Source of the DNA: Bermanella sp. WJH001
GTDB lineage: Bacteria > Pseudomonadota > Gammaproteobacteria > Pseudomonadales > Oceanobacteraceae
NCBI RefSeq assembly: GCF_030070105.1
Contig: NZ_JASJOO010000002.1
Location: forward strand, 124,001 to 188,000
Direction of reading: 5' to 3'
DNA length: 64,000 nucleotides
Shown here: positions 1 to 64,000 of the stretch, piece by piece
How positions within the stretch are numbered: the first letter of the stretch is position 1
How the letters are laid out: every line of letters begins with the position of its first letter
The notes under the pieces: generated by a model
What the model saw: only the letters and a program-made list of their open reading frames with translations
Told to the model about the DNA's origin: nothing
The model's database searches: none
Made by a program: the position numbers and the translations under genes

Positions 1-105
1 TATTAGAACAGATTGGCATACGGTGGAATGAAAACGGGCTTCTATACTGGTTAAACATGCTAGTGGTTTTGAGAGGGAACTCTCTTATCAGCAAAAGGTT
101 TAGCT

Positions 106-1914
106 ATGAAAAAGATGTTAGCTAGGTGCTTGTTATTACCAATGGTTTTAATGAGTGCTTTTTCTTGGTCAAGTGTCACTTCAATATTTGATGCCGATCA
201 GCGCATTATCGGCGGTGTAGATAATAGCGAAACGTATCCTTGGATGGTGTCTATCGCACGTGGTTCTCATTTTTGTGGTGGGGTTTTAATCGCCAAAGAC
301 TGGGTACTTACAGCCGCTCATTGCCTTGATGATAAAACCGCTGAAGAGTTAACACTTTATATTGGCCTTGAAAACCTAACTCAGCTTTCCAGTGGTGATA
401 TGCGCAAGGCCGAGTGGTTTTTAATCCATCCCGATTATAACGACAAATTGTTTTATAGTGATTTAGCAATTATCAAATTGGCACAAAGCTCCACTCAAAC
501 ACCCATTGATATTTTGAGCCGTCAAGACACCCTAGCTCTGCAACAAAATGAACAGTTGCGCATTTTAGGCTGGGGTGTCACAGATACAGGTTCTACTTCC
601 CGTGTGCTTCAGCAAGTGGATGTCAGCTTTCAGCGGGACACTATTTGCAATAGTACGTATCCAATTAGCAGTATTTCAGATTATTGGGACCGAAGTTTTT
701 GTGCTGGCGAAGTCAGTGGTGGTAAAGACTCCTGTCAGGGTGATAGCGGCGGGCCCATTTTGGTCAAAGCAAATAATGAATGGGCGTTAACTGGATTGGT
801 AAGTTGGGGCAGTGGTTGTGCTGAGGCCGGTTTATATGGTGTTTACACTGAGGTCTCCGCCATGACTGACTGGATTGAGCAACGCCACAGTGGTGTGACG
901 TTATTGGGTGAAGAAAAATTAGGTTTTGTGGGGCAAGACAGAGCTAAACCAGGCACATTTACCTTGCTGAATTTATCTGATCAGGCGCAAGCCATTAGCA
1001 GTAAGTCGGTCAATAATATTTACTTTGATATTGATGAATCAAATTGGTTATTGGGTGATTGGTTACCAAGTGGTTCAGCTTGTGAATTTAAAGTTAACGC
1101 TCAAGGGGATTATACCGGTGAGCATTTTGCTGAATTGGCATTAGAGGTTGGTGATTACGAGGTGTCACATCCGCTTAATTCAAAAGTGTTGAATAAAATA
1201 TCTGCAACCGCACTAGATACGGATTGGCAGTTTTTTAGCGGCACGTCAAAAGATACCGAACATGGTGCTTCTTGGTATCAACAAACGGATGCTGAGCAAG
1301 GTGCGGTTATGAAATCTGGCAATGCGCCATTAGGGGGGCGCTCGGTTTTATTAACTTACTTAAATGGGCCAGTTGATACCGAGTCACAATATTTAAAATT
1401 TGAAGCGCAAGTGAATAATGGTGGCAGTAATTATTTAGGCATATATGTGAATGAACAAACGCCTGTGATTGTGAATGGTAAAAATTGGTCTAGTTATTCC
1501 GTTAAACTTGAGCCGGGCATTAATCATGTGATGTTTATTTATTTTCAATCCATGGTGTCATTGGGTTATGTACAACTAAATAATTTAAGAGTGTGTAGTG
1601 ATCGATTTAATGAGGCGAGCTGCTCAAGTGCCAGTGGTTATTACAATACACAAGACTTAGCTGTGGTAGATGACCCGTCTGTGAATGCTTCTTTGGATAC
1701 GGTATGTTCAACGATGCAATACAGTAGTCACACCATAACGTATGCTAATCGTGTTTCTAGTGATGTGGTGTTTAAAAATGAAGCGGATCGTTTGTCCAGC
1801 AGTAAGGCAACGGGCGGCATGATCGAAAGTCGACAAGGCAGTGGAGCCGTTAGCCCTTGGGTGATACTTGTTTTATCTGTATTAGGGTTGATGCGTAAAC
1901 CTAAATGGCGGTAA
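106..1914 (+). CDS. secreted trypsin-like serine protease with C-terminal sorting tail
   Basis: Exported S1-family (chymotrypsin-fold) endopeptidase of 602 residues. A signal peptide covers about residues 1-25. The zymogen cleavage motif RIIGG follows at 33-37. The catalytic triad is H72 (TAAHC), D119 (DLAII) and S214 (GDSGGP). D208, six residues before the serine, predicts cleavage after Lys/Arg. The protease domain ends near residue 265; about 300 residues of beta-rich, unassigned sequence follow. The last 25 residues run GSGAVS, a hydrophobic helix, then RKPKWR, which resembles a GlyGly-CTERM (rhombosortase-processed) anchor. The 105 bases before it hold no gene. Its 3' end overlaps the convergent gene by 14 bp. 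Family is certain; the sorting tail is a good inference. Confidence 0.9.
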   Translation: MKKMLARCLLLPMVLMSAFSWSSVTSIFDADQRIIGGVDNSETYPWMVSIARGSHFCGGVLIAKDWVLTAAHCLDDKTAEELTLYIGLENLTQLSSGDMRKAEWFLIHPDYNDKLFYSDLAIIKLAQSSTQTPIDILSRQDTLALQQNEQLRILGWGVTDTGSTSRVLQQVDVSFQRDTICNSTYPISSISDYWDRSFCAGEVSGGKDSCQGDSGGPILVKANNEWALTGLVSWGSGCAEAGLYGVYTEVSAMTDWIEQRHSGVTLLGEEKLGFVGQDRAKPGTFTLLNLSDQAQAISSKSVNNIYFDIDESNWLLGDWLPSGSACEFKVNAQGDYTGEHFAELALEVGDYEVSHPLNSKVLNKISATALDTDWQFFSGTSKDTEHGASWYQQTDAEQGAVMKSGNAPLGGRSVLLTYLNGPVDTESQYLKFEAQVNNGGSNYLGIYVNEQTPVIVNGKNWSSYSVKLEPGINHVMFIYFQSMVSLGYVQLNNLRVCSDRFNEASCSSASGYYNTQDLAVVDDPSVNASLDTVCSTMQYSSHTITYANRVSSDVVFKNEADRLSSSKATGGMIESRQGSGAVSPWVILVLSVLGLMRKPKWR

Positions 1915-2641
1915 TGTGTTTTAAGCGCTTAATGTAATAACTTAACGAAAACCCTAGTTTTTTTGCTAGGGTTTTTGTGTTTTTGGGTAACAAAAAGTCT
2001 GCATTGGGTAATGATTTACCGGCATAAATGATTAAATTTCCGCCGCCACTGTTGCACATATAAAGGCATTCAAAGTCATGGTTTAATTGCTGCAAAATCT
2101 CTGTGTTTAAATCATGATCTAACCAATAATTAAGCACAAACCATCCGTCTTTTGTAACGCGCTTTGCACAGCTTTTTAAGAAATCTCGCTGCATTTGAGT
2201 TTCATCAATACCGTGATGATGGTACATGTCGGCGACCAATAAATCGTAATTATCGTCATTGCTTTGAATATGGCTTAACCCGTCACTGTGAACCACGGTG
2301 AGTCGCTCGTCGTGTTTGGGTAGGGCAAAGTAGCGATGAGCAACCCTTACCACATCGGCGCGAAGCTCCACGGCTTTTATTTTTATTTCGTCACATGCGT
2401 TTAAGAATGAATAAACAAGGGTGCCACCTCCTAATCCCATGACACAGATGGATTTAGCGTCACAAAAGAGCAGGCTGAGCATAATTGCACGGCTATATTC
2501 ATGTTGCGGGATATGAGGTTGTGCTTTTATTTGGCAACTTTGTTCGTGTTCATTGCCAAATGTAAGGTAGCGTTTGGCTCCGTCATCTAGGACTTCAATG
2601 GTGCCATATTCATCAATGGTTTTATGAATGGATTTTAGCAT
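1901..2641 (-). CDS. spermidine synthase-like (PABS-fold) protein
   Basis: Protein of 246 residues with the Rossmann fold of the spermidine synthase/SAM-methyltransferase group. The nucleotide-binding glycine cluster is GLGGGT (69-74), the ribose-binding acid E92 follows the next strand, and the D120-G and D138-M-Y positions match the motif order of the family. True spermidine synthases carry GGGDGG here and a tyrosine-rich N-terminal beta domain. This protein lacks the motif aspartate, so aminopropyl transfer should not be assumed. No Shine-Dalgarno sequence is evident before the ATG. It converges on the protease gene and is not in an obvious operon. Confidence 0.7.
   Translation of the reverse strand: MLKSIHKTIDEYGTIEVLDDGAKRYLTFGNEHEQSCQIKAQPHIPQHEYSRAIMLSLLFCDAKSICVMGLGGGTLVYSFLNACDEIKIKAVELRADVVRVAHRYFALPKHDERLTVVHSDGLSHIQSNDDNYDLLVADMYHHHGIDETQMQRDFLKSCAKRVTKDGWFVLNYWLDHDLNTEILQQLNHDFECLYMCNSGGGNLIIYAGKSLPNADFLLPKNTKTLAKKLGFSLSYYIKRLKHITAI
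1948..1980 (+). terminator. intrinsic terminator of the protease gene, inside the convergent CDS
   Basis: A perfect 10-bp stem (1948-1957 with 1966-1975, arms AAAACCCTAG/CTAGGGTTTT) with an 8-base loop is followed by a T-rich tract on the plus strand. It lies within the C-terminal coding part of the minus-strand methyltransferase-fold gene, so the same bases encode protein and end the protease transcript. Confidence 0.75.
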
Positions 2642-2803
2642 TTTGCGGCTAGACGCAAGCTGAGGTTCGTATTCTTGGGATATGCGCGCATGGCTTAATT
2701 TACTGTCCCTTAAAATCTGAGCTGAATGACATTAAGGGCGCTAATGTTATAGAAGTCTATAACCGAATTAAAGACACTAGGCAGAAAGGGAGATACAGGA
2801 CAT

Positions 2804-2826
2804 AAAAAACCGCCAATTGGCGGTTT
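2804..2826 (-). terminator. intrinsic terminator downstream of bfd
   Basis: Perfect palindromic hairpin (2807-2826, arms AAACCGCCAA/TTGGCGGTTT). Read on the minus strand it ends in a run of six T, immediately downstream of the bfd stop codon. Confidence 0.85.
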
Positions 2827-2846
2827 GATGGGGGCTAATGTTTACA

Positions 2847-3044
2847 CTAGGCCACTTGTGGGATCAGAGCATCGTAGAAGGCGCATGTCTGGCTCGCTTT
2901 CACCATTTCTTTGCAGGTATTGCCACATTGACCACAATCACCGGCAACACCCAGTTCTTCGCGTAACGCTTTATAATCAGCGCCATTATCGATGGCTTGC
3001 TGAACTTGGCGCTCTGTAATTCCTTTGCAAAGGCACACGTACAT
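2847..3044 (-). CDS. bfd: bacterioferritin-associated ferredoxin Bfd
   Basis: Small (65-residue) [2Fe-2S] ferredoxin that reduces bacterioferritin to release stored iron. The four cluster cysteines have the Bfd spacing: C4-x-C6 and C37-x2-C40. The start at 3044 (MYVCLCKG) is chosen because Bfd proteins begin directly at this motif; an upstream in-frame start would add 25 unlikely residues. A Fur-like site lies 48 bp upstream, as expected for an iron-repressed gene. No bacterioferritin gene is adjacent. The PepSY gene upstream on the same strand ends 91 bp before the start. Confidence 0.92.
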   Translation of the reverse strand: MYVCLCKGITERQVQQAIDNGADYKALREELGVAGDCGQCGNTCKEMVKASQTCAFYDALIPQVA

Positions 3045-3091
3045 AGTGATGAACCCATTAAATTTGTCTATGGGCCTAATAGTAGTGTAAA

Positions 3092-3106
3092 TGAGATGGA
3101 TTATCA
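3092..3106 (-). promoter_or_regulatory. possible Fur box upstream of bfd
   Basis: On the minus strand the 15-mer TGATAATCCATCTCA matches the 7-1-7 Fur consensus TGATAATnATTATCA perfectly in its left half and at 4 of 7 positions in its right half. The position, just upstream of bfd, fits iron control. It is a single imperfect site. Confidence 0.4.
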
Positions 3107-3135
3107 ATAGCATTGCCAAAAGAAATTATATGTTA

Positions 3136-3693
3136 CTAACTAAGGTTAATTGCACCCACTAAAACCAGGATACCTGCACCTAAGGACAATAGGGTTGTAC
3201 GGCGGTATTTAGGCATGCCAAGACCCATTAATACGCCACTGATCATAATCACCAGAAGACCTAGTGCCATAAACGCACCATAAAGCTTAAATACCGTGCC
3301 TCCCTTGGCCTTATGTAATTGAACTAATTGTCGGTAGGCACCGGTTTCTTTAACGTCTAATTGGACAAGTTGACTGCCTTTGGTGGTGGTTAGGCTGATG
3401 TCTGTTTCGCTGCCGGTCCATTCGAGCACATGGCTATGCTCGGTGGATTTGAGCTTAGCGGCACCACTGGGATAAGGGTGTTGTTGTTTGTCCAGTTCTT
3501 GCTGAGTAAACGTGATTAGGCTGGCTAGGTCGCCCTGCAAAGGTGTTGCAATGGGTAGTTTGAATGTTTGTGTGTCATAACCCCCTTTTACCCCCCATGT
3601 ATAAAAACCACCTGTGATGGCATACATGGTAATGGCAGGCAGTAAAATGGCGGCCAGAATTAAATGCAATTTCATAAGTTGAGCGCGCTTCAT
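3136..3693 (-). CDS. PepSY-associated transmembrane protein
   Basis: Inner-membrane protein of about 185 residues: a transmembrane helix near the N-terminus, a periplasmic domain of roughly 90 residues, and two closely spaced C-terminal helices. The order resembles PepSY-associated TM (PF03929-like) proteins, often found with iron or siderophore uptake and ferric reduction. The ATG at 3693 is preferred because GAAGG lies 5 bases before it; an ATG 12 bases further upstream would bury that site. It lies just upstream of bfd on the same strand, so the two may share iron regulation. The substrate is unknown. Confidence 0.6.
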   Translation of the reverse strand: MKRAQLMKLHLILAAILLPAITMYAITGGFYTWGVKGGYDTQTFKLPIATPLQGDLASLITFTQQELDKQQHPYPSGAAKLKSTEHSHVLEWTGSETDISLTTTKGSQLVQLDVKETGAYRQLVQLHKAKGGTVFKLYGAFMALGLLVIMISGVLMGLGMPKYRRTTLLSLGAGILVLVGAINLS

Positions 3694-3779
3694 GAAAACC
3701 TTCATATATAAATGACTGATGCTTTATTTTGATCTAGAAAACTTAACACAACCTTAAAGACAATTTGATGTACACAGTC

Positions 3780-4790
3780 TTAGGTGTGGTGAGCCATTTG
3801 ATTGCGCCATTGGATAGGCGAAAGTCCTGTGGCTTTTTTAAATGCCCGTGAAAACCCACTGATGTCACTATACCCTAATATTTCTGCTAATAAGGTGATG
3901 TCGATTCTACTAGAGGTTAAATACCAGCACCCTGTTTTGATGCGGATGTCGTGTAATAAAACCTTAAAAACCACGTCTTGCTCTGAAAGACGACGTTGAA
4001 GGGTTCGCCTGCTTATATTTAACAGATCGGCAATGTTATCAATAGATTGATTTTTATCCCCCATGGTTTGCTGTATTAAAGAGGATACGCTTTGCACGAT
4101 ATCGTCATGCTGTTGATCAAATTTTTGTAAATAATGATGGGCAAATGCATGGATGGTTTTATCTGCATTGGGGATGGGCGTATCTAAATAATGGGCGGGT
4201 ATGACCAATTGATCGTGTTCGCAGTTAAATACCACGGGCATTTTAAAATACTTTTCATAAGCCGATTGCTGACTCAGTGCGGCGTGACTGAGCTCTATGC
4301 GAATACCGCGAAAATTATTTCCCATAACTAAACGGCACAGTTGAAAACAGGCGCTAAATGAAAGCTCTTTGTATTGCCTGGTATCGGATAAATCATGGAA
4401 TATTTCATAACGGCGTAAATATAGGTTGTTCCCTTGTTGTGTGTAATCCCAGTATTCAGATTGATTATGAAAGGCCATAAAACCACGGGCGGCATTTAAT
4501 GCTTGGCGGGGCGTTGTGCAGTTTTTGAGTAATAATCCAAGTGGCCCCAAAATGCGGAAGTCTTGTTTGGCTCCAAGGCGTAAACCAAAGTCAGGGCAAT
4601 CAAATGTTGCTGCGCTGTTTTGTAATAACGCAACAAAGTCATGAATGGGCATCACGTTTTCTGGGGTATTAATAAAGGCCATATCGCAGCCTTGTGTCAC
4701 CAGCCATTCATCAGCATTAACGTTTAGCTCGGCCAATAATGCATCTATACCAAATAGCGCACTGGTTTTGATGTGGAAGGTTTGAGTCAT
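3780..4790 (-). CDS. AraC-family transcriptional regulator
   Basis: Regulator of 336 residues. The N-terminal ~190 residues resemble the arabinose-binding-like sensing domain of the OruR/ArgR/GadX type; the C-terminal ~95 residues (from about 240) form the double helix-turn-helix (core SIDNIADLLNISRRTLQRRL; second helix pair ending GLSPIQWR). It is divergent from the amidohydrolase gene at 4940 across a 149-bp intergenic region that should hold both promoters, so control of the amidohydrolase and following SDR is the natural inference. The inducer is unknown. Confidence 0.85.
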   Translation of the reverse strand: MTQTFHIKTSALFGIDALLAELNVNADEWLVTQGCDMAFINTPENVMPIHDFVALLQNSAATFDCPDFGLRLGAKQDFRILGPLGLLLKNCTTPRQALNAARGFMAFHNQSEYWDYTQQGNNLYLRRYEIFHDLSDTRQYKELSFSACFQLCRLVMGNNFRGIRIELSHAALSQQSAYEKYFKMPVVFNCEHDQLVIPAHYLDTPIPNADKTIHAFAHHYLQKFDQQHDDIVQSVSSLIQQTMGDKNQSIDNIADLLNISRRTLQRRLSEQDVVFKVLLHDIRIKTGCWYLTSSRIDITLLAEILGYSDISGFSRAFKKATGLSPIQWRNQMAHHT

Positions 4791-4939
4791 ATTGAGTTAT
4801 GGCTATTTCTGTGTCATCAGTCTGCATAGCTTGGCACCAAATGACAAGAAATCCAAGTGATCAGCTCGTATCTTAGGTTTAATCCAAGAAAGATCGACTC
4901 ATAAAAAAATAACAAAAATAAAAACATAAGAGGTGTGTA

Positions 4940-6679
4940 ATGGCTCAATACGACACGATCATCAATGATGGGCGATATTTTGATGGCACAGGTGCGCCAT
5001 CCTCCATTCAGAATGTTGCTATCAAAGACGGGCGGATTGCCCTTGTCACACCCAATGAGATTGAAGATGTTGATTGCCAGCATATTATCAACGCTCACGG
5101 TAAATGGGTGACCCCAGGGTTTTTAGATACCCACACGCACTATGACAGTGAGCTTATTGTGAGCCCTAGTTTGTCTGAGTCAGTTCGTCATGGTGTGACG
5201 ACAGTTTTGGTGGGCAGCTGCTCGTTAAGCATGATTTGCAGCGAAACCGAGGATGCATCCGATATTTTTACCCGTGTTGAGACGGTGCCCCGTGAAAAAG
5301 TGTTACCGATTTTGCAAAAAAATAAAACATGGAATACACCAAAACAGTGGGTTGAGTTTATAAAAACCTTACCCCTTGGCCCCAATGTAATTAGTTTTTT
5401 AGGACACAGTGATTTACGCACCGGTGTCATGGGGCTAAGTCGAGCGACCGACCGAAATATCAAGCCCACCGAAACTGAAATGCAAAAAATGGAAAGCCTG
5501 TTAAAAGAAGCATTGGATGAAGGTTTCCTGGGGCTGTCTACCATGTGCCTCAAGTGGGACAAGATCGACGGTGACCGTGAATGGTCAAAAAGTTTACCCA
5601 GTACTTACGCCCACTGGAAAGAAGTGTCCCGCTTAAATGATTTATTACGACAATACGATCGTGTGCATCAAGGGGCGCCTAATGCCGCTCAGGTGTTGCA
5701 GATTAATCAGTACATGCGCGAGTGTATGGGGATATTTAAAAAGAAATTAAAAACCACCTTAATTAGCCGCATGGATTTAAAAGGCAGTGTGTATTTAAGC
5801 AAAATTACCAATATTGCCGCTCAGATCACTAACTTTTTTAATGGTGATTTTCGTTGGCAGGTTTTACCAACCCCTTTTACGGTTTACGCCGATGGCATTG
5901 ATGTGGTGTTTTTTGAAGAATTTGGTGCTGGTGAAATGGCGCTTGATTTAAAAACCGAGGTTGAGAGAAACAGTTTATTAAAAGATGAAACCTATCGTCG
6001 AGACTTTCGTAAATTTTATGGTGAAAAATTAAGCCCAAGGGTTTGGCAACGTGATTTTGGTGATGCCATTATTTTAGATTGCCCAGATGAAAGCATTGTG
6101 GGGAAAAACTTCGACGAAGTAGCAAAGGCACGTAATGTTCATGTGGTTGATTTATTTTTAGATTTGGTTGTTGAATACGGAAAGAAATTACGCTGGTACA
6201 CAACGGTGGCTAATCATCGTAAAAGTGTGCTTAAAAACATGGTGAAAGATAAAAAATCATTGATCACATTTAGCGATGCCGGTGCCCACATTCGTAATAT
6301 GGCATTTTATAATTTACCCCTGCGTATGTTGAAGTTAGTGAAAGAAAGTATTGACGAAAATCAGCCTGTGATGAGCATGGAAGAAGCTGTTTGGCGCATG
6401 ACCGGTGACCAAGCCGACTGGTTTAATGTGGATGCTGGAAAAATCCGAGTGGGGGATCGAGCCGATGTAGTGGTGATTGACCCAGCAGGGTTTCATCAAA
6501 ACTTAGAAGAGGTGAGCTGGGGTGAGATGGAGAATTTTGGTTTGCAACGTTTAGTGAATCGAAACCCTGGTATTGTTGAACATGTTTTTATTAATGGCAA
6601 ACACGCTGTGCGTGATGGTGAACTGCAGCCTGAACTGGGGCAGCAAATGGGTTTTGGTTGCTTTATTGCTGCAAAGTAG
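4940..6679 (+). CDS. N-acyl-D-amino-acid deacylase family amidohydrolase
   Basis: Zinc-dependent amidohydrolase of 579 residues, resembling D-aminoacylases (N-acyl-D-amino-acid deacylases). Metal-binding HxH is H65-T-H67 in the typical PGFLDTHTHYD context; C94 in GSCS sits at the position of the bridging cysteine of D-aminoacylase; D446 in SDAGAH is the catalytic aspartate. The C-terminus returns to the beta-sandwich (RVGDRADVVVIDP). A GAGG-type ribosome site precedes the ATG. Substrates of this broad family include acyl-D-amino acids, hydantoins and unknown amides, so the exact reaction is open. Context: divergent AraC gene and downstream SDR gene. Confidence 0.8.
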   Translation: MAQYDTIINDGRYFDGTGAPSSIQNVAIKDGRIALVTPNEIEDVDCQHIINAHGKWVTPGFLDTHTHYDSELIVSPSLSESVRHGVTTVLVGSCSLSMICSETEDASDIFTRVETVPREKVLPILQKNKTWNTPKQWVEFIKTLPLGPNVISFLGHSDLRTGVMGLSRATDRNIKPTETEMQKMESLLKEALDEGFLGLSTMCLKWDKIDGDREWSKSLPSTYAHWKEVSRLNDLLRQYDRVHQGAPNAAQVLQINQYMRECMGIFKKKLKTTLISRMDLKGSVYLSKITNIAAQITNFFNGDFRWQVLPTPFTVYADGIDVVFFEEFGAGEMALDLKTEVERNSLLKDETYRRDFRKFYGEKLSPRVWQRDFGDAIILDCPDESIVGKNFDEVAKARNVHVVDLFLDLVVEYGKKLRWYTTVANHRKSVLKNMVKDKKSLITFSDAGAHIRNMAFYNLPLRMLKLVKESIDENQPVMSMEEAVWRMTGDQADWFNVDAGKIRVGDRADVVVIDPAGFHQNLEEVSWGEMENFGLQRLVNRNPGIVEHVFINGKHAVRDGELQPELGQQMGFGCFIAAK

Positions 6680-6798
6680 TACTGAAAATTAACGAATAAA
6701 TGCTGGCTTAATATGCTGATGATATTGTCTTGTGAAGACACCTTATGTGTTCATGTTGTCTGTTAAGCTGGCAATACAAAAATAAGATGTAAATAAAT

Positions 6799-7608
6799 AT
6801 GAAAGCAAAAAAAACAGTGGTCATTACCGGTGGCTCAAGCGGCATTGGTTTGGATTTAGCAAAAGCGTATGTGCAGCAAGGTTGTGATGTGGCGTTGTTG
6901 GCTCGTAATCAAGCTCGTTTAGATGAAGCGGTTTCACTTTGTAAGGGGTTAATGAAAACCGCAGATCAAGTTATTAAGGCTTACAGTGTGGACGTGGCGG
7001 ATGCCCAATCATTGTCTAAATGTGTGAGTGATATTAAGCAAACCTTATCGACCCCTGATATTTTAATTTTAAGCGCGGGTATTGTGGCCAGTGAACGCTT
7101 TGTGGAACAAAGCGATGCTGGGTTTGAAAATATCATGCAAACCAATGTGATGGGCAGTCGCTTAGTTGTACGGGCATTTATTAACGATATGATTTTACAA
7201 AAAAGTGGGCAGATTTGTTTTGTAAGCTCCCTCGGTGGCATTATTTCAACCTATGGGTATAGCGCCTATAGCGCGTCAAAATTTGCAGTGATTGGTATGG
7301 CTGGAGCATTGCGACAAGAAATCGCCGAATATGGCGTGGGTGTGAGTGTGCTTTGCCCACCCGAAGTAGATACGCCTATGGTGGCCAAAGAGTCAGAACA
7401 TATATTGCCGCAAACCCGTTTTATTAAAGATATCGGTGGTACGCTGAATGTGAAAACCGTGACTAAATCGGCTCTTGCAGGCATTGATAACAATAGATTT
7501 ATTATTGTACCTGGGCTGATGGCCAAAATTTCTTACGCTCAGGCCCGTTTTATGCCAAGGATTTTTGGCTGGTTTATGCAATTACTTGTGAATTATTCCA
7601 GTAAATAA
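6799..7608 (+). CDS. SDR oxidoreductase, 3-ketodihydrosphingosine reductase-like
   Basis: Classical short-chain dehydrogenase of 269 residues. NADP(H)-binding GGSSGIG at 11-17, SSL at 143-145, and catalytic Y157-x3-K161 (YSASK). The motif CPPEVDTPM resembles the substrate loop of 3-ketodihydrosphingosine reductases, and a hydrophobic C-terminus suggests membrane association, but with no sphingolipid gene nearby the substrate stays open. It lies 119 bp downstream of the amidohydrolase in the same direction and may be co-regulated by the AraC protein. Confidence 0.82.
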   Translation: MKAKKTVVITGGSSGIGLDLAKAYVQQGCDVALLARNQARLDEAVSLCKGLMKTADQVIKAYSVDVADAQSLSKCVSDIKQTLSTPDILILSAGIVASERFVEQSDAGFENIMQTNVMGSRLVVRAFINDMILQKSGQICFVSSLGGIISTYGYSAYSASKFAVIGMAGALRQEIAEYGVGVSVLCPPEVDTPMVAKESEHILPQTRFIKDIGGTLNVKTVTKSALAGIDNNRFIIVPGLMAKISYAQARFMPRIFGWFMQLLVNYSSK

Positions 7609-7627
7609 TAAACAGCAGTTGAATTGG

Positions 7628-7865
7628 AAAAAGGCATGCTCAGTACACAGCTGTCCCACAAATAAAATTTGATTAATCCTCATCCAAAAAAACGTCATCC
7701 CCGACACGAGGAGCGCTTTGATCGGGGATTCACCTCTACTTTTGTGAAGGATTTGAGTGTTTCATCGGTCAGTTTATGGAATTGGACCTCGCGTTCGCGG
7801 GGGAGACGTGAAACTTCTGTTGATTTTTAAACTATGAGACAGCAGTGTACTGGGCATGCCTTTTT
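7628..7865. repeat. nested inverted-repeat element (MITE/REP-like) between convergent genes
   Basis: The 261-bp gap between two convergent genes is almost filled by nested inverted repeats. The outer arms (7633-7660 and 7833-7860, both beginning GGCATGC when read inward) match at 24 of 28 positions and are flanked by A-runs on the left and T-runs on the right. Inside are a perfect 8-bp hairpin (ATCCCCGA at 7697-7704 with 7722-7729) and a second hairpin (7787-7802, around CGCGTTCGCG). The block starting CGTCATCCCCG at 7693 and the block ending at 7808 are themselves roughly inverted, like REP/BIME units. The outer arms could act as a bidirectional terminator. Confidence 0.7.
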
Positions 7866-7869
7866 TATT

Positions 7870-8520
7870 TTACTTTGAGCTTTGCCAATCAAAATACGCG
7901 GAATAAAAGTACACGCCAATTAATAATGCTAACCACCACTCGATGGCGTTAACAATATCATCACCGCTGTCTAACGCTTTAAGAGCAAGTGCGATGGCAA
8001 TCATGATGCCTTGAATCATCACCGATGCCCATTTGATTTTTAGTGACATATTAGAAAGTGTGGGTTTAATTTCTTTTTGTAAACACAAAACAAGATGCAA
8101 AACTTGCGCTAAAAAAGTGACTAAAAAGAATAAGATAGCCCCCGTTACATGAACGTCCCAGTTGATGGCTTCTCTTGGTGGAATTAAAACCGCGGTGGCC
8201 ATGATTAAAAGTAGGGCACCTATTATTCCTAATATTGAACTTGCCCCATTTAACCAAGTGCTGGTTAAGGTTTGTATTTGTTTAAAGCTTACCGCCCACC
8301 ACATGATAAAAAACGCACACGCGGCAATCATGCCACCACGAAAAACATAGCCTTCTGGGCTGTAAATACCTGCGTCGGTAATATTTAAACACCCTTGTAA
8401 AAACGGATTACAGCTTTCAACTTTTGGGTGATCAAATTGTAAGGCAATGATGTAACTGAGTAATATGGTCCCTTGGCTTAGAATTAAACAAGTAAGGGCC
8501 AGTAATGGTTTTAAGCTCAT
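7870..8520 (-). CDS. Frag1/DRAM/Sfk1-like multi-pass membrane protein
   Basis: About 216 residues with five or six predicted membrane helices. The first loop carries C-N-P...G-C-L-N-I-T-D-A-G...PEGYVFR, which resembles the conserved loop of Frag1/DRAM/Sfk1 (PGAP2-related) proteins; bacterial members have no settled function. The ATG at 8520 is chosen because AAAAGGTG lies 5 bases upstream; a start 18 bases earlier would place that site inside the gene. It converges on the SDR gene across the inverted-repeat element. Confidence 0.55.
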   Translation of the reverse strand: MSLKPLLALTCLILSQGTILLSYIIALQFDHPKVESCNPFLQGCLNITDAGIYSPEGYVFRGGMIAACAFFIMWWAVSFKQIQTLTSTWLNGASSILGIIGALLLIMATAVLIPPREAINWDVHVTGAILFFLVTFLAQVLHLVLCLQKEIKPTLSNMSLKIKWASVMIQGIMIAIALALKALDSGDDIVNAIEWWLALLIGVYFYSAYFDWQSSK

Positions 8521-8602
8521 AAAACACCTTTTAAACAATATGCGCTGATGTTGGCACTATAATGATTTATCATTAGTTTTTCTATTTCTACAAGGCAGGC
8601 TC

Positions 8603-9553
8603 TTGGACGCTCATTTTCGTATGACAATTGATCAGCAACATGATCAAACAAGCTTATTAGCGTGTTTACTGCCGTGTATTCCCTATTTAAGTGTAGAGCA
8701 ATGGCAGCAATTGCTAGTGAGCGGCTGCATTAAATTACAATATGAAGTGGTATTGTCTGACTGCCCTGTGAGCATTGGGCAGGTGATTGATTATATGGTG
8801 CCTGATTATGAAGAAGATGAGGTGGATACCAATTGGTCGCTGCTTTGGCAAAATGAACACATTGCAGCGGTGCATAAACCCGCCAACTTGCCAGTTAGTC
8901 GCACTACTCGTAATGTTTACAATACCTTGATTCAAATTTTACGCCGTGAAAGCCCTTGGCCTGATGCCCACCTCTTGCATCGCTTAGATTTAGAAACCTC
9001 CGGTATTATTTTAATCGCTCATGATAATGAGCAAGCTAAATATTATCAGCCAAAACTCTCCCAGCTTATGTTGTGTAAAAAATATCGAGCCATTGTTCAT
9101 GGTGATCCTACTTGGCAAACCCTTAAACACAGCAGTTATTTAAATACCAAAAAAGACAGTGCCATACGTTGTCAAATACATTCGGTAGAGCAGGGGCAGG
9201 GCAAGTTCAGTGAAACGCACTTTACCGTATTGGCCTGTGCAAATGGTTTTAGTTTGGTTGAGTGTGAATTATTAACCGGTCGTAAACATCAAATTCGCGC
9301 ACACCTTAGTGAATTAGGTCACCCCATTGTTGGTGATAAAATTTATGCAAATAACGGTGAGTTTTACCTAAAGCGTTTAGATGATGGGTTAACACAAGCG
9401 GATCACGATGCCTTATTGGTTGAGCATCATTTACTTCATGCTTATGAAGTTCAGTTAAATAATATGTGGCAAGCAGACGGTGAGCGTTTAGTGATTCAAG
9501 ATGATCATTACTCGGATATTTGGTTGCGCTTTAGCGAACAAGTTGGACTGTAA
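8603..9553 (+). CDS. RluA-family pseudouridine synthase
   Basis: RNA uridine isomerase of 316 residues. The N-terminal ~70 residues look like a divergent S4-type RNA-binding domain; the catalytic domain follows. The catalytic aspartate is D129 in HRLDLETSG, the RluA/RluC/RluD signature, and the later motif GRKHQIRAHL is also family-typical. The start is probably TTG at 8603, with AAGG 7 bases before it; an ATG 18 bases downstream has no ribosome site. Which rRNA or tRNA position is modified cannot be read from sequence. Confidence 0.88.
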   Translation: MDAHFRMTIDQQHDQTSLLACLLPCIPYLSVEQWQQLLVSGCIKLQYEVVLSDCPVSIGQVIDYMVPDYEEDEVDTNWSLLWQNEHIAAVHKPANLPVSRTTRNVYNTLIQILRRESPWPDAHLLHRLDLETSGIILIAHDNEQAKYYQPKLSQLMLCKKYRAIVHGDPTWQTLKHSSYLNTKKDSAIRCQIHSVEQGQGKFSETHFTVLACANGFSLVECELLTGRKHQIRAHLSELGHPIVGDKIYANNGEFYLKRLDDGLTQADHDALLVEHHLLHAYEVQLNNMWQADGERLVIQDDHYSDIWLRFSEQVGL

Positions 9554-9576
9554 GAATGATTAGTGAGTCATGACGG

Positions 9577-10446
9577 TTAACCTAAACGGCTCTGTAAAAA
9601 TTCCACAAGTTGACGAATTTTGGCAGATAAGTGCCGGTTATTTGGGTAAACCGCCCAAATGGTTTCGGCTTTCATTTTATATTGTGTGAGTACCTCTATT
9701 AGCTTGCCCTGTTGAATGTGCTGATCGAGGTAATAACTGGGTAATTGCACCATGCCGATGCCTTTAAGTGCGGCATCCACTAAGCCGTAACCACTGTTAC
9801 ACGTTAAGTTGCCGGTGACTTTTATGGTTTTGTCTTTTTGGTTGTCTTCAAAGCGCCAATAACTGTGTTGTCCCATTAGACAATTATGTTGATTTAATTC
9901 GGTCAAGGAATGGGGCGTGCCATGGTGCTTTAAATATTCTGGTGACGCACACACACGATAATTGCGTTGGCTGATGGGTTTGGCCATTAAGCTTGAGTCT
10001 TTTAATTTGCCCAGCCGAATGGCGAGGTCATACCCTCCCTCAACTAAATCCAATTGCTGATTCGTTAAATTGGATATGACGTCAATCGCTGGGTATTGCA
10101 GCATAAAATCATGAATCAGTGGTTGAATGTACTTCTCACCATACATAACCGGCGCAGTCAGTTTAATACTGCCTTGTGGTGTGTCTTTTAAGTTACCCAA
10201 TGCTCGCTCAGCATCTTTAAGGTCATTTAAGATTTGTCGGCAGTGTTGGTAATAGGTTTCACCTTCTGCGGTGAGGGATACCTTACGCGTGGTGCGATAA
10301 AGTAATTTGGTGTTGAGTCGTTTTTCCAGCTGAGAAACCTGACGGCTCACTTGTGCCACTGATAGGTTTAGTGAGTTGGCGGCATGGGTGAAACTGCCAA
10401 GCTCGGCCACACTTACAAACTCAGATACTCCCTCCCAAATGCTCAT
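9577..10446 (-). CDS. LysR-family transcriptional regulator
   Basis: Regulator of 289 residues: N-terminal winged helix-turn-helix (LGSFTHAANSLNLSVAQVSR, about 16-35) and a C-terminal periplasmic-binding-like effector domain. It most resembles the common subgroup that carries TTRKVSLTAEGETYY. Divergent from frmA with a 155-bp intergenic region, so it probably controls the formaldehyde genes as well as itself; in many gammaproteobacteria a LysR gene sits exactly here. The effector is unknown. Confidence 0.88.
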   Translation of the reverse strand: MSIWEGVSEFVSVAELGSFTHAANSLNLSVAQVSRQVSQLEKRLNTKLLYRTTRKVSLTAEGETYYQHCRQILNDLKDAERALGNLKDTPQGSIKLTAPVMYGEKYIQPLIHDFMLQYPAIDVISNLTNQQLDLVEGGYDLAIRLGKLKDSSLMAKPISQRNYRVCASPEYLKHHGTPHSLTELNQHNCLMGQHSYWRFEDNQKDKTIKVTGNLTCNSGYGLVDAALKGIGMVQLPSYYLDQHIQQGKLIEVLTQYKMKAETIWAVYPNNRHLSAKIRQLVEFLQSRLG

Positions 10447-10589
10447 GATTATTACCTATATGTAAAAGTATTTTAATTAATTAGGTGATTATCATTATAT
10501 AAGAAGTAATTACAATGAAATTGAATGATTAGACAAGCTTAATGCCCTGAGCTGTACTTAAGCTGTTTTGTGTTAGCAGATTGAATTGA

Positions 10590-11732
<1,143 letters not shown>

Positions 11733-11785
11733 AATGAAGTGGCTTGGTGTGTTTTACCAAGCCAGTTTTTTAAAGTGAGAATACA

Positions 11786-12628
11786 ATGAGTTTAGAAATT
11801 CTAAGCAGTGCTAAAGTGTTTGACGGTTGGCATAAACAGTATAGCCACCCATCAAAAAGCACCCATTGCAACATGCGATTTGCAATTTTTTTACCGCCAC
11901 AAACGGCAACCGGTGAAAAGGTCCCTGTGTTGTATTGGCTGTCGGGTTTAACTTGTACCGATGAAAATTTCATGCAAAAAGCGGGCGCTTTTTCTGAAGC
12001 GGCTAAATTGGGCATAGCCATAGTGGCGCCAGATACCAGTCCCCGTGGTGAAGGGGTTGCGGATGATGTTGATGGCAGTTACGACTTTGGTTTAGGGGCG
12101 GGTTTTTATCTAAATGCCACACAAGCGCCGTTTAATCAGCATTATAAAATGTACGATTATGTGGTGAATGAATTACCGGCTTTGATAGAAGCAAACTTTC
12201 CAGTGACACAGCAGCGTGCGATTAGTGGTCATTCCATGGGAGGGCATGGTGCGTTAAGTATTGCACTAAAAAACAGTGAACATTATTCATCGGTGTCGGC
12301 GTTTAGCCCGATTGCCAATCCGATTAATTGCCCTTGGGGGCAAAAAGCGTTGGGCGGGTATTTAGGCGAAAATCAACAAGATTGGTTGGAGTATGACAGC
12401 AGCGAATTAATGAAAAATTTCACAGGCAAGCCCATACCTGCGCTGGTGGATCAAGGGGATGCCGATAACTTTTTACAAGAACAGTTAAAGCCACAGGCCC
12501 TACAAGCCGCGGCTAAGGCAAGTGCTTACCCGTTAACCCTGCGTATGCAAGCGGGTTACGACCATAGCTATTATTTTATCAGCACCTTTATTGCTGAGCA
12601 TATCAGGTTTCACGCCGAGCATTTTTAA
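11786..12628 (+). CDS. fghA: S-formylglutathione hydrolase
   Basis: Alpha/beta-hydrolase (esterase D family) of 280 residues that splits S-formylglutathione into formate and glutathione, the second step of formaldehyde detoxification. The nucleophile is S150 in GHSMGG; the other triad residues appear to be D227 (in QGDADNF) and H260 (GYDHS). The N-terminal half carries the family motif WLSGLTCTDENFMQKAG. Co-transcribed with frmA and followed by a strong terminator. Confidence 0.95.
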   Translation: MSLEILSSAKVFDGWHKQYSHPSKSTHCNMRFAIFLPPQTATGEKVPVLYWLSGLTCTDENFMQKAGAFSEAAKLGIAIVAPDTSPRGEGVADDVDGSYDFGLGAGFYLNATQAPFNQHYKMYDYVVNELPALIEANFPVTQQRAISGHSMGGHGALSIALKNSEHYSSVSAFSPIANPINCPWGQKALGGYLGENQQDWLEYDSSELMKNFTGKPIPALVDQGDADNFLQEQLKPQALQAAAKASAYPLTLRMQAGYDHSYYFISTFIAEHIRFHAEHF

Positions 12629-12646
12629 ATAATAGGTTGGGTATTT

Positions 12647-12681
12647 AAAAGCCATTTATTCACAGAATAAATGGCTTTTTT
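12647..12681 (+). terminator. intrinsic terminator of the frmA-fghA operon
   Basis: Perfect 14-bp stem (12647-12660 with 12666-12679, arms AAAAGCCATTTATT and its complement), a 5-base loop, then T's. The A-run on the left lets it work in both directions and so also end the convergent kinase-like transcript. Confidence 0.88.
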
Positions 12682-12705
12682 ACGACTTTATGGGGGTAGC
12701 AACCG

Positions 12706-13206
12706 TTACTGATCTTGCGTTTTTAGTGTGGGGTTCTCTTTGTATAAATGTTTTGTGCCGCGAAAATGATCAAATAAAGATTGATGTGCTTTTTTCGAGA
12801 AGTTGTCGTCACGTGTATCGTATTGAGCGATCCAGTCTACTAACATCTTTAAGTTGGCATCTTGCGCTTCTTTTGAATCGTATTTGTGAGGCTCCCAAGG
12901 TCTTGATTTTGCATTTTCAATGCAAGACTGGGTAGGTAAGTCCATAAAAAATACTTCATTGCAGGACGTTAAGATAGGTTCGATCAAATCACTATAACAG
13001 CCCTCAATTACCCAGCAAGGATGTTGATCGATGAATGCTTCTATAGTGGTTAATGACTCTGATAAGGGTTTACGGCTCGGTGGTTGTGTATCTTGCCAAG
13101 CAAGAGTGTCTAGATCCAGATGGGAAAGTTGATGAGTCAGGCTTAAATGTTTGGCTAATGTTGATTTGCCCGAACCTGAATTACCAAAAATCACGATGCG
13201 TTTCAT
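12706..13206 (-). CDS. P-loop NTPase (adenylate kinase/topology-modulation-like)
   Basis: Single-domain protein of 166 residues. Walker A is GNSGSGKST (8-16) directly at the N-terminus, followed by the family-typical LDLDTLAW and WVIEGCYSDLI segments. This is the small P-loop kinase-like group often annotated AAA ATPase or DNA topology modulation protein (FlaR-like); substrates are mostly unknown. It stands alone, convergent with fghA and with 90 bp (including a strong hairpin) separating it from the desaturase gene. Confidence 0.75.
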   Translation of the reverse strand: MKRIVIFGNSGSGKSTLAKHLSLTHQLSHLDLDTLAWQDTQPPSRKPLSESLTTIEAFIDQHPCWVIEGCYSDLIEPILTSCNEVFFMDLPTQSCIENAKSRPWEPHKYDSKEAQDANLKMLVDWIAQYDTRDDNFSKKAHQSLFDHFRGTKHLYKENPTLKTQDQ

Positions 13207-13228
13207 GCTTACCCCTTATGGCTATGTG

Positions 13229-13259
13229 CAATAGACATGTAACTAAGACATGTCTATTG
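13229..13259. other. perfect 12-bp hairpin between desaturase and kinase-like genes
   Basis: Arms CAATAGACATGT (13229-13240) and its exact complement (13248-13259) with a 7-base loop. No T-run follows on either strand, so it may be a factor-dependent terminator or mRNA stabiliser for the desaturase transcript, or an operator for the kinase-like gene whose start is 23 bp away. Confidence 0.5.
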
Positions 13260-13296
13260 TAACCAATAGTCACCGCAAGGGTAGGACAGAAATACC

Positions 13297-14430
13297 TTAA
13301 ACTGGATTTAAAGCGTTGGTTTTTTTGTCAGGGAAACTGTAGCGAATGATTCGCTTGACCACACTGAAATACTGCTTCAAAAAACCACCGCTATTGTAAG
13401 GTATGTTGTATTTACTGCATAAGCTTCGAACTTCTTTTGCCATTTCTGGGTAGTGTTTTGCGGGCACATCTGGAAATAAGTGATGCTCCATTTGGCAGCT
13501 TAAATGGCCCGTCATGATATGAAATAAACGGCCACCTTCGAGATTAGAAGAGCCTAAAATTTGACGATAATACCATTGACCTTGAGTTTCGTTTTCACAG
13601 TCAGAGCCTTTGAACGTGTGAATATTTTCGGTGAAATGACCACAAAAGATAATGGTGTTTGTCCAGATGTCCCGTAACAAATTGGCCACGAAGTTACCGG
13701 CTAATACCTGAAGAAATACAGGAAAGCACAACAGAGGATAAAAAATATAATCTTTAAATAACTGGCGTGCGGCTTTATTAAAGAAAGCGGCTTTTAGTTG
13801 TTCACGAGTAATAGGGAGTTTACTGACTTTACGCTGCTTGCCCATAAAGACTCGCTCGCCTGCTAATTCGTGATAAGCGATGCCCCATTGAAAATTTAAA
13901 CATAATGCAATGTAGGTAAAAAACTGAAAAAGGTTTTTAGGTTTCCAGCGAATGTCATCACTTAAGCGTAATAAGCCATAACCAAAGTCGCGGTCTTTCC
14001 CTATGATGTTGGTGTAGGTGTGGTGTTCGTGATTGTGATAGCGTTTCCATGAGGCGCTGTCACCAGCATTATCCCACTCGAAATTACGGCTATTGATGTT
14101 TGGATCATTCATCCAGTCGTATTGACCATGTAAAACATTATGGCCGATTTCCATATTATCTAATATTTTAGCAGTGGCTAACGCCAATACGCCGATCACC
14201 CAATATACTGGGTGAATAAATCCCAGTACGATTAAAACGCGGCCTGCTATATCGCTTAAACGCTGAACACGAATCATGTTACGAATGTATTGAGCGTCTG
14301 CTTTACCTACTTTTGCCATGGTACGTTCGCGGATATCGTTAAGCTCAGTTGCAAATTGATCCAAGGTTTCGATGCTTGGATTATTTGGGTCAATAAATTG
14401 TGAATCAGCCCATTGTGTTTGTGCATTCAT
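13297..14430 (-). CDS. membrane fatty acid (acyl-CoA type) desaturase
   Basis: Integral-membrane di-iron desaturase of 377 residues. The three histidine boxes are H97-x3-H101 (GHNVLHG), H132-N-H-E-H136-H137, and Q313-x2-H316-H317 (QMEHHLFP). The QxxHH third box places it with DesA3/linoleoyl-CoA-type enzymes rather than membrane-lipid DesA. Hydrophobic stretches lie near 60-90 and 230-265. Transcribed 12 bp after the gene for its presumed electron donor; AAAAGGAG precedes the start. Probable role: introducing double bonds into acyl-CoA for membrane fluidity. Regiospecificity cannot be read. Confidence 0.88.
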   Translation of the reverse strand: MNAQTQWADSQFIDPNNPSIETLDQFATELNDIRERTMAKVGKADAQYIRNMIRVQRLSDIAGRVLIVLGFIHPVYWVIGVLALATAKILDNMEIGHNVLHGQYDWMNDPNINSRNFEWDNAGDSASWKRYHNHEHHTYTNIIGKDRDFGYGLLRLSDDIRWKPKNLFQFFTYIALCLNFQWGIAYHELAGERVFMGKQRKVSKLPITREQLKAAFFNKAARQLFKDYIFYPLLCFPVFLQVLAGNFVANLLRDIWTNTIIFCGHFTENIHTFKGSDCENETQGQWYYRQILGSSNLEGGRLFHIMTGHLSCQMEHHLFPDVPAKHYPEMAKEVRSLCSKYNIPYNSGGFLKQYFSVVKRIIRYSFPDKKTNALNPV

Positions 14431-14442
14431 ATTTATCTCCTT

Positions 14443-15561
14443 TTATAAGTCCAAAACCACATCGTTTACGGGCACGCTAATGCATAGCTGAATCTCTTGA
14501 GCACCCGTGTCACTATAAGTTTTGGTTTTACTGTTATAGACAACACCGCTTTTCTTTTGGCAGATGCATTGGTGACATACACCAATACGACAACCACTAA
14601 CGGGTTTTAAATCATGGTTTTCTGCTAGTTCCAATAATGTTTGATTATTAGATGTGCTCACAACTTGTTTATTGCTGCGCCCAAAAAGAACTTGCGCATT
14701 GTCGTTCTGCAAGTCAGTGGAAAGTGGCTCAGGTCCAAAAAATTCGTAGTGGATATGCGCATTGTTGACATTTAGGTCACTTAATATTTTGCGGCCCAGT
14801 GTAATCATTGGGGTGGGGCCACAAATATAAAAATGAGTGTCTGAGTTGAGTTGTTCAATTAGGCTAATGTGCGAGCCGTTAATGTTACCTAGTTGTTCAC
14901 TGTCTATTAGCTGTAAATGAAAATTTGAATTTTGATTAGCAAAGCTTTCAAATTCTTTTTTAAACAAAAAATGCTCACTGCTTCGAGCGTAATAAAGCAG
15001 CGTGATATCTTGCTGGGTGTCATTGCTGTTTGGTTTTAAATTCATTTGCTGCAACATGGAGCGAAAAGGGGTGATGCCGCTGCCACCGGCAATCATGCAT
15101 ACAGATTGGTGCTCTGGGTTAAGCGTGAACTCACCCATGGCCTTTGATATGTTTACTAAACTGCCTGCCTTTAATGCTTTAGGAAGCCAAGGTGTAATTT
15201 TACCGTGGCTTTGAATGCGAATACTTAATTCAATTAAGCCTGTTTTTTTAAAATATTCAGGACTGGATGAAATGCTGAAATAACGACTCAGCCAAGCGCC
15301 ATCTTTTTCAACGGTAAGTTCAATATATTGTCCCGCTTGAAATGCTTGAAATCTTTTATTGGCCTTAATAACTAAGCTGAACATGTCTTGGCTTTCATGG
15401 CGAACTTCAACCACACGGCTGCGCAGTAGGTCGCTACGCCACTGTGGTAGAGCCATTTGAATAACGGGTTCAAAATACGCGCGGATGCTTTGATGGTTGG
15501 TTAAGCTGCCAATAAACCAATGCCAAGCCTTACTTGCTTTAGTTGATGCGATAGTTTGCAT
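14443..15561 (-). CDS. flavodoxin/ferredoxin-type reductase with C-terminal [2Fe-2S] domain
   Basis: Electron-transfer protein of 372 residues: FAD-binding barrel (~45-150, with RYFSISSSP), NAD(P)-binding domain (~150-280, with GGSGITPFRSML), and a plant-type [2Fe-2S] ferredoxin domain at the C-terminus (C-x4-C-x2-C in GCRIGVCHQC plus a later cysteine near 362). It lies first in a two-gene operon with the desaturase and should pass electrons from NAD(P)H to it, like the reductases paired with DesB in Pseudomonas and DesA3 in mycobacteria. The 272 bp upstream hold no gene and no TetR (DesT-like) regulator. Confidence 0.87.
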   Translation of the reverse strand: MQTIASTKASKAWHWFIGSLTNHQSIRAYFEPVIQMALPQWRSDLLRSRVVEVRHESQDMFSLVIKANKRFQAFQAGQYIELTVEKDGAWLSRYFSISSSPEYFKKTGLIELSIRIQSHGKITPWLPKALKAGSLVNISKAMGEFTLNPEHQSVCMIAGGSGITPFRSMLQQMNLKPNSNDTQQDITLLYYARSSEHFLFKKEFESFANQNSNFHLQLIDSEQLGNINGSHISLIEQLNSDTHFYICGPTPMITLGRKILSDLNVNNAHIHYEFFGPEPLSTDLQNDNAQVLFGRSNKQVVSTSNNQTLLELAENHDLKPVSGCRIGVCHQCICQKKSGVVYNSKTKTYSDTGAQEIQLCISVPVNDVVLDL

Positions 15562-15800
15562 GCATAGCTCCTATAATTTCAGTGAACAAGTGTATGCCGA
15601 AAATAAGGGGCAGTAAATTAAATTATTATTAAATCTAGTAAAAATGGGACATTTTTGGTTGTATTTGGAGAACAGTTGTTTCTTTAAAGTGATTTATACC
15701 GTTATCTATTGTGGTGGTTAAATGGATGAGTTTGCTATCAAATGGTGGGGGCTGGGCATACAGGAGGGTTGATAGGTTGGGATTAAGGTGCATGTGAGCA

Positions 15801-15826
15801 GGGTAGGCAAGGTGTTTTGCCTACCC
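15801..15826 (-). terminator. hairpin downstream of the di-iron protein gene
   Basis: Ten-bp perfect stem (GGGTAGGCAA at 15801-15810 with 15817-15826), 6-base loop, 8 bp downstream of the minus-strand stop codon. No T-run follows, so termination is likely but not certain. The rest of 15562-15800 shows no gene. Confidence 0.5.
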
Positions 15827-15833
15827 ATAGCTT

Positions 15834-16565
15834 TTAATCAGTGGCAATACCCACGTGGAGTTTCTCAAACCAGTCTAAGAATTTTTGCACATCGTCGCCT
15901 TTAAATAGACGACCATGTTGGGGAGCCATGATTTCAATGTCTAATTCTCTTACCCGCTTTAACCAGTGGTGTTTGGCCGTATCGGATGGCATCCAGCGTT
16001 CATGAAAGTAGCGCATTTTGTCAACGTGGCTATCAAAATCTTCAACAAATAGCGGGCAATTTGGTGGCTCAAGTGCAGCACCAATGTCGCCACTAAATAG
16101 GATTTTAGATTTTGGATCATACACATGAAAATTGCCGGAGCTATGCAGGTAATGAGCAGGAATAAATTCTAACTCAATGTTGTTCAATGTGACTTTGCCG
16201 CCTTCATCATCAATTGAGCTGTAACCAATTTTATCCATACCAAAGTGACGTATAAAGCCTTCCCATAGCCATGATGCATGAAGTTTTGCATTGGGTAATA
16301 CCTGATCCCACATGCCCAGCGATGAAATAATATCTGGGTCTTGGTGGCTGGCAAATAGATCGGTGATGTGTTCAATGTCGACGTATTTTAATACGGATGC
16401 CAGCATGGTTGAGAAGACTTCGATGCCGCCTGGGTCCAATAAGATACTGCGGTCACCATCGACGATCATAAACTGATTGGTATCAATGATCTTTTCTGGT
16501 TTTTCAGGGTCACGACCAAAAACGTACCATTGGTGGCCTTCGTCGTAAATCTTAAGTGCATCCAT
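15834..16565 (-). CDS. MBL-fold oxygen-binding di-iron domain (ODP) protein
   Basis: Metallo-beta-lactamase-fold protein of 243 residues of the FprA/flavorubredoxin di-iron group but lacking flavodoxin and rubredoxin domains. Predicted iron ligands are all present: H74-x-D76-x-D78, H138 (PAHYLHSSGNF), D160 (SGDIGA) and H217 (PQHGRLF). Stand-alone ODP domains of this type bind O2 at a di-iron site and can act as oxygen sensors for chemotaxis; lacking FMN, it is unlikely to be a full oxygen or NO reductase. The gene starts 8 bp after an MCP-like helical protein gene in what looks like a hemN operon. Confidence 0.8.
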   Translation of the reverse strand: MDALKIYDEGHQWYVFGRDPEKPEKIIDTNQFMIVDGDRSILLDPGGIEVFSTMLASVLKYVDIEHITDLFASHQDPDIISSLGMWDQVLPNAKLHASWLWEGFIRHFGMDKIGYSSIDDEGGKVTLNNIELEFIPAHYLHSSGNFHVYDPKSKILFSGDIGAALEPPNCPLFVEDFDSHVDKMRYFHERWMPSDTAKHHWLKRVRELDIEIMAPQHGRLFKGDDVQKFLDWFEKLHVGIATD

Positions 16566-16573
16566 GCTTAACC

Positions 16574-17194
16574 TTAATGTTGAGTGAATTTAAATTGTGA
16601 TAGTTGATTTTGACTAAATGTAATGTGGTGTTTGATGTCGTTACTTAGGCCATCAATGGTGTTTGCCATATGTTCCAGTAACGGCTGGTAGTCACCTGTT
16701 TGGGTCGCTTCTAATCGAAATGTTACGGCCACTACACTGCTGGATTGCATATATTGGCGTATGTCGATGAGTTGCTCGTTAAGTTGTGACAGTTGTGATT
16801 GCATGCTGCTGTTTAACGCTTCAAGGCTGTCTTCGCCGCAGTTAAGTGCGTGATTTAACTGGGAGGTTTTGTTTTGATTGATGCGCTTTTTTGTGCGGTT
16901 TACGTGGGATAAAAATGAATTGGTGCGCCACTGGCGTACTGAGTTTTGCGAAATACTAATGGCGCATTGATTAATTGTGCCTGAAAGTTTGATGGTTTTG
17001 CCGGCAAGTTCATCAAAGTAATCGCTGATGACTTTTAACCCAGCGGCCTGTGCACCAGCGCGCAGCACCATAGCGCGAGAGTTTTTAGCAGCCAGCGCCA
17101 TGCGTTTTGCAATGATGCTGGCCCGATAAAGATGTCCAGAAATGGTCGCCGCCGCTGCGGTTTGTGAGGCTATGTTGGACGTGTCTTTGGTCAT
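16574..17194 (-). CDS. MCP-like helical protein, putative signalling partner of the di-iron protein
   Basis: Entirely alpha-helical, soluble protein of 206 residues with no signal peptide or membrane helix. The stretch from about 28 to 75 (IAKRMALAAKNSRAMV ... LKVISDYFDELAGKTI) follows the pattern of the cytoplasmic tip of chemoreceptors (IA..T..LALNA.IEAARAG..G.GF.VVA.EV..LA..T), but in degenerate form. The second half is coiled-coil-like. Between hemN (24 bp upstream) and the ODP gene (8 bp downstream), so probably co-transcribed. Inference: a small receptor-like partner relaying the O2 state of the ODP protein. No sensor domain of its own is visible. Confidence 0.6.
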   Translation of the reverse strand: MTKDTSNIASQTAAAATISGHLYRASIIAKRMALAAKNSRAMVLRAGAQAAGLKVISDYFDELAGKTIKLSGTINQCAISISQNSVRQWRTNSFLSHVNRTKKRINQNKTSQLNHALNCGEDSLEALNSSMQSQLSQLNEQLIDIRQYMQSSSVVAVTFRLEATQTGDYQPLLEHMANTIDGLSNDIKHHITFSQNQLSQFKFTQH

Positions 17195-17218
17195 GTGTGA
17201 CCTATTGTCATATTTGGT

Positions 17219-18610
17219 TTATATCACTTTACTATAGCGTATACCTTGATCTGGGCGAGTCAGATATTCATCAAATACCATACAAATGCTTCGGATCAAT
17301 AAAATGCCCTTATCGTGCACTTGTATGCCCTGTGATGAGACGCTTAATAGGCCGTCTTGTTCGAAGTTCTCAAGGTTAGCCAGCTCTTTTGCAAAGTGGG
17401 TTTGTGGATCAATATGGAAGCGTTTTTCAATATCGCAAAACGATAAATTAAAGTGACAAATGAGCTGTTTGATGACGGCTTGTCGTAACTCGTCTTCATC
17501 GGTCAGGGTAAGCCCTTTATTGATGGGCAGAACGCCTTGCTCTAATTGGGACTGATAAACCTCGATGTCAGCACTGTTTTGCATGTAACTATGGCCAATT
17601 TGGCTAATGGACGAGACACCTAATGCCACTAAATCGCAGTCTGGGTGAGTGGTGTAGCCTTGGAAGTTACGATGCAGTTTGCCAGCTTGTTGAGCTTGGG
17701 CAAGGCTGTCATTGGGTTTCGCAAAGTGATCCATACCAATATAGATATAACCGGCTTGTGTGAGCATTTGAATGCTGTCTTGTAACATGCCAAGTTTGGT
17801 TTCAGGGTTTGGTAGATCTTCGGTTTGAATGCGACGCTGAGGCATGAAGCGCTCAGGCAAGTGGGCATAATTGAACACCGAGATACGATCAGGGCTTAAG
17901 TCGATAATGTGCTGCAATGTTTTCTGAAAGCCACTGCGGCTTTGTAATGGCAGGCCGTAAATAAGATCAATATTGATGGATTTAAAATCAAGTGCCCGCG
18001 CTTGATCTAGGGTGGCTTTGGTCATCTCTAGAGGCTGCACGCGGTTAACCGCTTTTTGCACGGCCGGGTCAACATCTTGAACCCCAAGACTGACACGATT
18101 AAAGCCAATGCTTTTAAGGTGAGCGAGGGTGTCGTTTTCCAGTTCGCGAGGGTCGATCTCGATTGAAAAATCACGATTTTGAGCTGCTGATAAGTTGAAA
18201 TGTTCGGCCAGTTTGTTCATTAACCGGCTCATTTGTTCATTGTTTAAGAACGTTGGAGTGCCGCCGCCAAAGTGCAGTTGATCAACGGTACGCTTGTCAT
18301 CATAACCTTGGGCGCGTAATTCGATTTCTTTAAATAGGGCCTTAAGGTAAGGCTCTGCTTTTTCACGACGTTTTGTAATGACCTTATTGCACGCGCAGTA
18401 ATAACAGACATGGGCACAAAAAGGGATGTGCACATACAAAGAAAGGCCTTCATCTTGTTTATGGCTGCTAAGGCGAGCTTGCAGGTATTGCTCGGAATCA
18501 AAGCCTGGTAAAAATTGTACGGCGGTAGGGTAAGAGGTGTAGCGTGGGCCAGATTTGTCGTGGCGCTTAATTAGGTCAATGTCCCACTGGATATTCGTTT
18601 GAAGATTCAT
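17219..18610 (-). CDS. hemN: oxygen-independent coproporphyrinogen III oxidase
   Basis: Radical-SAM enzyme of 463 residues that oxidatively decarboxylates coproporphyrinogen III to protoporphyrinogen IX without O2. The [4Fe-4S]/SAM motif is C65-x3-C69-x2-C72, with the additional C74 typical of HemN. RYTSYPTA near the N-terminus and RNFQGYTT mark true HemN rather than HemW. An FNR-like site lies 56 bp upstream. First gene of an apparent operon with the MCP-like and ODP genes, linking low-oxygen haem synthesis to oxygen sensing. Confidence 0.94.
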   Translation of the reverse strand: MNLQTNIQWDIDLIKRHDKSGPRYTSYPTAVQFLPGFDSEQYLQARLSSHKQDEGLSLYVHIPFCAHVCYYCACNKVITKRREKAEPYLKALFKEIELRAQGYDDKRTVDQLHFGGGTPTFLNNEQMSRLMNKLAEHFNLSAAQNRDFSIEIDPRELENDTLAHLKSIGFNRVSLGVQDVDPAVQKAVNRVQPLEMTKATLDQARALDFKSINIDLIYGLPLQSRSGFQKTLQHIIDLSPDRISVFNYAHLPERFMPQRRIQTEDLPNPETKLGMLQDSIQMLTQAGYIYIGMDHFAKPNDSLAQAQQAGKLHRNFQGYTTHPDCDLVALGVSSISQIGHSYMQNSADIEVYQSQLEQGVLPINKGLTLTDEDELRQAVIKQLICHFNLSFCDIEKRFHIDPQTHFAKELANLENFEQDGLLSVSSQGIQVHDKGILLIRSICMVFDEYLTRPDQGIRYSKVI

Positions 18611-18665
18611 GATACGCCCACATTTTAAAGATGGGCTATGTTAACAAGGCTTATGTGATGGGATA

Positions 18666-18679
18666 TTGCTTCAGGTCAA
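18666..18679 (-). promoter_or_regulatory. possible FNR/Anr box upstream of hemN
   Basis: On the minus strand TTGACCTGAAGCAA matches TTGATnnnnATCAA at 8 of 10 specified positions. It sits 56 bp before the hemN start codon, a plausible distance for activation near -41.5. A single imperfect site. Confidence 0.4.
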
Positions 18680-18704
18680 GCCAGTCGTGTGGAACACGAC
18701 TGGC
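18680..18704 (-). terminator. hairpin downstream of the solute-binding protein gene
   Basis: Perfect 11-bp stem GCCAGTCGTGT (18680-18690) with 18694-18704 around a 3-base loop, 10 bp after the stop codon of the minus-strand binding-protein gene. No T-run follows, so it may be Rho-assisted. It borders the hemN promoter region. Confidence 0.55.
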
Positions 18705-18713
18705 AATCATGAT

Positions 18714-19829
18714 TTAGAAATAGCTCTGCATAGGTACACTGCACCATTTGCCATTTGAGCAAATCGCTTTCACCCATAGACGGTGCTTGATGCGATTCAC
18801 TTGACGCTCTTTGGGCGCCATCATTTGTAAACCCGCTAACGTTTGAGCGTTTGGGTAAATGGTAGGGTCGTTCAAAATCTCTTCATCGACATACTGCTGC
18901 GCATTGAGCATAGGGCTTGGGTAAGCGGTGTAATTGGAATTACGACCAGAAACTTGAGCGCCCATCATGTAATCAATGAAGGTATAGGCCATGTCTTTAT
19001 TGGGGGCGTTTTTAGGAATGGCCATAATATCAATCCACATGGCGGCCCCTTCTTTGGGGATCACGTATTGAAGATCAGGGTTTTCAGCCACTTCGGTTAA
19101 AATGTCGCCCGAATAGCCCACGCCTAGGCAAATTTTGTTTTCTTTTAGATCGTCTGTGTATTGTGTGCTGTGTAAGTAGTTGATATCAGCGATGGTCTCT
19201 TTAAGTAATTGACCAGCAGACTGTAACTCTGATTTTGAACTGGTGTTGATGGAGTAACCCAGGTACTTAAGGGCTGCCGCAAAAATTTCATCACGCTCAT
19301 TTACGATGCCAATGCCGCATTTAGAGAGCTTTTTGCGGTATGCGCTATCGAATAATAACCCCCATGAGTGGTTACTTGGATCAATGCCGACTTTTTGTAC
19401 TTCTTTTGTATTGATGCCAATACCCGTTGTGCCCCACATATAGGGAATGCTGTACACATTTCCGGTATCCAGTAATTCAAGGCCGTTCATTACCACAGGG
19501 TTTAAGCTTGAAAAGTTTTTAAAACGGGCTTTATCTAGCGGGATGATTAAATCATTGTCCGCCATGATGCGAATAATGGCCGAAGCCGGAAATATCACGT
19601 CAAATTGGTTGTTTGGGTTAAAGAAGATTTCAGTGAACTCATCAACGCTATTGAATTCTGCGTATTCAATGGTCACGTTGTTAGCTTGTTCAAATTCTTT
19701 TAGTACATCAGGGTCAATGTATTCCCCCCAGTTTAATACTCGTAGGGTTTGTGGCGCACTGTGGGCTTGATGGGCAAATACACAGGCAAATAGGGTCAGC
19801 GATAAAATCGCCTTGATCAAGTTCGGCAT
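18714..19829 (-). CDS. periplasmic polyamine-type solute-binding protein (PotD/PotF-like)
   Basis: Exported binding protein of 371 residues with a signal peptide (about 1-25, ending HQAHSA). The mature start LRVLNWGEYIDPDVLKEFE and the segment PYMWGTTGIGIN are typical of spermidine/putrescine-binding proteins. No ABC permease or ATPase genes adjoin, so it either serves a transporter encoded elsewhere or has a sensory role. Ligand (putrescine, spermidine or another amine) cannot be settled by eye. Confidence 0.85.
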   Translation of the reverse strand: MPNLIKAILSLTLFACVFAHQAHSAPQTLRVLNWGEYIDPDVLKEFEQANNVTIEYAEFNSVDEFTEIFFNPNNQFDVIFPASAIIRIMADNDLIIPLDKARFKNFSSLNPVVMNGLELLDTGNVYSIPYMWGTTGIGINTKEVQKVGIDPSNHSWGLLFDSAYRKKLSKCGIGIVNERDEIFAAALKYLGYSINTSSKSELQSAGQLLKETIADINYLHSTQYTDDLKENKICLGVGYSGDILTEVAENPDLQYVIPKEGAAMWIDIMAIPKNAPNKDMAYTFIDYMMGAQVSGRNSNYTAYPSPMLNAQQYVDEEILNDPTIYPNAQTLAGLQMMAPKERQVNRIKHRLWVKAICSNGKWCSVPMQSYF

Positions 19830-19940
19830 TTTAGTCTCGGTATGATTTCATTGAAATTGGGGTAACGCGTATGCCTAAATGAGGTACTGCATGGCACATG
19901 TGAATTTAGGACAATTGTCTCGTTCTTACTAATGAGAAAG

Positions 19941-19962
19941 ATATATCCCCTAGGGGATATAT
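19941..19962. promoter_or_regulatory. 22-bp perfect palindrome, probable operator
   Basis: Each half reads ATATATCCCCT on its own strand, giving an uninterrupted 22-bp palindrome centred on CTAG. It is the only notable signal in the 302-bp gene-free stretch 19830-20131 between the divergent binding-protein and acylphosphatase genes. Without a loop it is a poor RNA hairpin and more like a protein-binding site; the C4/G4 core in AT flanks recalls CsoR/FrmR-family operators, though that link is only by resemblance. Confidence 0.5.
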
Positions 19963-20131
19963 TTGGTGAAAAGCCGCATATTTATTCGAGTTTTTGTGAT
20001 GGATTTCTATTTTTTATAACACTTGAAGCGCACTGACTTGTGCTTTGAGGGGGCATAACAAAGAACGAGTTGTTTGACGATGCTGTAATTGCCAGCCTAT
20101 ATTGGGGCTCGGCTTGTTTAAGGAGAGGGAT

Positions 20132-20425
20132 GTGCAAGCGCAACAGGATCAGCTACAGGCATACCATGTGTTCGTGTCAGGCAAGGTGCAGGGGGTGTAT
20201 TATCGTGCCTCTACGGCAAAGAAAGCGCAGCTGCTTGGGTTAAAGGGGTGGGTTAAAAACTTGGTTGACGGTCGGGTTGAATTGTTTGCTCAAGGGGATG
20301 CCGAATCTCTAGAGAAATTATTAAGCTGGTGTCAAAAAGGACCAATGTTGGCCAAAGTCAGTAAGGTTGAGTGTGAAGTGGCGCAAGTGGATGAAAAAAT
20401 GGCGCAGTTCGAGGTCATGCGCTGA
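20132..20425 (+). CDS. acyP: acylphosphatase
   Basis: Small (97-residue) enzyme hydrolysing acyl phosphates such as carbamoyl- or acetyl-phosphate. Catalytic R25 (GVYYRAS) and N43 (GWVKNL) are both present with family spacing. The GTG at 20132 is taken as start because AGGAG lies 6 bases before it; an upstream TTG at 20102 would bury this site. Monocistronic as far as can be seen. Confidence 0.92.
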   Translation: MQAQQDQLQAYHVFVSGKVQGVYYRASTAKKAQLLGLKGWVKNLVDGRVELFAQGDAESLEKLLSWCQKGPMLAKVSKVECEVAQVDEKMAQFEVMR

Positions 20426-20489
20426 CTTTCATGACAGGCCTTAGCCTGTTAATCTTAAGTTCATCATTCATCACTTTAAAATAATAATA

Positions 20490-20882
20490 ATGAATTCAAA
20501 AATGAACCCTCTATTTGTAGTTTGTATGACCTTATTTGCTTTGGCGATAACGGGTTGTAGTTCCATGCCTGGCGCCCTAGAAGGTAATGACTTAAGCCAT
20601 TTAAGTTTACGTGATAAACGCATGGCTGATAGCAAGGTAAAAGTTTTACAGGCTCAACCTCAGACCAGTAGCTCTTTGGGGCAGGTTAGCTCTAAGCGTT
20701 GTCAAAGCTCTATGTTCAGTGAAGCTCCAGAAGAAAAAACCTTAATAGTTGATATGAAAGCTGAAGCTTACCGCTTGGGTGCCAATGCCATTAGTGATGT
20801 AAAAATCGAGCAACAAGGTGCGATGGGTGATGGTTGCTGGAACGTGTATACCGCCACTGCGAATATGCTTGTGATTGAATAG
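20490..20882 (+). CDS. RcsF-like outer-membrane lipoprotein
   Basis: Lipoprotein of 130 residues. Signal peptide ends in the lipobox A-I-T-G-C23, with S-S after the lipidated cysteine, fitting outer-membrane delivery. The globular part (from about 65) resembles RcsF, the envelope stress sensor: a C-Q-S-S start, a helix with ...EAYRLGANA, and a C-terminal strand after G-C-W. Only two cysteines (C71, C116) remain, enough for one of RcsF's two disulfides. No other rcs gene is near. Identification is by pattern only. Confidence 0.55.
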   Translation: MNSKMNPLFVVCMTLFALAITGCSSMPGALEGNDLSHLSLRDKRMADSKVKVLQAQPQTSSSLGQVSSKRCQSSMFSEAPEEKTLIVDMKAEAYRLGANAISDVKIEQQGAMGDGCWNVYTATANMLVIE

Positions 20883-20903
20883 TTTTTATTATGTTTGAAT
20901 ACT

Positions 20904-20928
20904 AAGCCAGCTGATAGCTGGCTTTTTT
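20904..20928 (+). terminator. intrinsic terminator after the lipoprotein gene
   Basis: Nine-bp perfect stem AAGCCAGCT (20904-20912) with 20916-20924, 3-base loop, then a T-run. It lies between convergent genes and ends the lipoprotein transcript. Confidence 0.88.
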
Positions 20929-20939
20929 GTGCCTGCAAA

Positions 20940-21233
20940 TTATACCTCTTGGTATCCTTTTGGCGCTTTACCTTGAATGAAAAACGCAAAGGCTAATATT
21001 TCAGCCACTAAGCGGTAAAGTTCTGGTGGGATGTTATCGCCAATACTCATGGTGCTTAATTGCTCTAATAATTCTGGGTTTTCATAAATGGGGATGCCTG
21101 CGTCATAGGCAATGTCGACCAATTCTTGAGCGGCTCCTCCAAAGCGTTTTTCGCTAATAATGGGTGCTTGGCCGCCATCGTAAAACAGCGCTAAGGCTTG
21201 CTCAATTTCGTGTTTGGGGATGAGGTTATTCAT
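20940..21233 (-). CDS. FlhB C-terminal-like protein (EscU/YscU/HrcU family)
   Basis: Small protein (97 residues) equivalent to the cytoplasmic export-switch domain of FlhB without its membrane part. Recognisable segments are ALALFYDGGQAPII, GIPIYENPELLEQL and IPPELYRLVAEILAF. The autocleavage NPTH motif of true FlhB is absent. The ATG at 21233 is preferred (AGGTG 5 bases upstream) over a GTG six bases earlier. It starts 9 bp after the FliK-like gene, so the two form an operon; such small paralogues are thought to modulate flagellar export specificity. Confidence 0.85.
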   Translation of the reverse strand: MNNLIPKHEIEQALALFYDGGQAPIISEKRFGGAAQELVDIAYDAGIPIYENPELLEQLSTMSIGDNIPPELYRLVAEILAFAFFIQGKAPKGYQEV

Positions 21234-21242
21234 AAGCACCTA

Positions 21243-23048
21243 TCAAGTATGAACATCGATTAACGATTGTTGGATCGGTTGGTGTAGGGGTTTAGGTGCA
21301 CCATGTTTACTGGTGACACTGTCAATTTTGAAGCCGGCCTGTTCTAACTTGTTCTTAATGAGGGGTATGTGTTGATGCAACTTTTTCAATTGCTCGGCCT
21401 CACTTGCCCATAATGTGACGGACAGTTGCTCTTGTTTGAGGTGGCTTTCAATGGCAAATGCCTGAGTGGTTTGTTGGGCAAAGCGTAAGATTAAGTGCCA
21501 ACCTTGAGCGGACGCCTCTTTTGTTTGTGATGGTGTGTGTTGCTTGCATTCAAAATCACACCACTGAATTTGGTTTTGATGCACATAAGGCAATGAAAGT
21601 TGAAACTGAGTATTGTCTTGAGTGTTAAAAAAACGGTTTTGTATTTGGTCGTGCGTGAGTTTAGATAAACTTTGATTAATGCCCAGTAATTGGCGTAACA
21701 ATGATGATTCGTTGTCGTTTTGATTAAGGCTGTTTGATAGGGCAAAAAGGGTTTGCTGTAATTGTGGCTGCACGGCTAATGATTTTGGCCAAATGGATTC
21801 AGCTTGGTTGTCACTGGCTGCTTTGGGCATCATGAGTATGGAGAGCCACTGACTGAGATCCTGAAATGTCTTGATACCTGCCCCAGCGTTTGCCCCTTGA
21901 AATGAAGAAGCAGGCCAATTTGGTATGAAGCTGTCCTTGCGCTGCATAAGCTGTTTGCTTAGCTGCTCTAGTAATTGGTGTTGGTTTTGAATTAACCAAT
22001 TTTTATGGTCATGCTTTAAAACTGGATGACTGCTGGATGACGTTAACGTTTGGCTTAATGGGCTTTTAAAACTGTCAGTCATATTTGTGTTTGAAACAGA
22101 AGGCTGTTGCACACCAGGTGTATTTTGAAGGGCTGAGCTGTTTAGAGTTGGTATGTTTGCCTGTGAGTTTTTGGGCGTTGTGTTCGATATTTTTTGTTGG
22201 AGCAAGCTGACCCACTTTTGAATATTTTGTTCTACCTGAGCCATTTTGTTTTGCATGTTGCCATGAAGGCTGGGTTGAGGGGTCTCGGCATTGGGGATGT
22301 TCAGTGTTGGTTCTTTACCTTTAGTTGTTTGTGAGTGCAGTTGAAGCAATTGGGTTAATTTGGCTTCAAAGTTTTGCCCGCTATCCATAACCGCTTGTTT
22401 GAGCGTGTTGGGCGCAAGGGGAATATGGCTTTGCAAGGTAGTTTTGGGTAACGGGGTCAGTGGAAACTTAAGTGGTGTTTCTTTATGTGTAATTTGATGG
22501 TTATCAATAAGCGTAATGGGTTTTAAGGTAAAATTCTGCGCCACAAATTGTGATCGAAATTGATTTAAGGGTGTCTGTGTTTGAGCGCTTTGAATCGTAA
22601 GCTTACCTTCGGGGCTTTGCTGTAATAAAACTTGGCTGTTTGCTGCTACGGGCCGATTAGAGAGAATGCTAATGGCTCCTTTCACACTTAAAAGCTTAAT
22701 TAATACCAGTTTTACGTTATTCGGCAGTGGTGTTTCTTTGTTTAAACTTTGCGCAATATTTGAAAGGTTTAACTTTTCACTGATGCCACCGCCTATAGCT
22801 TGGCTGGTTGGGCTTGTATTGGGTGTTTGTCCGTTTAACAACGCTAATTGATTTAGAACTTGCTGATTTTGGCTTGGCGGTAATGTTTGGCTGGATTCCA
22901 CTTTGGCCCAGGTGTTAATTAGTGCTTGAATGCTTGAGTTTGCAAGGGGCGCTGGCGAACTGGAACCGCTCACCTGGACGCCTTTTGATGGGGCTTGAGT
23001 TGGTGAGGGCGATTGCACGTTAATTGTCGGTTCGTGTGGAAGTTTCAT
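21243..23048 (-). CDS. FliK-like flagellar hook-length control protein
   Basis: Low-complexity protein of 601 residues, very rich in Gln, Ser, Pro, Leu and Asn over residues 1-~480, with a compact C-terminal domain (about 490-590) resembling the FliK Flg_hook domain that signals the export switch. Paired with the FlhB-tail paralogue just downstream; FliK and FlhB interact physically in flagella, which supports the pairing. No other flagellar gene is in this window. It is divergent from the ccm operon, an order also seen in pseudomonads. It may be a second FliK rather than the main one. Confidence 0.7.
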   Translation of the reverse strand: MKLPHEPTINVQSPSPTQAPSKGVQVSGSSSPAPLANSSIQALINTWAKVESSQTLPPSQNQQVLNQLALLNGQTPNTSPTSQAIGGGISEKLNLSNIAQSLNKETPLPNNVKLVLIKLLSVKGAISILSNRPVAANSQVLLQQSPEGKLTIQSAQTQTPLNQFRSQFVAQNFTLKPITLIDNHQITHKETPLKFPLTPLPKTTLQSHIPLAPNTLKQAVMDSGQNFEAKLTQLLQLHSQTTKGKEPTLNIPNAETPQPSLHGNMQNKMAQVEQNIQKWVSLLQQKISNTTPKNSQANIPTLNSSALQNTPGVQQPSVSNTNMTDSFKSPLSQTLTSSSSHPVLKHDHKNWLIQNQHQLLEQLSKQLMQRKDSFIPNWPASSFQGANAGAGIKTFQDLSQWLSILMMPKAASDNQAESIWPKSLAVQPQLQQTLFALSNSLNQNDNESSLLRQLLGINQSLSKLTHDQIQNRFFNTQDNTQFQLSLPYVHQNQIQWCDFECKQHTPSQTKEASAQGWHLILRFAQQTTQAFAIESHLKQEQLSVTLWASEAEQLKKLHQHIPLIKNKLEQAGFKIDSVTSKHGAPKPLHQPIQQSLIDVHT

Positions 23049-23097
23049 TAAACCTTCAATAATTTAGGAATCTGCCGTAAATGCGCGTTATTTTGTA

Positions 23098-23103
23098 TAT
23101 AAT
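23098..23103 (+). promoter_or_regulatory. -10 element of the ccm operon promoter
   Basis: A consensus TATAAT lies 109 bp before the ccmA GTG. No convincing -35 hexamer is seen at the right spacing, so the promoter may be weak or activator-dependent. Confidence 0.4.
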
Positions 23104-23211
23104 GCCGCGCGCCTATTTGGTCTGTACATAGTTGATATCGGCCAGATATTGGGTGAATTAAACATTTAGTATAGAAGTTGTGGTTTAAATCTCTTCGAAT
23201 TAGGAGCCTTT

Positions 23212-23874
23212 GTGCCTCATTTTGATCAACAAAATACGACAGATACGTCAGTAGCACTGATAAGCGGCCGTGCTTTGCTGTGTGAGCGTGATGATCGAAT
23301 ATTGTTTGAGGCACTGGATTTTGACTGGCGCTCAGGCCAAATTGTTCGCATATCTGGTCCAAATGGCGCAGGTAAGAGTACATTAATACGGATTGTATTA
23401 GGGTTGGGCGCCTCATTTGACGGGGCATTGTTTTTTAAAGGCGAGCCTATGCAACGAGCTCGCTATGATTTTCGCAGCCAACTTTTATATCTAGGCCATC
23501 AAGTGGGGATTAAAACCAGCCTCACCCCTGAAGAAAATTTAAATTGGTTATGCCCGCAAGCCAGCAAAGATCAGATCTATGGTGCCCTTGCGAAAGTCGG
23601 CTTACATGGTTTTGAAGATGTACTGGCCCAAGGATTGTCGGCAGGCCAGCAACGAAGGGTTGCCCTAGCTCGGCTGTATTTAGAGGAAAAGTCCATCTGG
23701 ATTTTAGATGAGCCTTTTACCGCGATTGATAAAGATGGTGTGGCGCAGCTAGAACAACGTATTATCGAACATGCGAAAGATGGTGGTTTGGTCGTGTTAA
23801 CCACTCATCATCAATTCGATTTTGATGTAGATGAATTAGTGCTGGGTGCTCAATCAGTAGAAGGTGTAAATTAA
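23212..23874 (+). CDS. ccmA: cytochrome c maturation ABC ATPase CcmA
   Basis: ATPase subunit (220 residues) of the CcmABCD complex that releases holo-CcmE from CcmC. Walker A is GPNGAGKST (49-57), signature LSAGQ (142-146), Walker B WILDEP (163-168). The start is GTG with TAGGAG 6 bases before it. First gene of a tight nine-gene operon ccmABCDEFGHI on the plus strand; ccmB begins one base after its stop. Confidence 0.96.
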   Translation: MPHFDQQNTTDTSVALISGRALLCERDDRILFEALDFDWRSGQIVRISGPNGAGKSTLIRIVLGLGASFDGALFFKGEPMQRARYDFRSQLLYLGHQVGIKTSLTPEENLNWLCPQASKDQIYGALAKVGLHGFEDVLAQGLSAGQQRRVALARLYLEEKSIWILDEPFTAIDKDGVAQLEQRIIEHAKDGGLVVLTTHHQFDFDVDELVLGAQSVEGVN

Positions 23875-23875
23875 C

Positions 23876-24553
23876 ATGGCGCACTCATCACCTTTAATTG
23901 CTTTATTTAAGCGAGATTTGTTAATTGCTTTTCGTAATCGCGGTGAACTCCTCAACCCTCTGATGTTCTTTTTAATGGTGGCCAGTTTGTTCCCCTTGGC
24001 TGTGACGCCTGATCCTAAGTTTTTAGGGTTAATTGCCCCTGGTATTATTTGGGTGGGAGCATTATTAGCCACATTGTTGTCTTTAGATTTGATGTTTAAA
24101 AGTGATTATGAGGACGGCAGTCTTGAACAAATGCTGTTGCAGCCTCAACCCACTTTACTGTTTGTACTGGTAAAAACCTTACTGCATTGGTTGACGGCAG
24201 GATTACCTCTAACAATCTTGGCCCCGTTACTAGGCGTTATGTTGGCGTTACCTGAAGGGGGTTACTGGCCCCTGGTGTTCAGTTTGTTACTGGGGACGCC
24301 TATCTTAAGTTTATTAGGTTCAATTGGTGCCGGCTTAACGGTAGGGCTTAAAAAGGGGGGAATGTTGGTGCCACTTCTTATTTTGCCACTTTATATACCG
24401 GTTTTAATTTTTGCTGCCAGCTCCGTGCAAGCCGGTGTGGATGGCAATAGCTATACAGGTCATTTGGCATTTTTGGGTGCTTATTTAGCATTAATGTTCG
24501 TACTGGCGCCTGTTGCCAGTGCCGCGGCGTTGAAAATTTCAATCGCCCGTTAA
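23876..24553 (+). CDS. ccmB: haem exporter permease CcmB
   Basis: Membrane subunit (225 residues, about six helices) of the CcmABCD complex. The N-terminus (ALFKRDLLIAFR) and the loop after the second helix (SDYEDGSLEQMLLQP) are characteristic. It works with CcmA in using ATP to free haem-loaded CcmE. One base separates it from ccmA. Confidence 0.95.
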   Translation: MAHSSPLIALFKRDLLIAFRNRGELLNPLMFFLMVASLFPLAVTPDPKFLGLIAPGIIWVGALLATLLSLDLMFKSDYEDGSLEQMLLQPQPTLLFVLVKTLLHWLTAGLPLTILAPLLGVMLALPEGGYWPLVFSLLLGTPILSLLGSIGAGLTVGLKKGGMLVPLLILPLYIPVLIFAASSVQAGVDGNSYTGHLAFLGAYLALMFVLAPVASAAALKISIAR

Positions 24554-24582
24554 AGAAGAATTATTTTATAAGGTCGTTTTAT

Positions 24583-25341
24583 ATGTGGTCTGCACTTAAA
24601 AGACTCTATCATCAGCTGGGTTCACCTAAGTGGTTTTATGAAATCACCTCCCGCTGGTCACCTTGGTTCTTATGGATCGGTAGCGCACTGATGCTGGTGG
24701 GGGTTGTCTGGGGGCTGGCATTTGCACCCGCTGATTACCTACAGGGTAATAGCTTTCGTATTATTTATATTCATGTTCCTGCTGCTTTATTAAGCCAAAG
24801 CGCCTATATCATGATGGCCGTTGCTGGTTTAGTAGGCTTGGTATGGAAGATGAAAATGTCGTTTGTGGTGGGTAAAACCATCGCACCCATAGGCGCAGGT
24901 TTAGCGGTCGTGGCGTTGGTTACTGGTGCCATTTGGGGTAAGCCTACCTGGGGGACATGGTGGGTTTGGGATGCTCGCTTAACCTCAATGCTCATATTGC
25001 TGTTTTTATATATGGGTGTAATGGCCATTTATAACGCTATTGAAAGTGAAGAGATGGCCAATAAAGCCGCCGCGGTTTTAGCACTGGTGGGCAGTATTAA
25101 TATTCCGATTATTAAATACAGCGTGGAATGGTGGAATACCTTGCATCAGCCGGCCACGATTACACTGACCAAAAAACCGACAATGGCGCCTGAAATGTTC
25201 ATTCCATTGATGTTAACTATTATCGGATTTTACTGCTGGTTTGCGGTTTGGGTGTTTGCACGTACACGGAATGAAATTTTATGGCGTGAGCGTCGAACTA
25301 AATGGGTAAAAAGCCTTCTTAGCACGGGAGCGAATCACTAA
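24583..25341 (+). CDS. ccmC: haem-handling protein CcmC
   Basis: Six-helix inner-membrane protein (252 residues) that presents haem to CcmE. It carries the tryptophan-rich WWD motif (GTWWVWDARLTSML) between conserved histidines (IHVPAA and later TLHQPA). Its stop codon overlaps the ccmD start (TAATG). Confidence 0.96.
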   Translation: MWSALKRLYHQLGSPKWFYEITSRWSPWFLWIGSALMLVGVVWGLAFAPADYLQGNSFRIIYIHVPAALLSQSAYIMMAVAGLVGLVWKMKMSFVVGKTIAPIGAGLAVVALVTGAIWGKPTWGTWWVWDARLTSMLILLFLYMGVMAIYNAIESEEMANKAAAVLALVGSINIPIIKYSVEWWNTLHQPATITLTKKPTMAPEMFIPLMLTIIGFYCWFAVWVFARTRNEILWRERRTKWVKSLLSTGANH

Positions 25342-25514
25342 TGTTTTTTGATAGCTTCGCAGAATTTATTAATATGGGCGGTCATGGCATGTTTGTTTGG
25401 CTAAGCTACGGCGTTGCCGGTTTGGTTGTAGCACACAATTTCATCAGCCCATTGTTAACCCGAAAAAAAGTCATTAAAGATATTGAGCGCCAGATGCGCC
25501 GGGAGCAGAAGTAA
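25341..25514 (+). CDS. ccmD: haem exporter accessory protein CcmD
   Basis: Very small protein (57 residues): one transmembrane helix (about 17-37) preceded by [11 protein letters not shown] and followed by a basic tail with [15 protein letters not shown]. This is the usual CcmD layout (M.G....YVW.SYG). It stabilises CcmABC with CcmE. Start and stop overlap the neighbours by one base (TAATG at both ends), a sign of translational coupling. Confidence 0.93.
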
Positions 25515-25975
25515 TGCATCCACAACGTAAACAAAAATTGTTCATTATTTTATTCATGCTGGGGGGGATTGCTCTGGCGGTGACGCTGATGTTGGTGGCG
25601 TTGAAAGAAAATATTAATTTATTCTATACCCCGACACAAATTGCAGCAGGTGAAGCACCTGTCAATCGCACAATTCGAGCGGGTGGTATGGTAGTTGAGG
25701 GCAGTGTCTCCCGTGCAAAAGATGGGTTAACCGTTCAGTTTGATGTAACGGATGGGAAAGACATAGTAACGATTCAATATGAAGGTATTTTGCCGGACTT
25801 GTTCCGTGAAGGGCAAGGCATAGTGGCATTGGGTAAGCTTAATGAAAACAAGGTATTTATTGCCTCGGAAGTGTTAGCTAAACATGACGAGAACTATATG
25901 CCGCCAGAAGTCGCCGATGCCTTAGAGAAAGCGCATAACGACGGTACTCAAGATGTTAAAAGCGCCCGCTACTAA
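25514..25975 (+). CDS. ccmE: periplasmic haem chaperone CcmE
   Basis: Membrane-anchored haem chaperone of 153 residues: an N-terminal helix (9-29), then an OB-fold domain. H124 in [10 protein letters not shown] is the residue that binds haem covalently (H130 in E. coli), and the conserved tyrosine follows four residues later. Coupled to ccmD by a TAATG overlap. Confidence 0.96.
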
Positions 25976-25990
25976 TTTAGGAGATAAAAC

Positions 25991-27940
25991 ATGTTACCTG
26001 AATTAGGTCATTTTGCGCTGATTCTTGCGCTGGTTTTTGCTTGTTTACAAGGGGTTGTCCCCTTGGTTGGCACCGCTACTGGTCGAACCCAGTGGATGGT
26101 AATGAGCCGCCCATTAAGTTGGGGGCAGTTTCTATTTTTGTTGATTTCCTTTGTGGCTCTGGCCATCAGTTTTGTAAATGATGATTTTTCTGTGGCCTAT
26201 GTGGCGAATAACTCCAATAGCTTATTGCCTGTGCAATATAAGATCAGCGCGGTGTGGGGCTCCCATGAGGGTTCTTTATTGCTATGGGTTTTATTGTTAA
26301 GCACGTGGACAGTGGCGGTGAGTATTTTTTCACGTAATTTACCCATCGATATTTTGGCCCGTGTACTGGCCATTATGGGTTTGGTGAGTATTGGCTTTTT
26401 ATTGTTTACCTTGTTTACGTCTAATCCGTTTGAGCGAATTCTGCCTAATATTCCAATGGACGGCCAAGATTTAAACCCGTTACTTCAAGACTTTGGTTTA
26501 ATTGTGCATCCGCCAATGTTGTACATGGGTTATGTGGGGTTCTCTGTTGCCTTTGCGTTTGCCATCGCTGCTTTGCTTAGTGGTCGATTGGATGCAGCTT
26601 GGGCTCGTTGGTCGCGTCCTTGGACAACGGTTGCTTGGGCATTTTTAACCGCAGGTATCGCCTTAGGTAGCTGGTGGGCGTATTACGAACTTGGCTGGGG
26701 CGGCTGGTGGTTTTGGGATCCAGTAGAAAACGCATCGTTTATGCCTTGGTTAGTGGGTACGGCTTTAATTCATTCGTTAGCGGTAACAGAAAAACGCGGT
26801 GCATTCAAAAGTTGGACGGTGTTATTAGCCATTTTTGCATTTAGTTTAAGTTTGCTTGGTACCTTCTTGGTTCGTTCAGGTGTATTAAACAGTGTGCATG
26901 CATTTGCCAGTGATCCTGATCGTGGTTTATTTATTTTAGCGTTACTGATTATTTCAATTGGTGGCTCTTTATTAATCTATGCATTAAAAGCCCCGACGGT
27001 TGTGGCGAGAGTGAGTTTCTCGTGGGTCAGTAAAGAAAGTTTCTTACTGCTTAACAACGTATTACTCATTGTTACTTGTGCGATGATTTTGTTGGGAACG
27101 TTATATCCAATGATTGCGGATTACTTTTTTGATGAAAAAATCAGTGTAGGCGCGCCGTTCTTTAATTTGTTCTTTGTGCCAATTATGTCGGTACTGGTGT
27201 TGTTTATTAGCTTAGGTTTTATTAGTCGCTGGAAAAAAACCGATGGCAAGTGGCTTGCATCGCAGTTGTGGCCTGCGGCGGTGTTCACCGTTTTATTGTC
27301 CCTTGTGTTTCCGCTTATTTATGGTGTGCACTACACGTGGCAAATTGTGTTTGGTGTGGCGCTCAGTTCATGGGTAATAAGCTCGACCTTGCTTGATCTT
27401 TATCGCAAAGCAAATACGAATAGTGGTTTGCTCGCGGGACTTAAAAAATTAAGTTTAAGTTATTACGGGATGATTTTAGCCCACATGGGTGTGGCCATTA
27501 CTGCAATGGGTATTTGTATTGTGAGTAATTATACGCAAGAGCACGATGTGCGAGTGGTACCAGGCGATAGCATAGACGCATCCGGTTATCACTTTGTTTT
27601 TGATGGTGTGAAAAAAGTACGAGGCCCTAACTACATTGCTGATGAAGGGCAGATTCGTGTGTTTTATAACGATGAGTACTACACCACCATGAAACCGCAA
27701 AAACGTCATTACAAAGTGCAGCGAAATATAATGACGGAAGCGGATATTGATGCGGGTTTATTTCGCGATCTTTATGTGGCGTTAGGTGAATCACTAGACG
27801 GTGATGCTTGGGCCGTTCGCATTCACTATAAACCTTATGTTCGCTGGTTGTGGTTGGGTGCAATATTTATGGCCCTAGGTGGCATCTTGGCGGTGTGTGA
27901 TAAACGCTATCGTTTATCTCGTACAAAAGCTGTTAATTAA
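25991..27940 (+). CDS. ccmF: haem lyase subunit CcmF
   Basis: Large membrane protein of 649 residues with about 14-15 helices that transfers haem from CcmE to apocytochrome c together with CcmH/I. The WWD motif is GGWWFWDPVENASFMPWL; conserved flanking histidines occur in VHPPMLYMG and IHSLAV. Full length for the family. AGGAG precedes the ATG. Confidence 0.96.
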   Translation: MLPELGHFALILALVFACLQGVVPLVGTATGRTQWMVMSRPLSWGQFLFLLISFVALAISFVNDDFSVAYVANNSNSLLPVQYKISAVWGSHEGSLLLWVLLLSTWTVAVSIFSRNLPIDILARVLAIMGLVSIGFLLFTLFTSNPFERILPNIPMDGQDLNPLLQDFGLIVHPPMLYMGYVGFSVAFAFAIAALLSGRLDAAWARWSRPWTTVAWAFLTAGIALGSWWAYYELGWGGWWFWDPVENASFMPWLVGTALIHSLAVTEKRGAFKSWTVLLAIFAFSLSLLGTFLVRSGVLNSVHAFASDPDRGLFILALLIISIGGSLLIYALKAPTVVARVSFSWVSKESFLLLNNVLLIVTCAMILLGTLYPMIADYFFDEKISVGAPFFNLFFVPIMSVLVLFISLGFISRWKKTDGKWLASQLWPAAVFTVLLSLVFPLIYGVHYTWQIVFGVALSSWVISSTLLDLYRKANTNSGLLAGLKKLSLSYYGMILAHMGVAITAMGICIVSNYTQEHDVRVVPGDSIDASGYHFVFDGVKKVRGPNYIADEGQIRVFYNDEYYTTMKPQKRHYKVQRNIMTEADIDAGLFRDLYVALGESLDGDAWAVRIHYKPYVRWLWLGAIFMALGGILAVCDKRYRLSRTKAVN

Positions 27941-27952
27941 TAAGGGGCGATT

Positions 27953-28498
27953 ATGAAGCGTTGGGCGTTATTTTTACCGTTTATTATTTTTACTTTACTG
28001 GGGTTTTTACTGTGGCGTGGTTTGTATCTTGACCCTAAAGATATTCCTTCGGCATTGGTTGATAAACCTTTCCCAGATTTTGCCTTGCCGACATTAGTCA
28101 GTGGCGAGACAAAAACACAAGAAAGTTTGAAAGGCGATGTGCACTTAGTCAATGTGTGGGGGACTTGGTGTATCAGTTGTAAGGTCGAGCATCCGTTTTT
28201 GGTAAAGCTTGCCCAGCAGGGTGTGCGTATTTTGGGTGTTAATTATAAGGATGAAAACGATCCGGCTCGTCAATGGCTGAATGATCTGGGTAATCCATAT
28301 GTATTTTCGGTTGATGATGAAGCTGGGACTTTGTCCATGGATTTAGGGGTCACCGGTGCCCCTGAAACTTTTTTTGTAGATGCTAAGGGTGTTATTCGTT
28401 ACAAACATCAAGGGCCTATTACTCAAGGTAACTGGGCACCACTTGAGAAAATCTGGCAATCATTGGTGGATGAAGCGACACAGGTGAGCCAACCATGA
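27953..28498 (+). CDS. ccmG: thiol:disulfide interchange protein CcmG (DsbE)
   Basis: Periplasmic thioredoxin-like protein of 181 residues anchored by an N-terminal helix. The active site is W72-C73-I-S-C76 and the cis-proline motif GVTGAPETF is present. It keeps apocytochrome haem-binding cysteines reduced. ccmH overlaps its end by 4 bp (ATGA). Confidence 0.95.
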   Translation: MKRWALFLPFIIFTLLGFLLWRGLYLDPKDIPSALVDKPFPDFALPTLVSGETKTQESLKGDVHLVNVWGTWCISCKVEHPFLVKLAQQGVRILGVNYKDENDPARQWLNDLGNPYVFSVDDEAGTLSMDLGVTGAPETFFVDAKGVIRYKHQGPITQGNWAPLEKIWQSLVDEATQVSQP

Positions 28499-28995
28499 TG
28501 AAGCATGTATTGTTATTTTTTGTTTTATTTTTTTCTCAAATGTCTTATGCCATGGTTGACGGCCATGAATACGTTTTTGATGATGGCAGTGAATTAGAGA
28601 ATCAAAATCGAGCCGCATTATTTCAAAAGCTGGCTGAAGAGTTACGCTGCCCCAAGTGTCAAAATCAAAACCTTGCTGACAGTAATGCCATGATCGCTGG
28701 TGATTTACGCCGCGAATTATATCAACAAGTTAAGTCGGGTAGTGATGGACAAAGCATTATTGATTTTATGGTGAATCGTTACGGTGAATTTGTTTTATAT
28801 CGCCCGAAAATGGGGGCTATGACTTATGTTTTATGGTTTGGCCCAGTGGCGTTATTGCTGATTGCATTGATTTGTTTGATCTTTATTGTGCGTAAACGTA
28901 AACAAACGAATGCGTCATCGCAGGGGATATCGCCAGAGCAACAAAAACGTATTGATGCACTATTAGCTAAAGATAAAGAGGATGACCATGTTTGA
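28495..28995 (+). CDS. ccmH: cytochrome c maturation protein CcmH (CcmL type)
   Basis: Protein of 166 residues with a signal peptide (to about 19), a periplasmic three-helix domain bearing the redox motif L-R-C52-P-K-C55 followed by QNQNLADSNA, and a membrane helix near 107-130. It works with CcmG on apocytochrome thiols. It is the short form; the TPR part is the separate ccmI gene downstream. Confidence 0.95.
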   Translation: MMKHVLLFFVLFFSQMSYAMVDGHEYVFDDGSELENQNRAALFQKLAEELRCPKCQNQNLADSNAMIAGDLRRELYQQVKSGSDGQSIIDFMVNRYGEFVLYRPKMGAMTYVLWFGPVALLLIALICLIFIVRKRKQTNASSQGISPEQQKRIDALLAKDKEDDHV

Positions 28996-30226
28996 TTTAT
29001 GGTTAGGTATTGCGGTACTAATTGTATTAGCCATGGCCGTCATGTGCTTGCCTTTGTTTGTCTCATTGCGCGGCAGTGAATTACAAAGACAGCAAAGTAA
29101 TGTTGATATTTATAAGTCGCAATTAGCCGATTTAGAGTCCGATCTTAAGGGCAATCGTATTGGTCAAGCTGAATATGATAGCTTAAGTCAAGAGATTAAA
29201 TTAAACCTGTTAGTTGATACTCAAGATGAAGACGTAATTAAGGAAAACAAATCGGGTAACTGGTTATTTATCCCTGCTGTGCTGGTTATATTAGTGGTGA
29301 GTATTGGTTTGTATTTTAAGCTGGGTGCTGAAAATGAATTGGCGATTACTCAGTTACTGCAAAAAAGTGGGCAAGCACACTTCACTGAAGACAATGCGCT
29401 AGAGCTTATTGCGCGTTTAGGTGTGCAAACCAAAGAAACACCAGAGGATACTGAAATGTGGTATCTACTGGGGCGCTTAAATTTTGATATGGGCCTGTTT
29501 GATCAAGCTGTAGTGGGCTTTACTCAAGCCCTGCAATTATTACCCATTGACTCTAAACAAGATCAAGCGGTTGCAATGGCGCAGTTGGCTCAAGCACAAT
29601 TTTTTGCCAATGATCGTAAATTAGATGCCGCGACAGAGTCATTGCTAAAAGATGTGTTGGCAATTAATCCTAATGATGAAACCTCTCTTGGTTTATTGGG
29701 TGTAGCGGCTTTTGATTCAAGTCGTTATGTTGAAGCGGTCGGTTATTGGCAGCGTTTAATAAGCATGATGCCGGTCGATAATCCTAATGTTGCGGCTATT
29801 CAGGGTGGTATCAATAAAGCGCTTGAGCGTATGAGTGCCTCAGAGCGTGCAAACATTGAAAAACAACAAGCCGCTATTCAGCCTGCTGTGATTCAAATTA
29901 CAGTCAATGTTGCACAAGATATGATTGCTAAGCTGCCTAAAAATGCTGATTTATTTGTTTTAGCAAAAGCTGAAAATGGCCCACCAATGCCCCTTGCTGT
30001 TCAACGAATTAATGTTGAAAAATGGCCAGTGACGGTGACGTTAGATGACTCAATGGCCATGATGCCGGCTCTGCGTTTAAGTCAGTTTGAAAACGTGGTG
30101 ATCACTGCTCGCATTAGTAAAAGCGGGGTAGGTAATGCAAAAGCCGGTGACTTACAAGGTATGAGTGCCGCTATAAGCAGTCAAACCAAGCGCGTATCTG
30201 TGCAAATAAATGAAATACTCAAGTAG
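28988..30226 (+). CDS. ccmI: cytochrome c maturation apocytochrome chaperone CcmI (CycH)
   Basis: About 412 residues: two N-terminal membrane helices around a cytoplasmic loop with a leucine-zipper-like stretch, then TPR repeats (about 140-290; W-Y-L-L-G-R, F-D-Q-A-V motifs) and a C-terminal beta domain. It binds apocytochrome c C-termini for CcmF/H. The ATG at 28988 has AGAGG 6 bases upstream, so it is preferred over one six bases earlier; either way it overlaps ccmH. Last gene of the operon. Confidence 0.92.
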   Translation: MFDLWLGIAVLIVLAMAVMCLPLFVSLRGSELQRQQSNVDIYKSQLADLESDLKGNRIGQAEYDSLSQEIKLNLLVDTQDEDVIKENKSGNWLFIPAVLVILVVSIGLYFKLGAENELAITQLLQKSGQAHFTEDNALELIARLGVQTKETPEDTEMWYLLGRLNFDMGLFDQAVVGFTQALQLLPIDSKQDQAVAMAQLAQAQFFANDRKLDAATESLLKDVLAINPNDETSLGLLGVAAFDSSRYVEAVGYWQRLISMMPVDNPNVAAIQGGINKALERMSASERANIEKQQAAIQPAVIQITVNVAQDMIAKLPKNADLFVLAKAENGPPMPLAVQRINVEKWPVTVTLDDSMAMMPALRLSQFENVVITARISKSGVGNAKAGDLQGMSAAISSQTKRVSVQINEILK

Positions 30227-30238
30227 GTTATTTCATTA

Positions 30239-30913
30239 ATGTATCAAGCGGATGCGCCTCGCAAGCCATATTTGGCCAAGGGCAGTAATGTTAAACGCTG
30301 TCCTGATTGTTTAATGGCTGATGGTTATTGTTTATGTGCTTATAAAAAAAGTATTCAACAAGATGGCGCCAAGCCTGTGCATATTTGTTTGTTAATGCAC
30401 AAAGAAGAAAGTTATAAGCCTAGTAATACTGGACGTTTAATTGAGCATGTCTTGCCTAATTATACCCACCGTTTTTACTGGCATCGTACCGAGCCAGACC
30501 CTGAGTTTATTCGATTATTAAACAACCCTGATTTCCAGCCGTATATTATTTTTCCGGGTGATCGCGGTGGTTATGAAGAACGTGTGGTTTGTGAAGCGGA
30601 TTTATTAAGCGGGCGAACGCCACTGTTTATTATTTTAGATGGCAGTTGGCGTCAAGCTGGTCGCATGTTCCGATTAAGTGAATATTTACAATACATTCCT
30701 GTGTTACCTTTGAGCACGCAAAGGCACAGTCGTTATAAATTACGCAAAGCGCCAGATGAGTTTCACTTGTGTACTGTAGAAGTGGCGATAGAATTACTGC
30801 ATCAGCATGGCCAAGAAAATGCGGCCAGTTCGCTAGATCGGTATTTTACTGTGTTTAATGAGTTATATGCTCAATCTCGCCGTCAACAGAAAGCTCAAAT
30901 AACCCCAGATTGA
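30239..30913 (+). CDS. DTW-domain protein, tRNA-uridine aminocarboxypropyltransferase family
   Basis: Protein of 224 residues with an N-terminal zinc-binding cysteine cluster (C21-x2-C24, C31-x-C33) and the DTW-family core LDGSWRQAGRM at 133-143 (D134, W137). Family members transfer the aminocarboxypropyl group of SAM to uridine to make acp3U in tRNA (E. coli YfiP/TapT). Twelve bp downstream of ccmI and so possibly read through from it. Its end overlaps the convergent tetR-like gene by 19 bp. Confidence 0.85.
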   Translation: MYQADAPRKPYLAKGSNVKRCPDCLMADGYCLCAYKKSIQQDGAKPVHICLLMHKEESYKPSNTGRLIEHVLPNYTHRFYWHRTEPDPEFIRLLNNPDFQPYIIFPGDRGGYEERVVCEADLLSGRTPLFIILDGSWRQAGRMFRLSEYLQYIPVLPLSTQRHSRYKLRKAPDEFHLCTVEVAIELLHQHGQENAASSLDRYFTVFNELYAQSRRQQKAQITPD

Positions 30914-31500
30914 CCGCAAGCCAATTGAAAGACACGCAGTATGTCTTTGCTTGCTTGTTGTAAATCGTGTTTTTCTAAATGACCTCTTAACCCGTCAAGG
31001 CTTGCTAAAATTAAGGTAGCGAGCTTTTTAGGTTCTACATTAATACGTTCTAATGAGATCTCATCTTGCTGTTGAGCCTTGGTAAGGACATCAGACAACA
31101 TTTTCTCAATGTCTTTTCGCGCTTGAGAGAATATGTCTTGAGCCACGTGCTGCACGTGGTATTTCAAATCGTTCAAAATGACTTGATTGCTGACTTCGTC
31201 AAAGGTGGGTTTAAGCCAAGTTTGCATGATCAGCTCAATGGTTTTCCAGCATGCTAGCTGTTTAGCTAAAATAGGTTTGCAGTCGTTATTGGCTTGTAAC
31301 TGAAATTGATGAACCACTTTTCTGAAAGCGTCATCTTTGTTTTTCAAATATTTATGTACCGTTGCCCTTGAAAAGCCCGCATGTTCACTAATTAAGGTCA
31401 TGTTACTGGCTTTGTATCCATGCTGGAAAAAGCACTGCCTGGCTCCGGCGATCACTCTTTCCTCGGTTTTTAGGGTCAATGTCGTTACCTGATTAGTCAT
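30895..31500 (-). CDS. TetR-family repressor of the adjacent RND efflux operon
   Basis: Regulator of 201 residues with an N-terminal helix-turn-helix (about 28-52, TLISEHAGFSRATVHKYLK) and a ligand-binding helical domain whose C-terminus (KKLATLILASLDGLRGHL) is AcrR/TetR_C-like. Divergent from the RND adaptor gene, with a 10-bp inverted repeat in the shared promoter region. The usual arrangement is repression of the pump until a substrate binds. Confidence 0.88.
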   Translation of the reverse strand: MTNQVTTLTLKTEERVIAGARQCFFQHGYKASNMTLISEHAGFSRATVHKYLKNKDDAFRKVVHQFQLQANNDCKPILAKQLACWKTIELIMQTWLKPTFDEVSNQVILNDLKYHVQHVAQDIFSQARKDIEKMLSDVLTKAQQQDEISLERINVEPKKLATLILASLDGLRGHLEKHDLQQASKDILRVFQLACGQSGVI

Positions 31501-31542
31501 TGTTGCAAATATAGATAGGTGTTTTACGTCTTAATGTCACTA

Positions 31543-31581
31543 ATATTGACAGATTATCACTATGTGTAAACCTGTCAATAT
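31543..31581. promoter_or_regulatory. inverted repeat, probable TetR operator
   Basis: ATATTGACAG (31543-31552) and its perfect complement (31572-31581) with a 19-bp spacer lie between the divergent tetR-like and RND genes. The arms contain TTGACA on each strand, so a regulator bound here would cover -35 regions in both directions. Confidence 0.6.
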
Positions 31582-31667
31582 GCTACAAATACGCACCAAA
31601 AATTGTTGTGGCTGGCCTAACTATGAGCCGCGACTATGCTTAGATGGATTAATCTGGAGATAAACAC

Positions 31668-32726
31668 ATGGGATATAAGGGTTCTTTCTTAGCCTTATTG
31701 ATCATAACCGCGTTAGTTGGTTGTGGTGATAGTAGTGAAATGCAGCAGGTACAAGAGAAGGCGGTTGTTGTTCAACTTGCTGAAGTTAGAACTGCCACCA
31801 CTGAACATGAATTTTCATTTCCAGCTAAGGTGATGGCCAAAACCACCGTCGATCTCGCATTTAGGGTGAGCGGGCGTTTAAAATCGATTAATTTGCCAGA
31901 AGGCAAAACCATCAAAAAAGGCACAGTGATCGCAAGGCTTGAATCTGAACCGTTTGAGCGTGCAGTGCGCATGGCAGAGGTGCGACTTAAACAAGCTCAG
32001 CTAGAGCTTAAACGAGTGAAAGCCATTGCAACTAAAGGCATTGGTTCTGAAAAATCGGTAGATAATGCAGAAGTGAGCTTTGAGCTGGCCGAAATAGAAT
32101 TAGAAGAAGCAAAAGCGAACTTAGAATACAGCGTGCTTAAAGCACCTTTTGATGCATTGGTATCTAAACGTTTAATTGAAAACAAAGGTTTTATTAATCC
32201 TGGTTTGCCCATTGCACGCCTGCAAGATTTATCACGTATCCATTTCCAGTTTGATATCCCTGAGCGCTTAGTGAATCAATATAGCCGTTCTCAAGTTGCC
32301 AAGGCCACCGCTTTTATTGATGGGGCCATTAACAAAGAGTTTGATATTGAGTATGTTGAATATTCTACCGAGCCAGACCCTGTCAGCCAAACCTATGCAG
32401 TTGTTTATGCGATGGATGCCCTAAAGGGTGTTGAAATCACTCCTGGGGTGCGCGCAACCGTTAAGCTTAAAGGTAATGACGACAAAATGCCGCAAGTGTT
32501 AGGCGTGCCTGTGAGTGCACTGGTTACAGGAACGGATAGCTCAATGTCTGTGTGGGTGTTTGATGAAAAAACGCAGCGCATTAAAAGCACCGTCGTGAAA
32601 GTAGGACCTATGGTTGAAGGCTGGGTGGCGGTTTTAGCGGGTTTAGAAAAAGGCCAAAAAGTCGTCTCTGCAGGTGTAACCAATATGAAAGAAGGGCTGT
32701 TAGTTCGCCCTTACAGCATGCAATAA
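31668..32726 (+). CDS. RND efflux periplasmic adaptor (membrane fusion protein)
   Basis: Lipoprotein adaptor of 352 residues. Lipobox L-V-G-C19; barrel-sandwich hybrid starting VDLAFRVSGRLKSI, a coiled-coil hairpin (about 95-150, KQAQLELKRVKAI), and beta-barrel/membrane-proximal domains. It bridges the inner-membrane pump to an outer-membrane channel. GGAG lies before the ATG; the pump gene begins 10 bp after its stop. No outer-membrane channel gene is in the operon, so a TolC-type protein from elsewhere is needed. Confidence 0.92.
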   Translation: MGYKGSFLALLIITALVGCGDSSEMQQVQEKAVVVQLAEVRTATTEHEFSFPAKVMAKTTVDLAFRVSGRLKSINLPEGKTIKKGTVIARLESEPFERAVRMAEVRLKQAQLELKRVKAIATKGIGSEKSVDNAEVSFELAEIELEEAKANLEYSVLKAPFDALVSKRLIENKGFINPGLPIARLQDLSRIHFQFDIPERLVNQYSRSQVAKATAFIDGAINKEFDIEYVEYSTEPDPVSQTYAVVYAMDALKGVEITPGVRATVKLKGNDDKMPQVLGVPVSALVTGTDSSMSVWVFDEKTQRIKSTVVKVGPMVEGWVAVLAGLEKGQKVVSAGVTNMKEGLLVRPYSMQ

Positions 32727-32736
32727 GGGGCTTATT

Positions 32737-35700
32737 ATGGATATCGCAAAAGCGTCCATTAGAACGCCTGTAAACACATGGTTGTTGGTTGTCATATGCT
32801 TAATTGGTGGCTTGATCGGGTTGGGTGAAATAGGTCGCTTAGAAGACCCATCGTTCACCATTAAACAAGCCATGGTGATTACTGCTTACCCTGGCGCGAG
32901 CGCTGAACAAGTTGAAAAAGAAATCACCGAACCGCTTGAAACCGCTATTCAGCAAATGTCTCAGGTTGATTCGGTTAACTCGGTTTCAAAGCCCGGCGTA
33001 TCTGAAATCACCGTAGAAATGAAACCCACATTTGATGGTCACCAGTTGCCTCAAATTTGGGATGAGCTGCGCAAAAGAATGGGGGATGTACAAAACTCAT
33101 TGCCTACCGGTGTGAATCCGATTCGAGTTGTTGATGATTTTGGTGATGTTTACGGTTTGTACTATGCGTTAACTGCACCTGATTTTACACCGTATCAATT
33201 GCGGGAATTTTCACGTGTCATTCGTCGTGATTTATTAACCGTCCCTAATGTGACAAAAGTGGCCGTTGAAGGTGTGCTAAAGCAACAAATCACCGTGCAT
33301 ATTGATACTTCTCAATTGGCGAACTTGGGTATTTCTCTGCCGGATGTAAAAAGTGCGTTAGCCTATAGTTTGCGCCCTTATGGCAGTGGTCGACTGCATG
33401 TTGATGGTCAGCGAATTCGCATACCTGTTGGTGGTGTTGAATCCCATGTTGATGCTATTGAGAACATCACATTAGGCTTGCCTGGTTCCACCAGCCAAAT
33501 TCGTATTAAAGATATTGCCCAGGTCACATTTGATGTGGTGGACATCCCAGATGTATTAATTCGTCATAACGGCCAACCAGCTATTACCTTAGCCGTGGCT
33601 GCTAATATCGATGCAAACGTGGTTGAAGTGGGCATAGCGGTACGCCAGCGAATTGATCAAATTCTTTCTCAATTACCTTCGGGCATCATACTTCAGCCTA
33701 TTTATGATCAAGCACAAGTGGTTGACGAGGCGGTTGGCGGCTTTATTACCAACTTAATTATGTCGGTTGTTGTTGTAATCGCGACCTTATGTTTATTTAT
33801 GGGGTGGCGTGCTGGTGTGGTGGTGGGTGCCGTCTTGTTGTTAACGGTACTGGGCACTATTTTAGTTATGTGGCTGTATGGTCTTAATTTACAGCGTATT
33901 TCTTTAGGTGCGTTGGTGATCGCCATGGGGATGTTGGTTGATAACGCCATTGTAGTCGCTGAAGGCATGATGCTGAGAATGCAAAAAGGCTACAAAGCAT
34001 TAGAAGCTTCAAGTTATGTGGTTAAGCAAACTCAATGGCCACTTCTAGGTGCAACCGCCATTGGTATTGCGGCATTTTCGGGTATTGGTTTATCCAATGA
34101 TGCAACCGGTGAATTCTTGTTTTCTTTGTTTGCCGTTATTTTAATTTCGTTATTTTTATCTTGGATATTGGCTATCACCGTTGCCCCACTATTTGGCTCA
34201 TACTTTTTTCAAGTGGGTGATAAAGGCAGTGATGAAACCTTTAATAGCTCACTGCACAAAACCTATAAACGCTATTTATTAAAGGCATTACACAATCGAG
34301 GTAAAACGGTTTGGTTGTTGGTTGCGGTGACATTAATTAGCTACATGAGTTTTGGTTTTGTTAAACAAGGGTTTTTTCCTGCCTCGAATACGCCAATATA
34401 TTATGTACATTATTGGGGGCCACAATCCCGTGATATTCGTGAAACAGCACAGTATTTGACGCAAGCTGAGTCTTTTGCTCAGGGTTACGAAGAAGTCGCT
34501 GCGGTAACAACCTTTGTTGGAAAAGGGGCAACTCGTTATACCTTAACCTATGCACCAGAGCAGGCAAATGAAAGTTACGGTGTGATGATTATTCGCACTC
34601 ATGAACGTGATCAAATTCCTCAAGTAATCGAAAAGTTAACTTCAAAATTACAAGCGAATGATCCTGATGCGCGTATTTATAATACACGAGTTATTTTTGG
34701 CCCAGGGGTTGGTGCTAAATTAGAAGCGCGTTTTATGGGGCCAGATCAAACGGTATTAAGACAGTTAGCCCATGAAGCCGAAGAGCTGTTAAAAGCTGAT
34801 GGTGAGTTATTGGATATTCGTCAAAACTGGCGTCAAAAAGAACTTATTTTAGTTCCGCAATATGATGAGTACGCGGCAGGTGTTGCGGGTGTGACTCGAG
34901 CCGACTTTTCTGATGCAGTTCAGTTTTCGAGTAATGGCTTAAAGCTTGGTAAATTACGTGATGGTGATTATAGCTATGACATAATCGCTAAGGCATTAAC
35001 GCCACAGGAAACGGCACAAAATAAAGATGAGCTTCAACAACTGCAAGATGCATTGGTTTGGAGTCAGTACCAGCGTAGCTATGTGCCAGTTCGTCAAATT
35101 AGTCCGCAGATGCAGGTCGAGTCAGAAGGTGTGTTGATTCACCGTCGTGATCGTATTCGCAGTATCAGTGTTTATGCTGAACCTGGCGCTAATGACACCG
35201 CAGCTTCAGCACTTGCGCGTATTCGTCCTCAAATTGAATCAATACCGCTACCGGATGGTTATAGCCTTGAATGGGGTGGCGAGTTTGAAAGTGCTGGTAA
35301 AGCACAAAAAGCATTGGGCGGGGGCTTGCCACTTGGCTTTCTGGTCATGATTTTAATTACCATTTTCTTATTTGGTACGGTGCGTGAACCTTTGATAATT
35401 TGGCTGATTGTACCTATGGCAGTTTGTGGTGTTGTGGCGGGCTTACTTATTGCAGACTTACCTTTTGGCTTTATGTCGCTACTTGGTTTTTTAAGTTTAT
35501 TCGGGATGCTGATTAAAAATGCCATTGTTTTGATTGAAGAGATTGATATTCAAATTGAAACGGGTATGGATAAATTTGAAGCGATTGTTGAGGCCAGTCT
35601 AAGTCGTTTACGCCCTGTATCTTTAGCGGCTGTCACAACTATACTGGGTATGGCTCCGCTGTTAACGGATGCTTTTTTTGCTGATATGGCGGTGACAATT

Positions 35701-35790
35701 ATGGGTGGTTTAGCATTTGCAACCATTTTAACTATGATTGCTGTACCTGTGCTTTATAGTTTGTTTTATAAAATTAAAGAAAAAGCGTAG
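32737..35790 (+). CDS. RND-family efflux transporter permease
   Basis: Proton-driven inner-membrane pump of 1017 residues with the duplicated RND plan: TM1, a large periplasmic loop, TM2-6, a second loop and TM8-12. The N-terminal half has the family motif AYPGASAEQVEKEITEPLE, TM4 carries GMLVDNAIVVAEGM, and the second half shows GFLSLFGMLIKNAIVLIEE. It belongs to the hydrophobe/amphiphile-type HAE branch rather than to metal pumps. Substrate not predictable. A terminator follows. Confidence 0.93.
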   Translation: MDIAKASIRTPVNTWLLVVICLIGGLIGLGEIGRLEDPSFTIKQAMVITAYPGASAEQVEKEITEPLETAIQQMSQVDSVNSVSKPGVSEITVEMKPTFDGHQLPQIWDELRKRMGDVQNSLPTGVNPIRVVDDFGDVYGLYYALTAPDFTPYQLREFSRVIRRDLLTVPNVTKVAVEGVLKQQITVHIDTSQLANLGISLPDVKSALAYSLRPYGSGRLHVDGQRIRIPVGGVESHVDAIENITLGLPGSTSQIRIKDIAQVTFDVVDIPDVLIRHNGQPAITLAVAANIDANVVEVGIAVRQRIDQILSQLPSGIILQPIYDQAQVVDEAVGGFITNLIMSVVVVIATLCLFMGWRAGVVVGAVLLLTVLGTILVMWLYGLNLQRISLGALVIAMGMLVDNAIVVAEGMMLRMQKGYKALEASSYVVKQTQWPLLGATAIGIAAFSGIGLSNDATGEFLFSLFAVILISLFLSWILAITVAPLFGSYFFQVGDKGSDETFNSSLHKTYKRYLLKALHNRGKTVWLLVAVTLISYMSFGFVKQGFFPASNTPIYYVHYWGPQSRDIRETAQYLTQAESFAQGYEEVAAVTTFVGKGATRYTLTYAPEQANESYGVMIIRTHERDQIPQVIEKLTSKLQANDPDARIYNTRVIFGPGVGAKLEARFMGPDQTVLRQLAHEAEELLKADGELLDIRQNWRQKELILVPQYDEYAAGVAGVTRADFSDAVQFSSNGLKLGKLRDGDYSYDIIAKALTPQETAQNKDELQQLQDALVWSQYQRSYVPVRQISPQMQVESEGVLIHRRDRIRSISVYAEPGANDTAASALARIRPQIESIPLPDGYSLEWGGEFESAGKAQKALGGGLPLGFLVMILITIFLFGTVREPLIIWLIVPMAVCGVVAGLLIADLPFGFMSLLGFLSLFGMLIKNAIVLIEEIDIQIETGMDKFEAIVEASLSRLRPVSLAAVTTILGMAPLLTDAFFADMAVTIMGGLAFATILTMIAVPVLYSLFYKIKEKA

Positions 35791-35820
35791 CTTAAGTATT
35801 TAAACTTAAATGTTATATTT

Positions 35821-35850
35821 AAAAGGTCGCTTAGCGGCCTTTTTTATTTT
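35821..35850 (+). terminator. intrinsic terminator of the RND operon
   Basis: Stem AAAAGGTCGCT (35821-35831) with 35833-35843, one G-T pair, very small loop, then a T-rich tract. Confidence 0.85.
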
Positions 35851-35894
35851 TGGAAAGGTGTTATAACGATATATAAATATGTTGGAGGTGGTTT

Positions 35895-36245
35895 ATGTCG
35901 GTTCATGAAAAGATTAATTATGTAGAGTTGCCTGCCCATGATTTAGAAAAGGTGAAAGCTTTTTTTACAAAAGCGTTTTCATGGAAGTTTACCGATTACG
36001 GTTCACAATACACGGCATTTACCTATTCAGGCATTGATGGTGGTTTTTTTAAGGCGCCGCTTTCTTCGAAGACTCAAAATGGAGCGGCATTAATTGTTTT
36101 ATACAGTGAAAATATACAACACAGTCTTGATAAAGTTGAGCAAGCAGGTGGGAAGATAAGTAAGCCAATCTTTGAGTTTCCAGGTGGGCGCCGTTTTCAC
36201 TTTCAAGACCCATGTGATAATGAATGGGCGGTTTGGTCACTATAA
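35895..36245 (+). CDS. VOC-family (glyoxalase/bleomycin-resistance fold) protein
   Basis: Small protein of 116 residues with two beta-alpha-beta-beta-beta units of the vicinal oxygen chelate fold. It opens INYVELPAHDLEKVKAFF and ends RFHFQDPCDNEWAVWS, typical of the uncharacterised YetH/PhnB-like VOC group. Metal ligands and substrate cannot be assigned. GGAGGTG precedes the ATG. Its stop is one base from the end of the convergent kinase gene. Confidence 0.82.
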   Translation: MSVHEKINYVELPAHDLEKVKAFFTKAFSWKFTDYGSQYTAFTYSGIDGGFFKAPLSSKTQNGAALIVLYSENIQHSLDKVEQAGGKISKPIFEFPGGRRFHFQDPCDNEWAVWSL

Positions 36246-36246
36246 A

Positions 36247-37746
36247 TCAATCTACATCATTTTCGGTTGCAGTGATCTTTTTAGGCAGAGTAATAATAAA
36301 TTGGCTGCCTTCACCAAGTGTAGAATTGACATCAATGGTGCCTTGCAATTTATGGCTCACAATATTGTAAATAATATGCATGCCTAAGCCTGTGCCACCA
36401 TTGCCACGTTTGGTTGTAAAAAATGGATCAAAAATCTTTTTCCTGACTTCATCACTCATTCCTTTACCATCATCACTGTATGTGATTTCAATATCCTCTT
36501 TTAGTTGTTTAACTTGAATGCGGATATTGCCATTATCAGTGGGCTCATAAGCGTGTATCAGACTATTCATTATAAGGTTGGTGAATACTTGGGAAAGCGC
36601 ACCCGGTAAGCTGTGAATGATGATGTCTGGCTCGCAGTCTAAGATGATACCCACTTGGTAACGTTTCAGATTAGGCTTTAAGGTATAAAGTGTCTCTTGT
36701 AGGTAATCATTTAAATTAAAATCACGATCTTCATCGTAACTTTGATCTGCACTCACTTGTTTGAAGCTGGTCATCAAGTCACTGGCACGAACCAAGTTAG
36801 CGCTCATTAATCGAATGCCATCATTAAAGGTTTCTATAAATACTTTTAATTCATTTTTGGTGAGGGTGCCTTCGTAAAATCCTTTTTCTAATTGCTTAAG
36901 GCTGTCTTCTACGTAACTGGCACTGGTTCTGGCAACACCCAGTGGTGTGTTTATCTCATGACTAATGCCTGCAACCAAAGAGCCAAGGGAGGCCATTTTT
37001 TCACTTTCAACTAATTGAGATTGGGTGTGTTTTAGTTCGACTAATGCTTGTTCTGCTTTGTCTCGTTCAGACGTAAGCATGGCATCATGTTGCACTTGTT
37101 TGAGCTGTGCTTCGTTGAATGTTTCAACCAGGGTGCCAATCTCGTCGCTACTGCGCCAGTTAACAGGGTGGTGCTTGCCGTCTTCTTGGAAGGCTTCGAT
37201 GCTTTTCATAATGGATTCGATTGGGCTGACTACCCAGCGCCGGAACACTAAAAAAACAACGATAAAGATGCTCAGCAGGGCTACTAATGCCGTTGGTATA
37301 CGGCTTAGTAGTATGAATTTTAATCTATCGTTATCCAGTTCAACACGAAAAGAGGCAACAACGACCCCAATGTATTGGTTCTCAAAAATAATCGGTTCGC
37401 TGAAAAGCTCTACATTTGGAGACTCAGGGTGTTGGCAGTTTTCGGGTGAGTTTTCTGTAAAGTTGGCATCTGACATTAACTCTATGCATAGAATATGAGG
37501 ATCTTGGGCATATTGGGTGAGGTAGTTGTTAATAAACTGTTGGTCTAAATTCCACGTGGGAATCGCCACCACTTTGGCTAATTGTTGAACTTGTGTCTTA
37601 ACTTGAGCCAGTTGAGTGGCTTTGAGGCTTTGACTCTCAATGTAAATAATTGCAGCCGCATAGAGCACACCCGCCATTAATGTGAATGGCAGTGAGATAA
37701 AAAATAGTCGTTTGACCAGACTGTTTTTTGTCATATTAGGTGGCAA
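36247..37746 (-). CDS. membrane sensor histidine kinase
   Basis: Kinase of 499 residues: TM1 (about 14-36), a periplasmic sensor of ~110 residues with three cysteines, TM2 (about 147-167), HAMP (~168-220), coiled coil, HisKA dimerisation domain with phosphoacceptor H263 (AGISHEINTPLG), and a HATPase domain with D-D-G-K-G-M-S and GTGLGMHI. The likely start is TTG at 37746, with AAGG 7 bases upstream; the next ATG is 12 bases in. No response regulator adjoins, so its partner is unknown (orphan kinase). Confidence 0.9.
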   Translation of the reverse strand: MPPNMTKNSLVKRLFFISLPFTLMAGVLYAAAIIYIESQSLKATQLAQVKTQVQQLAKVVAIPTWNLDQQFINNYLTQYAQDPHILCIELMSDANFTENSPENCQHPESPNVELFSEPIIFENQYIGVVVASFRVELDNDRLKFILLSRIPTALVALLSIFIVVFLVFRRWVVSPIESIMKSIEAFQEDGKHHPVNWRSSDEIGTLVETFNEAQLKQVQHDAMLTSERDKAEQALVELKHTQSQLVESEKMASLGSLVAGISHEINTPLGVARTSASYVEDSLKQLEKGFYEGTLTKNELKVFIETFNDGIRLMSANLVRASDLMTSFKQVSADQSYDEDRDFNLNDYLQETLYTLKPNLKRYQVGIILDCEPDIIIHSLPGALSQVFTNLIMNSLIHAYEPTDNGNIRIQVKQLKEDIEITYSDDGKGMSDEVRKKIFDPFFTTKRGNGGTGLGMHIIYNIVSHKLQGTIDVNSTLGEGSQFIITLPKKITATENDVD

Positions 37747-37850
37747 ACTGTAGCCTTCTAAGTATCTGATGCTTATATGATTATTCTATCTTATAAAGAT
37801 TAGGCTGAAAGCGTAATTTGAGCCAACTTTAAAATAGATTGTCTGACAAG

Positions 37851-37879
37851 TGGACTGTCTGGGTGCATCGCGCCATAAT
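37851..37879 (+). promoter_or_regulatory. sigma-70-type promoter of the fatty acyl-CoA reductase gene
   Basis: TGGACT (37851-37856), a 17-bp spacer and CATAAT (37874-37879) fit a sigma-70 promoter. Immediately after lies the palindrome TGTACAGTACA (37879-37889), placed where a repressor would block initiation. The reductase ATG is 73 bp downstream. Confidence 0.45.
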
Positions 37880-37951
37880 GTACAGTACAAATTGATACTA
37901 GCTGATTGATTTCGGCCAAAACATAATAAAAACAACAAAACAGGCATTTCA

Positions 37952-39487
37952 ATGAGTCAGGTTAATTCCCTTTCCGTAGTTGAATCATTCGCCCATAAAC
38001 GGGTTTTAATCACTGGTGTTACCGGCTTTTTAGGTAAGGCAATCCTTGAAAAAATACTGCGTGAAACCCCAGATGTTTCCCAGATATGTCTATTGGTACG
38101 TTCAAGTACACGCTTGAGTGCCCATGAACGCTGCATGGCAGATGTATTTGATTCTAGTTTATTTGATGTTTTACGAGACAAACATGGTGCAGGCTTTGAT
38201 GCGTTCATAGCCAGCAAGGTTACAGTGGTTTCTGGCGAATTAACCTTGCCACTATTTGGATTGTCGCAGGAGGCATTTACTAAAATTGCTCAATCCCTTG
38301 ATTTGGTGATTAACTCGGCTGCCAGCGTTAACTTTCGTGAGGCCATGGATCAAGCCCTTAACATTAATGCACTGAGTCTGAATAACATCGTGGCTTTAAC
38401 TCAGCATAAGGGTGACTGCGCAAATCCTACTAAGGTCTTACAAATATCCACATGTTACGTAAACGGCTTTAACCGTGGAGTGATGCGTGAAGAGGTGGTA
38501 TCGCCAGCTTCTGGGCTGATTGCGCGAAAAGATGACGATACTTTTGATATTCAACCTGTCATTGAGCAATTAAATACGAAAATAGAGCGTATTTATCAAT
38601 CGACAGATAATGCTGAAAAGCAGCAGAAGAAATTAATTCAATTAGGGATTCAGCAAAGTCAGCACTTTGGTTGGAATGACACCTATACATTTACCAAGTG
38701 GCTTGGTGAGCAACTTTTAATTCAAGCCCTTGATAAGCAAAATGTGACTATTTTACGCCCATCGATTATTGAGAGCGCGGTGAGTTCTCCATTACCTGGT
38801 TGGGTTGAGGGTGTGAAAGTCGCGGATGCACTTATTTATGCGTATGCAAAAGGGCGAGTGTCTATTTTCCCTGGTGAAGATAATGGCATTTTGGACGTGA
38901 TTCCGGTTGATTTGGTCGCTAACTCTGCGTTGTTGTGCAGTGCGCAGTTATTTCAAAAAACCACGACTTATCGCATTTATCAGTGCTGTAGTGGGCGATT
39001 AAACCCAATTAAGCTTAAGCAGTTTATTGATTATGTGCAGCAAGCCTCTTTGCAACAATACAAACAGTTACCGAAATTATTTGCAGGCAAACCTCAAGAT
39101 ACATTTAAAACCGTTAGCCCAAAGACCTTCCGTTTGTATATGGCCGCTTTGAAAGGCAGTACGTGGCTGAAAACAATCATCGGGCGCTCATTTGGCTCTA
39201 AAAATGCCAGTCGCTTAATGGAAAAAGCAAATACTACAGCCAGTTTAGCCATGATTTTTGGTTTTTATACAGCCCCTAAATATCGCTTTGATTCGCTACA
39301 ATTAGAACAGTTGCAAAGTCGCTTCTCGATTGTTGAGCAAAAAGCGTTTAATACCAAGGCAGATAGTTATAGCTGGAAAGTGTATTTACAGAAAATTCAT
39401 TTAGCTGGGCTGCATAAATATGCACTAGCGGGAAAACCTGATTTGACCCAAAAATCTAACTTAAACAAAGAAAAACAAGCGGCATAA
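37952..39487 (+). CDS. alcohol-forming fatty acyl-CoA reductase (wax ester pathway)
   Basis: Protein of 511 residues with an N-terminal extended-SDR/NAD_binding_4 domain: NADPH motif G22-V-T-G25-F-L-G28, S-T-C-Y near 166-169, and catalytic Y245-x3-K249 (YTFTKWLGEQLL). A C-terminal sterile/FAR domain follows (from about 360, ending KIHLAGLHKYAL). Segments such as INSAASVNFRE and RIYQCCSG match my recollection of the ~513-residue Marinobacter reductase that converts fatty acyl-CoA to fatty alcohol with 2 NADPH. The alcohol would feed a wax synthase encoded elsewhere. Monocistronic. Confidence 0.9.
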   Translation: MSQVNSLSVVESFAHKRVLITGVTGFLGKAILEKILRETPDVSQICLLVRSSTRLSAHERCMADVFDSSLFDVLRDKHGAGFDAFIASKVTVVSGELTLPLFGLSQEAFTKIAQSLDLVINSAASVNFREAMDQALNINALSLNNIVALTQHKGDCANPTKVLQISTCYVNGFNRGVMREEVVSPASGLIARKDDDTFDIQPVIEQLNTKIERIYQSTDNAEKQQKKLIQLGIQQSQHFGWNDTYTFTKWLGEQLLIQALDKQNVTILRPSIIESAVSSPLPGWVEGVKVADALIYAYAKGRVSIFPGEDNGILDVIPVDLVANSALLCSAQLFQKTTTYRIYQCCSGRLNPIKLKQFIDYVQQASLQQYKQLPKLFAGKPQDTFKTVSPKTFRLYMAALKGSTWLKTIIGRSFGSKNASRLMEKANTTASLAMIFGFYTAPKYRFDSLQLEQLQSRFSIVEQKAFNTKADSYSWKVYLQKIHLAGLHKYALAGKPDLTQKSNLNKEKQAA

Positions 39488-39501
39488 TCTTTTGCAGTAT
39501 T

Positions 39502-39532
39502 GGTTGAACGTGCTTTTTAAGCAGGTTCAACC
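39502..39532. terminator. bidirectional terminator containing the trmO stop codon
   Basis: Arms GGTTGAAC (39502-39509) and GTTCAACC (39525-39532), one mismatch, then an inner 5-bp stem TGCTT/AAGCA with a TTT loop. It lies between the convergent reductase and trmO genes, and the trmO stop codon at 39517 falls within it. A T-rich stretch follows on the plus strand. Confidence 0.65.
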
Positions 39533-40215
39533 GCTTTTACTTCTATTATTTCTTCATTATCTTTGATGTCATATACCCATGTGACATTCATATTTTCCAA
39601 GTTTGCGCCGTACACTCTTGTGTTGTCTATTTTATGAAATGCCGGTTTAGGGTCTTGTGAAAGTACCTGCGTAATCAAGGTTTGGAGTGGTTTATTATTG
39701 GCAAGTGCCTGTGCTGCGTTGTTTGAAAATATAACGGGGAGTGATTTGGGGGCTGTCTGAGCAAATGGGTAGACAGCATCCGCGATGCTATCGCTATAAG
39801 GTATGTAAGGTTTGATATCAATAATAGGGGTGCCGTCAATTAAATCCAAACCACTTACGTGCAGCACTACCATGCCTTGGGAAATTTCAACACGGTCTAA
39901 TTTTACAACTGACATGCCCATTGCATTTGGGCGGTGGGTTGCGCGAGTTGCAAAAACACCCATTTTTTTATTACCACCTAACCTAGGTGGTCGTACCTTA
40001 GCCTTCCAACCTTGATCGAGGCATTGATGAAACATAAAGTGCAACCAAACATGGCTGCATTCCTCTAGGCCAGCAACGCTGTCAGGGTCATTAAAAGGAG
40101 GTACTAATGTGATTACGCCAGTTGCGGCATTGACAAGCCCCGGTTGTCTTGGGGTGGCGAATTTTTCTTTATAACAAGATTGCACAAAAGCAATTGGAGT
40201 GACTTCAAATTTCAT
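39517..40215 (-). CDS. trmO: tRNA (N6-threonylcarbamoyladenosine(37)-N6)-methyltransferase TrmO
   Basis: SAM-dependent enzyme of 232 residues that adds a methyl group to t6A37 in tRNA-Thr. The family's beta-barrel segment is evident: PRQPGLVNAATGVITLVPPF, then HVWLHFMFH, then FATRATHRPNAMGMSVVKLD and LDLIDGTPIIDIKPYIPYSD. The C-terminal part (about 160-225) matches the second domain of the E. coli protein. Formerly annotated TsaA/YaeB. Confidence 0.93.
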   Translation of the reverse strand: MKFEVTPIAFVQSCYKEKFATPRQPGLVNAATGVITLVPPFNDPDSVAGLEECSHVWLHFMFHQCLDQGWKAKVRPPRLGGNKKMGVFATRATHRPNAMGMSVVKLDRVEISQGMVVLHVSGLDLIDGTPIIDIKPYIPYSDSIADAVYPFAQTAPKSLPVIFSNNAAQALANNKPLQTLITQVLSQDPKPAFHKIDNTRVYGANLENMNVTWVYDIKDNEEIIEVKAVEPA

Positions 40216-40256
40216 GGCACCATTCTAGCCATTAATTTAAGCTGACTCCAATAACT

Positions 40257-41189
40257 TTATTGCGCCGTGACAGCATGACTTTCTTTGCATACACAGACTT
40301 TGTTTCGCCCAGACTGCTTAGCTTGATATAGGGCGGCATCTGCGCGACTAAGTAAGCCGTTACTTGAGTCATCCTCTTTTAACATGGCTAAGCCAGTACT
40401 GAGAGTCACTTGCAATAATCCTTTTTCGGTTGAAATGCAAAGATCAGAAACCGTCATACGGATTCTTTCTGCAATTAGGCGCGCGTTGGCAATATTGGCA
40501 TTGTTGAGTAGAACAACAAATTCTTCACCACCGTAACGGAAGCAAATATCGGTTTGGCGAATACATTTTTTGATCTGATTAACCACTGCTTTTAATACTT
40601 CATCACCACTTAGGTGTCCGTAGCCATCATTAATACTTTTGAAATGATCAAGGTCGATCATTAACACACTTAAATCATAATTAAGGCGTTTACTTAGCTC
40701 GATTTCACGGTTCAAGTTTTCATTTAAAGCGATACGGTTACCTGCGCCTGTTAATGGGTCTTTAAAGGCTTGATCTAAAGCACTGCGGTATCGAATGGCA
40801 TTTCTTAACGGGTAAACCAACGTTCCCATGAGGGCTTCTAAATTAGCCAGTTCGTGTTCACGAAAGCGGGTACTGCGAAAAAAGGTTAAATCTCCCAAGT
40901 AGCTTCCTTGGGCTTTAAGTTGGTAATTGCTGCTGTGGACCCCTAAGGTACCCAATGTAAATTGAATATTGAGATCACTATTTTCATAAACAAGGCCGTC
41001 GATTAGAACGGTGCTTGCGATCTCTTTTTGGAAAATACCAAGGAGTGTTTGATAGTCCAAACTGGTTTGTAGGAATGTGGCTAGGCGAATTAATACATCC
41101 GATTTAATTTGTGGCTTTGCTGCAAGCTGAGAGTAGGGCGTCAGCTTGTCATCATGTAATTCTGTTGTATTTGAAAATTGAGTCGCCAT
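40257..41189 (-). CDS. GGDEF diguanylate cyclase
   Basis: Soluble protein of 310 residues. A GAF-like region spans about 30-135; the GGDEF domain follows (about 140-305) with DPLTGAGNR, the active-site GGEEF at 220-224, and an RxxD inhibitory site at R211-x2-D214 spaced correctly before it. It should make cyclic di-GMP from two GTP with product inhibition. The signal sensed is unknown. It stands alone, 41 bp upstream of trmO on the same strand. Confidence 0.92.
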   Translation of the reverse strand: MATQFSNTTELHDDKLTPYSQLAAKPQIKSDVLIRLATFLQTSLDYQTLLGIFQKEIASTVLIDGLVYENSDLNIQFTLGTLGVHSSNYQLKAQGSYLGDLTFFRSTRFREHELANLEALMGTLVYPLRNAIRYRSALDQAFKDPLTGAGNRIALNENLNREIELSKRLNYDLSVLMIDLDHFKSINDGYGHLSGDEVLKAVVNQIKKCIRQTDICFRYGGEEFVVLLNNANIANARLIAERIRMTVSDLCISTEKGLLQVTLSTGLAMLKEDDSSNGLLSRADAALYQAKQSGRNKVCVCKESHAVTAQ

Positions 41190-41410
41190 AACCGGGCCTC
41201 ATACATTAAAAGATCAACTTGAATAAGCGATAACCATGCCAATCATGCAGCTTTAATGAACTTCATATATATCAATAACTTACGGTGTTTTTGTGAGGGT
41301 GTGTAACAGATTAAGCGGGATTTGACGGCTTTTGAGCCTTTAGTATGGGTGATGTGTCAGATTATTGAACGTTATTATTATTGGTAGTTACATTCTTTTG
41401 ACGCTTTCTG

Positions 41411-41436
41411 ACCAGCTTGATTTTTTACAAGCTGGT
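41411..41436 (-). terminator. hairpin downstream of the yciK-type gene
   Basis: Perfect 9-bp stem ACCAGCTTG (41411-41419) with 41428-41436, 8-base loop, 15 bp past the stop codon. There is no clear T-run on the minus strand. The remaining gap 41190-41410 shows no gene. Confidence 0.5.
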
Positions 41437-41451
41437 CGTCAAAAAAACGTT

Positions 41452-42183
41452 TTATTGCTGGAATGTTAGAGCTTGGCCATGTGTGCTGTGACCGGCATCA
41501 CTCATTAAGTGAATGTATTCATCAATGATGGCGTGGGGTGTTTTTACCGTTTCAGGATTTTCGGCAGGGTAGGCTGCTGCGCGCATGCTGGTGCGAGTGC
41601 CTCCTGGGTTGTAGCTGTTAACACGCACTTTGCTGGTGTTTTCGAGTTCAGCCGCCATGGTTTGCATGAGGCCCTCAATAGCAAATTTAGATACGGCGTA
41701 AGCCCCCCAAAACGCTTTGCTTTCTCGGCCAACACTTGAAGAGGTGAAAATAATGGAAGCGTGTTTGTCACTGCTTTCAAGTAAGGGTAATAGGGTGCGA
41801 GACATTAAGAACTGGCTATTAACATTGATATCCATCACCTTGCTCCATGTTTGCCAGTTATAGTTGGCTATGGGGGTTTTTTGTCCCAGCATGGCTGCAT
41901 TTAGTAATAATCCGTCTAAACGTCCGAACTCCTTTTGAATCATGTCACGTAATTGGAAATAAGCTTCTTCAGGGGCTGTTTCGAGGTCGAACGCCACGAT
42001 TACAGGTTCAGGTAAACCTTGGGCCATAAAGTCATCGTAAATGGCATTCAGTTTATCTTCTGTGCGGGCCAATAAAATCACTGTGGCACCTGCTTGGGCG
42101 AAGCCGTATGAGGCTGCTTCTCCGATACCATAGCTGGCACCCGTTACGAGTATGATTTTGTCCTGAAGTGGTTTTGTGTTCAT
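41452..42183 (-). CDS. yciK: YciK-family SDR oxidoreductase
   Basis: Classical SDR of 243 residues with GASYGIG near the N-terminus, N-A-A after strand 4, S-S-S-V-G-R-E and catalytic Y-A-V-S-K. Sequence and position after the phosphatase gene match the YciK oxidoreductases of gammaproteobacteria, whose substrate is not settled. The ATG at 42183 is preferred (GGA 9 bases upstream) over a TTG 24 bases earlier that would overlap the preceding gene. Last in the mtaD-ubiG-mupP-yciK transcription unit. Confidence 0.85.
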   Translation of the reverse strand: MNTKPLQDKIILVTGASYGIGEAASYGFAQAGATVILLARTEDKLNAIYDDFMAQGLPEPVIVAFDLETAPEEAYFQLRDMIQKEFGRLDGLLLNAAMLGQKTPIANYNWQTWSKVMDINVNSQFLMSRTLLPLLESSDKHASIIFTSSSVGRESKAFWGAYAVSKFAIEGLMQTMAAELENTSKVRVNSYNPGGTRTSMRAAAYPAENPETVKTPHAIIDEYIHLMSDAGHSTHGQALTFQQ

Positions 42184-42200
42184 AGTGTTTCCGCAAAAAA

Positions 42201-42929
42201 TTAACAATTGGCCGCTTGCGGTGATGATTTGCCGCTTTGTGGAGCCAGTAGTATTTTCAAAAGTGTATGTAATTCGTGTGATGTTTCAACGCACCAGTTA
42301 GCTTGCCAACTTTTTGCCTCTTCTGGTGTATGAACATAGCCATAGCCTGCTGCGATGGTGGGCATATTGGCGCGTTTTCCTGCTTCTATATCTCGAGCAT
42401 GATCGCCGACATAGATGCATTGTTCTGGGTTTAGCTGGATGTCATTGCATGCTTTATATAATGGCTCTGGGTCGGGCTTTGTATGTGTGACATCGTCAGG
42501 GCAAACCAATGTATTAATGCGCTGGTCAAGTTTAAGGGCTTTGAGCAATGCTTCACTGTAGATGCGAGGTTTATTGGTCACAATTCCCCAGGGAATGTGG
42601 TTGTTTTCACACCAGTCTAATGTGTCATTTAGTCCATCAAATAGCTGACTTTTTCGAGCAATGTGTTTTAAGTAAAGGCTCAAAAATTGTTGTTTTTTGT
42701 TCTCAAACTCAGGGTGTGATTCGATTATGTCAAAACCTAAAGTAATCATTGCGCGGGCCCCGTCACTCACGACCTTTCGGATGGCATTAGCGGGTAAAGG
42801 GGGCAGCTGATTTTCTTGGCGTAAATCATTCAGGCAAAGGATAAAGTCTTCTGCGGTATCAATTAAGGTGCCGTCTAAATCAAATAACACGCCCTTATAG
42901 GTTGTTGCGTTTGAGTGGCTATTTAACAT
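42201..42929 (-). CDS. mupP: HAD phosphatase, probable MurNAc 6-phosphate phosphatase MupP
   Basis: HAD-superfamily phosphatase of 242 residues, with nucleophile D17-x-D19 (LFDLDGTLID), motif II T-N in GIVTNKP, and motif IV GDHARDIEAG. By sequence alone it looks like phosphoglycolate phosphatase (Gph). Its position between ubiG and yciK, near gyrA, is that of mupP in Pseudomonas, which dephosphorylates MurNAc 6-phosphate in cell-wall recycling. The MupP call therefore depends on synteny. One base separates it from ubiG. Confidence 0.8.
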   Translation of the reverse strand: MLNSHSNATTYKGVLFDLDGTLIDTAEDFILCLNDLRQENQLPPLPANAIRKVVSDGARAMITLGFDIIESHPEFENKKQQFLSLYLKHIARKSQLFDGLNDTLDWCENNHIPWGIVTNKPRIYSEALLKALKLDQRINTLVCPDDVTHTKPDPEPLYKACNDIQLNPEQCIYVGDHARDIEAGKRANMPTIAAGYGYVHTPEEAKSWQANWCVETSHELHTLLKILLAPQSGKSSPQAANC

Positions 42930-42930
42930 G

Positions 42931-43629
42931 TTAGGCCGGCTTAGTGGTTTGCATTAAGTAATTTACGTCAGTATCACGGCCTAATTTATAGGTCTTTGTA
43001 ATAGGGTTGTAGCTCATGCCAATTAACTCGCCAACGCTTAGGCCGGTATGGCGCGCCCATGCGGCCAATTCGCTTGGACGGATGAATTTCTTATAATCGT
43101 GAGTGCCTTTAGGCAGCATATTAAGCACATATTCGGCCCCGACCACGGCCAATAAAAAACTTTTTGGATTTCGGTTTAACGTAGAAAAAAACACCTGGCC
43201 ACCAGGCTTGCATAATTTATAACACGCTTGGATGATAGAAGCAGGGTCCGGTACGTGTTCTAGCATTTCTAGGCAGGTGACCACATCAAAAGATTCAGGT
43301 TGTGCTTCGGCTAGCTCTTCAACGGGGACTTTTTTATAGTCTATGTTTAAACCGCTTTCTAAGGCATGCAGTTTTGCAATTTTAAGTGGGGCTTCACCCA
43401 TATCAATACCTGTTACGGTGGCACCACGTTGTGCCATGGCTTCACTCAATATGCCGCCGCCACAACCCACATCTAGCACGGTTTTGCCTGCAAGTTGCGC
43501 ATGGCCATCAATGAAATTGGTGCGCAATGGATTAATGTCATGCAAGGGTTTGAATTCACTTTCTTTGTCCCACCAGCGACTGGCGAGAGCTTCAAATTTT
43601 GCCACTTCTGCGTGATCTACATTACTCAT
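42931..43629 (-). CDS. ubiG: ubiquinone biosynthesis O-methyltransferase UbiG
   Basis: SAM-dependent methyltransferase of 232 residues performing both O-methylations in ubiquinone synthesis. SAM motif I is [35 protein letters not shown] at the N-terminus and [12 protein letters not shown] are UbiG-specific. The ATG at 43629 has GGA 7 bases upstream; a TTG 12 bases earlier is less likely. Between mtaD (33 bp gap) and mupP. Confidence 0.95.
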
Positions 43630-43662
43630 GATGTTTTCCAAATCAAAATTGTATATTCAGTT

Positions 43663-44985
43663 TTAATCTTTTTTAGGGCAAATCTTATCAGCCCAACCTT
43701 GAGCCATCTCAATTAATTGTGATGTATTAAAATGGCAAAGCTGTTTGTTTTGTACTTGAAGTTTTCCTGCCACCCAAACGTGATCCACTTGTGAGGCGCT
43801 TGAGCTATAAACTATGTGTGATACAGGATCATAAACGGGGGCACAGTAAATGGTATTGAAATCAAAGCTAATGATGTCAGCTTGTTTGCCAACTTTTAAT
43901 GAGCCGATTTCGTTTTCTTTACCCAAGGCTTTGGCGCCGTTGATGGTGGCCATTTTAATGGCTTCAATGGCAGGTAAAGCACTTGCATTTTGAGCCACTC
44001 CTTTTGCTAGTAGGGCGGCAGTATGCATTTCACCTTGCATGTCTAAGTCGTTGTTGCTGGCTGCGCCATCTGTACCCAGGGCCACATTTATGTGCTTTGT
44101 TTGAAGCTCATGAACCGGGCAAAAACCACTGGCCAATTTTAAATTGGATTCAGGGCAGTGAATGATGTGTACGTTATGTTCTTTGAATATGTGTTGGTCA
44201 ACTTCATTGGCTTGTGTCACGTGCACGGCTTGCACATCAGGGCCCCAAAAGCCTAAGTCTCGTAAACGCTCGCTCGGACGTTTTCCTGTTTTTTCAATGG
44301 CATCGGCCACTTCAAATTCTGTTTCATGCAGGTGAATTTGAATCGGCATGCCTAATTGGTCGGCTAAAGAGCGGACTTTTTTGATGGGCTCGTCGCTCAC
44401 TGTATACGGTGCATGAGGGCCAAAGCCAATGTCGATTAATGGGTGATGTTTGAATGTGTCGTGAGCATGTATGATTTTTTCAATATATTCATCTGGACCG
44501 CTGCCATAAGGGGTTGGGAAGTCTAGAATGGGCCCATAAAAAGTACCGCGCATACCGTATTGTGCGGCCACTTCTGCGGCTACTTCTGGGAAAAAATACA
44601 TATCAGAAAAACTGGTCGTACCACTTTTTAACATCTCGGCTATGGCTAGTTTGGTGCCATCGGCCACAAACTCTGGGCTTACCCATTGTCCTTCGGCAGG
44701 CCAGATATGATCTTCAAGCCATGTCATCAGAGGCAAATCATCTGCTAATCCTTTGAATAAACTCATGGCAGCATGACCATGGCAGTTTACGAAGCCGGGC
44801 ATGATCAATTGATTTTCAAGTATATATTCTTGTGCGTCGCAATATTCTAAATGTGCCTGTTCGCTGGGTAGAATATCTTTGATGATATTTTGTTCGATGA
44901 CAAGGCTGTGGTTGGTTAATAATTCATCATTCTCAAGTGTTAAAATCCACTTAGGAGTAATTAGGCTTATTTCATGTGTCGTCAT
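43663..44985 (-). CDS. mtaD: TRZ/ATZ-family deaminase (methylthioadenosine/adenosylhomocysteine type)
   Basis: Amidohydrolase of 440 residues. Zinc ligands lie in VNCHGHAAMSL, and later in GFGPHAPYTV, IHLHETEFE and LGTDGAASNN. In Pseudomonas the gene in this position deaminates methylthioadenosine to methylthioinosine. The ATG at 44985 is chosen, with AAAGGGG 6 bases upstream. First gene of a minus-strand unit with ubiG, mupP and yciK; divergent from gyrA across a 238-bp gap that contains a 10-bp direct repeat (CGCCGAATAA at 45129 and 45187). Confidence 0.88.
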   Translation of the reverse strand: MTTHEISLITPKWILTLENDELLTNHSLVIEQNIIKDILPSEQAHLEYCDAQEYILENQLIMPGFVNCHGHAAMSLFKGLADDLPLMTWLEDHIWPAEGQWVSPEFVADGTKLAIAEMLKSGTTSFSDMYFFPEVAAEVAAQYGMRGTFYGPILDFPTPYGSGPDEYIEKIIHAHDTFKHHPLIDIGFGPHAPYTVSDEPIKKVRSLADQLGMPIQIHLHETEFEVADAIEKTGKRPSERLRDLGFWGPDVQAVHVTQANEVDQHIFKEHNVHIIHCPESNLKLASGFCPVHELQTKHINVALGTDGAASNNDLDMQGEMHTAALLAKGVAQNASALPAIEAIKMATINGAKALGKENEIGSLKVGKQADIISFDFNTIYCAPVYDPVSHIVYSSSASQVDHVWVAGKLQVQNKQLCHFNTSQLIEMAQGWADKICPKKD

Positions 44986-45223
44986 GCACAACCCCTTTGT
45001 TTAAAAAGTGAACGTAATTGAGTAAAGTGCTGCCAGTATAACTGAAAAGGCAGGTTTTTGGCCCTTTTGATTAGTGGTAATACTTTCATTTATGGTAAAG
45101 TGGCTGGCTTTATTGGGGCCTGCAAGAGCGCCGAATAAGAGAGTGATTCGACTCATTATTGAGTGGCTCTTGTTATATAACAATAACGCCGAATAAATTG
45201 GCGGAAGAATAAAGGATGCCTGC

Positions 45224-47845
45224 ATGGGTGATTTAAGCAAACAGATCCTGCCCGTTAATATTGAAGACGAGCTGAAACAGTCCTATATGGATTACGCCAT
45301 GAGTGTAATCGTAGGCCGAGCTTTGCCTGATGTTCGCGATGGTCTAAAACCAGTTCACCGCCGTGTGTTACACGCAATGAATGTTCTAGGAAACGACTGG
45401 AATAAAGCCTATAAAAAATCTGCCCGTGTTGTGGGTGATGTAATCGGTAAGTATCACCCTCATGGTGATAGTGCGGTATACGACACCATTGTTCGAATGG
45501 CTCAGCCATTTGCTATGCGTTATATGTTGGTGGATGGTCAAGGTAACTTCGGTTCGGTTGATGGCGATAGCGCGGCAGCGATGCGTTATACCGAAGTACG
45601 TATGGATAAGCTTGCCCATGAAATGCTGGCTGACATTGATAAAGAAACCGTTGATTTTGTTGATAACTATGACGGCACAGAACAGATCCCTGAAGTGTTG
45701 CCAACACGTATCCCTGCTTTACTTGTAAACGGCTCTAGTGGTATTGCCGTTGGTATGGCCACCAATATCCCACCTCATAACTTAACTGAAGTATTGAATG
45801 GTTGTTTGGCGCTTATTGAAAACCCAGATTTATCCATCGATGAGTTGATGCAATATATCTCTGGCCCAGATTTCCCAACAGCGGGTTTGATTAATGGTCG
45901 TGACGGTATTGTTGAAGCTTACCGCACTGGCCGTGGTCGTGTACAAATGCGTGCTCGCCATCATTTTGAGATGGATGATAAAAGCGGTAAAGAATCGATT
46001 ATTTTTACTGAGATCCCATATCAGGTGAACAAAGCTCGCTTGATTGAGAAAATTGCTGAGCTAGTTAAAGAGAAAAAATTAGAAGGTATTACTGAATTAC
46101 GTGATGAGTCTGATAAAGACGGCATGCGTATTGTTGTTGAACTTCGCCGTAATGAAGTGCCTGAAGTTGTACTGAATAACCTATTTGCTCAAACTCAATT
46201 GCAAACCGTATTTGGTATAAATACGGTTGCTTTGGTTGATGGTCAGCCAAAAATTCTTAACCTTAAAGATATGCTTGAGGCGTTTGTTCGCCACCGCCGT
46301 GAAGTGGTAACGCGCCGCACAATTTTTGAACTTCGTAAGGCTCGTGAGCGTGGACATATATTAGAAGGCTTAACCGTTGCCCTGTCTAATATTGATCCGG
46401 TTATTGCTGCGATCAAGGCTTCTCCAGGTGCGGCTGAGGCGAAAGAAAAGCTAATTAATACACCTTGGCAGCCAGGCGATGTGCTTGAAATGCTTGAGCG
46501 TGCAGGGTCTGATGCTTGTCGTCCTGATCATCTTGAGCCTCAGTTTGGTTTCCGCGATGGCATGTATTATATGTCTCCTGTTCAAGCGCAAGCTATTCTT
46601 GATATGCGCTTACAAAAGTTGACTGGCTTAGAGCATGAGAAGCTAATTGACGAATACAAAATTAAAGTTGAAGAAATTGCTGAATATCTTGAAATATTAG
46701 CAAGCCAAGAGCGCCTAATGGCAGTGATTCGTGAAGAGCTTGAAAATGTTCGCAGTGAATATGGTGATGAGCGTCGCACTGAAATTGTGGCTACTCGTCG
46801 TCACCTAACTCTTGAAGACTTAATCGCTGAAGAAGATATGGTTGTAACCTTGTCTCATGGTGGTTATGCGAAAATCCAGCCAATTACCGATTACCAAGCG
46901 CAAAAACGTGGTGGTCGTGGTAAGTCTGCCTCTGCCATAAAAGATGAGGATTTCATTGAGCATCTGCTGATTGCCAGTACGCACGATACGATTCTTTGTT
47001 TCAGTAATCGCGGTAAAGTGTATTGGTTGAAAGTGTATGATATTCCAGTGGCTTCACGTCAAAGCCGTGGTCGCCCTGTGGTGAATCTTCTGCCTTTAGA
47101 AGCGGATGAGCGTATTACGACCATCCTGCCAATTCGTGAATACACCGAAGGTCATTACATCTTTATGGCCACCGAGAAAGGTACCGTTAAGAAAACGGAT
47201 TTAACCGCTTTCTCTCGTCAGCGTTCCAGTGGTTTGATTGCACTTGAGCTGGATGAAGACGACACATTGATGGGCGCTGCCATAACGGATGGCACGAAAG
47301 ACATCTTATTGATGAGTGATGGCGGTAAAGCCGTTCGTTTTGCTGAAGAGAATGTTCGTAAGATGGGCCGCACAGCGCGTGGTGTTCGTGGTATTAAATT
47401 GGCTGAAGGGCAAACAGTTGTATCGCTTATTATTCCTGAAGAAGGTGGAACGTTATTAACGGCCAGTGAGAAAGGCTATGGTAAGCGTACTGATATCACT
47501 GAATTCCCAACTAAAGGACGCGGTACTCAAGGCGTAATCGGTATGGTTGTGAATGATCGTAACGGTAAGTTAGTGGGTGCGGTGCAAGTGCATGATGGTC
47601 ATGAAATTATGTTGATTAGTGATCAGGGTACTTTGGTGCGCACACGCGTAAGTGAAGTTTCTACGCTAGGTCGTAATACTCAAGGCGTGACTTTGATTAA
47701 AGTGCAAGAAGGAGAGCGCTTAGTGGGTGTTGCTCCAATCTTGGATGCCGATGACGAATTTGCTCATGAGACTTCTGTGGATTCCGACGCGCAAGTGGAT
47801 TCGGATGCGAATCTTGATCAGCCTGATGCACAAGGAGATGCATAG
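45224..47845 (+). CDS. gyrA: DNA gyrase subunit A
   Basis: Type IIA topoisomerase subunit of 873 residues that breaks and rejoins DNA during negative supercoiling. Catalytic Y122 (MRYTE) and R121 are in place and the GyrA-box QKRGGRGK lies near 565. The quinolone-resistance region keeps the sensitive residues S83 and D87 ([10 protein letters not shown]), same numbering as E. coli. Six beta-pinwheel repeats follow and an acidic tail rich in D/A/Q ends the protein. The next gene starts 3 bp after its stop. Confidence 0.98.
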
Positions 47846-47848
47846 AGT

Positions 47849-48961
47849 ATGAGTCTTGAAGAAAAAAATACATTGAATGCTCTTGCAGTTGATTCTGTAA
47901 GAGATGATGAAATTGATTTGTTTGATCTTTGGGATGACATAGTAGAAGAAAAGCTTTGGGTGTTTATAGGCTTTTTTGCTTGTGTCGTTTTGGCGTCCAT
48001 TTACCTCTTGAAAGCCACTGAGATTTTTCAAACACAGGTGGTGATTAAGCCGGCCTCTGCAAATAGTGTTGTTGAGTTAAATGTTCCTCAGCTTGAAGGT
48101 ATTTATTCAAAGACAGTTGATGAGGCGTTCTCTGATGCGCGTTCTGCGTTGCTTTCTAAAGAGTACCGTCGCAACTTTTACGAAGCCTATATTGATGAAA
48201 TAAAAGCTGTAAAAGGTGTTTATGATGAGCGTTTAACTGAAGCACAAAACTTCGCCGCCTTTGATAAGTTATTTTCGTCAAAGGTATCGGGTGCTAAAGA
48301 TGTTGAAATCTATGTTCAAGTGAGTTTTGAGTTGTCGGATGCTAAAAAAGCAGCTGATTTACTGAATGCTTATACTGACTTTTCGTTGGCAGCAAAGCTA
48401 GGTGATGTAAAAGAAACAATAGATAGCAAGGTGGCCGCTCAGGTTGGCAAGCTTGAATATGATGCCAAGCAACTACGTGAGCAATATAAAGGTGAGCAGA
48501 CACGTCGTAATTTAATGCTGAAAGAGGCATATGAAATTGCTAAAGCAGTGGGCCAAACTCAGCCTTTATTTAGTAAGAGTGAAATAGTTGGCACCTATGA
48601 GCCACCACTGTATATGTTTGGTACTAATGCACTGAAAGCTGAAGAAAAAGCGATTAAAAATAGAGATGGCCTAGCTAAAGCATTGCCTTATGGTGAAGAT
48701 CATTTTATCGATAAGCTGCCAGAGCTTTTATTTAAAATTGATCAGCTTAAGTCTCTAGAGGTCGATTATTCCAAAGTTAATTTAGCTGTCATTGATGAAT
48801 CTGCAATTGTACCGATTGGTGCTATTAAGCCTAAAAAACTTTTGATTGTCGCTTTGGCCTGTGTGGCTGGTGTGTTTGTTGGTTTGATGATGGCGTTGTT
48901 GATGGCTGCATTTCATCGTCATAAAGAAAAAATTAAATCTAAGATTAGGTCTCGTCGCTGA
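47849..48961 (+). CDS. Wzz-family polysaccharide chain-length determinant
   Basis: Inner-membrane protein of 370 residues with helices at about 32-51 and 335-358 bracketing a large periplasmic, coiled-coil-rich domain, the plan of Wzz/PCP1 proteins. The N-terminus has IDLFDLWDDIVEEK; after TM2 comes a short, strongly basic tail with no tyrosine-kinase domain. It sets the length of O-antigen or capsule chains made by a Wzy pathway. Probably co-transcribed with gyrA (3-bp gap; its likely Shine-Dalgarno AGGAG lies inside the gyrA 3' end). Functionally it belongs with the polysaccharide genes 8 kb downstream. Confidence 0.85.
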   Translation: MSLEEKNTLNALAVDSVRDDEIDLFDLWDDIVEEKLWVFIGFFACVVLASIYLLKATEIFQTQVVIKPASANSVVELNVPQLEGIYSKTVDEAFSDARSALLSKEYRRNFYEAYIDEIKAVKGVYDERLTEAQNFAAFDKLFSSKVSGAKDVEIYVQVSFELSDAKKAADLLNAYTDFSLAAKLGDVKETIDSKVAAQVGKLEYDAKQLREQYKGEQTRRNLMLKEAYEIAKAVGQTQPLFSKSEIVGTYEPPLYMFGTNALKAEEKAIKNRDGLAKALPYGEDHFIDKLPELLFKIDQLKSLEVDYSKVNLAVIDESAIVPIGAIKPKKLLIVALACVAGVFVGLMMALLMAAFHRHKEKIKSKIRSRR

Positions 48962-49014
48962 GCTTGATTGTTTCTTAAATATTGTGAAGGTTAGGCGAAA
49001 GCCTGAATAGATGT

Positions 49015-50097
49015 ATGGCTCGAGTTTATAATTTTTGTGCAGGCCCAGCGGCTTTGCCGACAGCTGTTTTAGAAAAGGCGTCTTCTGAGATGCTGAACTG
49101 GAATGATAAAGGCCTATCTGTAATGGAAATGTCTCATCGAAGTGATGAGTATGTGTCTATTGCGAAAAAAGCTGAGCAAGATCTGCGTGATTTATTAACC
49201 ATTCCTGATAACTATAAAGTGTTGTTTATGCAGGGTGGGGCGACGGCTCAATTTGCAATGATTCCTATGAATTTATTGCGCGGTAAAAACACGGCTGATT
49301 ATATTAATACAGGTCAGTGGTCTGAAAAGGCAATCAAAGAAGCTAAGCATTATTGTGATGTAAATGTTGTTGCAAGTTCTGAAGATAAGAATTTCTCGTA
49401 TGCGCCTGCTCAGTCAGATTTAAAGTTAAACCCTGATGCTGCTTATGTGCATTACACCCCTAATGAGACCATTGGTGGTGTTGAGTTTGATTACATTCCT
49501 GATACGGGTGATGTGCCGTTAGTGGCTGATTTTTCTTCGAGTATTTTGAGTGAAGAGCTTGATGTTTCTAAGTTTGGATTGATATACGCAGGTGCGCAAA
49601 AAAACATTGGCCCAGCAGGTCTGTGTATTGTCATTGTGCGTGAGGATTTACTTGGGGATACGATTACAGGCACACCAACCGCGATGGATTATAAAGTCGC
49701 GGCTGATAACGAGTCTATGTATAACACACCGGCTACCTATTCATGGTACTTGGCGGGCCTTGTTTTTGATTGGCTGAAGCAGCAGGGTGGTGTTGATGCT
49801 ATGGCCAAAGTGAATGCTCGTAAAGCGCAAAAACTTTATGAATATATTGATAATAGCGGTTTTTATGCGAACCCTGTGGCAGTAAATAATCGTTCTCGTA
49901 TGAATGTTCCTTTTACTTTAAAAAATTCTGCATTAGATGGTTTGTTTTTGTCACAAGCGGATCAGGCGGGCTTGTTAAACCTAAAAGGGCATAGAAGTGT
50001 TGGTGGTATGCGAGCCAGTATTTATAACGCAGTAACTGAAAGTGCAGTGGATGCTTTGATTGCATTCATGCAAGAATTTGCCAGTCAAAACGGATAA
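49015..50097 (+). CDS. serC: phosphoserine aminotransferase
   Basis: PLP enzyme of 360 residues for serine synthesis (3-phosphohydroxypyruvate to phosphoserine), also used in pyridoxal phosphate synthesis. The PLP lysine is K196 in [11 protein letters not shown]; the N-terminus [11 protein letters not shown] and [15 protein letters not shown] near the C-terminus are signature segments. The in-frame ATG at 49015 is used; an ATG four bases upstream is out of frame. First gene of the serC-pheA-hisC-tyrA/aroA aromatic/serine run. Confidence 0.97.
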
Positions 50098-50107
50098 CCT
50101 TTTCGTA

Positions 50108-51196
50108 ATGAGTGAAGAACAAGAATTAGGTGTACTGCGCGACCAAATTGATGCTCTTGATCAAAATATTCAAAAATTGATTAATGAGCGTGCAAAGTGC
50201 GCGCAAAATGTTGCCCATGTTAAAGAGAAGTACTCAAACGGTGAGGCTATTAAGTTTTATCGTCCTGAGCGAGAAGCTCAGGTGTTGCGCAAGGTAATGG
50301 ATCGAAATGAAGGGCCTATCGCCAATGAAGATATGGCTCGATTATTTCGTGAGGTTATGTCCATTTGTTTGGCATTAGAAGAACCATTGAAGGTTGCTTT
50401 TCTTGGTCCAGATGGGACGTTTACTCAGGCAGCGGCACTTAAACATTTTGGTCATAGTGTGCAATGCGAAAGTCAGGTATCCATCGCAGATGTGTTTCGT
50501 GAAGTTGCTGCAGGTTCGGTGAATTATGGGGTGGTTCCTGTTGAGAACTCCACCGAGGGTGTGGTAACTCATACTTTAGATAGTTTTGCTGAGTCTTCAT
50601 TGCAAATTTGTGGTGAGGTTGCACTGCGAATTCATCATCATTTTTTGAGTAATGAATCTAACGATCAGATCCAGAAGGTTTATAGTCACCCACAATCATT
50701 AGCTCAGTGTCGTCAGTGGCTTGATACCCATTGGCCTAATATCGAAAGAATAGCGGTAAGCTCTAATGCTGAGGCAGCAAAAAGAGCGGCAAAAGAGCCT
50801 AATGCAGCAGCTATTGCAGGTGATGCAGCGGCACAGCTTTATGCCATTAGTGCTTTGGCGAATAATATCGAAGATATGCCGGATAATACCACGCGCTTTT
50901 TGATTATTGGTGTTGATAAGACGCAATCTTGTGGTGATGATAAAACCTCTATCATGGTTTCAAGTCGTAATCAGCCAGGTGCGCTTTACCATGTGTTGGA
51001 GCCCTTTCATAAGGCGGGTGTGAGTCTGACTCGTATTGAAACTCGCCCATCACGCAGTGGTGCTTGGAATTATAATTTCTTCATTGATTTTGAAGGCCAC
51101 TTTGAAGATGAAGGCATTCAAGCTGTGTTAGAAAAAGTGGGTGCTGCTGCTTCTGATTTAAAAATATTAGGTTCATACCCTAAAGCGGTATTGTGA
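50108..51196 (+). CDS. pheA: bifunctional chorismate mutase/prephenate dehydratase
   Basis: P-protein of 362 residues for phenylalanine synthesis. Chorismate mutase domain about 1-90 (LRDQIDALDQNIQKLINERA), prephenate dehydratase about 95-275 (FLGPDGTFTQAA; ENSTEGVV; NTTRFLIIG), ACT regulatory domain about 285-360 (RPSRSGAWNYNFFIDFEG). Start set at the ATG at 50108, 10 bp after serC, because the mutase helix begins right after it; an upstream extension into serC is unlikely. Phenylalanine feedback through the ACT domain is expected. Confidence 0.95.
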   Translation: MSEEQELGVLRDQIDALDQNIQKLINERAKCAQNVAHVKEKYSNGEAIKFYRPEREAQVLRKVMDRNEGPIANEDMARLFREVMSICLALEEPLKVAFLGPDGTFTQAAALKHFGHSVQCESQVSIADVFREVAAGSVNYGVVPVENSTEGVVTHTLDSFAESSLQICGEVALRIHHHFLSNESNDQIQKVYSHPQSLAQCRQWLDTHWPNIERIAVSSNAEAAKRAAKEPNAAAIAGDAAAQLYAISALANNIEDMPDNTTRFLIIGVDKTQSCGDDKTSIMVSSRNQPGALYHVLEPFHKAGVSLTRIETRPSRSGAWNYNFFIDFEGHFEDEGIQAVLEKVGAAASDLKILGSYPKAVL

Positions 51197-51236
51197 ATTC
51201 TGTGAGTCTATAAATAGCGGTTTTCGAGATAATTAC

Positions 51237-52346
51237 ATGACGATTGATTTTTCAAAGTACGCAGTATCCGGTATTACCAAGTTGAGTCCTTATCAGCCAG
51301 GCAAGCCTATCGATGAGCTTGCTCGTGAGTTTGGCCTTAATCCTAGTGAAATTGTCAAACTTGCTAGTAATGAAAACCCTTTAGGGCCGAGTTCAAAAGC
51401 ACTTGCGGCAATTGAAAAGGAGCTAAAAGATTTAACCCGATATCCTGATGGTAATGGTTTTGAGCTTAAAAAAACGCTGAGTGAAAAGCTTGGTGTGAGT
51501 ACTAAGCAAATTACTTTGGGTAATGGTTCTAGTGATATTCTTGAATTTATTGTTAAAACATTTGTAAACCCTGGTGAAGAAGTTATTGTTTCGCAGCATG
51601 CTTTTGCAATTTATGGGTTAGTGACCCAAATGCAAAATGGTAAGACTGTTCAGGTGCCCGCTAAAAACTGGGGGCATGATCTTCAAGCTATGGTTGATGC
51701 TGTTACTGAAAAAACAAAAATCATCTTTGTAACCAATCCAAATAATCCAACGGGTACTTACAATACTAAGGCTCAGCTGGATGCATTTTTATCTCAGGTT
51801 CCAAGTCATATAATTGTCTTATTGGATGAAGCTTATTTTGAGTATGTCGATAAGCCAGACTATCCAAATGGTATTGATTACCTGAAAGCTTATCCAAATT
51901 TAGTGGTGACTCGAACTTTCTCTAAGGCCTATGGGTTAGCTTCTTTACGCGTAGGTTATGGTGTGAGTAGTGAGCAGCTTGCGGACTTAATGAATCGTGT
52001 GCGACCGCCTTTCAATGTAGATTCTTTGGCCTTGGCAGCAGCGGTTGCCTGTTTAAAAGATGAAAATTATGTTCGTCAGAGTAAAGAGCTGAATGATCAA
52101 GGTATGTCGCAATTAGAGGCGGGTTTTGATCAATTAAATGTTAACTGGATCCCTTCAGTTGGTAATTTTATCTGCTTTGAAATTCCAAATCGTGCGATGG
52201 ATATTTTCCAAGGTTTACTGGCTAGGGGAGTAATTGTAAGGCCTGTTGCTAATTATGAAATGCCGAACTTCTTGCGTGTTTCTATTGGCACTCAGCAAGA
52301 AAATCAACGTTTCTTGCTTGAACTGAAGGACTTATTGGCAGGGTAA
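51237..52346 (+). CDS. hisC: histidinol-phosphate/aromatic aminotransferase
   Basis: Fold-type I PLP aminotransferase of 369 residues. PLP lysine K230 in RTFSKAYGLASLRVGYG; ASNENPLGPS and PNNPTG segments are typical of HisC. Located between pheA and tyrA-aroA, this is the HisC2-type copy that can act on imidazoleacetol phosphate and on aromatic keto acids. Its stop overlaps the next start (TAATG). Confidence 0.93.
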   Translation: MTIDFSKYAVSGITKLSPYQPGKPIDELAREFGLNPSEIVKLASNENPLGPSSKALAAIEKELKDLTRYPDGNGFELKKTLSEKLGVSTKQITLGNGSSDILEFIVKTFVNPGEEVIVSQHAFAIYGLVTQMQNGKTVQVPAKNWGHDLQAMVDAVTEKTKIIFVTNPNNPTGTYNTKAQLDAFLSQVPSHIIVLLDEAYFEYVDKPDYPNGIDYLKAYPNLVVTRTFSKAYGLASLRVGYGVSSEQLADLMNRVRPPFNVDSLALAAAVACLKDENYVRQSKELNDQGMSQLEAGFDQLNVNWIPSVGNFICFEIPNRAMDIFQGLLARGVIVRPVANYEMPNFLRVSIGTQQENQRFLLELKDLLAG

Positions 52347-54568
52347 TGACAAATTCAATCTCACGAATTGCTATTATCGGCCTTGGTTTAATCGGGGGGT
52401 CTTGGGTTTTCTCGTTAAGGGAAAAACGCCCTGATATATCAGTGGTGGGTTTTGACCGTAATGTGGACTCCATGGAGCAAGCTAAATCTCTGGGAGTTAT
52501 TGATGAGTTTGCATTTACAGCACGTGAAGCGGTTGCCAATGCAGATTTAATCATTTTATCTGTGCCTATTTTAGCAGTGCGTGAACTTTTGGATGAAATA
52601 AAACCAGCCTTATCTAATGATGTCATTTTGACTGATGTTGGTAGTGTTAAAGGTTGTGTGGCTAAAGATATTTGTGATGTTTTTGGGGCGCCGCTACCTA
52701 ATTTTGTTTTAGGTCATCCTATCGCAGGGAGTGAGAAGAGTGGTATCCAAGCTGTAGATCCTCTTCTTTTTAAAAATCATAAAGTCATTATTACACCTCT
52801 CGAAGAAACAAACCCTGAGGCTGTAAAAGTTGTTTCTGAGCTATGGGCGTTAGTTGGCGCAAAAGTTGAATTGATGAATGTTGCCCATCATGACGAAGTG
52901 CTAGCTGCGACCAGTCATTTGCCGCATTTATTGGCATATTCATTAGTTGATACGCTTGCTCACAATCATGAAAATAAAGAAATTTTCAATTATGCAGCGG
53001 GCGGTTTCAGAGATTTTACCCGTATAGCCGCCAGTAGCCCAAAGATGTGGCACGACATTTTTACAGCTAATAAGCAGGCCGTGCTTGACGCATTGGATCT
53101 ATTTACCCATGATTTGGGCCAATTAAGACAAGCCGTTGCCGAATCGGATAGTACAGCCATGATGGGGGTGTTTACCCGAGCCAAGGTTGCACGTGATCAT
53201 TTTTCTAAAATATTGGCCCGCAGAGCCTATGTGGAACCTATGAAAACTCAACAAATAAATTACATTGCAAACCCAGGCGGAAGTCTGAGTGGTACGTTTA
53301 GAGTGCCTGGTGATAAATCAATCAGTCACCGTTCAATTATGCTAGGTTCGTTGGCAAATGGTACAACTGAAGTGTCTGGTTTCTTGGAAGGTGAGGATAG
53401 TCTCGCTACTCTTCAAGCTTTTCGTGATATGGGGGTCGTAATAGAAGGGCCTCATCGCGGGCGTGTCATAATTCATGGTGTTGGCTTACACGGGCTGCAG
53501 GTTCCACCAAATACCTTGTATTTAGGGAATTCGGGTACCTCTATGCGATTGCTGGCTGGTTTAATGGCTGGTCAAAAATTCGATGTAGAGATGACAGGAG
53601 ATGAATCCCTTTCAAAGCGTCCTATGAATCGAGTTGCAAATCCATTGCGTGAAATGGGCGCTGAGATTGATACAGCAGCTGAGGGTCGCCCACCTATGCA
53701 TATTAAAGGTGATAAGCCACTTAAAGGTATTACCTATACATTACCTATGGCCAGTGCTCAGGTTAAATCTTGTTTGCTGTTAGCGGGTTTGTATGCAGAT
53801 GGCGAAACAGTTGTGACTGAACCTGCTCCTACTCGAGATCATACTGAGCGAATGTTGAAAGGCTTTGGATATGATGTGCAAGTTAATGGTGATACCGTGA
53901 CAGTTAAGTCTGGTGGGCAATTAACGGCAACGAACATCGATGTTCCTGCGGATATATCTTCGGCTACATTTTTCATGGTAGCTGCGAGTATTGCCCCAGG
54001 AAGTGATATTACCTTAGAGCATGTTGGTATAAACCCAACACGAATCGGTATTATTAATATTCTGCGTCTAATGGGTGCCAATTTACAGTTATTGAATGAA
54101 CGTGAAGTGGGTGGTGAGCCTGTGGCTGATATTCGCATTCAATATGCTCAGCTTAAGGGAATAGATATCCCTGAAGATCAAGTGCCGTTAGCAATTGATG
54201 AGTTTCCCGCTATTTTTATTGCTGCTGCTTGTGCCCAGGGTAAAACCACATTAACCGGTGCAGAAGAGTTACGTGTTAAAGAAAGTGATCGCATACAGGC
54301 AATGGTTGATGGTTTGCAAATTCTTGGTGTTGATATCAAGGGCACTGAAGATGGTGCGATTATTAATGGTTTTGGCGTTGAAGGTGCCTTTGGTGGTGGT
54401 GAAATCGTGACTCATCATGATCATCGAATCGCTATGTCTTTTGCTGTTGCTTCTTTAAGGGCAGCTAAGCCAATTAAAATTCTGGATTGTGCAAATGTTG
54501 CAACGTCTTTCCCAGGTTTTATTGAATTATCTCAAAATAGTGGCATGAATGTGGCGATAGAGTCATAA
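52346..54568 (+). CDS. aroA: fused prephenate/cyclohexadienyl dehydrogenase and EPSP synthase
   Basis: Bifunctional protein of 740 residues. TyrA part about 1-290 (NAD motif GLGLIGGSW at 12-20; GHPIAGSEKSG; LPHLLAYSLVD). EPSP synthase part about 305-740 (VPGDKSISHRSIMLGSLANG; LYLGNSGTSMRLLAGL; EFPAIFIAAACAQG; HHDHRIAMSFAVASL). It makes tyrosine precursor from prephenate and EPSP from shikimate 3-phosphate and PEP. The tyrA-aroA fusion is typical of pseudomonads and relatives and helps place the organism. Translationally coupled to hisC. Confidence 0.96.
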   Translation: MTNSISRIAIIGLGLIGGSWVFSLREKRPDISVVGFDRNVDSMEQAKSLGVIDEFAFTAREAVANADLIILSVPILAVRELLDEIKPALSNDVILTDVGSVKGCVAKDICDVFGAPLPNFVLGHPIAGSEKSGIQAVDPLLFKNHKVIITPLEETNPEAVKVVSELWALVGAKVELMNVAHHDEVLAATSHLPHLLAYSLVDTLAHNHENKEIFNYAAGGFRDFTRIAASSPKMWHDIFTANKQAVLDALDLFTHDLGQLRQAVAESDSTAMMGVFTRAKVARDHFSKILARRAYVEPMKTQQINYIANPGGSLSGTFRVPGDKSISHRSIMLGSLANGTTEVSGFLEGEDSLATLQAFRDMGVVIEGPHRGRVIIHGVGLHGLQVPPNTLYLGNSGTSMRLLAGLMAGQKFDVEMTGDESLSKRPMNRVANPLREMGAEIDTAAEGRPPMHIKGDKPLKGITYTLPMASAQVKSCLLLAGLYADGETVVTEPAPTRDHTERMLKGFGYDVQVNGDTVTVKSGGQLTATNIDVPADISSATFFMVAASIAPGSDITLEHVGINPTRIGIINILRLMGANLQLLNEREVGGEPVADIRIQYAQLKGIDIPEDQVPLAIDEFPAIFIAAACAQGKTTLTGAEELRVKESDRIQAMVDGLQILGVDIKGTEDGAIINGFGVEGAFGGGEIVTHHDHRIAMSFAVASLRAAKPIKILDCANVATSFPGFIELSQNSGMNVAIES

Positions 54569-54647
54569 GCCTCTATTAATGTGCTCAAAGTTATCTTTTT
54601 GAGTGTTAAAGAATAACAAGCCACTTGCTTGGCTATAAGGAAACAAC

Positions 54648-55337
54648 ATGAGTCAGGTTAAGTCGGTACCTGTGTTGACGATTGATGGCCCGGGTGGGGC
54701 TGGTAAGGGCACCATTTGCTACATGATAGCCAAGAAGCTGGGCTGGCATTTGTTGGATAGTGGTGCGCTGTATCGATTAACTGCGGTAGCCGCCCAAAAA
54801 CATGGGGTTGAGTTAGATAACGAAAGCTCGGTTGCGGTTCTAGCGAAACATCTTGATGTGCAGTTTATTCCCCAAGAAGATGGTTTAGTGAATACCATTT
54901 TAGAGGGCGAGGATGTAAGCCAAGATATTCGTACTGAGGCGGTTGGCTCAATGGCAAGCAAAGTTGCAGCACTTCCACAGGTGCGCCAAGCCTTGCTTGA
55001 GCGCCAGCGTGACTTTGCTCAGGCACCTGGTGTAGTAGCAGATGGTCGCGATATGGGGACGGTGGTTTTCCCTGATGCGCCAGTTAAGATTTATTTGACT
55101 GCTTCCGCAGAAGAGCGTGCAAAGCGTCGCTTTTTGCAGCTTCAGGAGAAGGGTTTGGATGCTGATGTAGTAGAAATACTAGCGGACATTCAAGAGCGTG
55201 ATGAGCGTGATATGAATCGCGAGGTTGCGCCTCTTAAGCCTGCTCAAGATGCCTTGGTTGTTGAGTGCACCAACATGACAATTGAGCAAGTACTTGATGT
55301 GGTTGTCACTGAATTGAAGCGTAATAGCTTACTTTAG
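54648..55337 (+). CDS. cmk: cytidylate kinase
   Basis: CMP/dCMP kinase of 229 residues. P-loop GPGGAGKGT, then LLDSGALYR and [14 protein letters not shown] are all family signatures. It returns CMP from RNA turnover and lipid or polysaccharide synthesis to the nucleotide pool. Start with AAGGAAAC about 6 bases upstream. Always near rpsA in gammaproteobacteria. Confidence 0.97.
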
Positions 55338-55363
55338 AGGCATTTTGCAGTTGTGAATCTATG

Positions 55364-55399
55364 AGCGATTACCATAAGTGGTTAATCGCTTGGTTTTTT
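55364..55399 (+). terminator. intrinsic terminator after cmk
   Basis: Stem AGCGATT...CCA (55364-55374) with TGG...AATCGCT (55379-55390), one bulged base, 4-base loop, then TGGTTTTTT. It overlaps the -35 element of the rpsA promoter. Confidence 0.75.
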
Positions 55400-55418
55400 C
55401 AAAAATCCCCTGTATAAT
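55390..55418 (+). promoter_or_regulatory. rpsA promoter
   Basis: TTGGTT (55390-55395), 17-bp spacer, TATAAT (55413-55418). It would give a leader of about 105 nt before the rpsA ATG. The leader carries GGA triplets (CGGAACGACGGAC near 55460-55473) and no strong Shine-Dalgarno, as expected for an autoregulated S1 mRNA. Confidence 0.7.
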
Positions 55419-55529
55419 CCACGCCCAATTCTATCTGTGTGCGTCAACCCTTGCCAGGTGCGGAACGACGGACACATATTTAAACAGACCCATTAACTGG
55501 CATAATGGTTGAAACCTCTAGGTAATTTA

Positions 55530-57215
55530 ATGTCTGAATCTTTTGCTGATCTCTTTGAAGAATCCCTTAATGGCCTTGATATGCAACAAGGTAGTATCGT
55601 TACTGGTACTGTTGTTGATATCGACTCTGACTGGGTAATCGTTAATGCTGGGTTAAAATCTGAAGCGGTAATTCCACGCGCTCAGTTCCTTGACGACAAA
55701 GGCGAGCTAGAAGTTAAAATTGGTGATGAAGTTCCTGTTGCACTTGAAGCGGTTGAAGACGGCTTTGGTGAAACTAAACTTTCTCGTGAAAAAGCGAAAC
55801 GTGCTGAATCTTGGATTGAACTTGAGAAAGCATTTGAAGCACAAGATGTTGTTACCGGTGTTATCAACGGTAAAGTTAAAGGTGGTTTCACTGTAGACGT
55901 TGCAACTATCCGTGCATTCCTACCTGGTTCTCTAGTTGATGTTCGCCCTGTTCGCGATACCGCTCACCTAGAAGGTAAAGAGCTAGAATTTAAAGTTATC
56001 AAACTAGACCAAAAGCGTAACAACGTTGTTGTTTCTCGTCGTGCTGTTCTTGAAACTGCAAACAGCCAAGAGCGTGATGAGCTACTTGCTAACCTTCAAG
56101 AAGGTCAAGAAGTGACTGGTATCGTTAAAAACCTAACTGACTACGGCGCATTCGTAGATCTAGGTGGTGTTGACGGTCTACTACACATTACTGATATGGC
56201 TTGGAAGCGTATCAAGCACCCATCTGAAATCGTTAACGTTGGTGACGAGACTTTAGTTAAAGTACTTAAGTTCGACCGTGAGCGTAACCGTGTTTCTCTA
56301 GGTCTTAAGCAATTAGGCGAAGATCCATGGGTTGCAATCAAAGCTCGTTACCCAGAAAACACCAAGGTAACTGCTAAGGTAACTAACCTTACAGATTATG
56401 GTTGTTTCGCAGAGCTTGAAGAAGGCGTTGAAGGTCTTGTTCACGTATCTGAAATGGATTGGACTAACAAAAACATCCACCCATCTAAAGTTGTTCAGGT
56501 TGGTGATGAAGTTGAAGTTATGGTTCTTGATATCGACGAAGAGCGTCGTCGTATCTCTCTAGGTGTTAAACAGTGTCAAGTTAACCCATGGGAAGAGTTC
56601 TCTAGCAAGTGCAACAAAGGCGACAAAATCAGCGGTAAGATCAAATCTATCACTGATTTCGGTATCTTCATCGGTCTTGATGGCGGCATCGACGGTCTAG
56701 TTCACTTATCTGATATCTCTTGGCACGAAACTGGCGAAGAAGCCGTTCGTAACTACAAGAAAGGTGATGAGCTAGAAACGATTATCCTTTCTATCGACCC
56801 AGAGCGTGAGCGTATTTCTCTAGGTGTTAAACAACTAGAGCGTGACCCATTCGCTGAATACGTAGCAGAGAACGACAAAGGCACCATCATCAAAGGTAAA
56901 GTACTATCTGTTGATGCTAAAGCTGCAATCGTTGAAATCATGGAAGGCGTAGAGGCAACTCTTAAAGCGTCTGAAATCAGCAAAGATCGCGTTGAAGATG
57001 CACGTAATGTGTTGAAAGAAGGCGACGAAGTTGAAGCTAAAATCATCATGGTTGACCGCAAAAACCGCAACATCTCTCTTTCTGTGAAGAGCAAAGATGA
57101 AGTGGAAGAGAAAGAAGCTGTTAAGGCTCATGCTCAAAAAGCGGCACCTGAAGCTGCTGGTCCAACCACTATCGGTGATTTGATCAAAGAGCAACTTAAG
57201 TCTCAAAACGACTAA
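55530..57215 (+). CDS. rpsA: 30S ribosomal protein S1
   Basis: RNA-binding ribosomal protein of 561 residues with six S1 OB-fold repeats (e.g. [40 protein letters not shown]). It helps mRNAs unfold and bind the 30S subunit. The ATG at 55530 ([13 protein letters not shown]) aligns with the start of E. coli S1; an upstream in-frame start would add seven residues with no support. Own promoter and terminator. Codon choice is visibly more biased (GTT, CGT, AAC, CTA) than in neighbours, as for highly expressed genes. Confidence 0.98.
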
Positions 57216-57240
57216 TTACTAAGTAATTAGCAGTTTGACT

Positions 57241-57270
57241 AAAAAACCCAGCTTTGGCTGGGTTTTTTTA
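57241..57270 (+). terminator. intrinsic terminator of rpsA
   Basis: Perfect 12-bp stem AAAAAACCCAGC (57241-57252) with 57257-57268, TTTG loop and T-run. It separates rpsA from the polysaccharide genes. Confidence 0.93.
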
Positions 57271-57330
57271 TGGATTTAAATTGAAATACGTTATGATTGT
57301 TAAATATTTTTCAATTGGCTAAAGGGGTTC

Positions 57331-58494
57331 ATGGCATTGAATTTAGATGTGTTGTTTGCATCCTCTAAAGGTTCGCAATATCGCTATTATAAAGCATTGT
57401 CCAATGCGACTAAGTACAAATCTAAGGTCGTGACTTTAATCCCTACTTTAAAATTGGGTGTGTTTGATAGTGGGTTAAATGCTGATTTGATAAGAACTGG
57501 CTTAAGTTTTCATATGGAGCGTAAGAGAAGAAAGTATGCAGACGGCAGGGACCATAAGTTTCTATTGAAAATTTACTATGCATTTTCTAGCCTCTATTTT
57601 TCACTTATTTACTTAAGCTATTTATCATATTTTAAAACAGTGAGACCAAAAGTTGTTTGTCTATGGAATGGTCATCGCTTGCCTGAAATGGCTATTAAAG
57701 CAGCCGCATCACGTTTTAATGTAAAGGTAGCTCATTTTGAAAATGGTTTGATACCAAATACTACAACTATGGACTTCAGTGGGGTTAATGCGTTTAGCTC
57801 ATTGCCAAAAGATCCTGCTTTTTACCTTCAATATGCTATGAACAAACAAGCTGTCAGGGTTGAAAAAAAATTGCAGGCACGTTCTCCTCATAAAAAAAGA
57901 AAAGGTTTAGTATTTGAAAAGTTTGATTTTGATCAGGAATATATTTTTGTACCTTTCCAAGTGAACTTTGATAGTCAGGTGATTATAAACTCTCCGAGGA
58001 TTAACTCTATGGTCGAGTTATATGAGAGTTTAGAAAAAGCGTTAAGTAAGATTGAAGATAAAAATATTATTTTTGTTGTGAAGGAGCATCCGTCAGATTC
58101 TCGTACCTACTCGGAGTTTCATGCACGTAACGCTAGAATTAAATTCGTAGATGAAAATACCGAAGATTTAATACGTAATGCTAAAGCTATTATTACATTG
58201 AACTCAAGTGTGGGGATAGAGGCTTCAATGCTGGGTAAAACCGTATTTGTATTAGGTGATGCTTGCTATGGGATTAAGGGGGTGGTCACACCAGTTGATT
58301 CTTCAGCGGAATTAATTAGCAAGATTAATAAGATGCCTGAATATGCGCAAGACACAGAGTTATCTAACTCTTTTTTTAATTATTTGGAAAATGAGTATTT
58401 ATTACCAGGGGCTTGGCAAAGTGAATTAAATGGCGTTGACTCTAGTCATCTAGCTGTATTTGAAAATAAGATTGGATCAAGGTTGGTTAAATGA
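57331..58494 (+). CDS. KpsC/KpsS-like capsule polysaccharide transferase
   Basis: Protein of 387 residues resembling the capsule synthesis (PF05159-like) family, whose KpsC/KpsS members add beta-Kdo linkers to the capsule lipid anchor. Recognisable segments are H-F-E-N-G-L-I-P (residue ~149 on), VPFQVNFDSQV, VVKEHPSD, and NSSVGIEASMLGKTVFVLG, the order seen in these enzymes. Soluble, cytoplasmic. First gene of the cluster, 60 bp past the rpsA terminator; the HAD gene overlaps its end by 4 bp (ATGA). The exact sugar is uncertain. Confidence 0.75.
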   Translation: MALNLDVLFASSKGSQYRYYKALSNATKYKSKVVTLIPTLKLGVFDSGLNADLIRTGLSFHMERKRRKYADGRDHKFLLKIYYAFSSLYFSLIYLSYLSYFKTVRPKVVCLWNGHRLPEMAIKAAASRFNVKVAHFENGLIPNTTTMDFSGVNAFSSLPKDPAFYLQYAMNKQAVRVEKKLQARSPHKKRKGLVFEKFDFDQEYIFVPFQVNFDSQVIINSPRINSMVELYESLEKALSKIEDKNIIFVVKEHPSDSRTYSEFHARNARIKFVDENTEDLIRNAKAIITLNSSVGIEASMLGKTVFVLGDACYGIKGVVTPVDSSAELISKINKMPEYAQDTELSNSFFNYLENEYLLPGAWQSELNGVDSSHLAVFENKIGSRLVK

Positions 58495-58868
58495 AACGCT
58501 TAATTATGGATTTAGACGATACGCTGACAAAAAGTTATGACGGATCTTATATGGATGTTCTTCCAAATAAACTCGTAATAGAAAAGTTGCGTGAATATAA
58601 AGAAAAAGGTTTTGAGATAGTTATTAACACTAGCCGAAATATGCGCACTTATTCCGGAAATGTTGGTTTGATAAATGCAAATACTCTACCAATTATTTTG
58701 AAATGGTTGGAGAAACATGATGTACCGTTTGATGAAATTTACACTGGGAAGCCTTGGTGTGGCAATGAGGGTTTTTACGTCGATGATAAGTCTATTAGGC
58801 CGTCTGAATTTGCTAAGTTGAACTATGAAGAAATTGTTAATTTATTAAGTCTTGAGAAGAGTAAATGA
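58491..58868 (+). CDS. HAD-family phosphatase, capsule biosynthesis type
   Basis: Small HAD hydrolase of 125 residues without a cap domain. Nucleophile D7-x-D9 (MDLDDTLT), motif II in INTSRNM, and a C-terminal K-P...Y-V-D-D-K motif. Such short HADs sit in capsule or LPS loci and remove phosphate from a sugar- or polyol-phosphate precursor. Overlaps both neighbours by 4 bp, so translation is coupled. The substrate is unknown. Confidence 0.78.
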   Translation: MKRLIMDLDDTLTKSYDGSYMDVLPNKLVIEKLREYKEKGFEIVINTSRNMRTYSGNVGLINANTLPIILKWLEKHDVPFDEIYTGKPWCGNEGFYVDDKSIRPSEFAKLNYEEIVNLLSLEKSK

Positions 58869-60445
58869 TTCTAATCCTGTCTGGACGTTATGTTAATGAT
58901 GAGATGGCAGCTGAGCTGGGTAAGATTCCGCCAACTTTTTTGCCGTTAGGAAATAAAAGGCTCTATCAGCATCAACTGGAATTAATATCTCCTCTTAATA
59001 GAAAAATCTTATTTAGCCTACCAAAAGGCTTTGATATCCCACAGCACGATTTAAAAATACTTCAGGGCCATAATGTGGAGCTGATAGAGTTGAGTCCTAC
59101 ATTGACTTTGGGCGAGTCTATTTTATTTCTCCTGGGTGCTATTGAAGAAAAGGAAGAATTATCTATTCTATTTGGGGATACACTTTTTGAAAGTGTTCAA
59201 TCACCAGTCGATTCTTTTTCGGTTGGGATTCATGATGAAGCCTATCCTTGGGGTGTTGCTAGGAAAGATGGTGATGGATATAAATTCATCAATGGAGTTG
59301 AAGTAACTGAAGTAGATTCGCATGTTTTGAGTGGTTACTTTAATTTCTCGAATGTCAGTGTGTTAAAAGAATGTTTAGAGCACGCTCAAGGTGATTTTTT
59401 TCATGCGCTTACTGAATATGATCGATCAATTAATTTATCTCCTGTTGCTTTAAGTGGGTGGTTGGATTTTGGTCATTTACATACCTATTTTCAATCTAAA
59501 GCAAAAAAGACAACTGAAAGGGCATTTAATTCTTTAGAAATAGTAGATAGGAAAGTAATAAAAAAAAGCAGTAAAAACGATAAGATCTTTGCGGAGGCTA
59601 ATTGGTTTGAATCGTTACCGGGAGAGTTGAAAATTTATTGTCCTGTTTTTCTTTGGCGGAAAATTGAAAATGATATTGTTTCTTACGCAACAGAATATCT
59701 CTATTTATCAACCTTAAGTGAGTTATTTGTGTATGGGAAGTTACCTGTAAAAGTATGGAAACGTATTTTTGCGTCTAGTACTGAGTTTTTGAGGTGTGCT
59801 GCTATCATTAAGCCTGATTATGATGTGGCGCGTGAAGTAGAAAGTTTATTTGTTCAAAAAAATCTTTCTCGATTAAATGATATTGATTTTGGTGATAGAT
59901 TCTCTGTATATAAACCTGTGATCGTGAATGGTAAGCAGTACTTATCAGTAGTAGATTTAATGCACTCACTTATTGAAAGGATTGAATTCTCTGATCAATA
60001 TTATGGTTGTATTCATGGTGATTTTTGTTTTAGTAATATTATGTATGATTTTAGAACAAATTCTGTAAAGGTTATTGATCCTCGTGGAATTAATAATGAA
60101 GGTGAGGCTACTATCTATGGGGATGTACGGTACGACCTTGCAAAATACTATCACTCTATAGTCGGCTTCTATGATTTGATTGTTACTGGGCGCTATAGCC
60201 TTATTGAGCACGATAAAAAGAATGAATTTACATTTGATATTTCACCTTCTAACGATCAAATTGCTATTAGAGATGTATTTTTAGACTCTGATTTTGCAAA
60301 AGATATTGGGAATAAAGATGTGTATATTCTTATGATTCTCTTATTTATTAGTATGGTTCCTTTGCATACAGAAGATGAGTGTCGTCAGTTAGCATTAATC
60401 CTAAATGCATATCGTTTGTATGAAGATTTATTGAAGGGTATATAA
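58865..60445 (+). CDS. nucleotidyltransferase-like/APH-kinase-like fusion protein
   Basis: Two-domain protein of 526 residues. Residues 1-~230 look like a sugar-phosphate nucleotidyltransferase in degenerate form: LSGRY in place of the usual G-x-G-x-R loop, FLPLGNKRLYQHQLE, and F-G-D-T near 103 as the metal-binding strand. Residues ~240-526 have an aminoglycoside-phosphotransferase/choline-kinase fold: H384-G-D386-F-C-F-S-N391 (catalytic loop) and I-D405-P-R-G (metal site). Proposed: activates or phosphorylates a small alcohol or sugar for the surface polymer. Overlaps the HAD gene by 4 bp; the next gene begins immediately at its stop. Confidence 0.6.
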   Translation: MILILSGRYVNDEMAAELGKIPPTFLPLGNKRLYQHQLELISPLNRKILFSLPKGFDIPQHDLKILQGHNVELIELSPTLTLGESILFLLGAIEEKEELSILFGDTLFESVQSPVDSFSVGIHDEAYPWGVARKDGDGYKFINGVEVTEVDSHVLSGYFNFSNVSVLKECLEHAQGDFFHALTEYDRSINLSPVALSGWLDFGHLHTYFQSKAKKTTERAFNSLEIVDRKVIKKSSKNDKIFAEANWFESLPGELKIYCPVFLWRKIENDIVSYATEYLYLSTLSELFVYGKLPVKVWKRIFASSTEFLRCAAIIKPDYDVAREVESLFVQKNLSRLNDIDFGDRFSVYKPVIVNGKQYLSVVDLMHSLIERIEFSDQYYGCIHGDFCFSNIMYDFRTNSVKVIDPRGINNEGEATIYGDVRYDLAKYYHSIVGFYDLIVTGRYSLIEHDKKNEFTFDISPSNDQIAIRDVFLDSDFAKDIGNKDVYILMILLFISMVPLHTEDECRQLALILNAYRLYEDLLKGI

Positions 60446-61210
60446 ATGATTGTAATTCCTATGGCTGGAATGAGTAGTCGATTTCTTAAATGTGGGTATG
60501 ATAAACCAAAATACCAATTGGAGATTAAGGGTAAGCCACTTTTTGATTATTGTGTATTAAGTTTTGTACGTTATTTTAAAAGTGAGCGTTTTGTTTTTAT
60601 TGTTCGTGATCTGGTTGCCAAAGATTTTGTGGCTCGTAGATGCGACGTATTAGAAATAAGTCAAGTTGAGATTGTTGTTTTGGATAAGGAAACCAGAGGG
60701 CAGGCTGAAACTGTATATTTAGGTCTTAATTTATTGCAGCAAGTTAGTGTAGTTGAAAAATTCCTTATTTTTAATATTGATACAATTAGACCAAATTATG
60801 TATTCCCTAAAAAAGTTGAAAATTCTCATGGCTATTTAGAAGTCTTTGCTGGTGAAGGTGATGGTTGGTCATTTGTTGAACCAGGTGAAGACGGAAAAGT
60901 ACTTAAGACTACAGAGAAAATAAGAATATCGAATTTATGCTCAACAGGGTTGTATTATTTTTCAAAGATAGAAATATTTAAGTCTTATTTTGAAAAAACT
61001 ATGTTGATATCTCCTGAAAACCTACAGGGCGGTGAATATTATGTAGCTCCGATGTATAACGATTTAATTTCTGATGGATTGAAAGTGCAGTATGTTGAAA
61101 TAGATCGGGGAGATGTAATATTCAGCGGGATACCCGCTGAATATGAATATTTATTAAAAAATACTCAGTTGCTTATTCCTTTGGAAATAAATCAGGGTGA
61201 CGCTCTTTGA
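60446..61210 (+). CDS. sugar-phosphate nucleotidyltransferase
   Basis: Protein of 254 residues of the NTP_transferase fold: nucleotide loop PMAGMSSRFLKCGYDKPKYQ (5-24), R-G-Q-A-E-T-V as second substrate loop, I-F-N-I-D-T as the metal-binding aspartate strand, and a late Y-Y-V-A-P-M-Y-N-D motif. It would make an NDP-sugar or CDP-polyol. It begins directly after the fusion gene's stop codon. Its 3' end overlaps the convergent gene by 38 bp, an unusually long antisense overlap. Confidence 0.75.
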   Translation: MIVIPMAGMSSRFLKCGYDKPKYQLEIKGKPLFDYCVLSFVRYFKSERFVFIVRDLVAKDFVARRCDVLEISQVEIVVLDKETRGQAETVYLGLNLLQQVSVVEKFLIFNIDTIRPNYVFPKKVENSHGYLEVFAGEGDGWSFVEPGEDGKVLKTTEKIRISNLCSTGLYYFSKIEIFKSYFEKTMLISPENLQGGEYYVAPMYNDLISDGLKVQYVEIDRGDVIFSGIPAEYEYLLKNTQLLIPLEINQGDAL

Positions 61211-62207
61211 TATAATTCTGAATTCTTATATTCCGTTCTTCATTTGTTGATATGCTTTTAATGGGGATTTGATATGGTTTGAGGCCAATAAATTCGTCTC
61301 TTAATAGTCTAGTTTCAAATTTATGTGTTTTTATATTAAGAGCTAAATGTTGCTCTAGATAAACTCTTAGGATCCTTTCAGGTAAATACCCTGTGTCACC
61401 AAAATCCAGCTTATGCGATGTTGGTAGCCAGTCAAATAGTTGAAAGTATTGATTCATGGCTGAAGGGTGTCCAATTGCAAATTGGTCGCTGTAACCTCCA
61501 TGCTCATTGTAGATTGGGTCAATGAATATAGTGTTTTCTTCAAAATCAAGATCAGGCAATGGGGATTTAAAAAATGTATCAAATCGGCATCTACATATGG
61601 CGTCATAATCTTTCAGGTTATGATGTGAAGATGTGAGTGCTATTAGGCTTTGCTTAATTCCGAACCACATTGGAAGGATATTAGGGTTAGCTTGTGGGAT
61701 GATAATGCCGTGCTTTCTTTTTATGAAACCAAAAGCTTTAATTCCTTCTCTTTCTAGTTCATCGTAGTCAATATCATTATAAATATTGATGTTAACTGGG
61801 TTGTAGTGGGTTTTGAGGGTCTTGATATCTCCGTTTTTTCTGCAAGCAATGTAAATATCTACTTCATGCCCGTGAAAAAAACGCTTAAAGGAATCAATAC
61901 AGTGCTTAAATGATCTTGGCTCGCCACTTAAACATACAGCAATTTTCTTTGTTATTAATGGGGTGACTATTTTTTGATCATCAATGAGGTCGATTAGCCC
62001 ATTTAGCTCACTGATTTTTAATTTTTGAGAATGGGGGACTCTTTGAGATATCCACTCACGGAGTAGTGATGGTTCTATATGTCTAGATAATATTAAGATA
62101 TTATGTTTATTTGGCTTGGCAAATTTTGAATAAATCTTAAAAATTTGATTTGCTAGGGCAAACATTCTTTTTTTGTTGAGCTTTAGAAATAGCTTGTCTA
62201 GATTCAT
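61173..62207 (-). CDS. putative glycosyltransferase of the polysaccharide cluster
   Basis: Protein of about 344 residues on the strand opposite to all its neighbours. I recognise no named family with certainty. Visible: a short positively charged N-terminal region, then KIAVCLSGEPRSFKHCIDSF near 91-110, which opens a Rossmann-like half, an ICRCRFDTFFKSPL segment resembling the R-x-D metal-binding strand of GT-A enzymes, and DTGYLPERILRVYLEQH. Proposed: a glycosyl- or phosphoglycosyl-transferase. ATG at 62207 used; a GTG 12 bases upstream is possible, and neither has a clear ribosome site. AT-rich. Confidence 0.5.
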   Translation of the reverse strand: MNLDKLFLKLNKKRMFALANQIFKIYSKFAKPNKHNILILSRHIEPSLLREWISQRVPHSQKLKISELNGLIDLIDDQKIVTPLITKKIAVCLSGEPRSFKHCIDSFKRFFHGHEVDIYIACRKNGDIKTLKTHYNPVNINIYNDIDYDELEREGIKAFGFIKRKHGIIIPQANPNILPMWFGIKQSLIALTSSHHNLKDYDAICRCRFDTFFKSPLPDLDFEENTIFIDPIYNEHGGYSDQFAIGHPSAMNQYFQLFDWLPTSHKLDFGDTGYLPERILRVYLEQHLALNIKTHKFETRLLRDEFIGLKPYQIPIKSISTNEERNIRIQNYIKERHPDLFPKE

Positions 62208-62273
62208 GTTATTTATCACTGATTTTTGTAACAGCGCTATAATAGCATTAACTAGACGATATGAGGGTTGTGA

Positions 62274-63341
62274 GTGCAGGTATATTTCGATGTTAGTGAG
62301 CTATATTACATGCCTCAATATTCCCCTATTTGCACTGCATTAGCAGCTGCTGGAGTGGATTGTTGTTTTGTGTTTTACCAGCAGGAAGGTTTCGATAATT
62401 CGACGGCGAGTATCTTAGGACAGTTTAAAGTTCATCATGTTGAGAGTGTCGATGAAGCTATATCTCTTTATCGGAGTGAAAAACCCGATTGGGTAATATT
62501 TGGTAATAAGATTCATTCGATAGAAAAGGTTCAGCTATTTTCTAAAACAGCCCTAGTAAGTCATGGTATAGGTCCAAAGTCTTGCTATTACTCTGTTTCT
62601 GATATGCCCACAACAGTTCGGTTTGTTGAAGGCCCTTACCGATTAGAGCGCTTACAAGGGATGTATCCGAATCAAAGTTTTGTAGATACTGGCTATGCGA
62701 AGCTAGATCCCGCTATTAACGGTGAGCTTGTTAATGTGAGGCCTTCAAATTATGGTTTAGATGATAATAAAAAAACACTATTGTATGCGCCTACATTCTA
62801 TCCCAGTAGTATTGAGTGCTTTAGCTCAAAATTTCCTGAAGAGTTCTCAGAATATAATATAGTGCTAAAACCACATTATTTCTCATTATCAGTTCCAAAG
62901 TATGCAAGTCAAAAGGCGAGATTAGAGGGGTGGTCTAAATATCCCAATGTATATTTGGCTGGCGTAGATGAATCGAATATTTTGCCATTTATGGTAATGT
63001 CAGATGTATTGATAAGTGATGCTAGTTCTACTTTATTTGAGTTTGCTGCACTGAATAAGCCAGTTGTTTGGTGTGATTTTTTAAAATTGCGATGGACATA
63101 TCGTGGTATTTTCTCATTTCGTTTTAAAAAACGTATGGACCCTGATCTGTATCGCTATGCGGATATTGCCGCTCATGCTAAGTCCTATAAGGAATTAAAG
63201 GCTATCGTTCAGAGTCAAGTCACATTCCCAGAAGAATATGCGGAACACCGATCTCGCTATACGCTATCATTAGCAGGGATAGTAGATGGTAAAGCTAGCG
63301 AGCGCATTGTGCAGTATATATTGAGTTTTGAGGATGCATGA
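62274..63341 (+). CDS. CDP-glycerol glycerophosphotransferase family protein (TagB/TagF-like)
   Basis: Protein of 355 residues with a GT-B fold resembling the Gram-positive teichoic acid enzymes (PF04464-like). Key segments are L-V-S-H-G-I-G, TLLYAPTFYPSS, IVLKPHYF, and DVLISDASSTLFEFAALNKP, which match the CDP-binding half of TagF. It should transfer glycerol-phosphate from CDP-glycerol to a glycan or lipid acceptor. Start GTG at 62274 with GAGGG 6 bases upstream. A TATAAT at 62238 may be its own promoter, needed because the preceding gene is on the other strand. Overlaps the TagD-like gene by 4 bp. Confidence 0.82.
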   Translation: MQVYFDVSELYYMPQYSPICTALAAAGVDCCFVFYQQEGFDNSTASILGQFKVHHVESVDEAISLYRSEKPDWVIFGNKIHSIEKVQLFSKTALVSHGIGPKSCYYSVSDMPTTVRFVEGPYRLERLQGMYPNQSFVDTGYAKLDPAINGELVNVRPSNYGLDDNKKTLLYAPTFYPSSIECFSSKFPEEFSEYNIVLKPHYFSLSVPKYASQKARLEGWSKYPNVYLAGVDESNILPFMVMSDVLISDASSTLFEFAALNKPVVWCDFLKLRWTYRGIFSFRFKKRMDPDLYRYADIAAHAKSYKELKAIVQSQVTFPEEYAEHRSRYTLSLAGIVDGKASERIVQYILSFEDA

Positions 63342-63733
63342 CTAAACGAGTAATTACTTTTGGCACATTTGATGTTTTTCATGTGGGCCATATAAACATA
63401 TTAGAGCGTGCCAAAGAGCAGGGGGGGTACTTAATTGTAGGTGTTTCTTCTGATGAATTAAACTTTGCTAAAAAGAGTCGATATCCTATTTATGCTCAGA
63501 AGGACCGCATTAAAATCCTTGAGTCATTGAAGTTTGTGGATGAGGTTTTTGTTGAGGAGTCCCTAGAGTTGAAGCCTGAATATATCCAAAAATATCGAGC
63601 GGATGTCTTGGTGATGGGGGATGATTGGGCGGGTAAGTTCGACGGCATGAAAAACCTGTGCGATGTTCTTTATTTACCGAGAACCCCTTCAATATCTACC
63701 ACGGAAATCATTGAAGTAGTGAAGAGCCTGTAG
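63338..63733 (+). CDS. tagD: glycerol-3-phosphate cytidylyltransferase (TagD-like)
   Basis: Cytidylyltransferase of 131 residues making CDP-glycerol from CTP and glycerol 3-phosphate. H15-V-G-H18 is the HxGH nucleotide motif; the C-terminal R-T-P-S-I-S-T-T-E-I matches the RTxGISTT motif. Length equals B. subtilis TagD (~129). The adjacent TagF-like gene, overlapping by 4 bp, supports glycerol over choline or ethanolamine as the alcohol, though the latter cannot be excluded. Last gene of the cluster before ihfB. Confidence 0.88.
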   Translation: MTKRVITFGTFDVFHVGHINILERAKEQGGYLIVGVSSDELNFAKKSRYPIYAQKDRIKILESLKFVDEVFVEESLELKPEYIQKYRADVLVMGDDWAGKFDGMKNLCDVLYLPRTPSISTTEIIEVVKSL

Positions 63734-63877
63734 TGGCGTAATTTTGCTTAGATAACAATATCAATAAATTCAGCCACTTAGCTTGTATCCTGTATAAAAA
63801 TAAGGCAAAGTTTGGAAGGTGGCTAGATAAGCTGGTTTTAAGATGTACAACTTGGCAGCCTGATTTGTGTAACTTAT

Positions 63878-63892
63878 AAGGGAGTGGCCCTT
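63878..63892 (+). promoter_or_regulatory. hairpin over the ihfB ribosome-binding site
   Basis: AAGGG (63878-63882) pairs with CCCTT (63888-63892) around AGTGG. The ihfB Shine-Dalgarno AGGGAG is inside it, two bases before the ATG at 63895. The short stem could damp translation. Confidence 0.35.
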
Positions 63893-63894
63893 TT

Positions 63895-64000
63895 ATGACA
63901 AAATCTGAGCTAATTGAGCGTATTACAGATAAGCATCCTGATTTATCTAATAAAGATATTGAATTGGCTGTTAAGACCATTCTTGACACCATGTCTCAAG
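63895..64000 (+). CDS. ihfB: integration host factor beta subunit (partial)
   Basis: First 35 codons only; the gene runs off the window. [18 protein letters not shown] and the following [14 protein letters not shown] match the first two helices of IHF-beta. IHF bends DNA for recombination, replication and transcription. In gammaproteobacteria ihfB normally follows rpsA directly; here the two are separated by the polysaccharide cluster. The 161 bp before it hold its promoter region and the hairpin over its ribosome site. Confidence 0.92.

Follow-up and report, generated by a model that had tools for sequence, protein, structure and literature searches.

The window, a stretch of 64,000 nucleotides from Bermanella sp. 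WJH001 (contig NZ_JASJOO010000002.1, positions 124,001 to 188,000), contains a row of three genes on the minus strand. The first gene of the row, hemN (17219..18610), encodes an oxygen-independent coproporphyrinogen III oxidase with a score of 608.9 bits against the TIGR00538 equivalog cut-off of 324.95, and is the only gene of this genome to match above that cut-off. It is followed, after 24 bp, by a gene for an MCP-tip-like helical protein of 206 residues (MCPL, 16574..17194), whose homology to chemoreceptors (MCPs) is seen in profile comparisons, and after a further 8 bp by the gene for a stand-alone oxygen-binding di-iron protein of 243 residues (ODP, 15834..16565). Coordinates, strand and gaps all agree with those of the preliminary description.

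An FNR/ANR-like box, TTGACctgaaGCAA (18666..18679, minus strand), is located 69 nt before the ATG of hemN. It carries 8 of the 10 bases of what we take to be the FNR/ANR consensus, with its presumed role at hemN, and is a weak lead. Similar boxes precede hemN in the loci L041 (8/10 bases) and L042 (7/10). Upstream of MCPL, the best site was matched in at most 2% of simple base shuffles at 6 of 34 loci, which is suggestive only. Control by low oxygen through such a box is possible; lying behind hemN in the window, the pair is probably carried on the same transcript and may be induced when oxygen is low. Just past the ODP stop, a hairpin formed by GGGTAGGC...GCCTACCC (15801..15826) has a T-rich tail on the plus strand only, and two such sites were found against 3.2 expected in shuffles. 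A scan of positions 12000-23000 against Rfam gave no match above the gathering scores.

Conservation of the MCPL-ODP pair

To follow the two downstream genes, we searched 192 relatives, where MCPL was present in 42 genomes at E<1e-17 (our own included), a class-wide sample of 369 genomes, which added 19 at E<1e-26, and a phylum-wide sample of 398, which added 4 at E<1e-38. Every one of the 65 genomes with a core-family match (E<1e-17) has the ODP gene immediately next to MCPL and in the same orientation, and the two are likewise adjacent at 35 of 35 named genome loci, which partly come from the same genomes. The closest named relatives of MCPL share 66-73% identity with it and are catalogued as Bermanella or Thalassolituus. 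Ten weak hits to long frames in the class-wide sample, which we read as full MCPs, had no ODP in their short flanks. MCPL and ODP are a conserved two-gene unit; a pair not kept together elsewhere had been named as evidence against the original reading, and the survey found the opposite. An apparent MCPL-ODP fusion at the locus L126, a 453-residue open frame, was rejected, since the N-terminal part of this frame overlies the MCPL gene but is read in a different frame.

The third gene of the row is not part of this unit. hemN precedes MCPL in five of the seven loci from the same genus and is missing upstream of it in the other two (L040 and L057), even across 6 kb, while none of the 30 named loci outside the genus has it beside the pair within 1.8-6 kb upstream. 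Because the adjacency is confined to the genus, the haem link is lineage-specific, and we discarded a haem operon as a general rule. The earlier suggestion of a sensor tied to oxygen-independent haem synthesis keeps its basis in those five loci and loses it outside the genus.

The ODP itself is a whole-domain match to Pfam family PF19583 (E 1.4e-77, 260.4 bits against a cut-off of 27.2) and matches the solved ODPs 6qrq (E 5.7e-66) and 6qnm (E 2.4e-54). By comparison with flavodi-iron proteins, we take six of its residues, H74, D76, D78, H138, D160 and H217, to be the di-iron ligands, and each of them is kept in 64-65 of the 65 homologues. The glutamine of the HQDPD motif, Q75, is present in 65/65, and a glutamine is mentioned within the metal set of a Thermotoga ODP in an excerpt of the work describing it (PMC7785958). 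In its full-length match and presumed ligand positions the protein is thus alike to the ODP family and the flavodi-iron core. It differs from the latter in that its Pfam list holds neither a flavodoxin nor a rubredoxin family, which bears out the initial view of a di-iron protein with every expected ligand and no flavodoxin domain.

Not every ODP has an MCPL partner. PF19583 was found in 151 of the 369 genomes of the class-wide sample, a count that takes in weaker MBL and flavodi-iron-like matches. Among 30 class-wide ODP loci (our own included), an MCPL-type gene is located upstream in 13 and is absent from 17; the partner at L109 was recovered by a combined profile only (1.9e-12) and barely by the distant one (0.0034). 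Scored against a profile of MCPL-linked ODPs, the 13 partnered proteins reached 309.8 or more and the 17 unpartnered ones 241.2 or less, a split that arises partly by construction, as the profile was made from partnered ODPs. In a tree of 34 ODPs, comprising the 30 class-wide loci and 4 further partnered proteins, a branch with support 100/99 sets the 17 partnered sequences apart from the others; the placement of the long-branched L117 is unsure according to a warning of the program.

MCPL and the chemoreceptor signalling tip

The window MCPL has no Pfam family above cut-off. The MCPsignal family (PF00015) reaches only E 0.11 (12.7 bits against 34.6), and the list contains no sensor, HAMP or membrane family, in line with the lack of a sensor part noted previously. 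Across the family, MCPsignal matches at E<=0.1 were obtained for 22 of 35 members, the best at 3.5e-7. When a core profile of 35 MCPLs was compared with PDB sequences, the top seven matches were all MCPs (E 6.1e-6 to 9.9e-4), and the first match of another kind, an unrelated protein, came at 0.013. A profile of six distant MCPLs gave a top 13 consisting entirely of chemoreceptors at E<1e-3, with 4jpb_B as the best (6e-11); 4JPB is described, in an excerpt of the relevant paper, as CheA and CheW in complex with a fragment of TM14, an analogue of chemoreceptors (PMC6746300). Judged by these profiles, the relationship of MCPL to the MCP signalling tip is genuine, though MCPL is degenerate. A profile search showing it to be unrelated to MCP signalling domains had been named as grounds for dropping the sensor idea, and the family and PDB searches instead place it among them.

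The degenerate tip pattern noted in the preliminary description was recognised there as one tip, and the profiles support the resemblance; the pattern seems to be present twice. Using hhalign against ten MCP tips, we found a match for the N-terminal half of MCPL (residues 15-82; 16949..17152, minus strand) at E 1.2e-7 and one for the C-terminal half (residues 145-186; 16637..16762, minus strand) at E 5.3e-5 with a probability of 67%. The two halves aligned to each other at E 3.5e-4 and a probability of 37%. In each comparison the real score was above the best of 200 column shuffles (47.8 vs 22.4 for the N-half, 32.4 vs 21.3 for the C-half and 24.8 vs 19.4 for the halves against each other), and both half scores also exceeded a reversed-profile control. 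The distant MCPLs behaved similarly, with values of 9.4e-10 (N-half), 1.1e-4 (C-half) and 3.3e-4 (N against C), and 0 of 100 shuffles reached the score of either distant half against MCPs. Comparisons across the two sets were weak: 0.0036 for the distant N-half against the core C-half and 0.027 for the distant C-half against the core N-half. In 3g6b, one stretch of the tip is matched twice, by the N-half and by the C-half, and at a loose i-E<1 an MCP profile finds both matches in 45 of the 65 MCPLs.

The two halves keep different residues of the tip. We assigned Tsr numbers to the positions, and the counts follow the hhalign register. In the N-half, equivalents of N381 (65/65), G390 (65/65), G395 (63/65) and R388 (60/65) are conserved, with that of E385 in 0/65. 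In the C-half, the E385 position is kept in 61/65 (E162 in the window), N381 in 10/65 and R388 in 13/65, so that over the 65 MCPLs neither hairpin conserves both the E385 and the R388 equivalent. MCPL accordingly shares the hairpin-tip sequence pattern of the MCP signalling domain, including the soluble TM14 (3g6b, 4jpb), and differs from PF00015 in staying below its curated cut-off, in an N-half without E385 and in a C-half mostly without N381 and R388. In receptor trimers, E385 and R388' form an ionic lock between dimers, according to an excerpt of a published study (PMC8144572). A chain whose halves each supply one partner of this lock would mimic a receptor dimer, though asymmetrically.

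AlphaFold2 models of the window MCPL (pLDDT 85.2, pTM 0.74) and of its counterpart at L069 (pLDDT 86.1, pTM 0.77) are all-helical. DSSP assigns a turn at the C-half tip of both models and no break at the N-half tip. Foldseek returned nothing at E<=0.001 for either; the best matches were designed helical bundles, which we take to be four-helix bundles, among them 6z0c_A with a TM-score of 0.65 for the window and 0.45 for L069. MCP chains stood low in the lists, at rank 22 for the window and at ranks 15, 22, 40 and 42 for L069. These predictions agree with two hairpins, short of proof.

Because each half matches one and the same hairpin tip of MCPs, the comparisons suggest a tandem duplication of that tip, by which MCPL would be a single-chain version of the tip of a receptor dimer. 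The alternative is a relative of MCPs with one tip and an unrelated helical C-half, the second match being a coiled-coil artefact; this would compete with the duplication and leave a role as sensor untouched. It could account for the weaker C-half match (E 5.3e-5, 67%) and the probability of 37% between the halves, for the weak values across the distant and core sets (0.0036 and 0.027), and for the unbroken N tip in DSSP of both models. It is harder to reconcile with a register that recurs unchanged in both families, core and distant, and under two programs, with scores that neither the reversed profile nor any of 200 shuffles reached (nor any of 100 for the distant halves), and with E162, kept in 61/65, falling on the E385 column of MCPs. 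We hold the single-tip explanation to be unlikely, though not negligible. Taken further, a duplicated tip would make MCPL an asymmetric pseudo-dimer with the R388/N381 side of the lock in one hairpin and the E385 side in the other, which could insert into receptor trimers, or cap them, as an oxygen-controlled component rather than build an array of its own; we give this full picture slightly less than an even chance.

Chemosensory context and proposed role of the pair

We examined the wider flanks of seven distant MCPL-ODP pairs (L134-L139 and L142). Four of these (L134, L135, L136 and L142) are located between CheW/CheB and CheR genes, and next to the other three pairs the CheW, CheR and CheB queries gave no match. 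By Pfam, the order at L134 is CheA, two MCPs, CheW and CheB, then MCPL and ODP, and then CheR. The core-family loci have no match to the CheW, CheR and CheB queries within flanks of 1.5-6 kb; at one of them, L192, a gene for an MCP of 544 residues (profile E 7.5e-62) is located 0.85 kb upstream of MCPL.

At the genome level, CheA was sought in 46 of the 65 MCPL genomes. A match to PF02895 at E<1e-12 is present in 45 of the 46, compared with 19 of 34 hand-picked genomes lacking a core MCPL (Fisher p 3e-6, a value that ignores phylogeny and is confounded by it and by the hand-picked controls). Relaxing the threshold to E<=0.001 gives 45/46 and 28/34. The one MCPL genome with no CheA match, G053, has eight MCP matches above cut-off besides MCPL and four CheW domains.

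A system of comparable design has been described in Treponema denticola, where, in an excerpted account, an ODP senses oxygen and is coupled to an MCP homologue that lacks a sensor or membrane part and modulates CheA, and where deletion of the ODP changes the ordering of CheA (PMC7666581). Direct contact between ODPs and their cognate receptors is reported in an excerpt of a further study (PMC6978683). The window has the same split arrangement, with a separate ODP beside a sensor-less MCP relative, adjacent in 65/65 genomes.

We consider it probable that MCPL and ODP together serve as a cytoplasmic input, made of two proteins, that conveys oxygen (or Fe/O2) status to the chemotaxis array; that this pair is a split oxygen sensor, as had been proposed, appears well supported by the gene context and by the published work on ODPs. 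As judged from its family, the ODP would bind oxygen at its di-iron centre. It would dock on MCPL, as the strict gene pairing and the ODP-receptor contact reported elsewhere lead one to expect. MCPL, which profile comparison shows to be what is left of a chemoreceptor signalling tip, with no sensor part, resembles two fused receptor hairpins and may be the single-chain equivalent of a dimer tip. Through this tip it may meet CheA/CheW or receptor trimers, and because of this contact the oxygen state of the ODP would alter kinase output via MCPL.

Two other explanations would remove the pair from chemotaxis. The ODP could be an oxygen- or NO-reducing enzyme and MCPL its helical partner for electron transfer or assembly, the likeness to MCPs being a relic devoid of chemosensory function. 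The MBL/flavodi-iron fold of the ODP, the degeneracy of the MCPL tips and the absence of che neighbours from the core loci in the 1.5-6 kb flanks would fit an enzyme, which we nevertheless find improbable given an ODP whose Pfam list lacks flavodoxin and rubredoxin families, four distant pairs among che genes, the nearly constant presence of CheA in MCPL genomes and the established role of ODPs as chemotaxis sensors. Alternatively, the pair could belong to iron or haem metabolism, with an ODP that senses Fe/O2 or removes oxygen to protect the oxygen-sensitive HemN and a helical protein that is only a scaffold. Such a function would suit the row in five of seven same-genus loci and a hemN that is the sole match of its genome above the HemN cut-off. 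Against it stand the absence of hemN beside the pair in two of seven same-genus loci and at all 30 named loci from other genera, the four pairs among che genes and the derivation of MCPL from MCPs, and we regard it as very improbable.

The interpretation of the pair as an oxygen input to chemotaxis makes it a variant of the known split ODP/MCP sensor. Like the window pair, that of T. denticola consists of a separate ODP gene (TDE2498) and an MCP-type partner without a sensor part (TDE2496); TDE2496 has no membrane part either, and the Pfam list of the window MCPL shows no membrane family. As far as the excerpted description of TDE2496 goes, the window partner is set apart by its length of 206 residues, its degenerate and apparently duplicated tip and its occurrence in Gammaproteobacteria. 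A study by Muok (2019), as retold in an excerpt of a later article, lists two groups of ODPs that share operons with MCP genes, the gene order taking two forms, and further ODPs that lie with other signalling genes (PMC7319448). The window pair may belong to one of these operon groups and so may itself already be in print. The part that looks new is the duplicated-tip partner: our literature search, in which Muok 2019 is represented by its retelling, found no description of such a partner for an ODP.

ODPs are known as auxiliary O2/Fe sensors for chemoreceptors; here one is tied to an apparently duplicated tip instead of an ordinary receptor, and the tie spans a large set of Gammaproteobacteria. 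The unit is carried by many marine bacteria, in which it probably reports intracellular oxygen to the swimming machinery. If MCPL is indeed a natural single-chain pseudo-dimer of the tip, it would provide a tool for testing how the asymmetry of dimers and trimers controls CheA.

Finally, the pair is also found on plasmids. A tblastn search of plasmid records gave two records, both with MCPL and ODP together. On the plasmid of Shewanella aestuarii the pair is annotated as a hypothetical protein and an MBL fold metallo-hydrolase, and on that of Pseudoalteromonas xiamenensis as a chemotaxis protein and an MBL fold metallo-hydrolase. By profile, both metallo-hydrolases are ODPs of the partnered type, with 419 and 431 bits.

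Distant pairs among chemotaxis genes

Four of the seven distant pairs with wider flanks, in which the MCP-tip-like helical protein (MCPL) accompanies the oxygen-binding di-iron protein (ODP), are flanked by CheW/CheB and CheR genes (relative loci L134, 8093-9513; L135, 5552-7004; L136, 7449-8827; and L142, 4659-6004). Core and distant pairs occur together in the genomes G416 and G223.

Neighbours of the hemN-MCPL-ODP row

Upstream of hemN lies a gene for a PotF-like polyamine-binding protein (window 18714-19829), to which the gene preceding hemN at L041 is 51% identical. Translations of window 20940-23048, read by eye, revealed a putative short FlhB-C-like protein and a putative long FliK-like protein. 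A fatty-acid desaturase gene and an adjoining FAD/NAD/2Fe-2S reductase gene (window 13297-15561; common strand, 12 bp gap) suggest a desaturase served by a dedicated electron donor.

Plasmid-borne and MCPL-free loci

A second gammaproteobacterial ODP branch had no MCPL-type gene in the loci examined (L105, L107, L111, L112, L114, L116-L120, L122-L125, L128, L129 and L133). The surroundings of an MCPL-ODP pair on a Shewanella plasmid (L198, 5893-7262) include a transposase gene as well as one for a nitrate/nitrite transporter.
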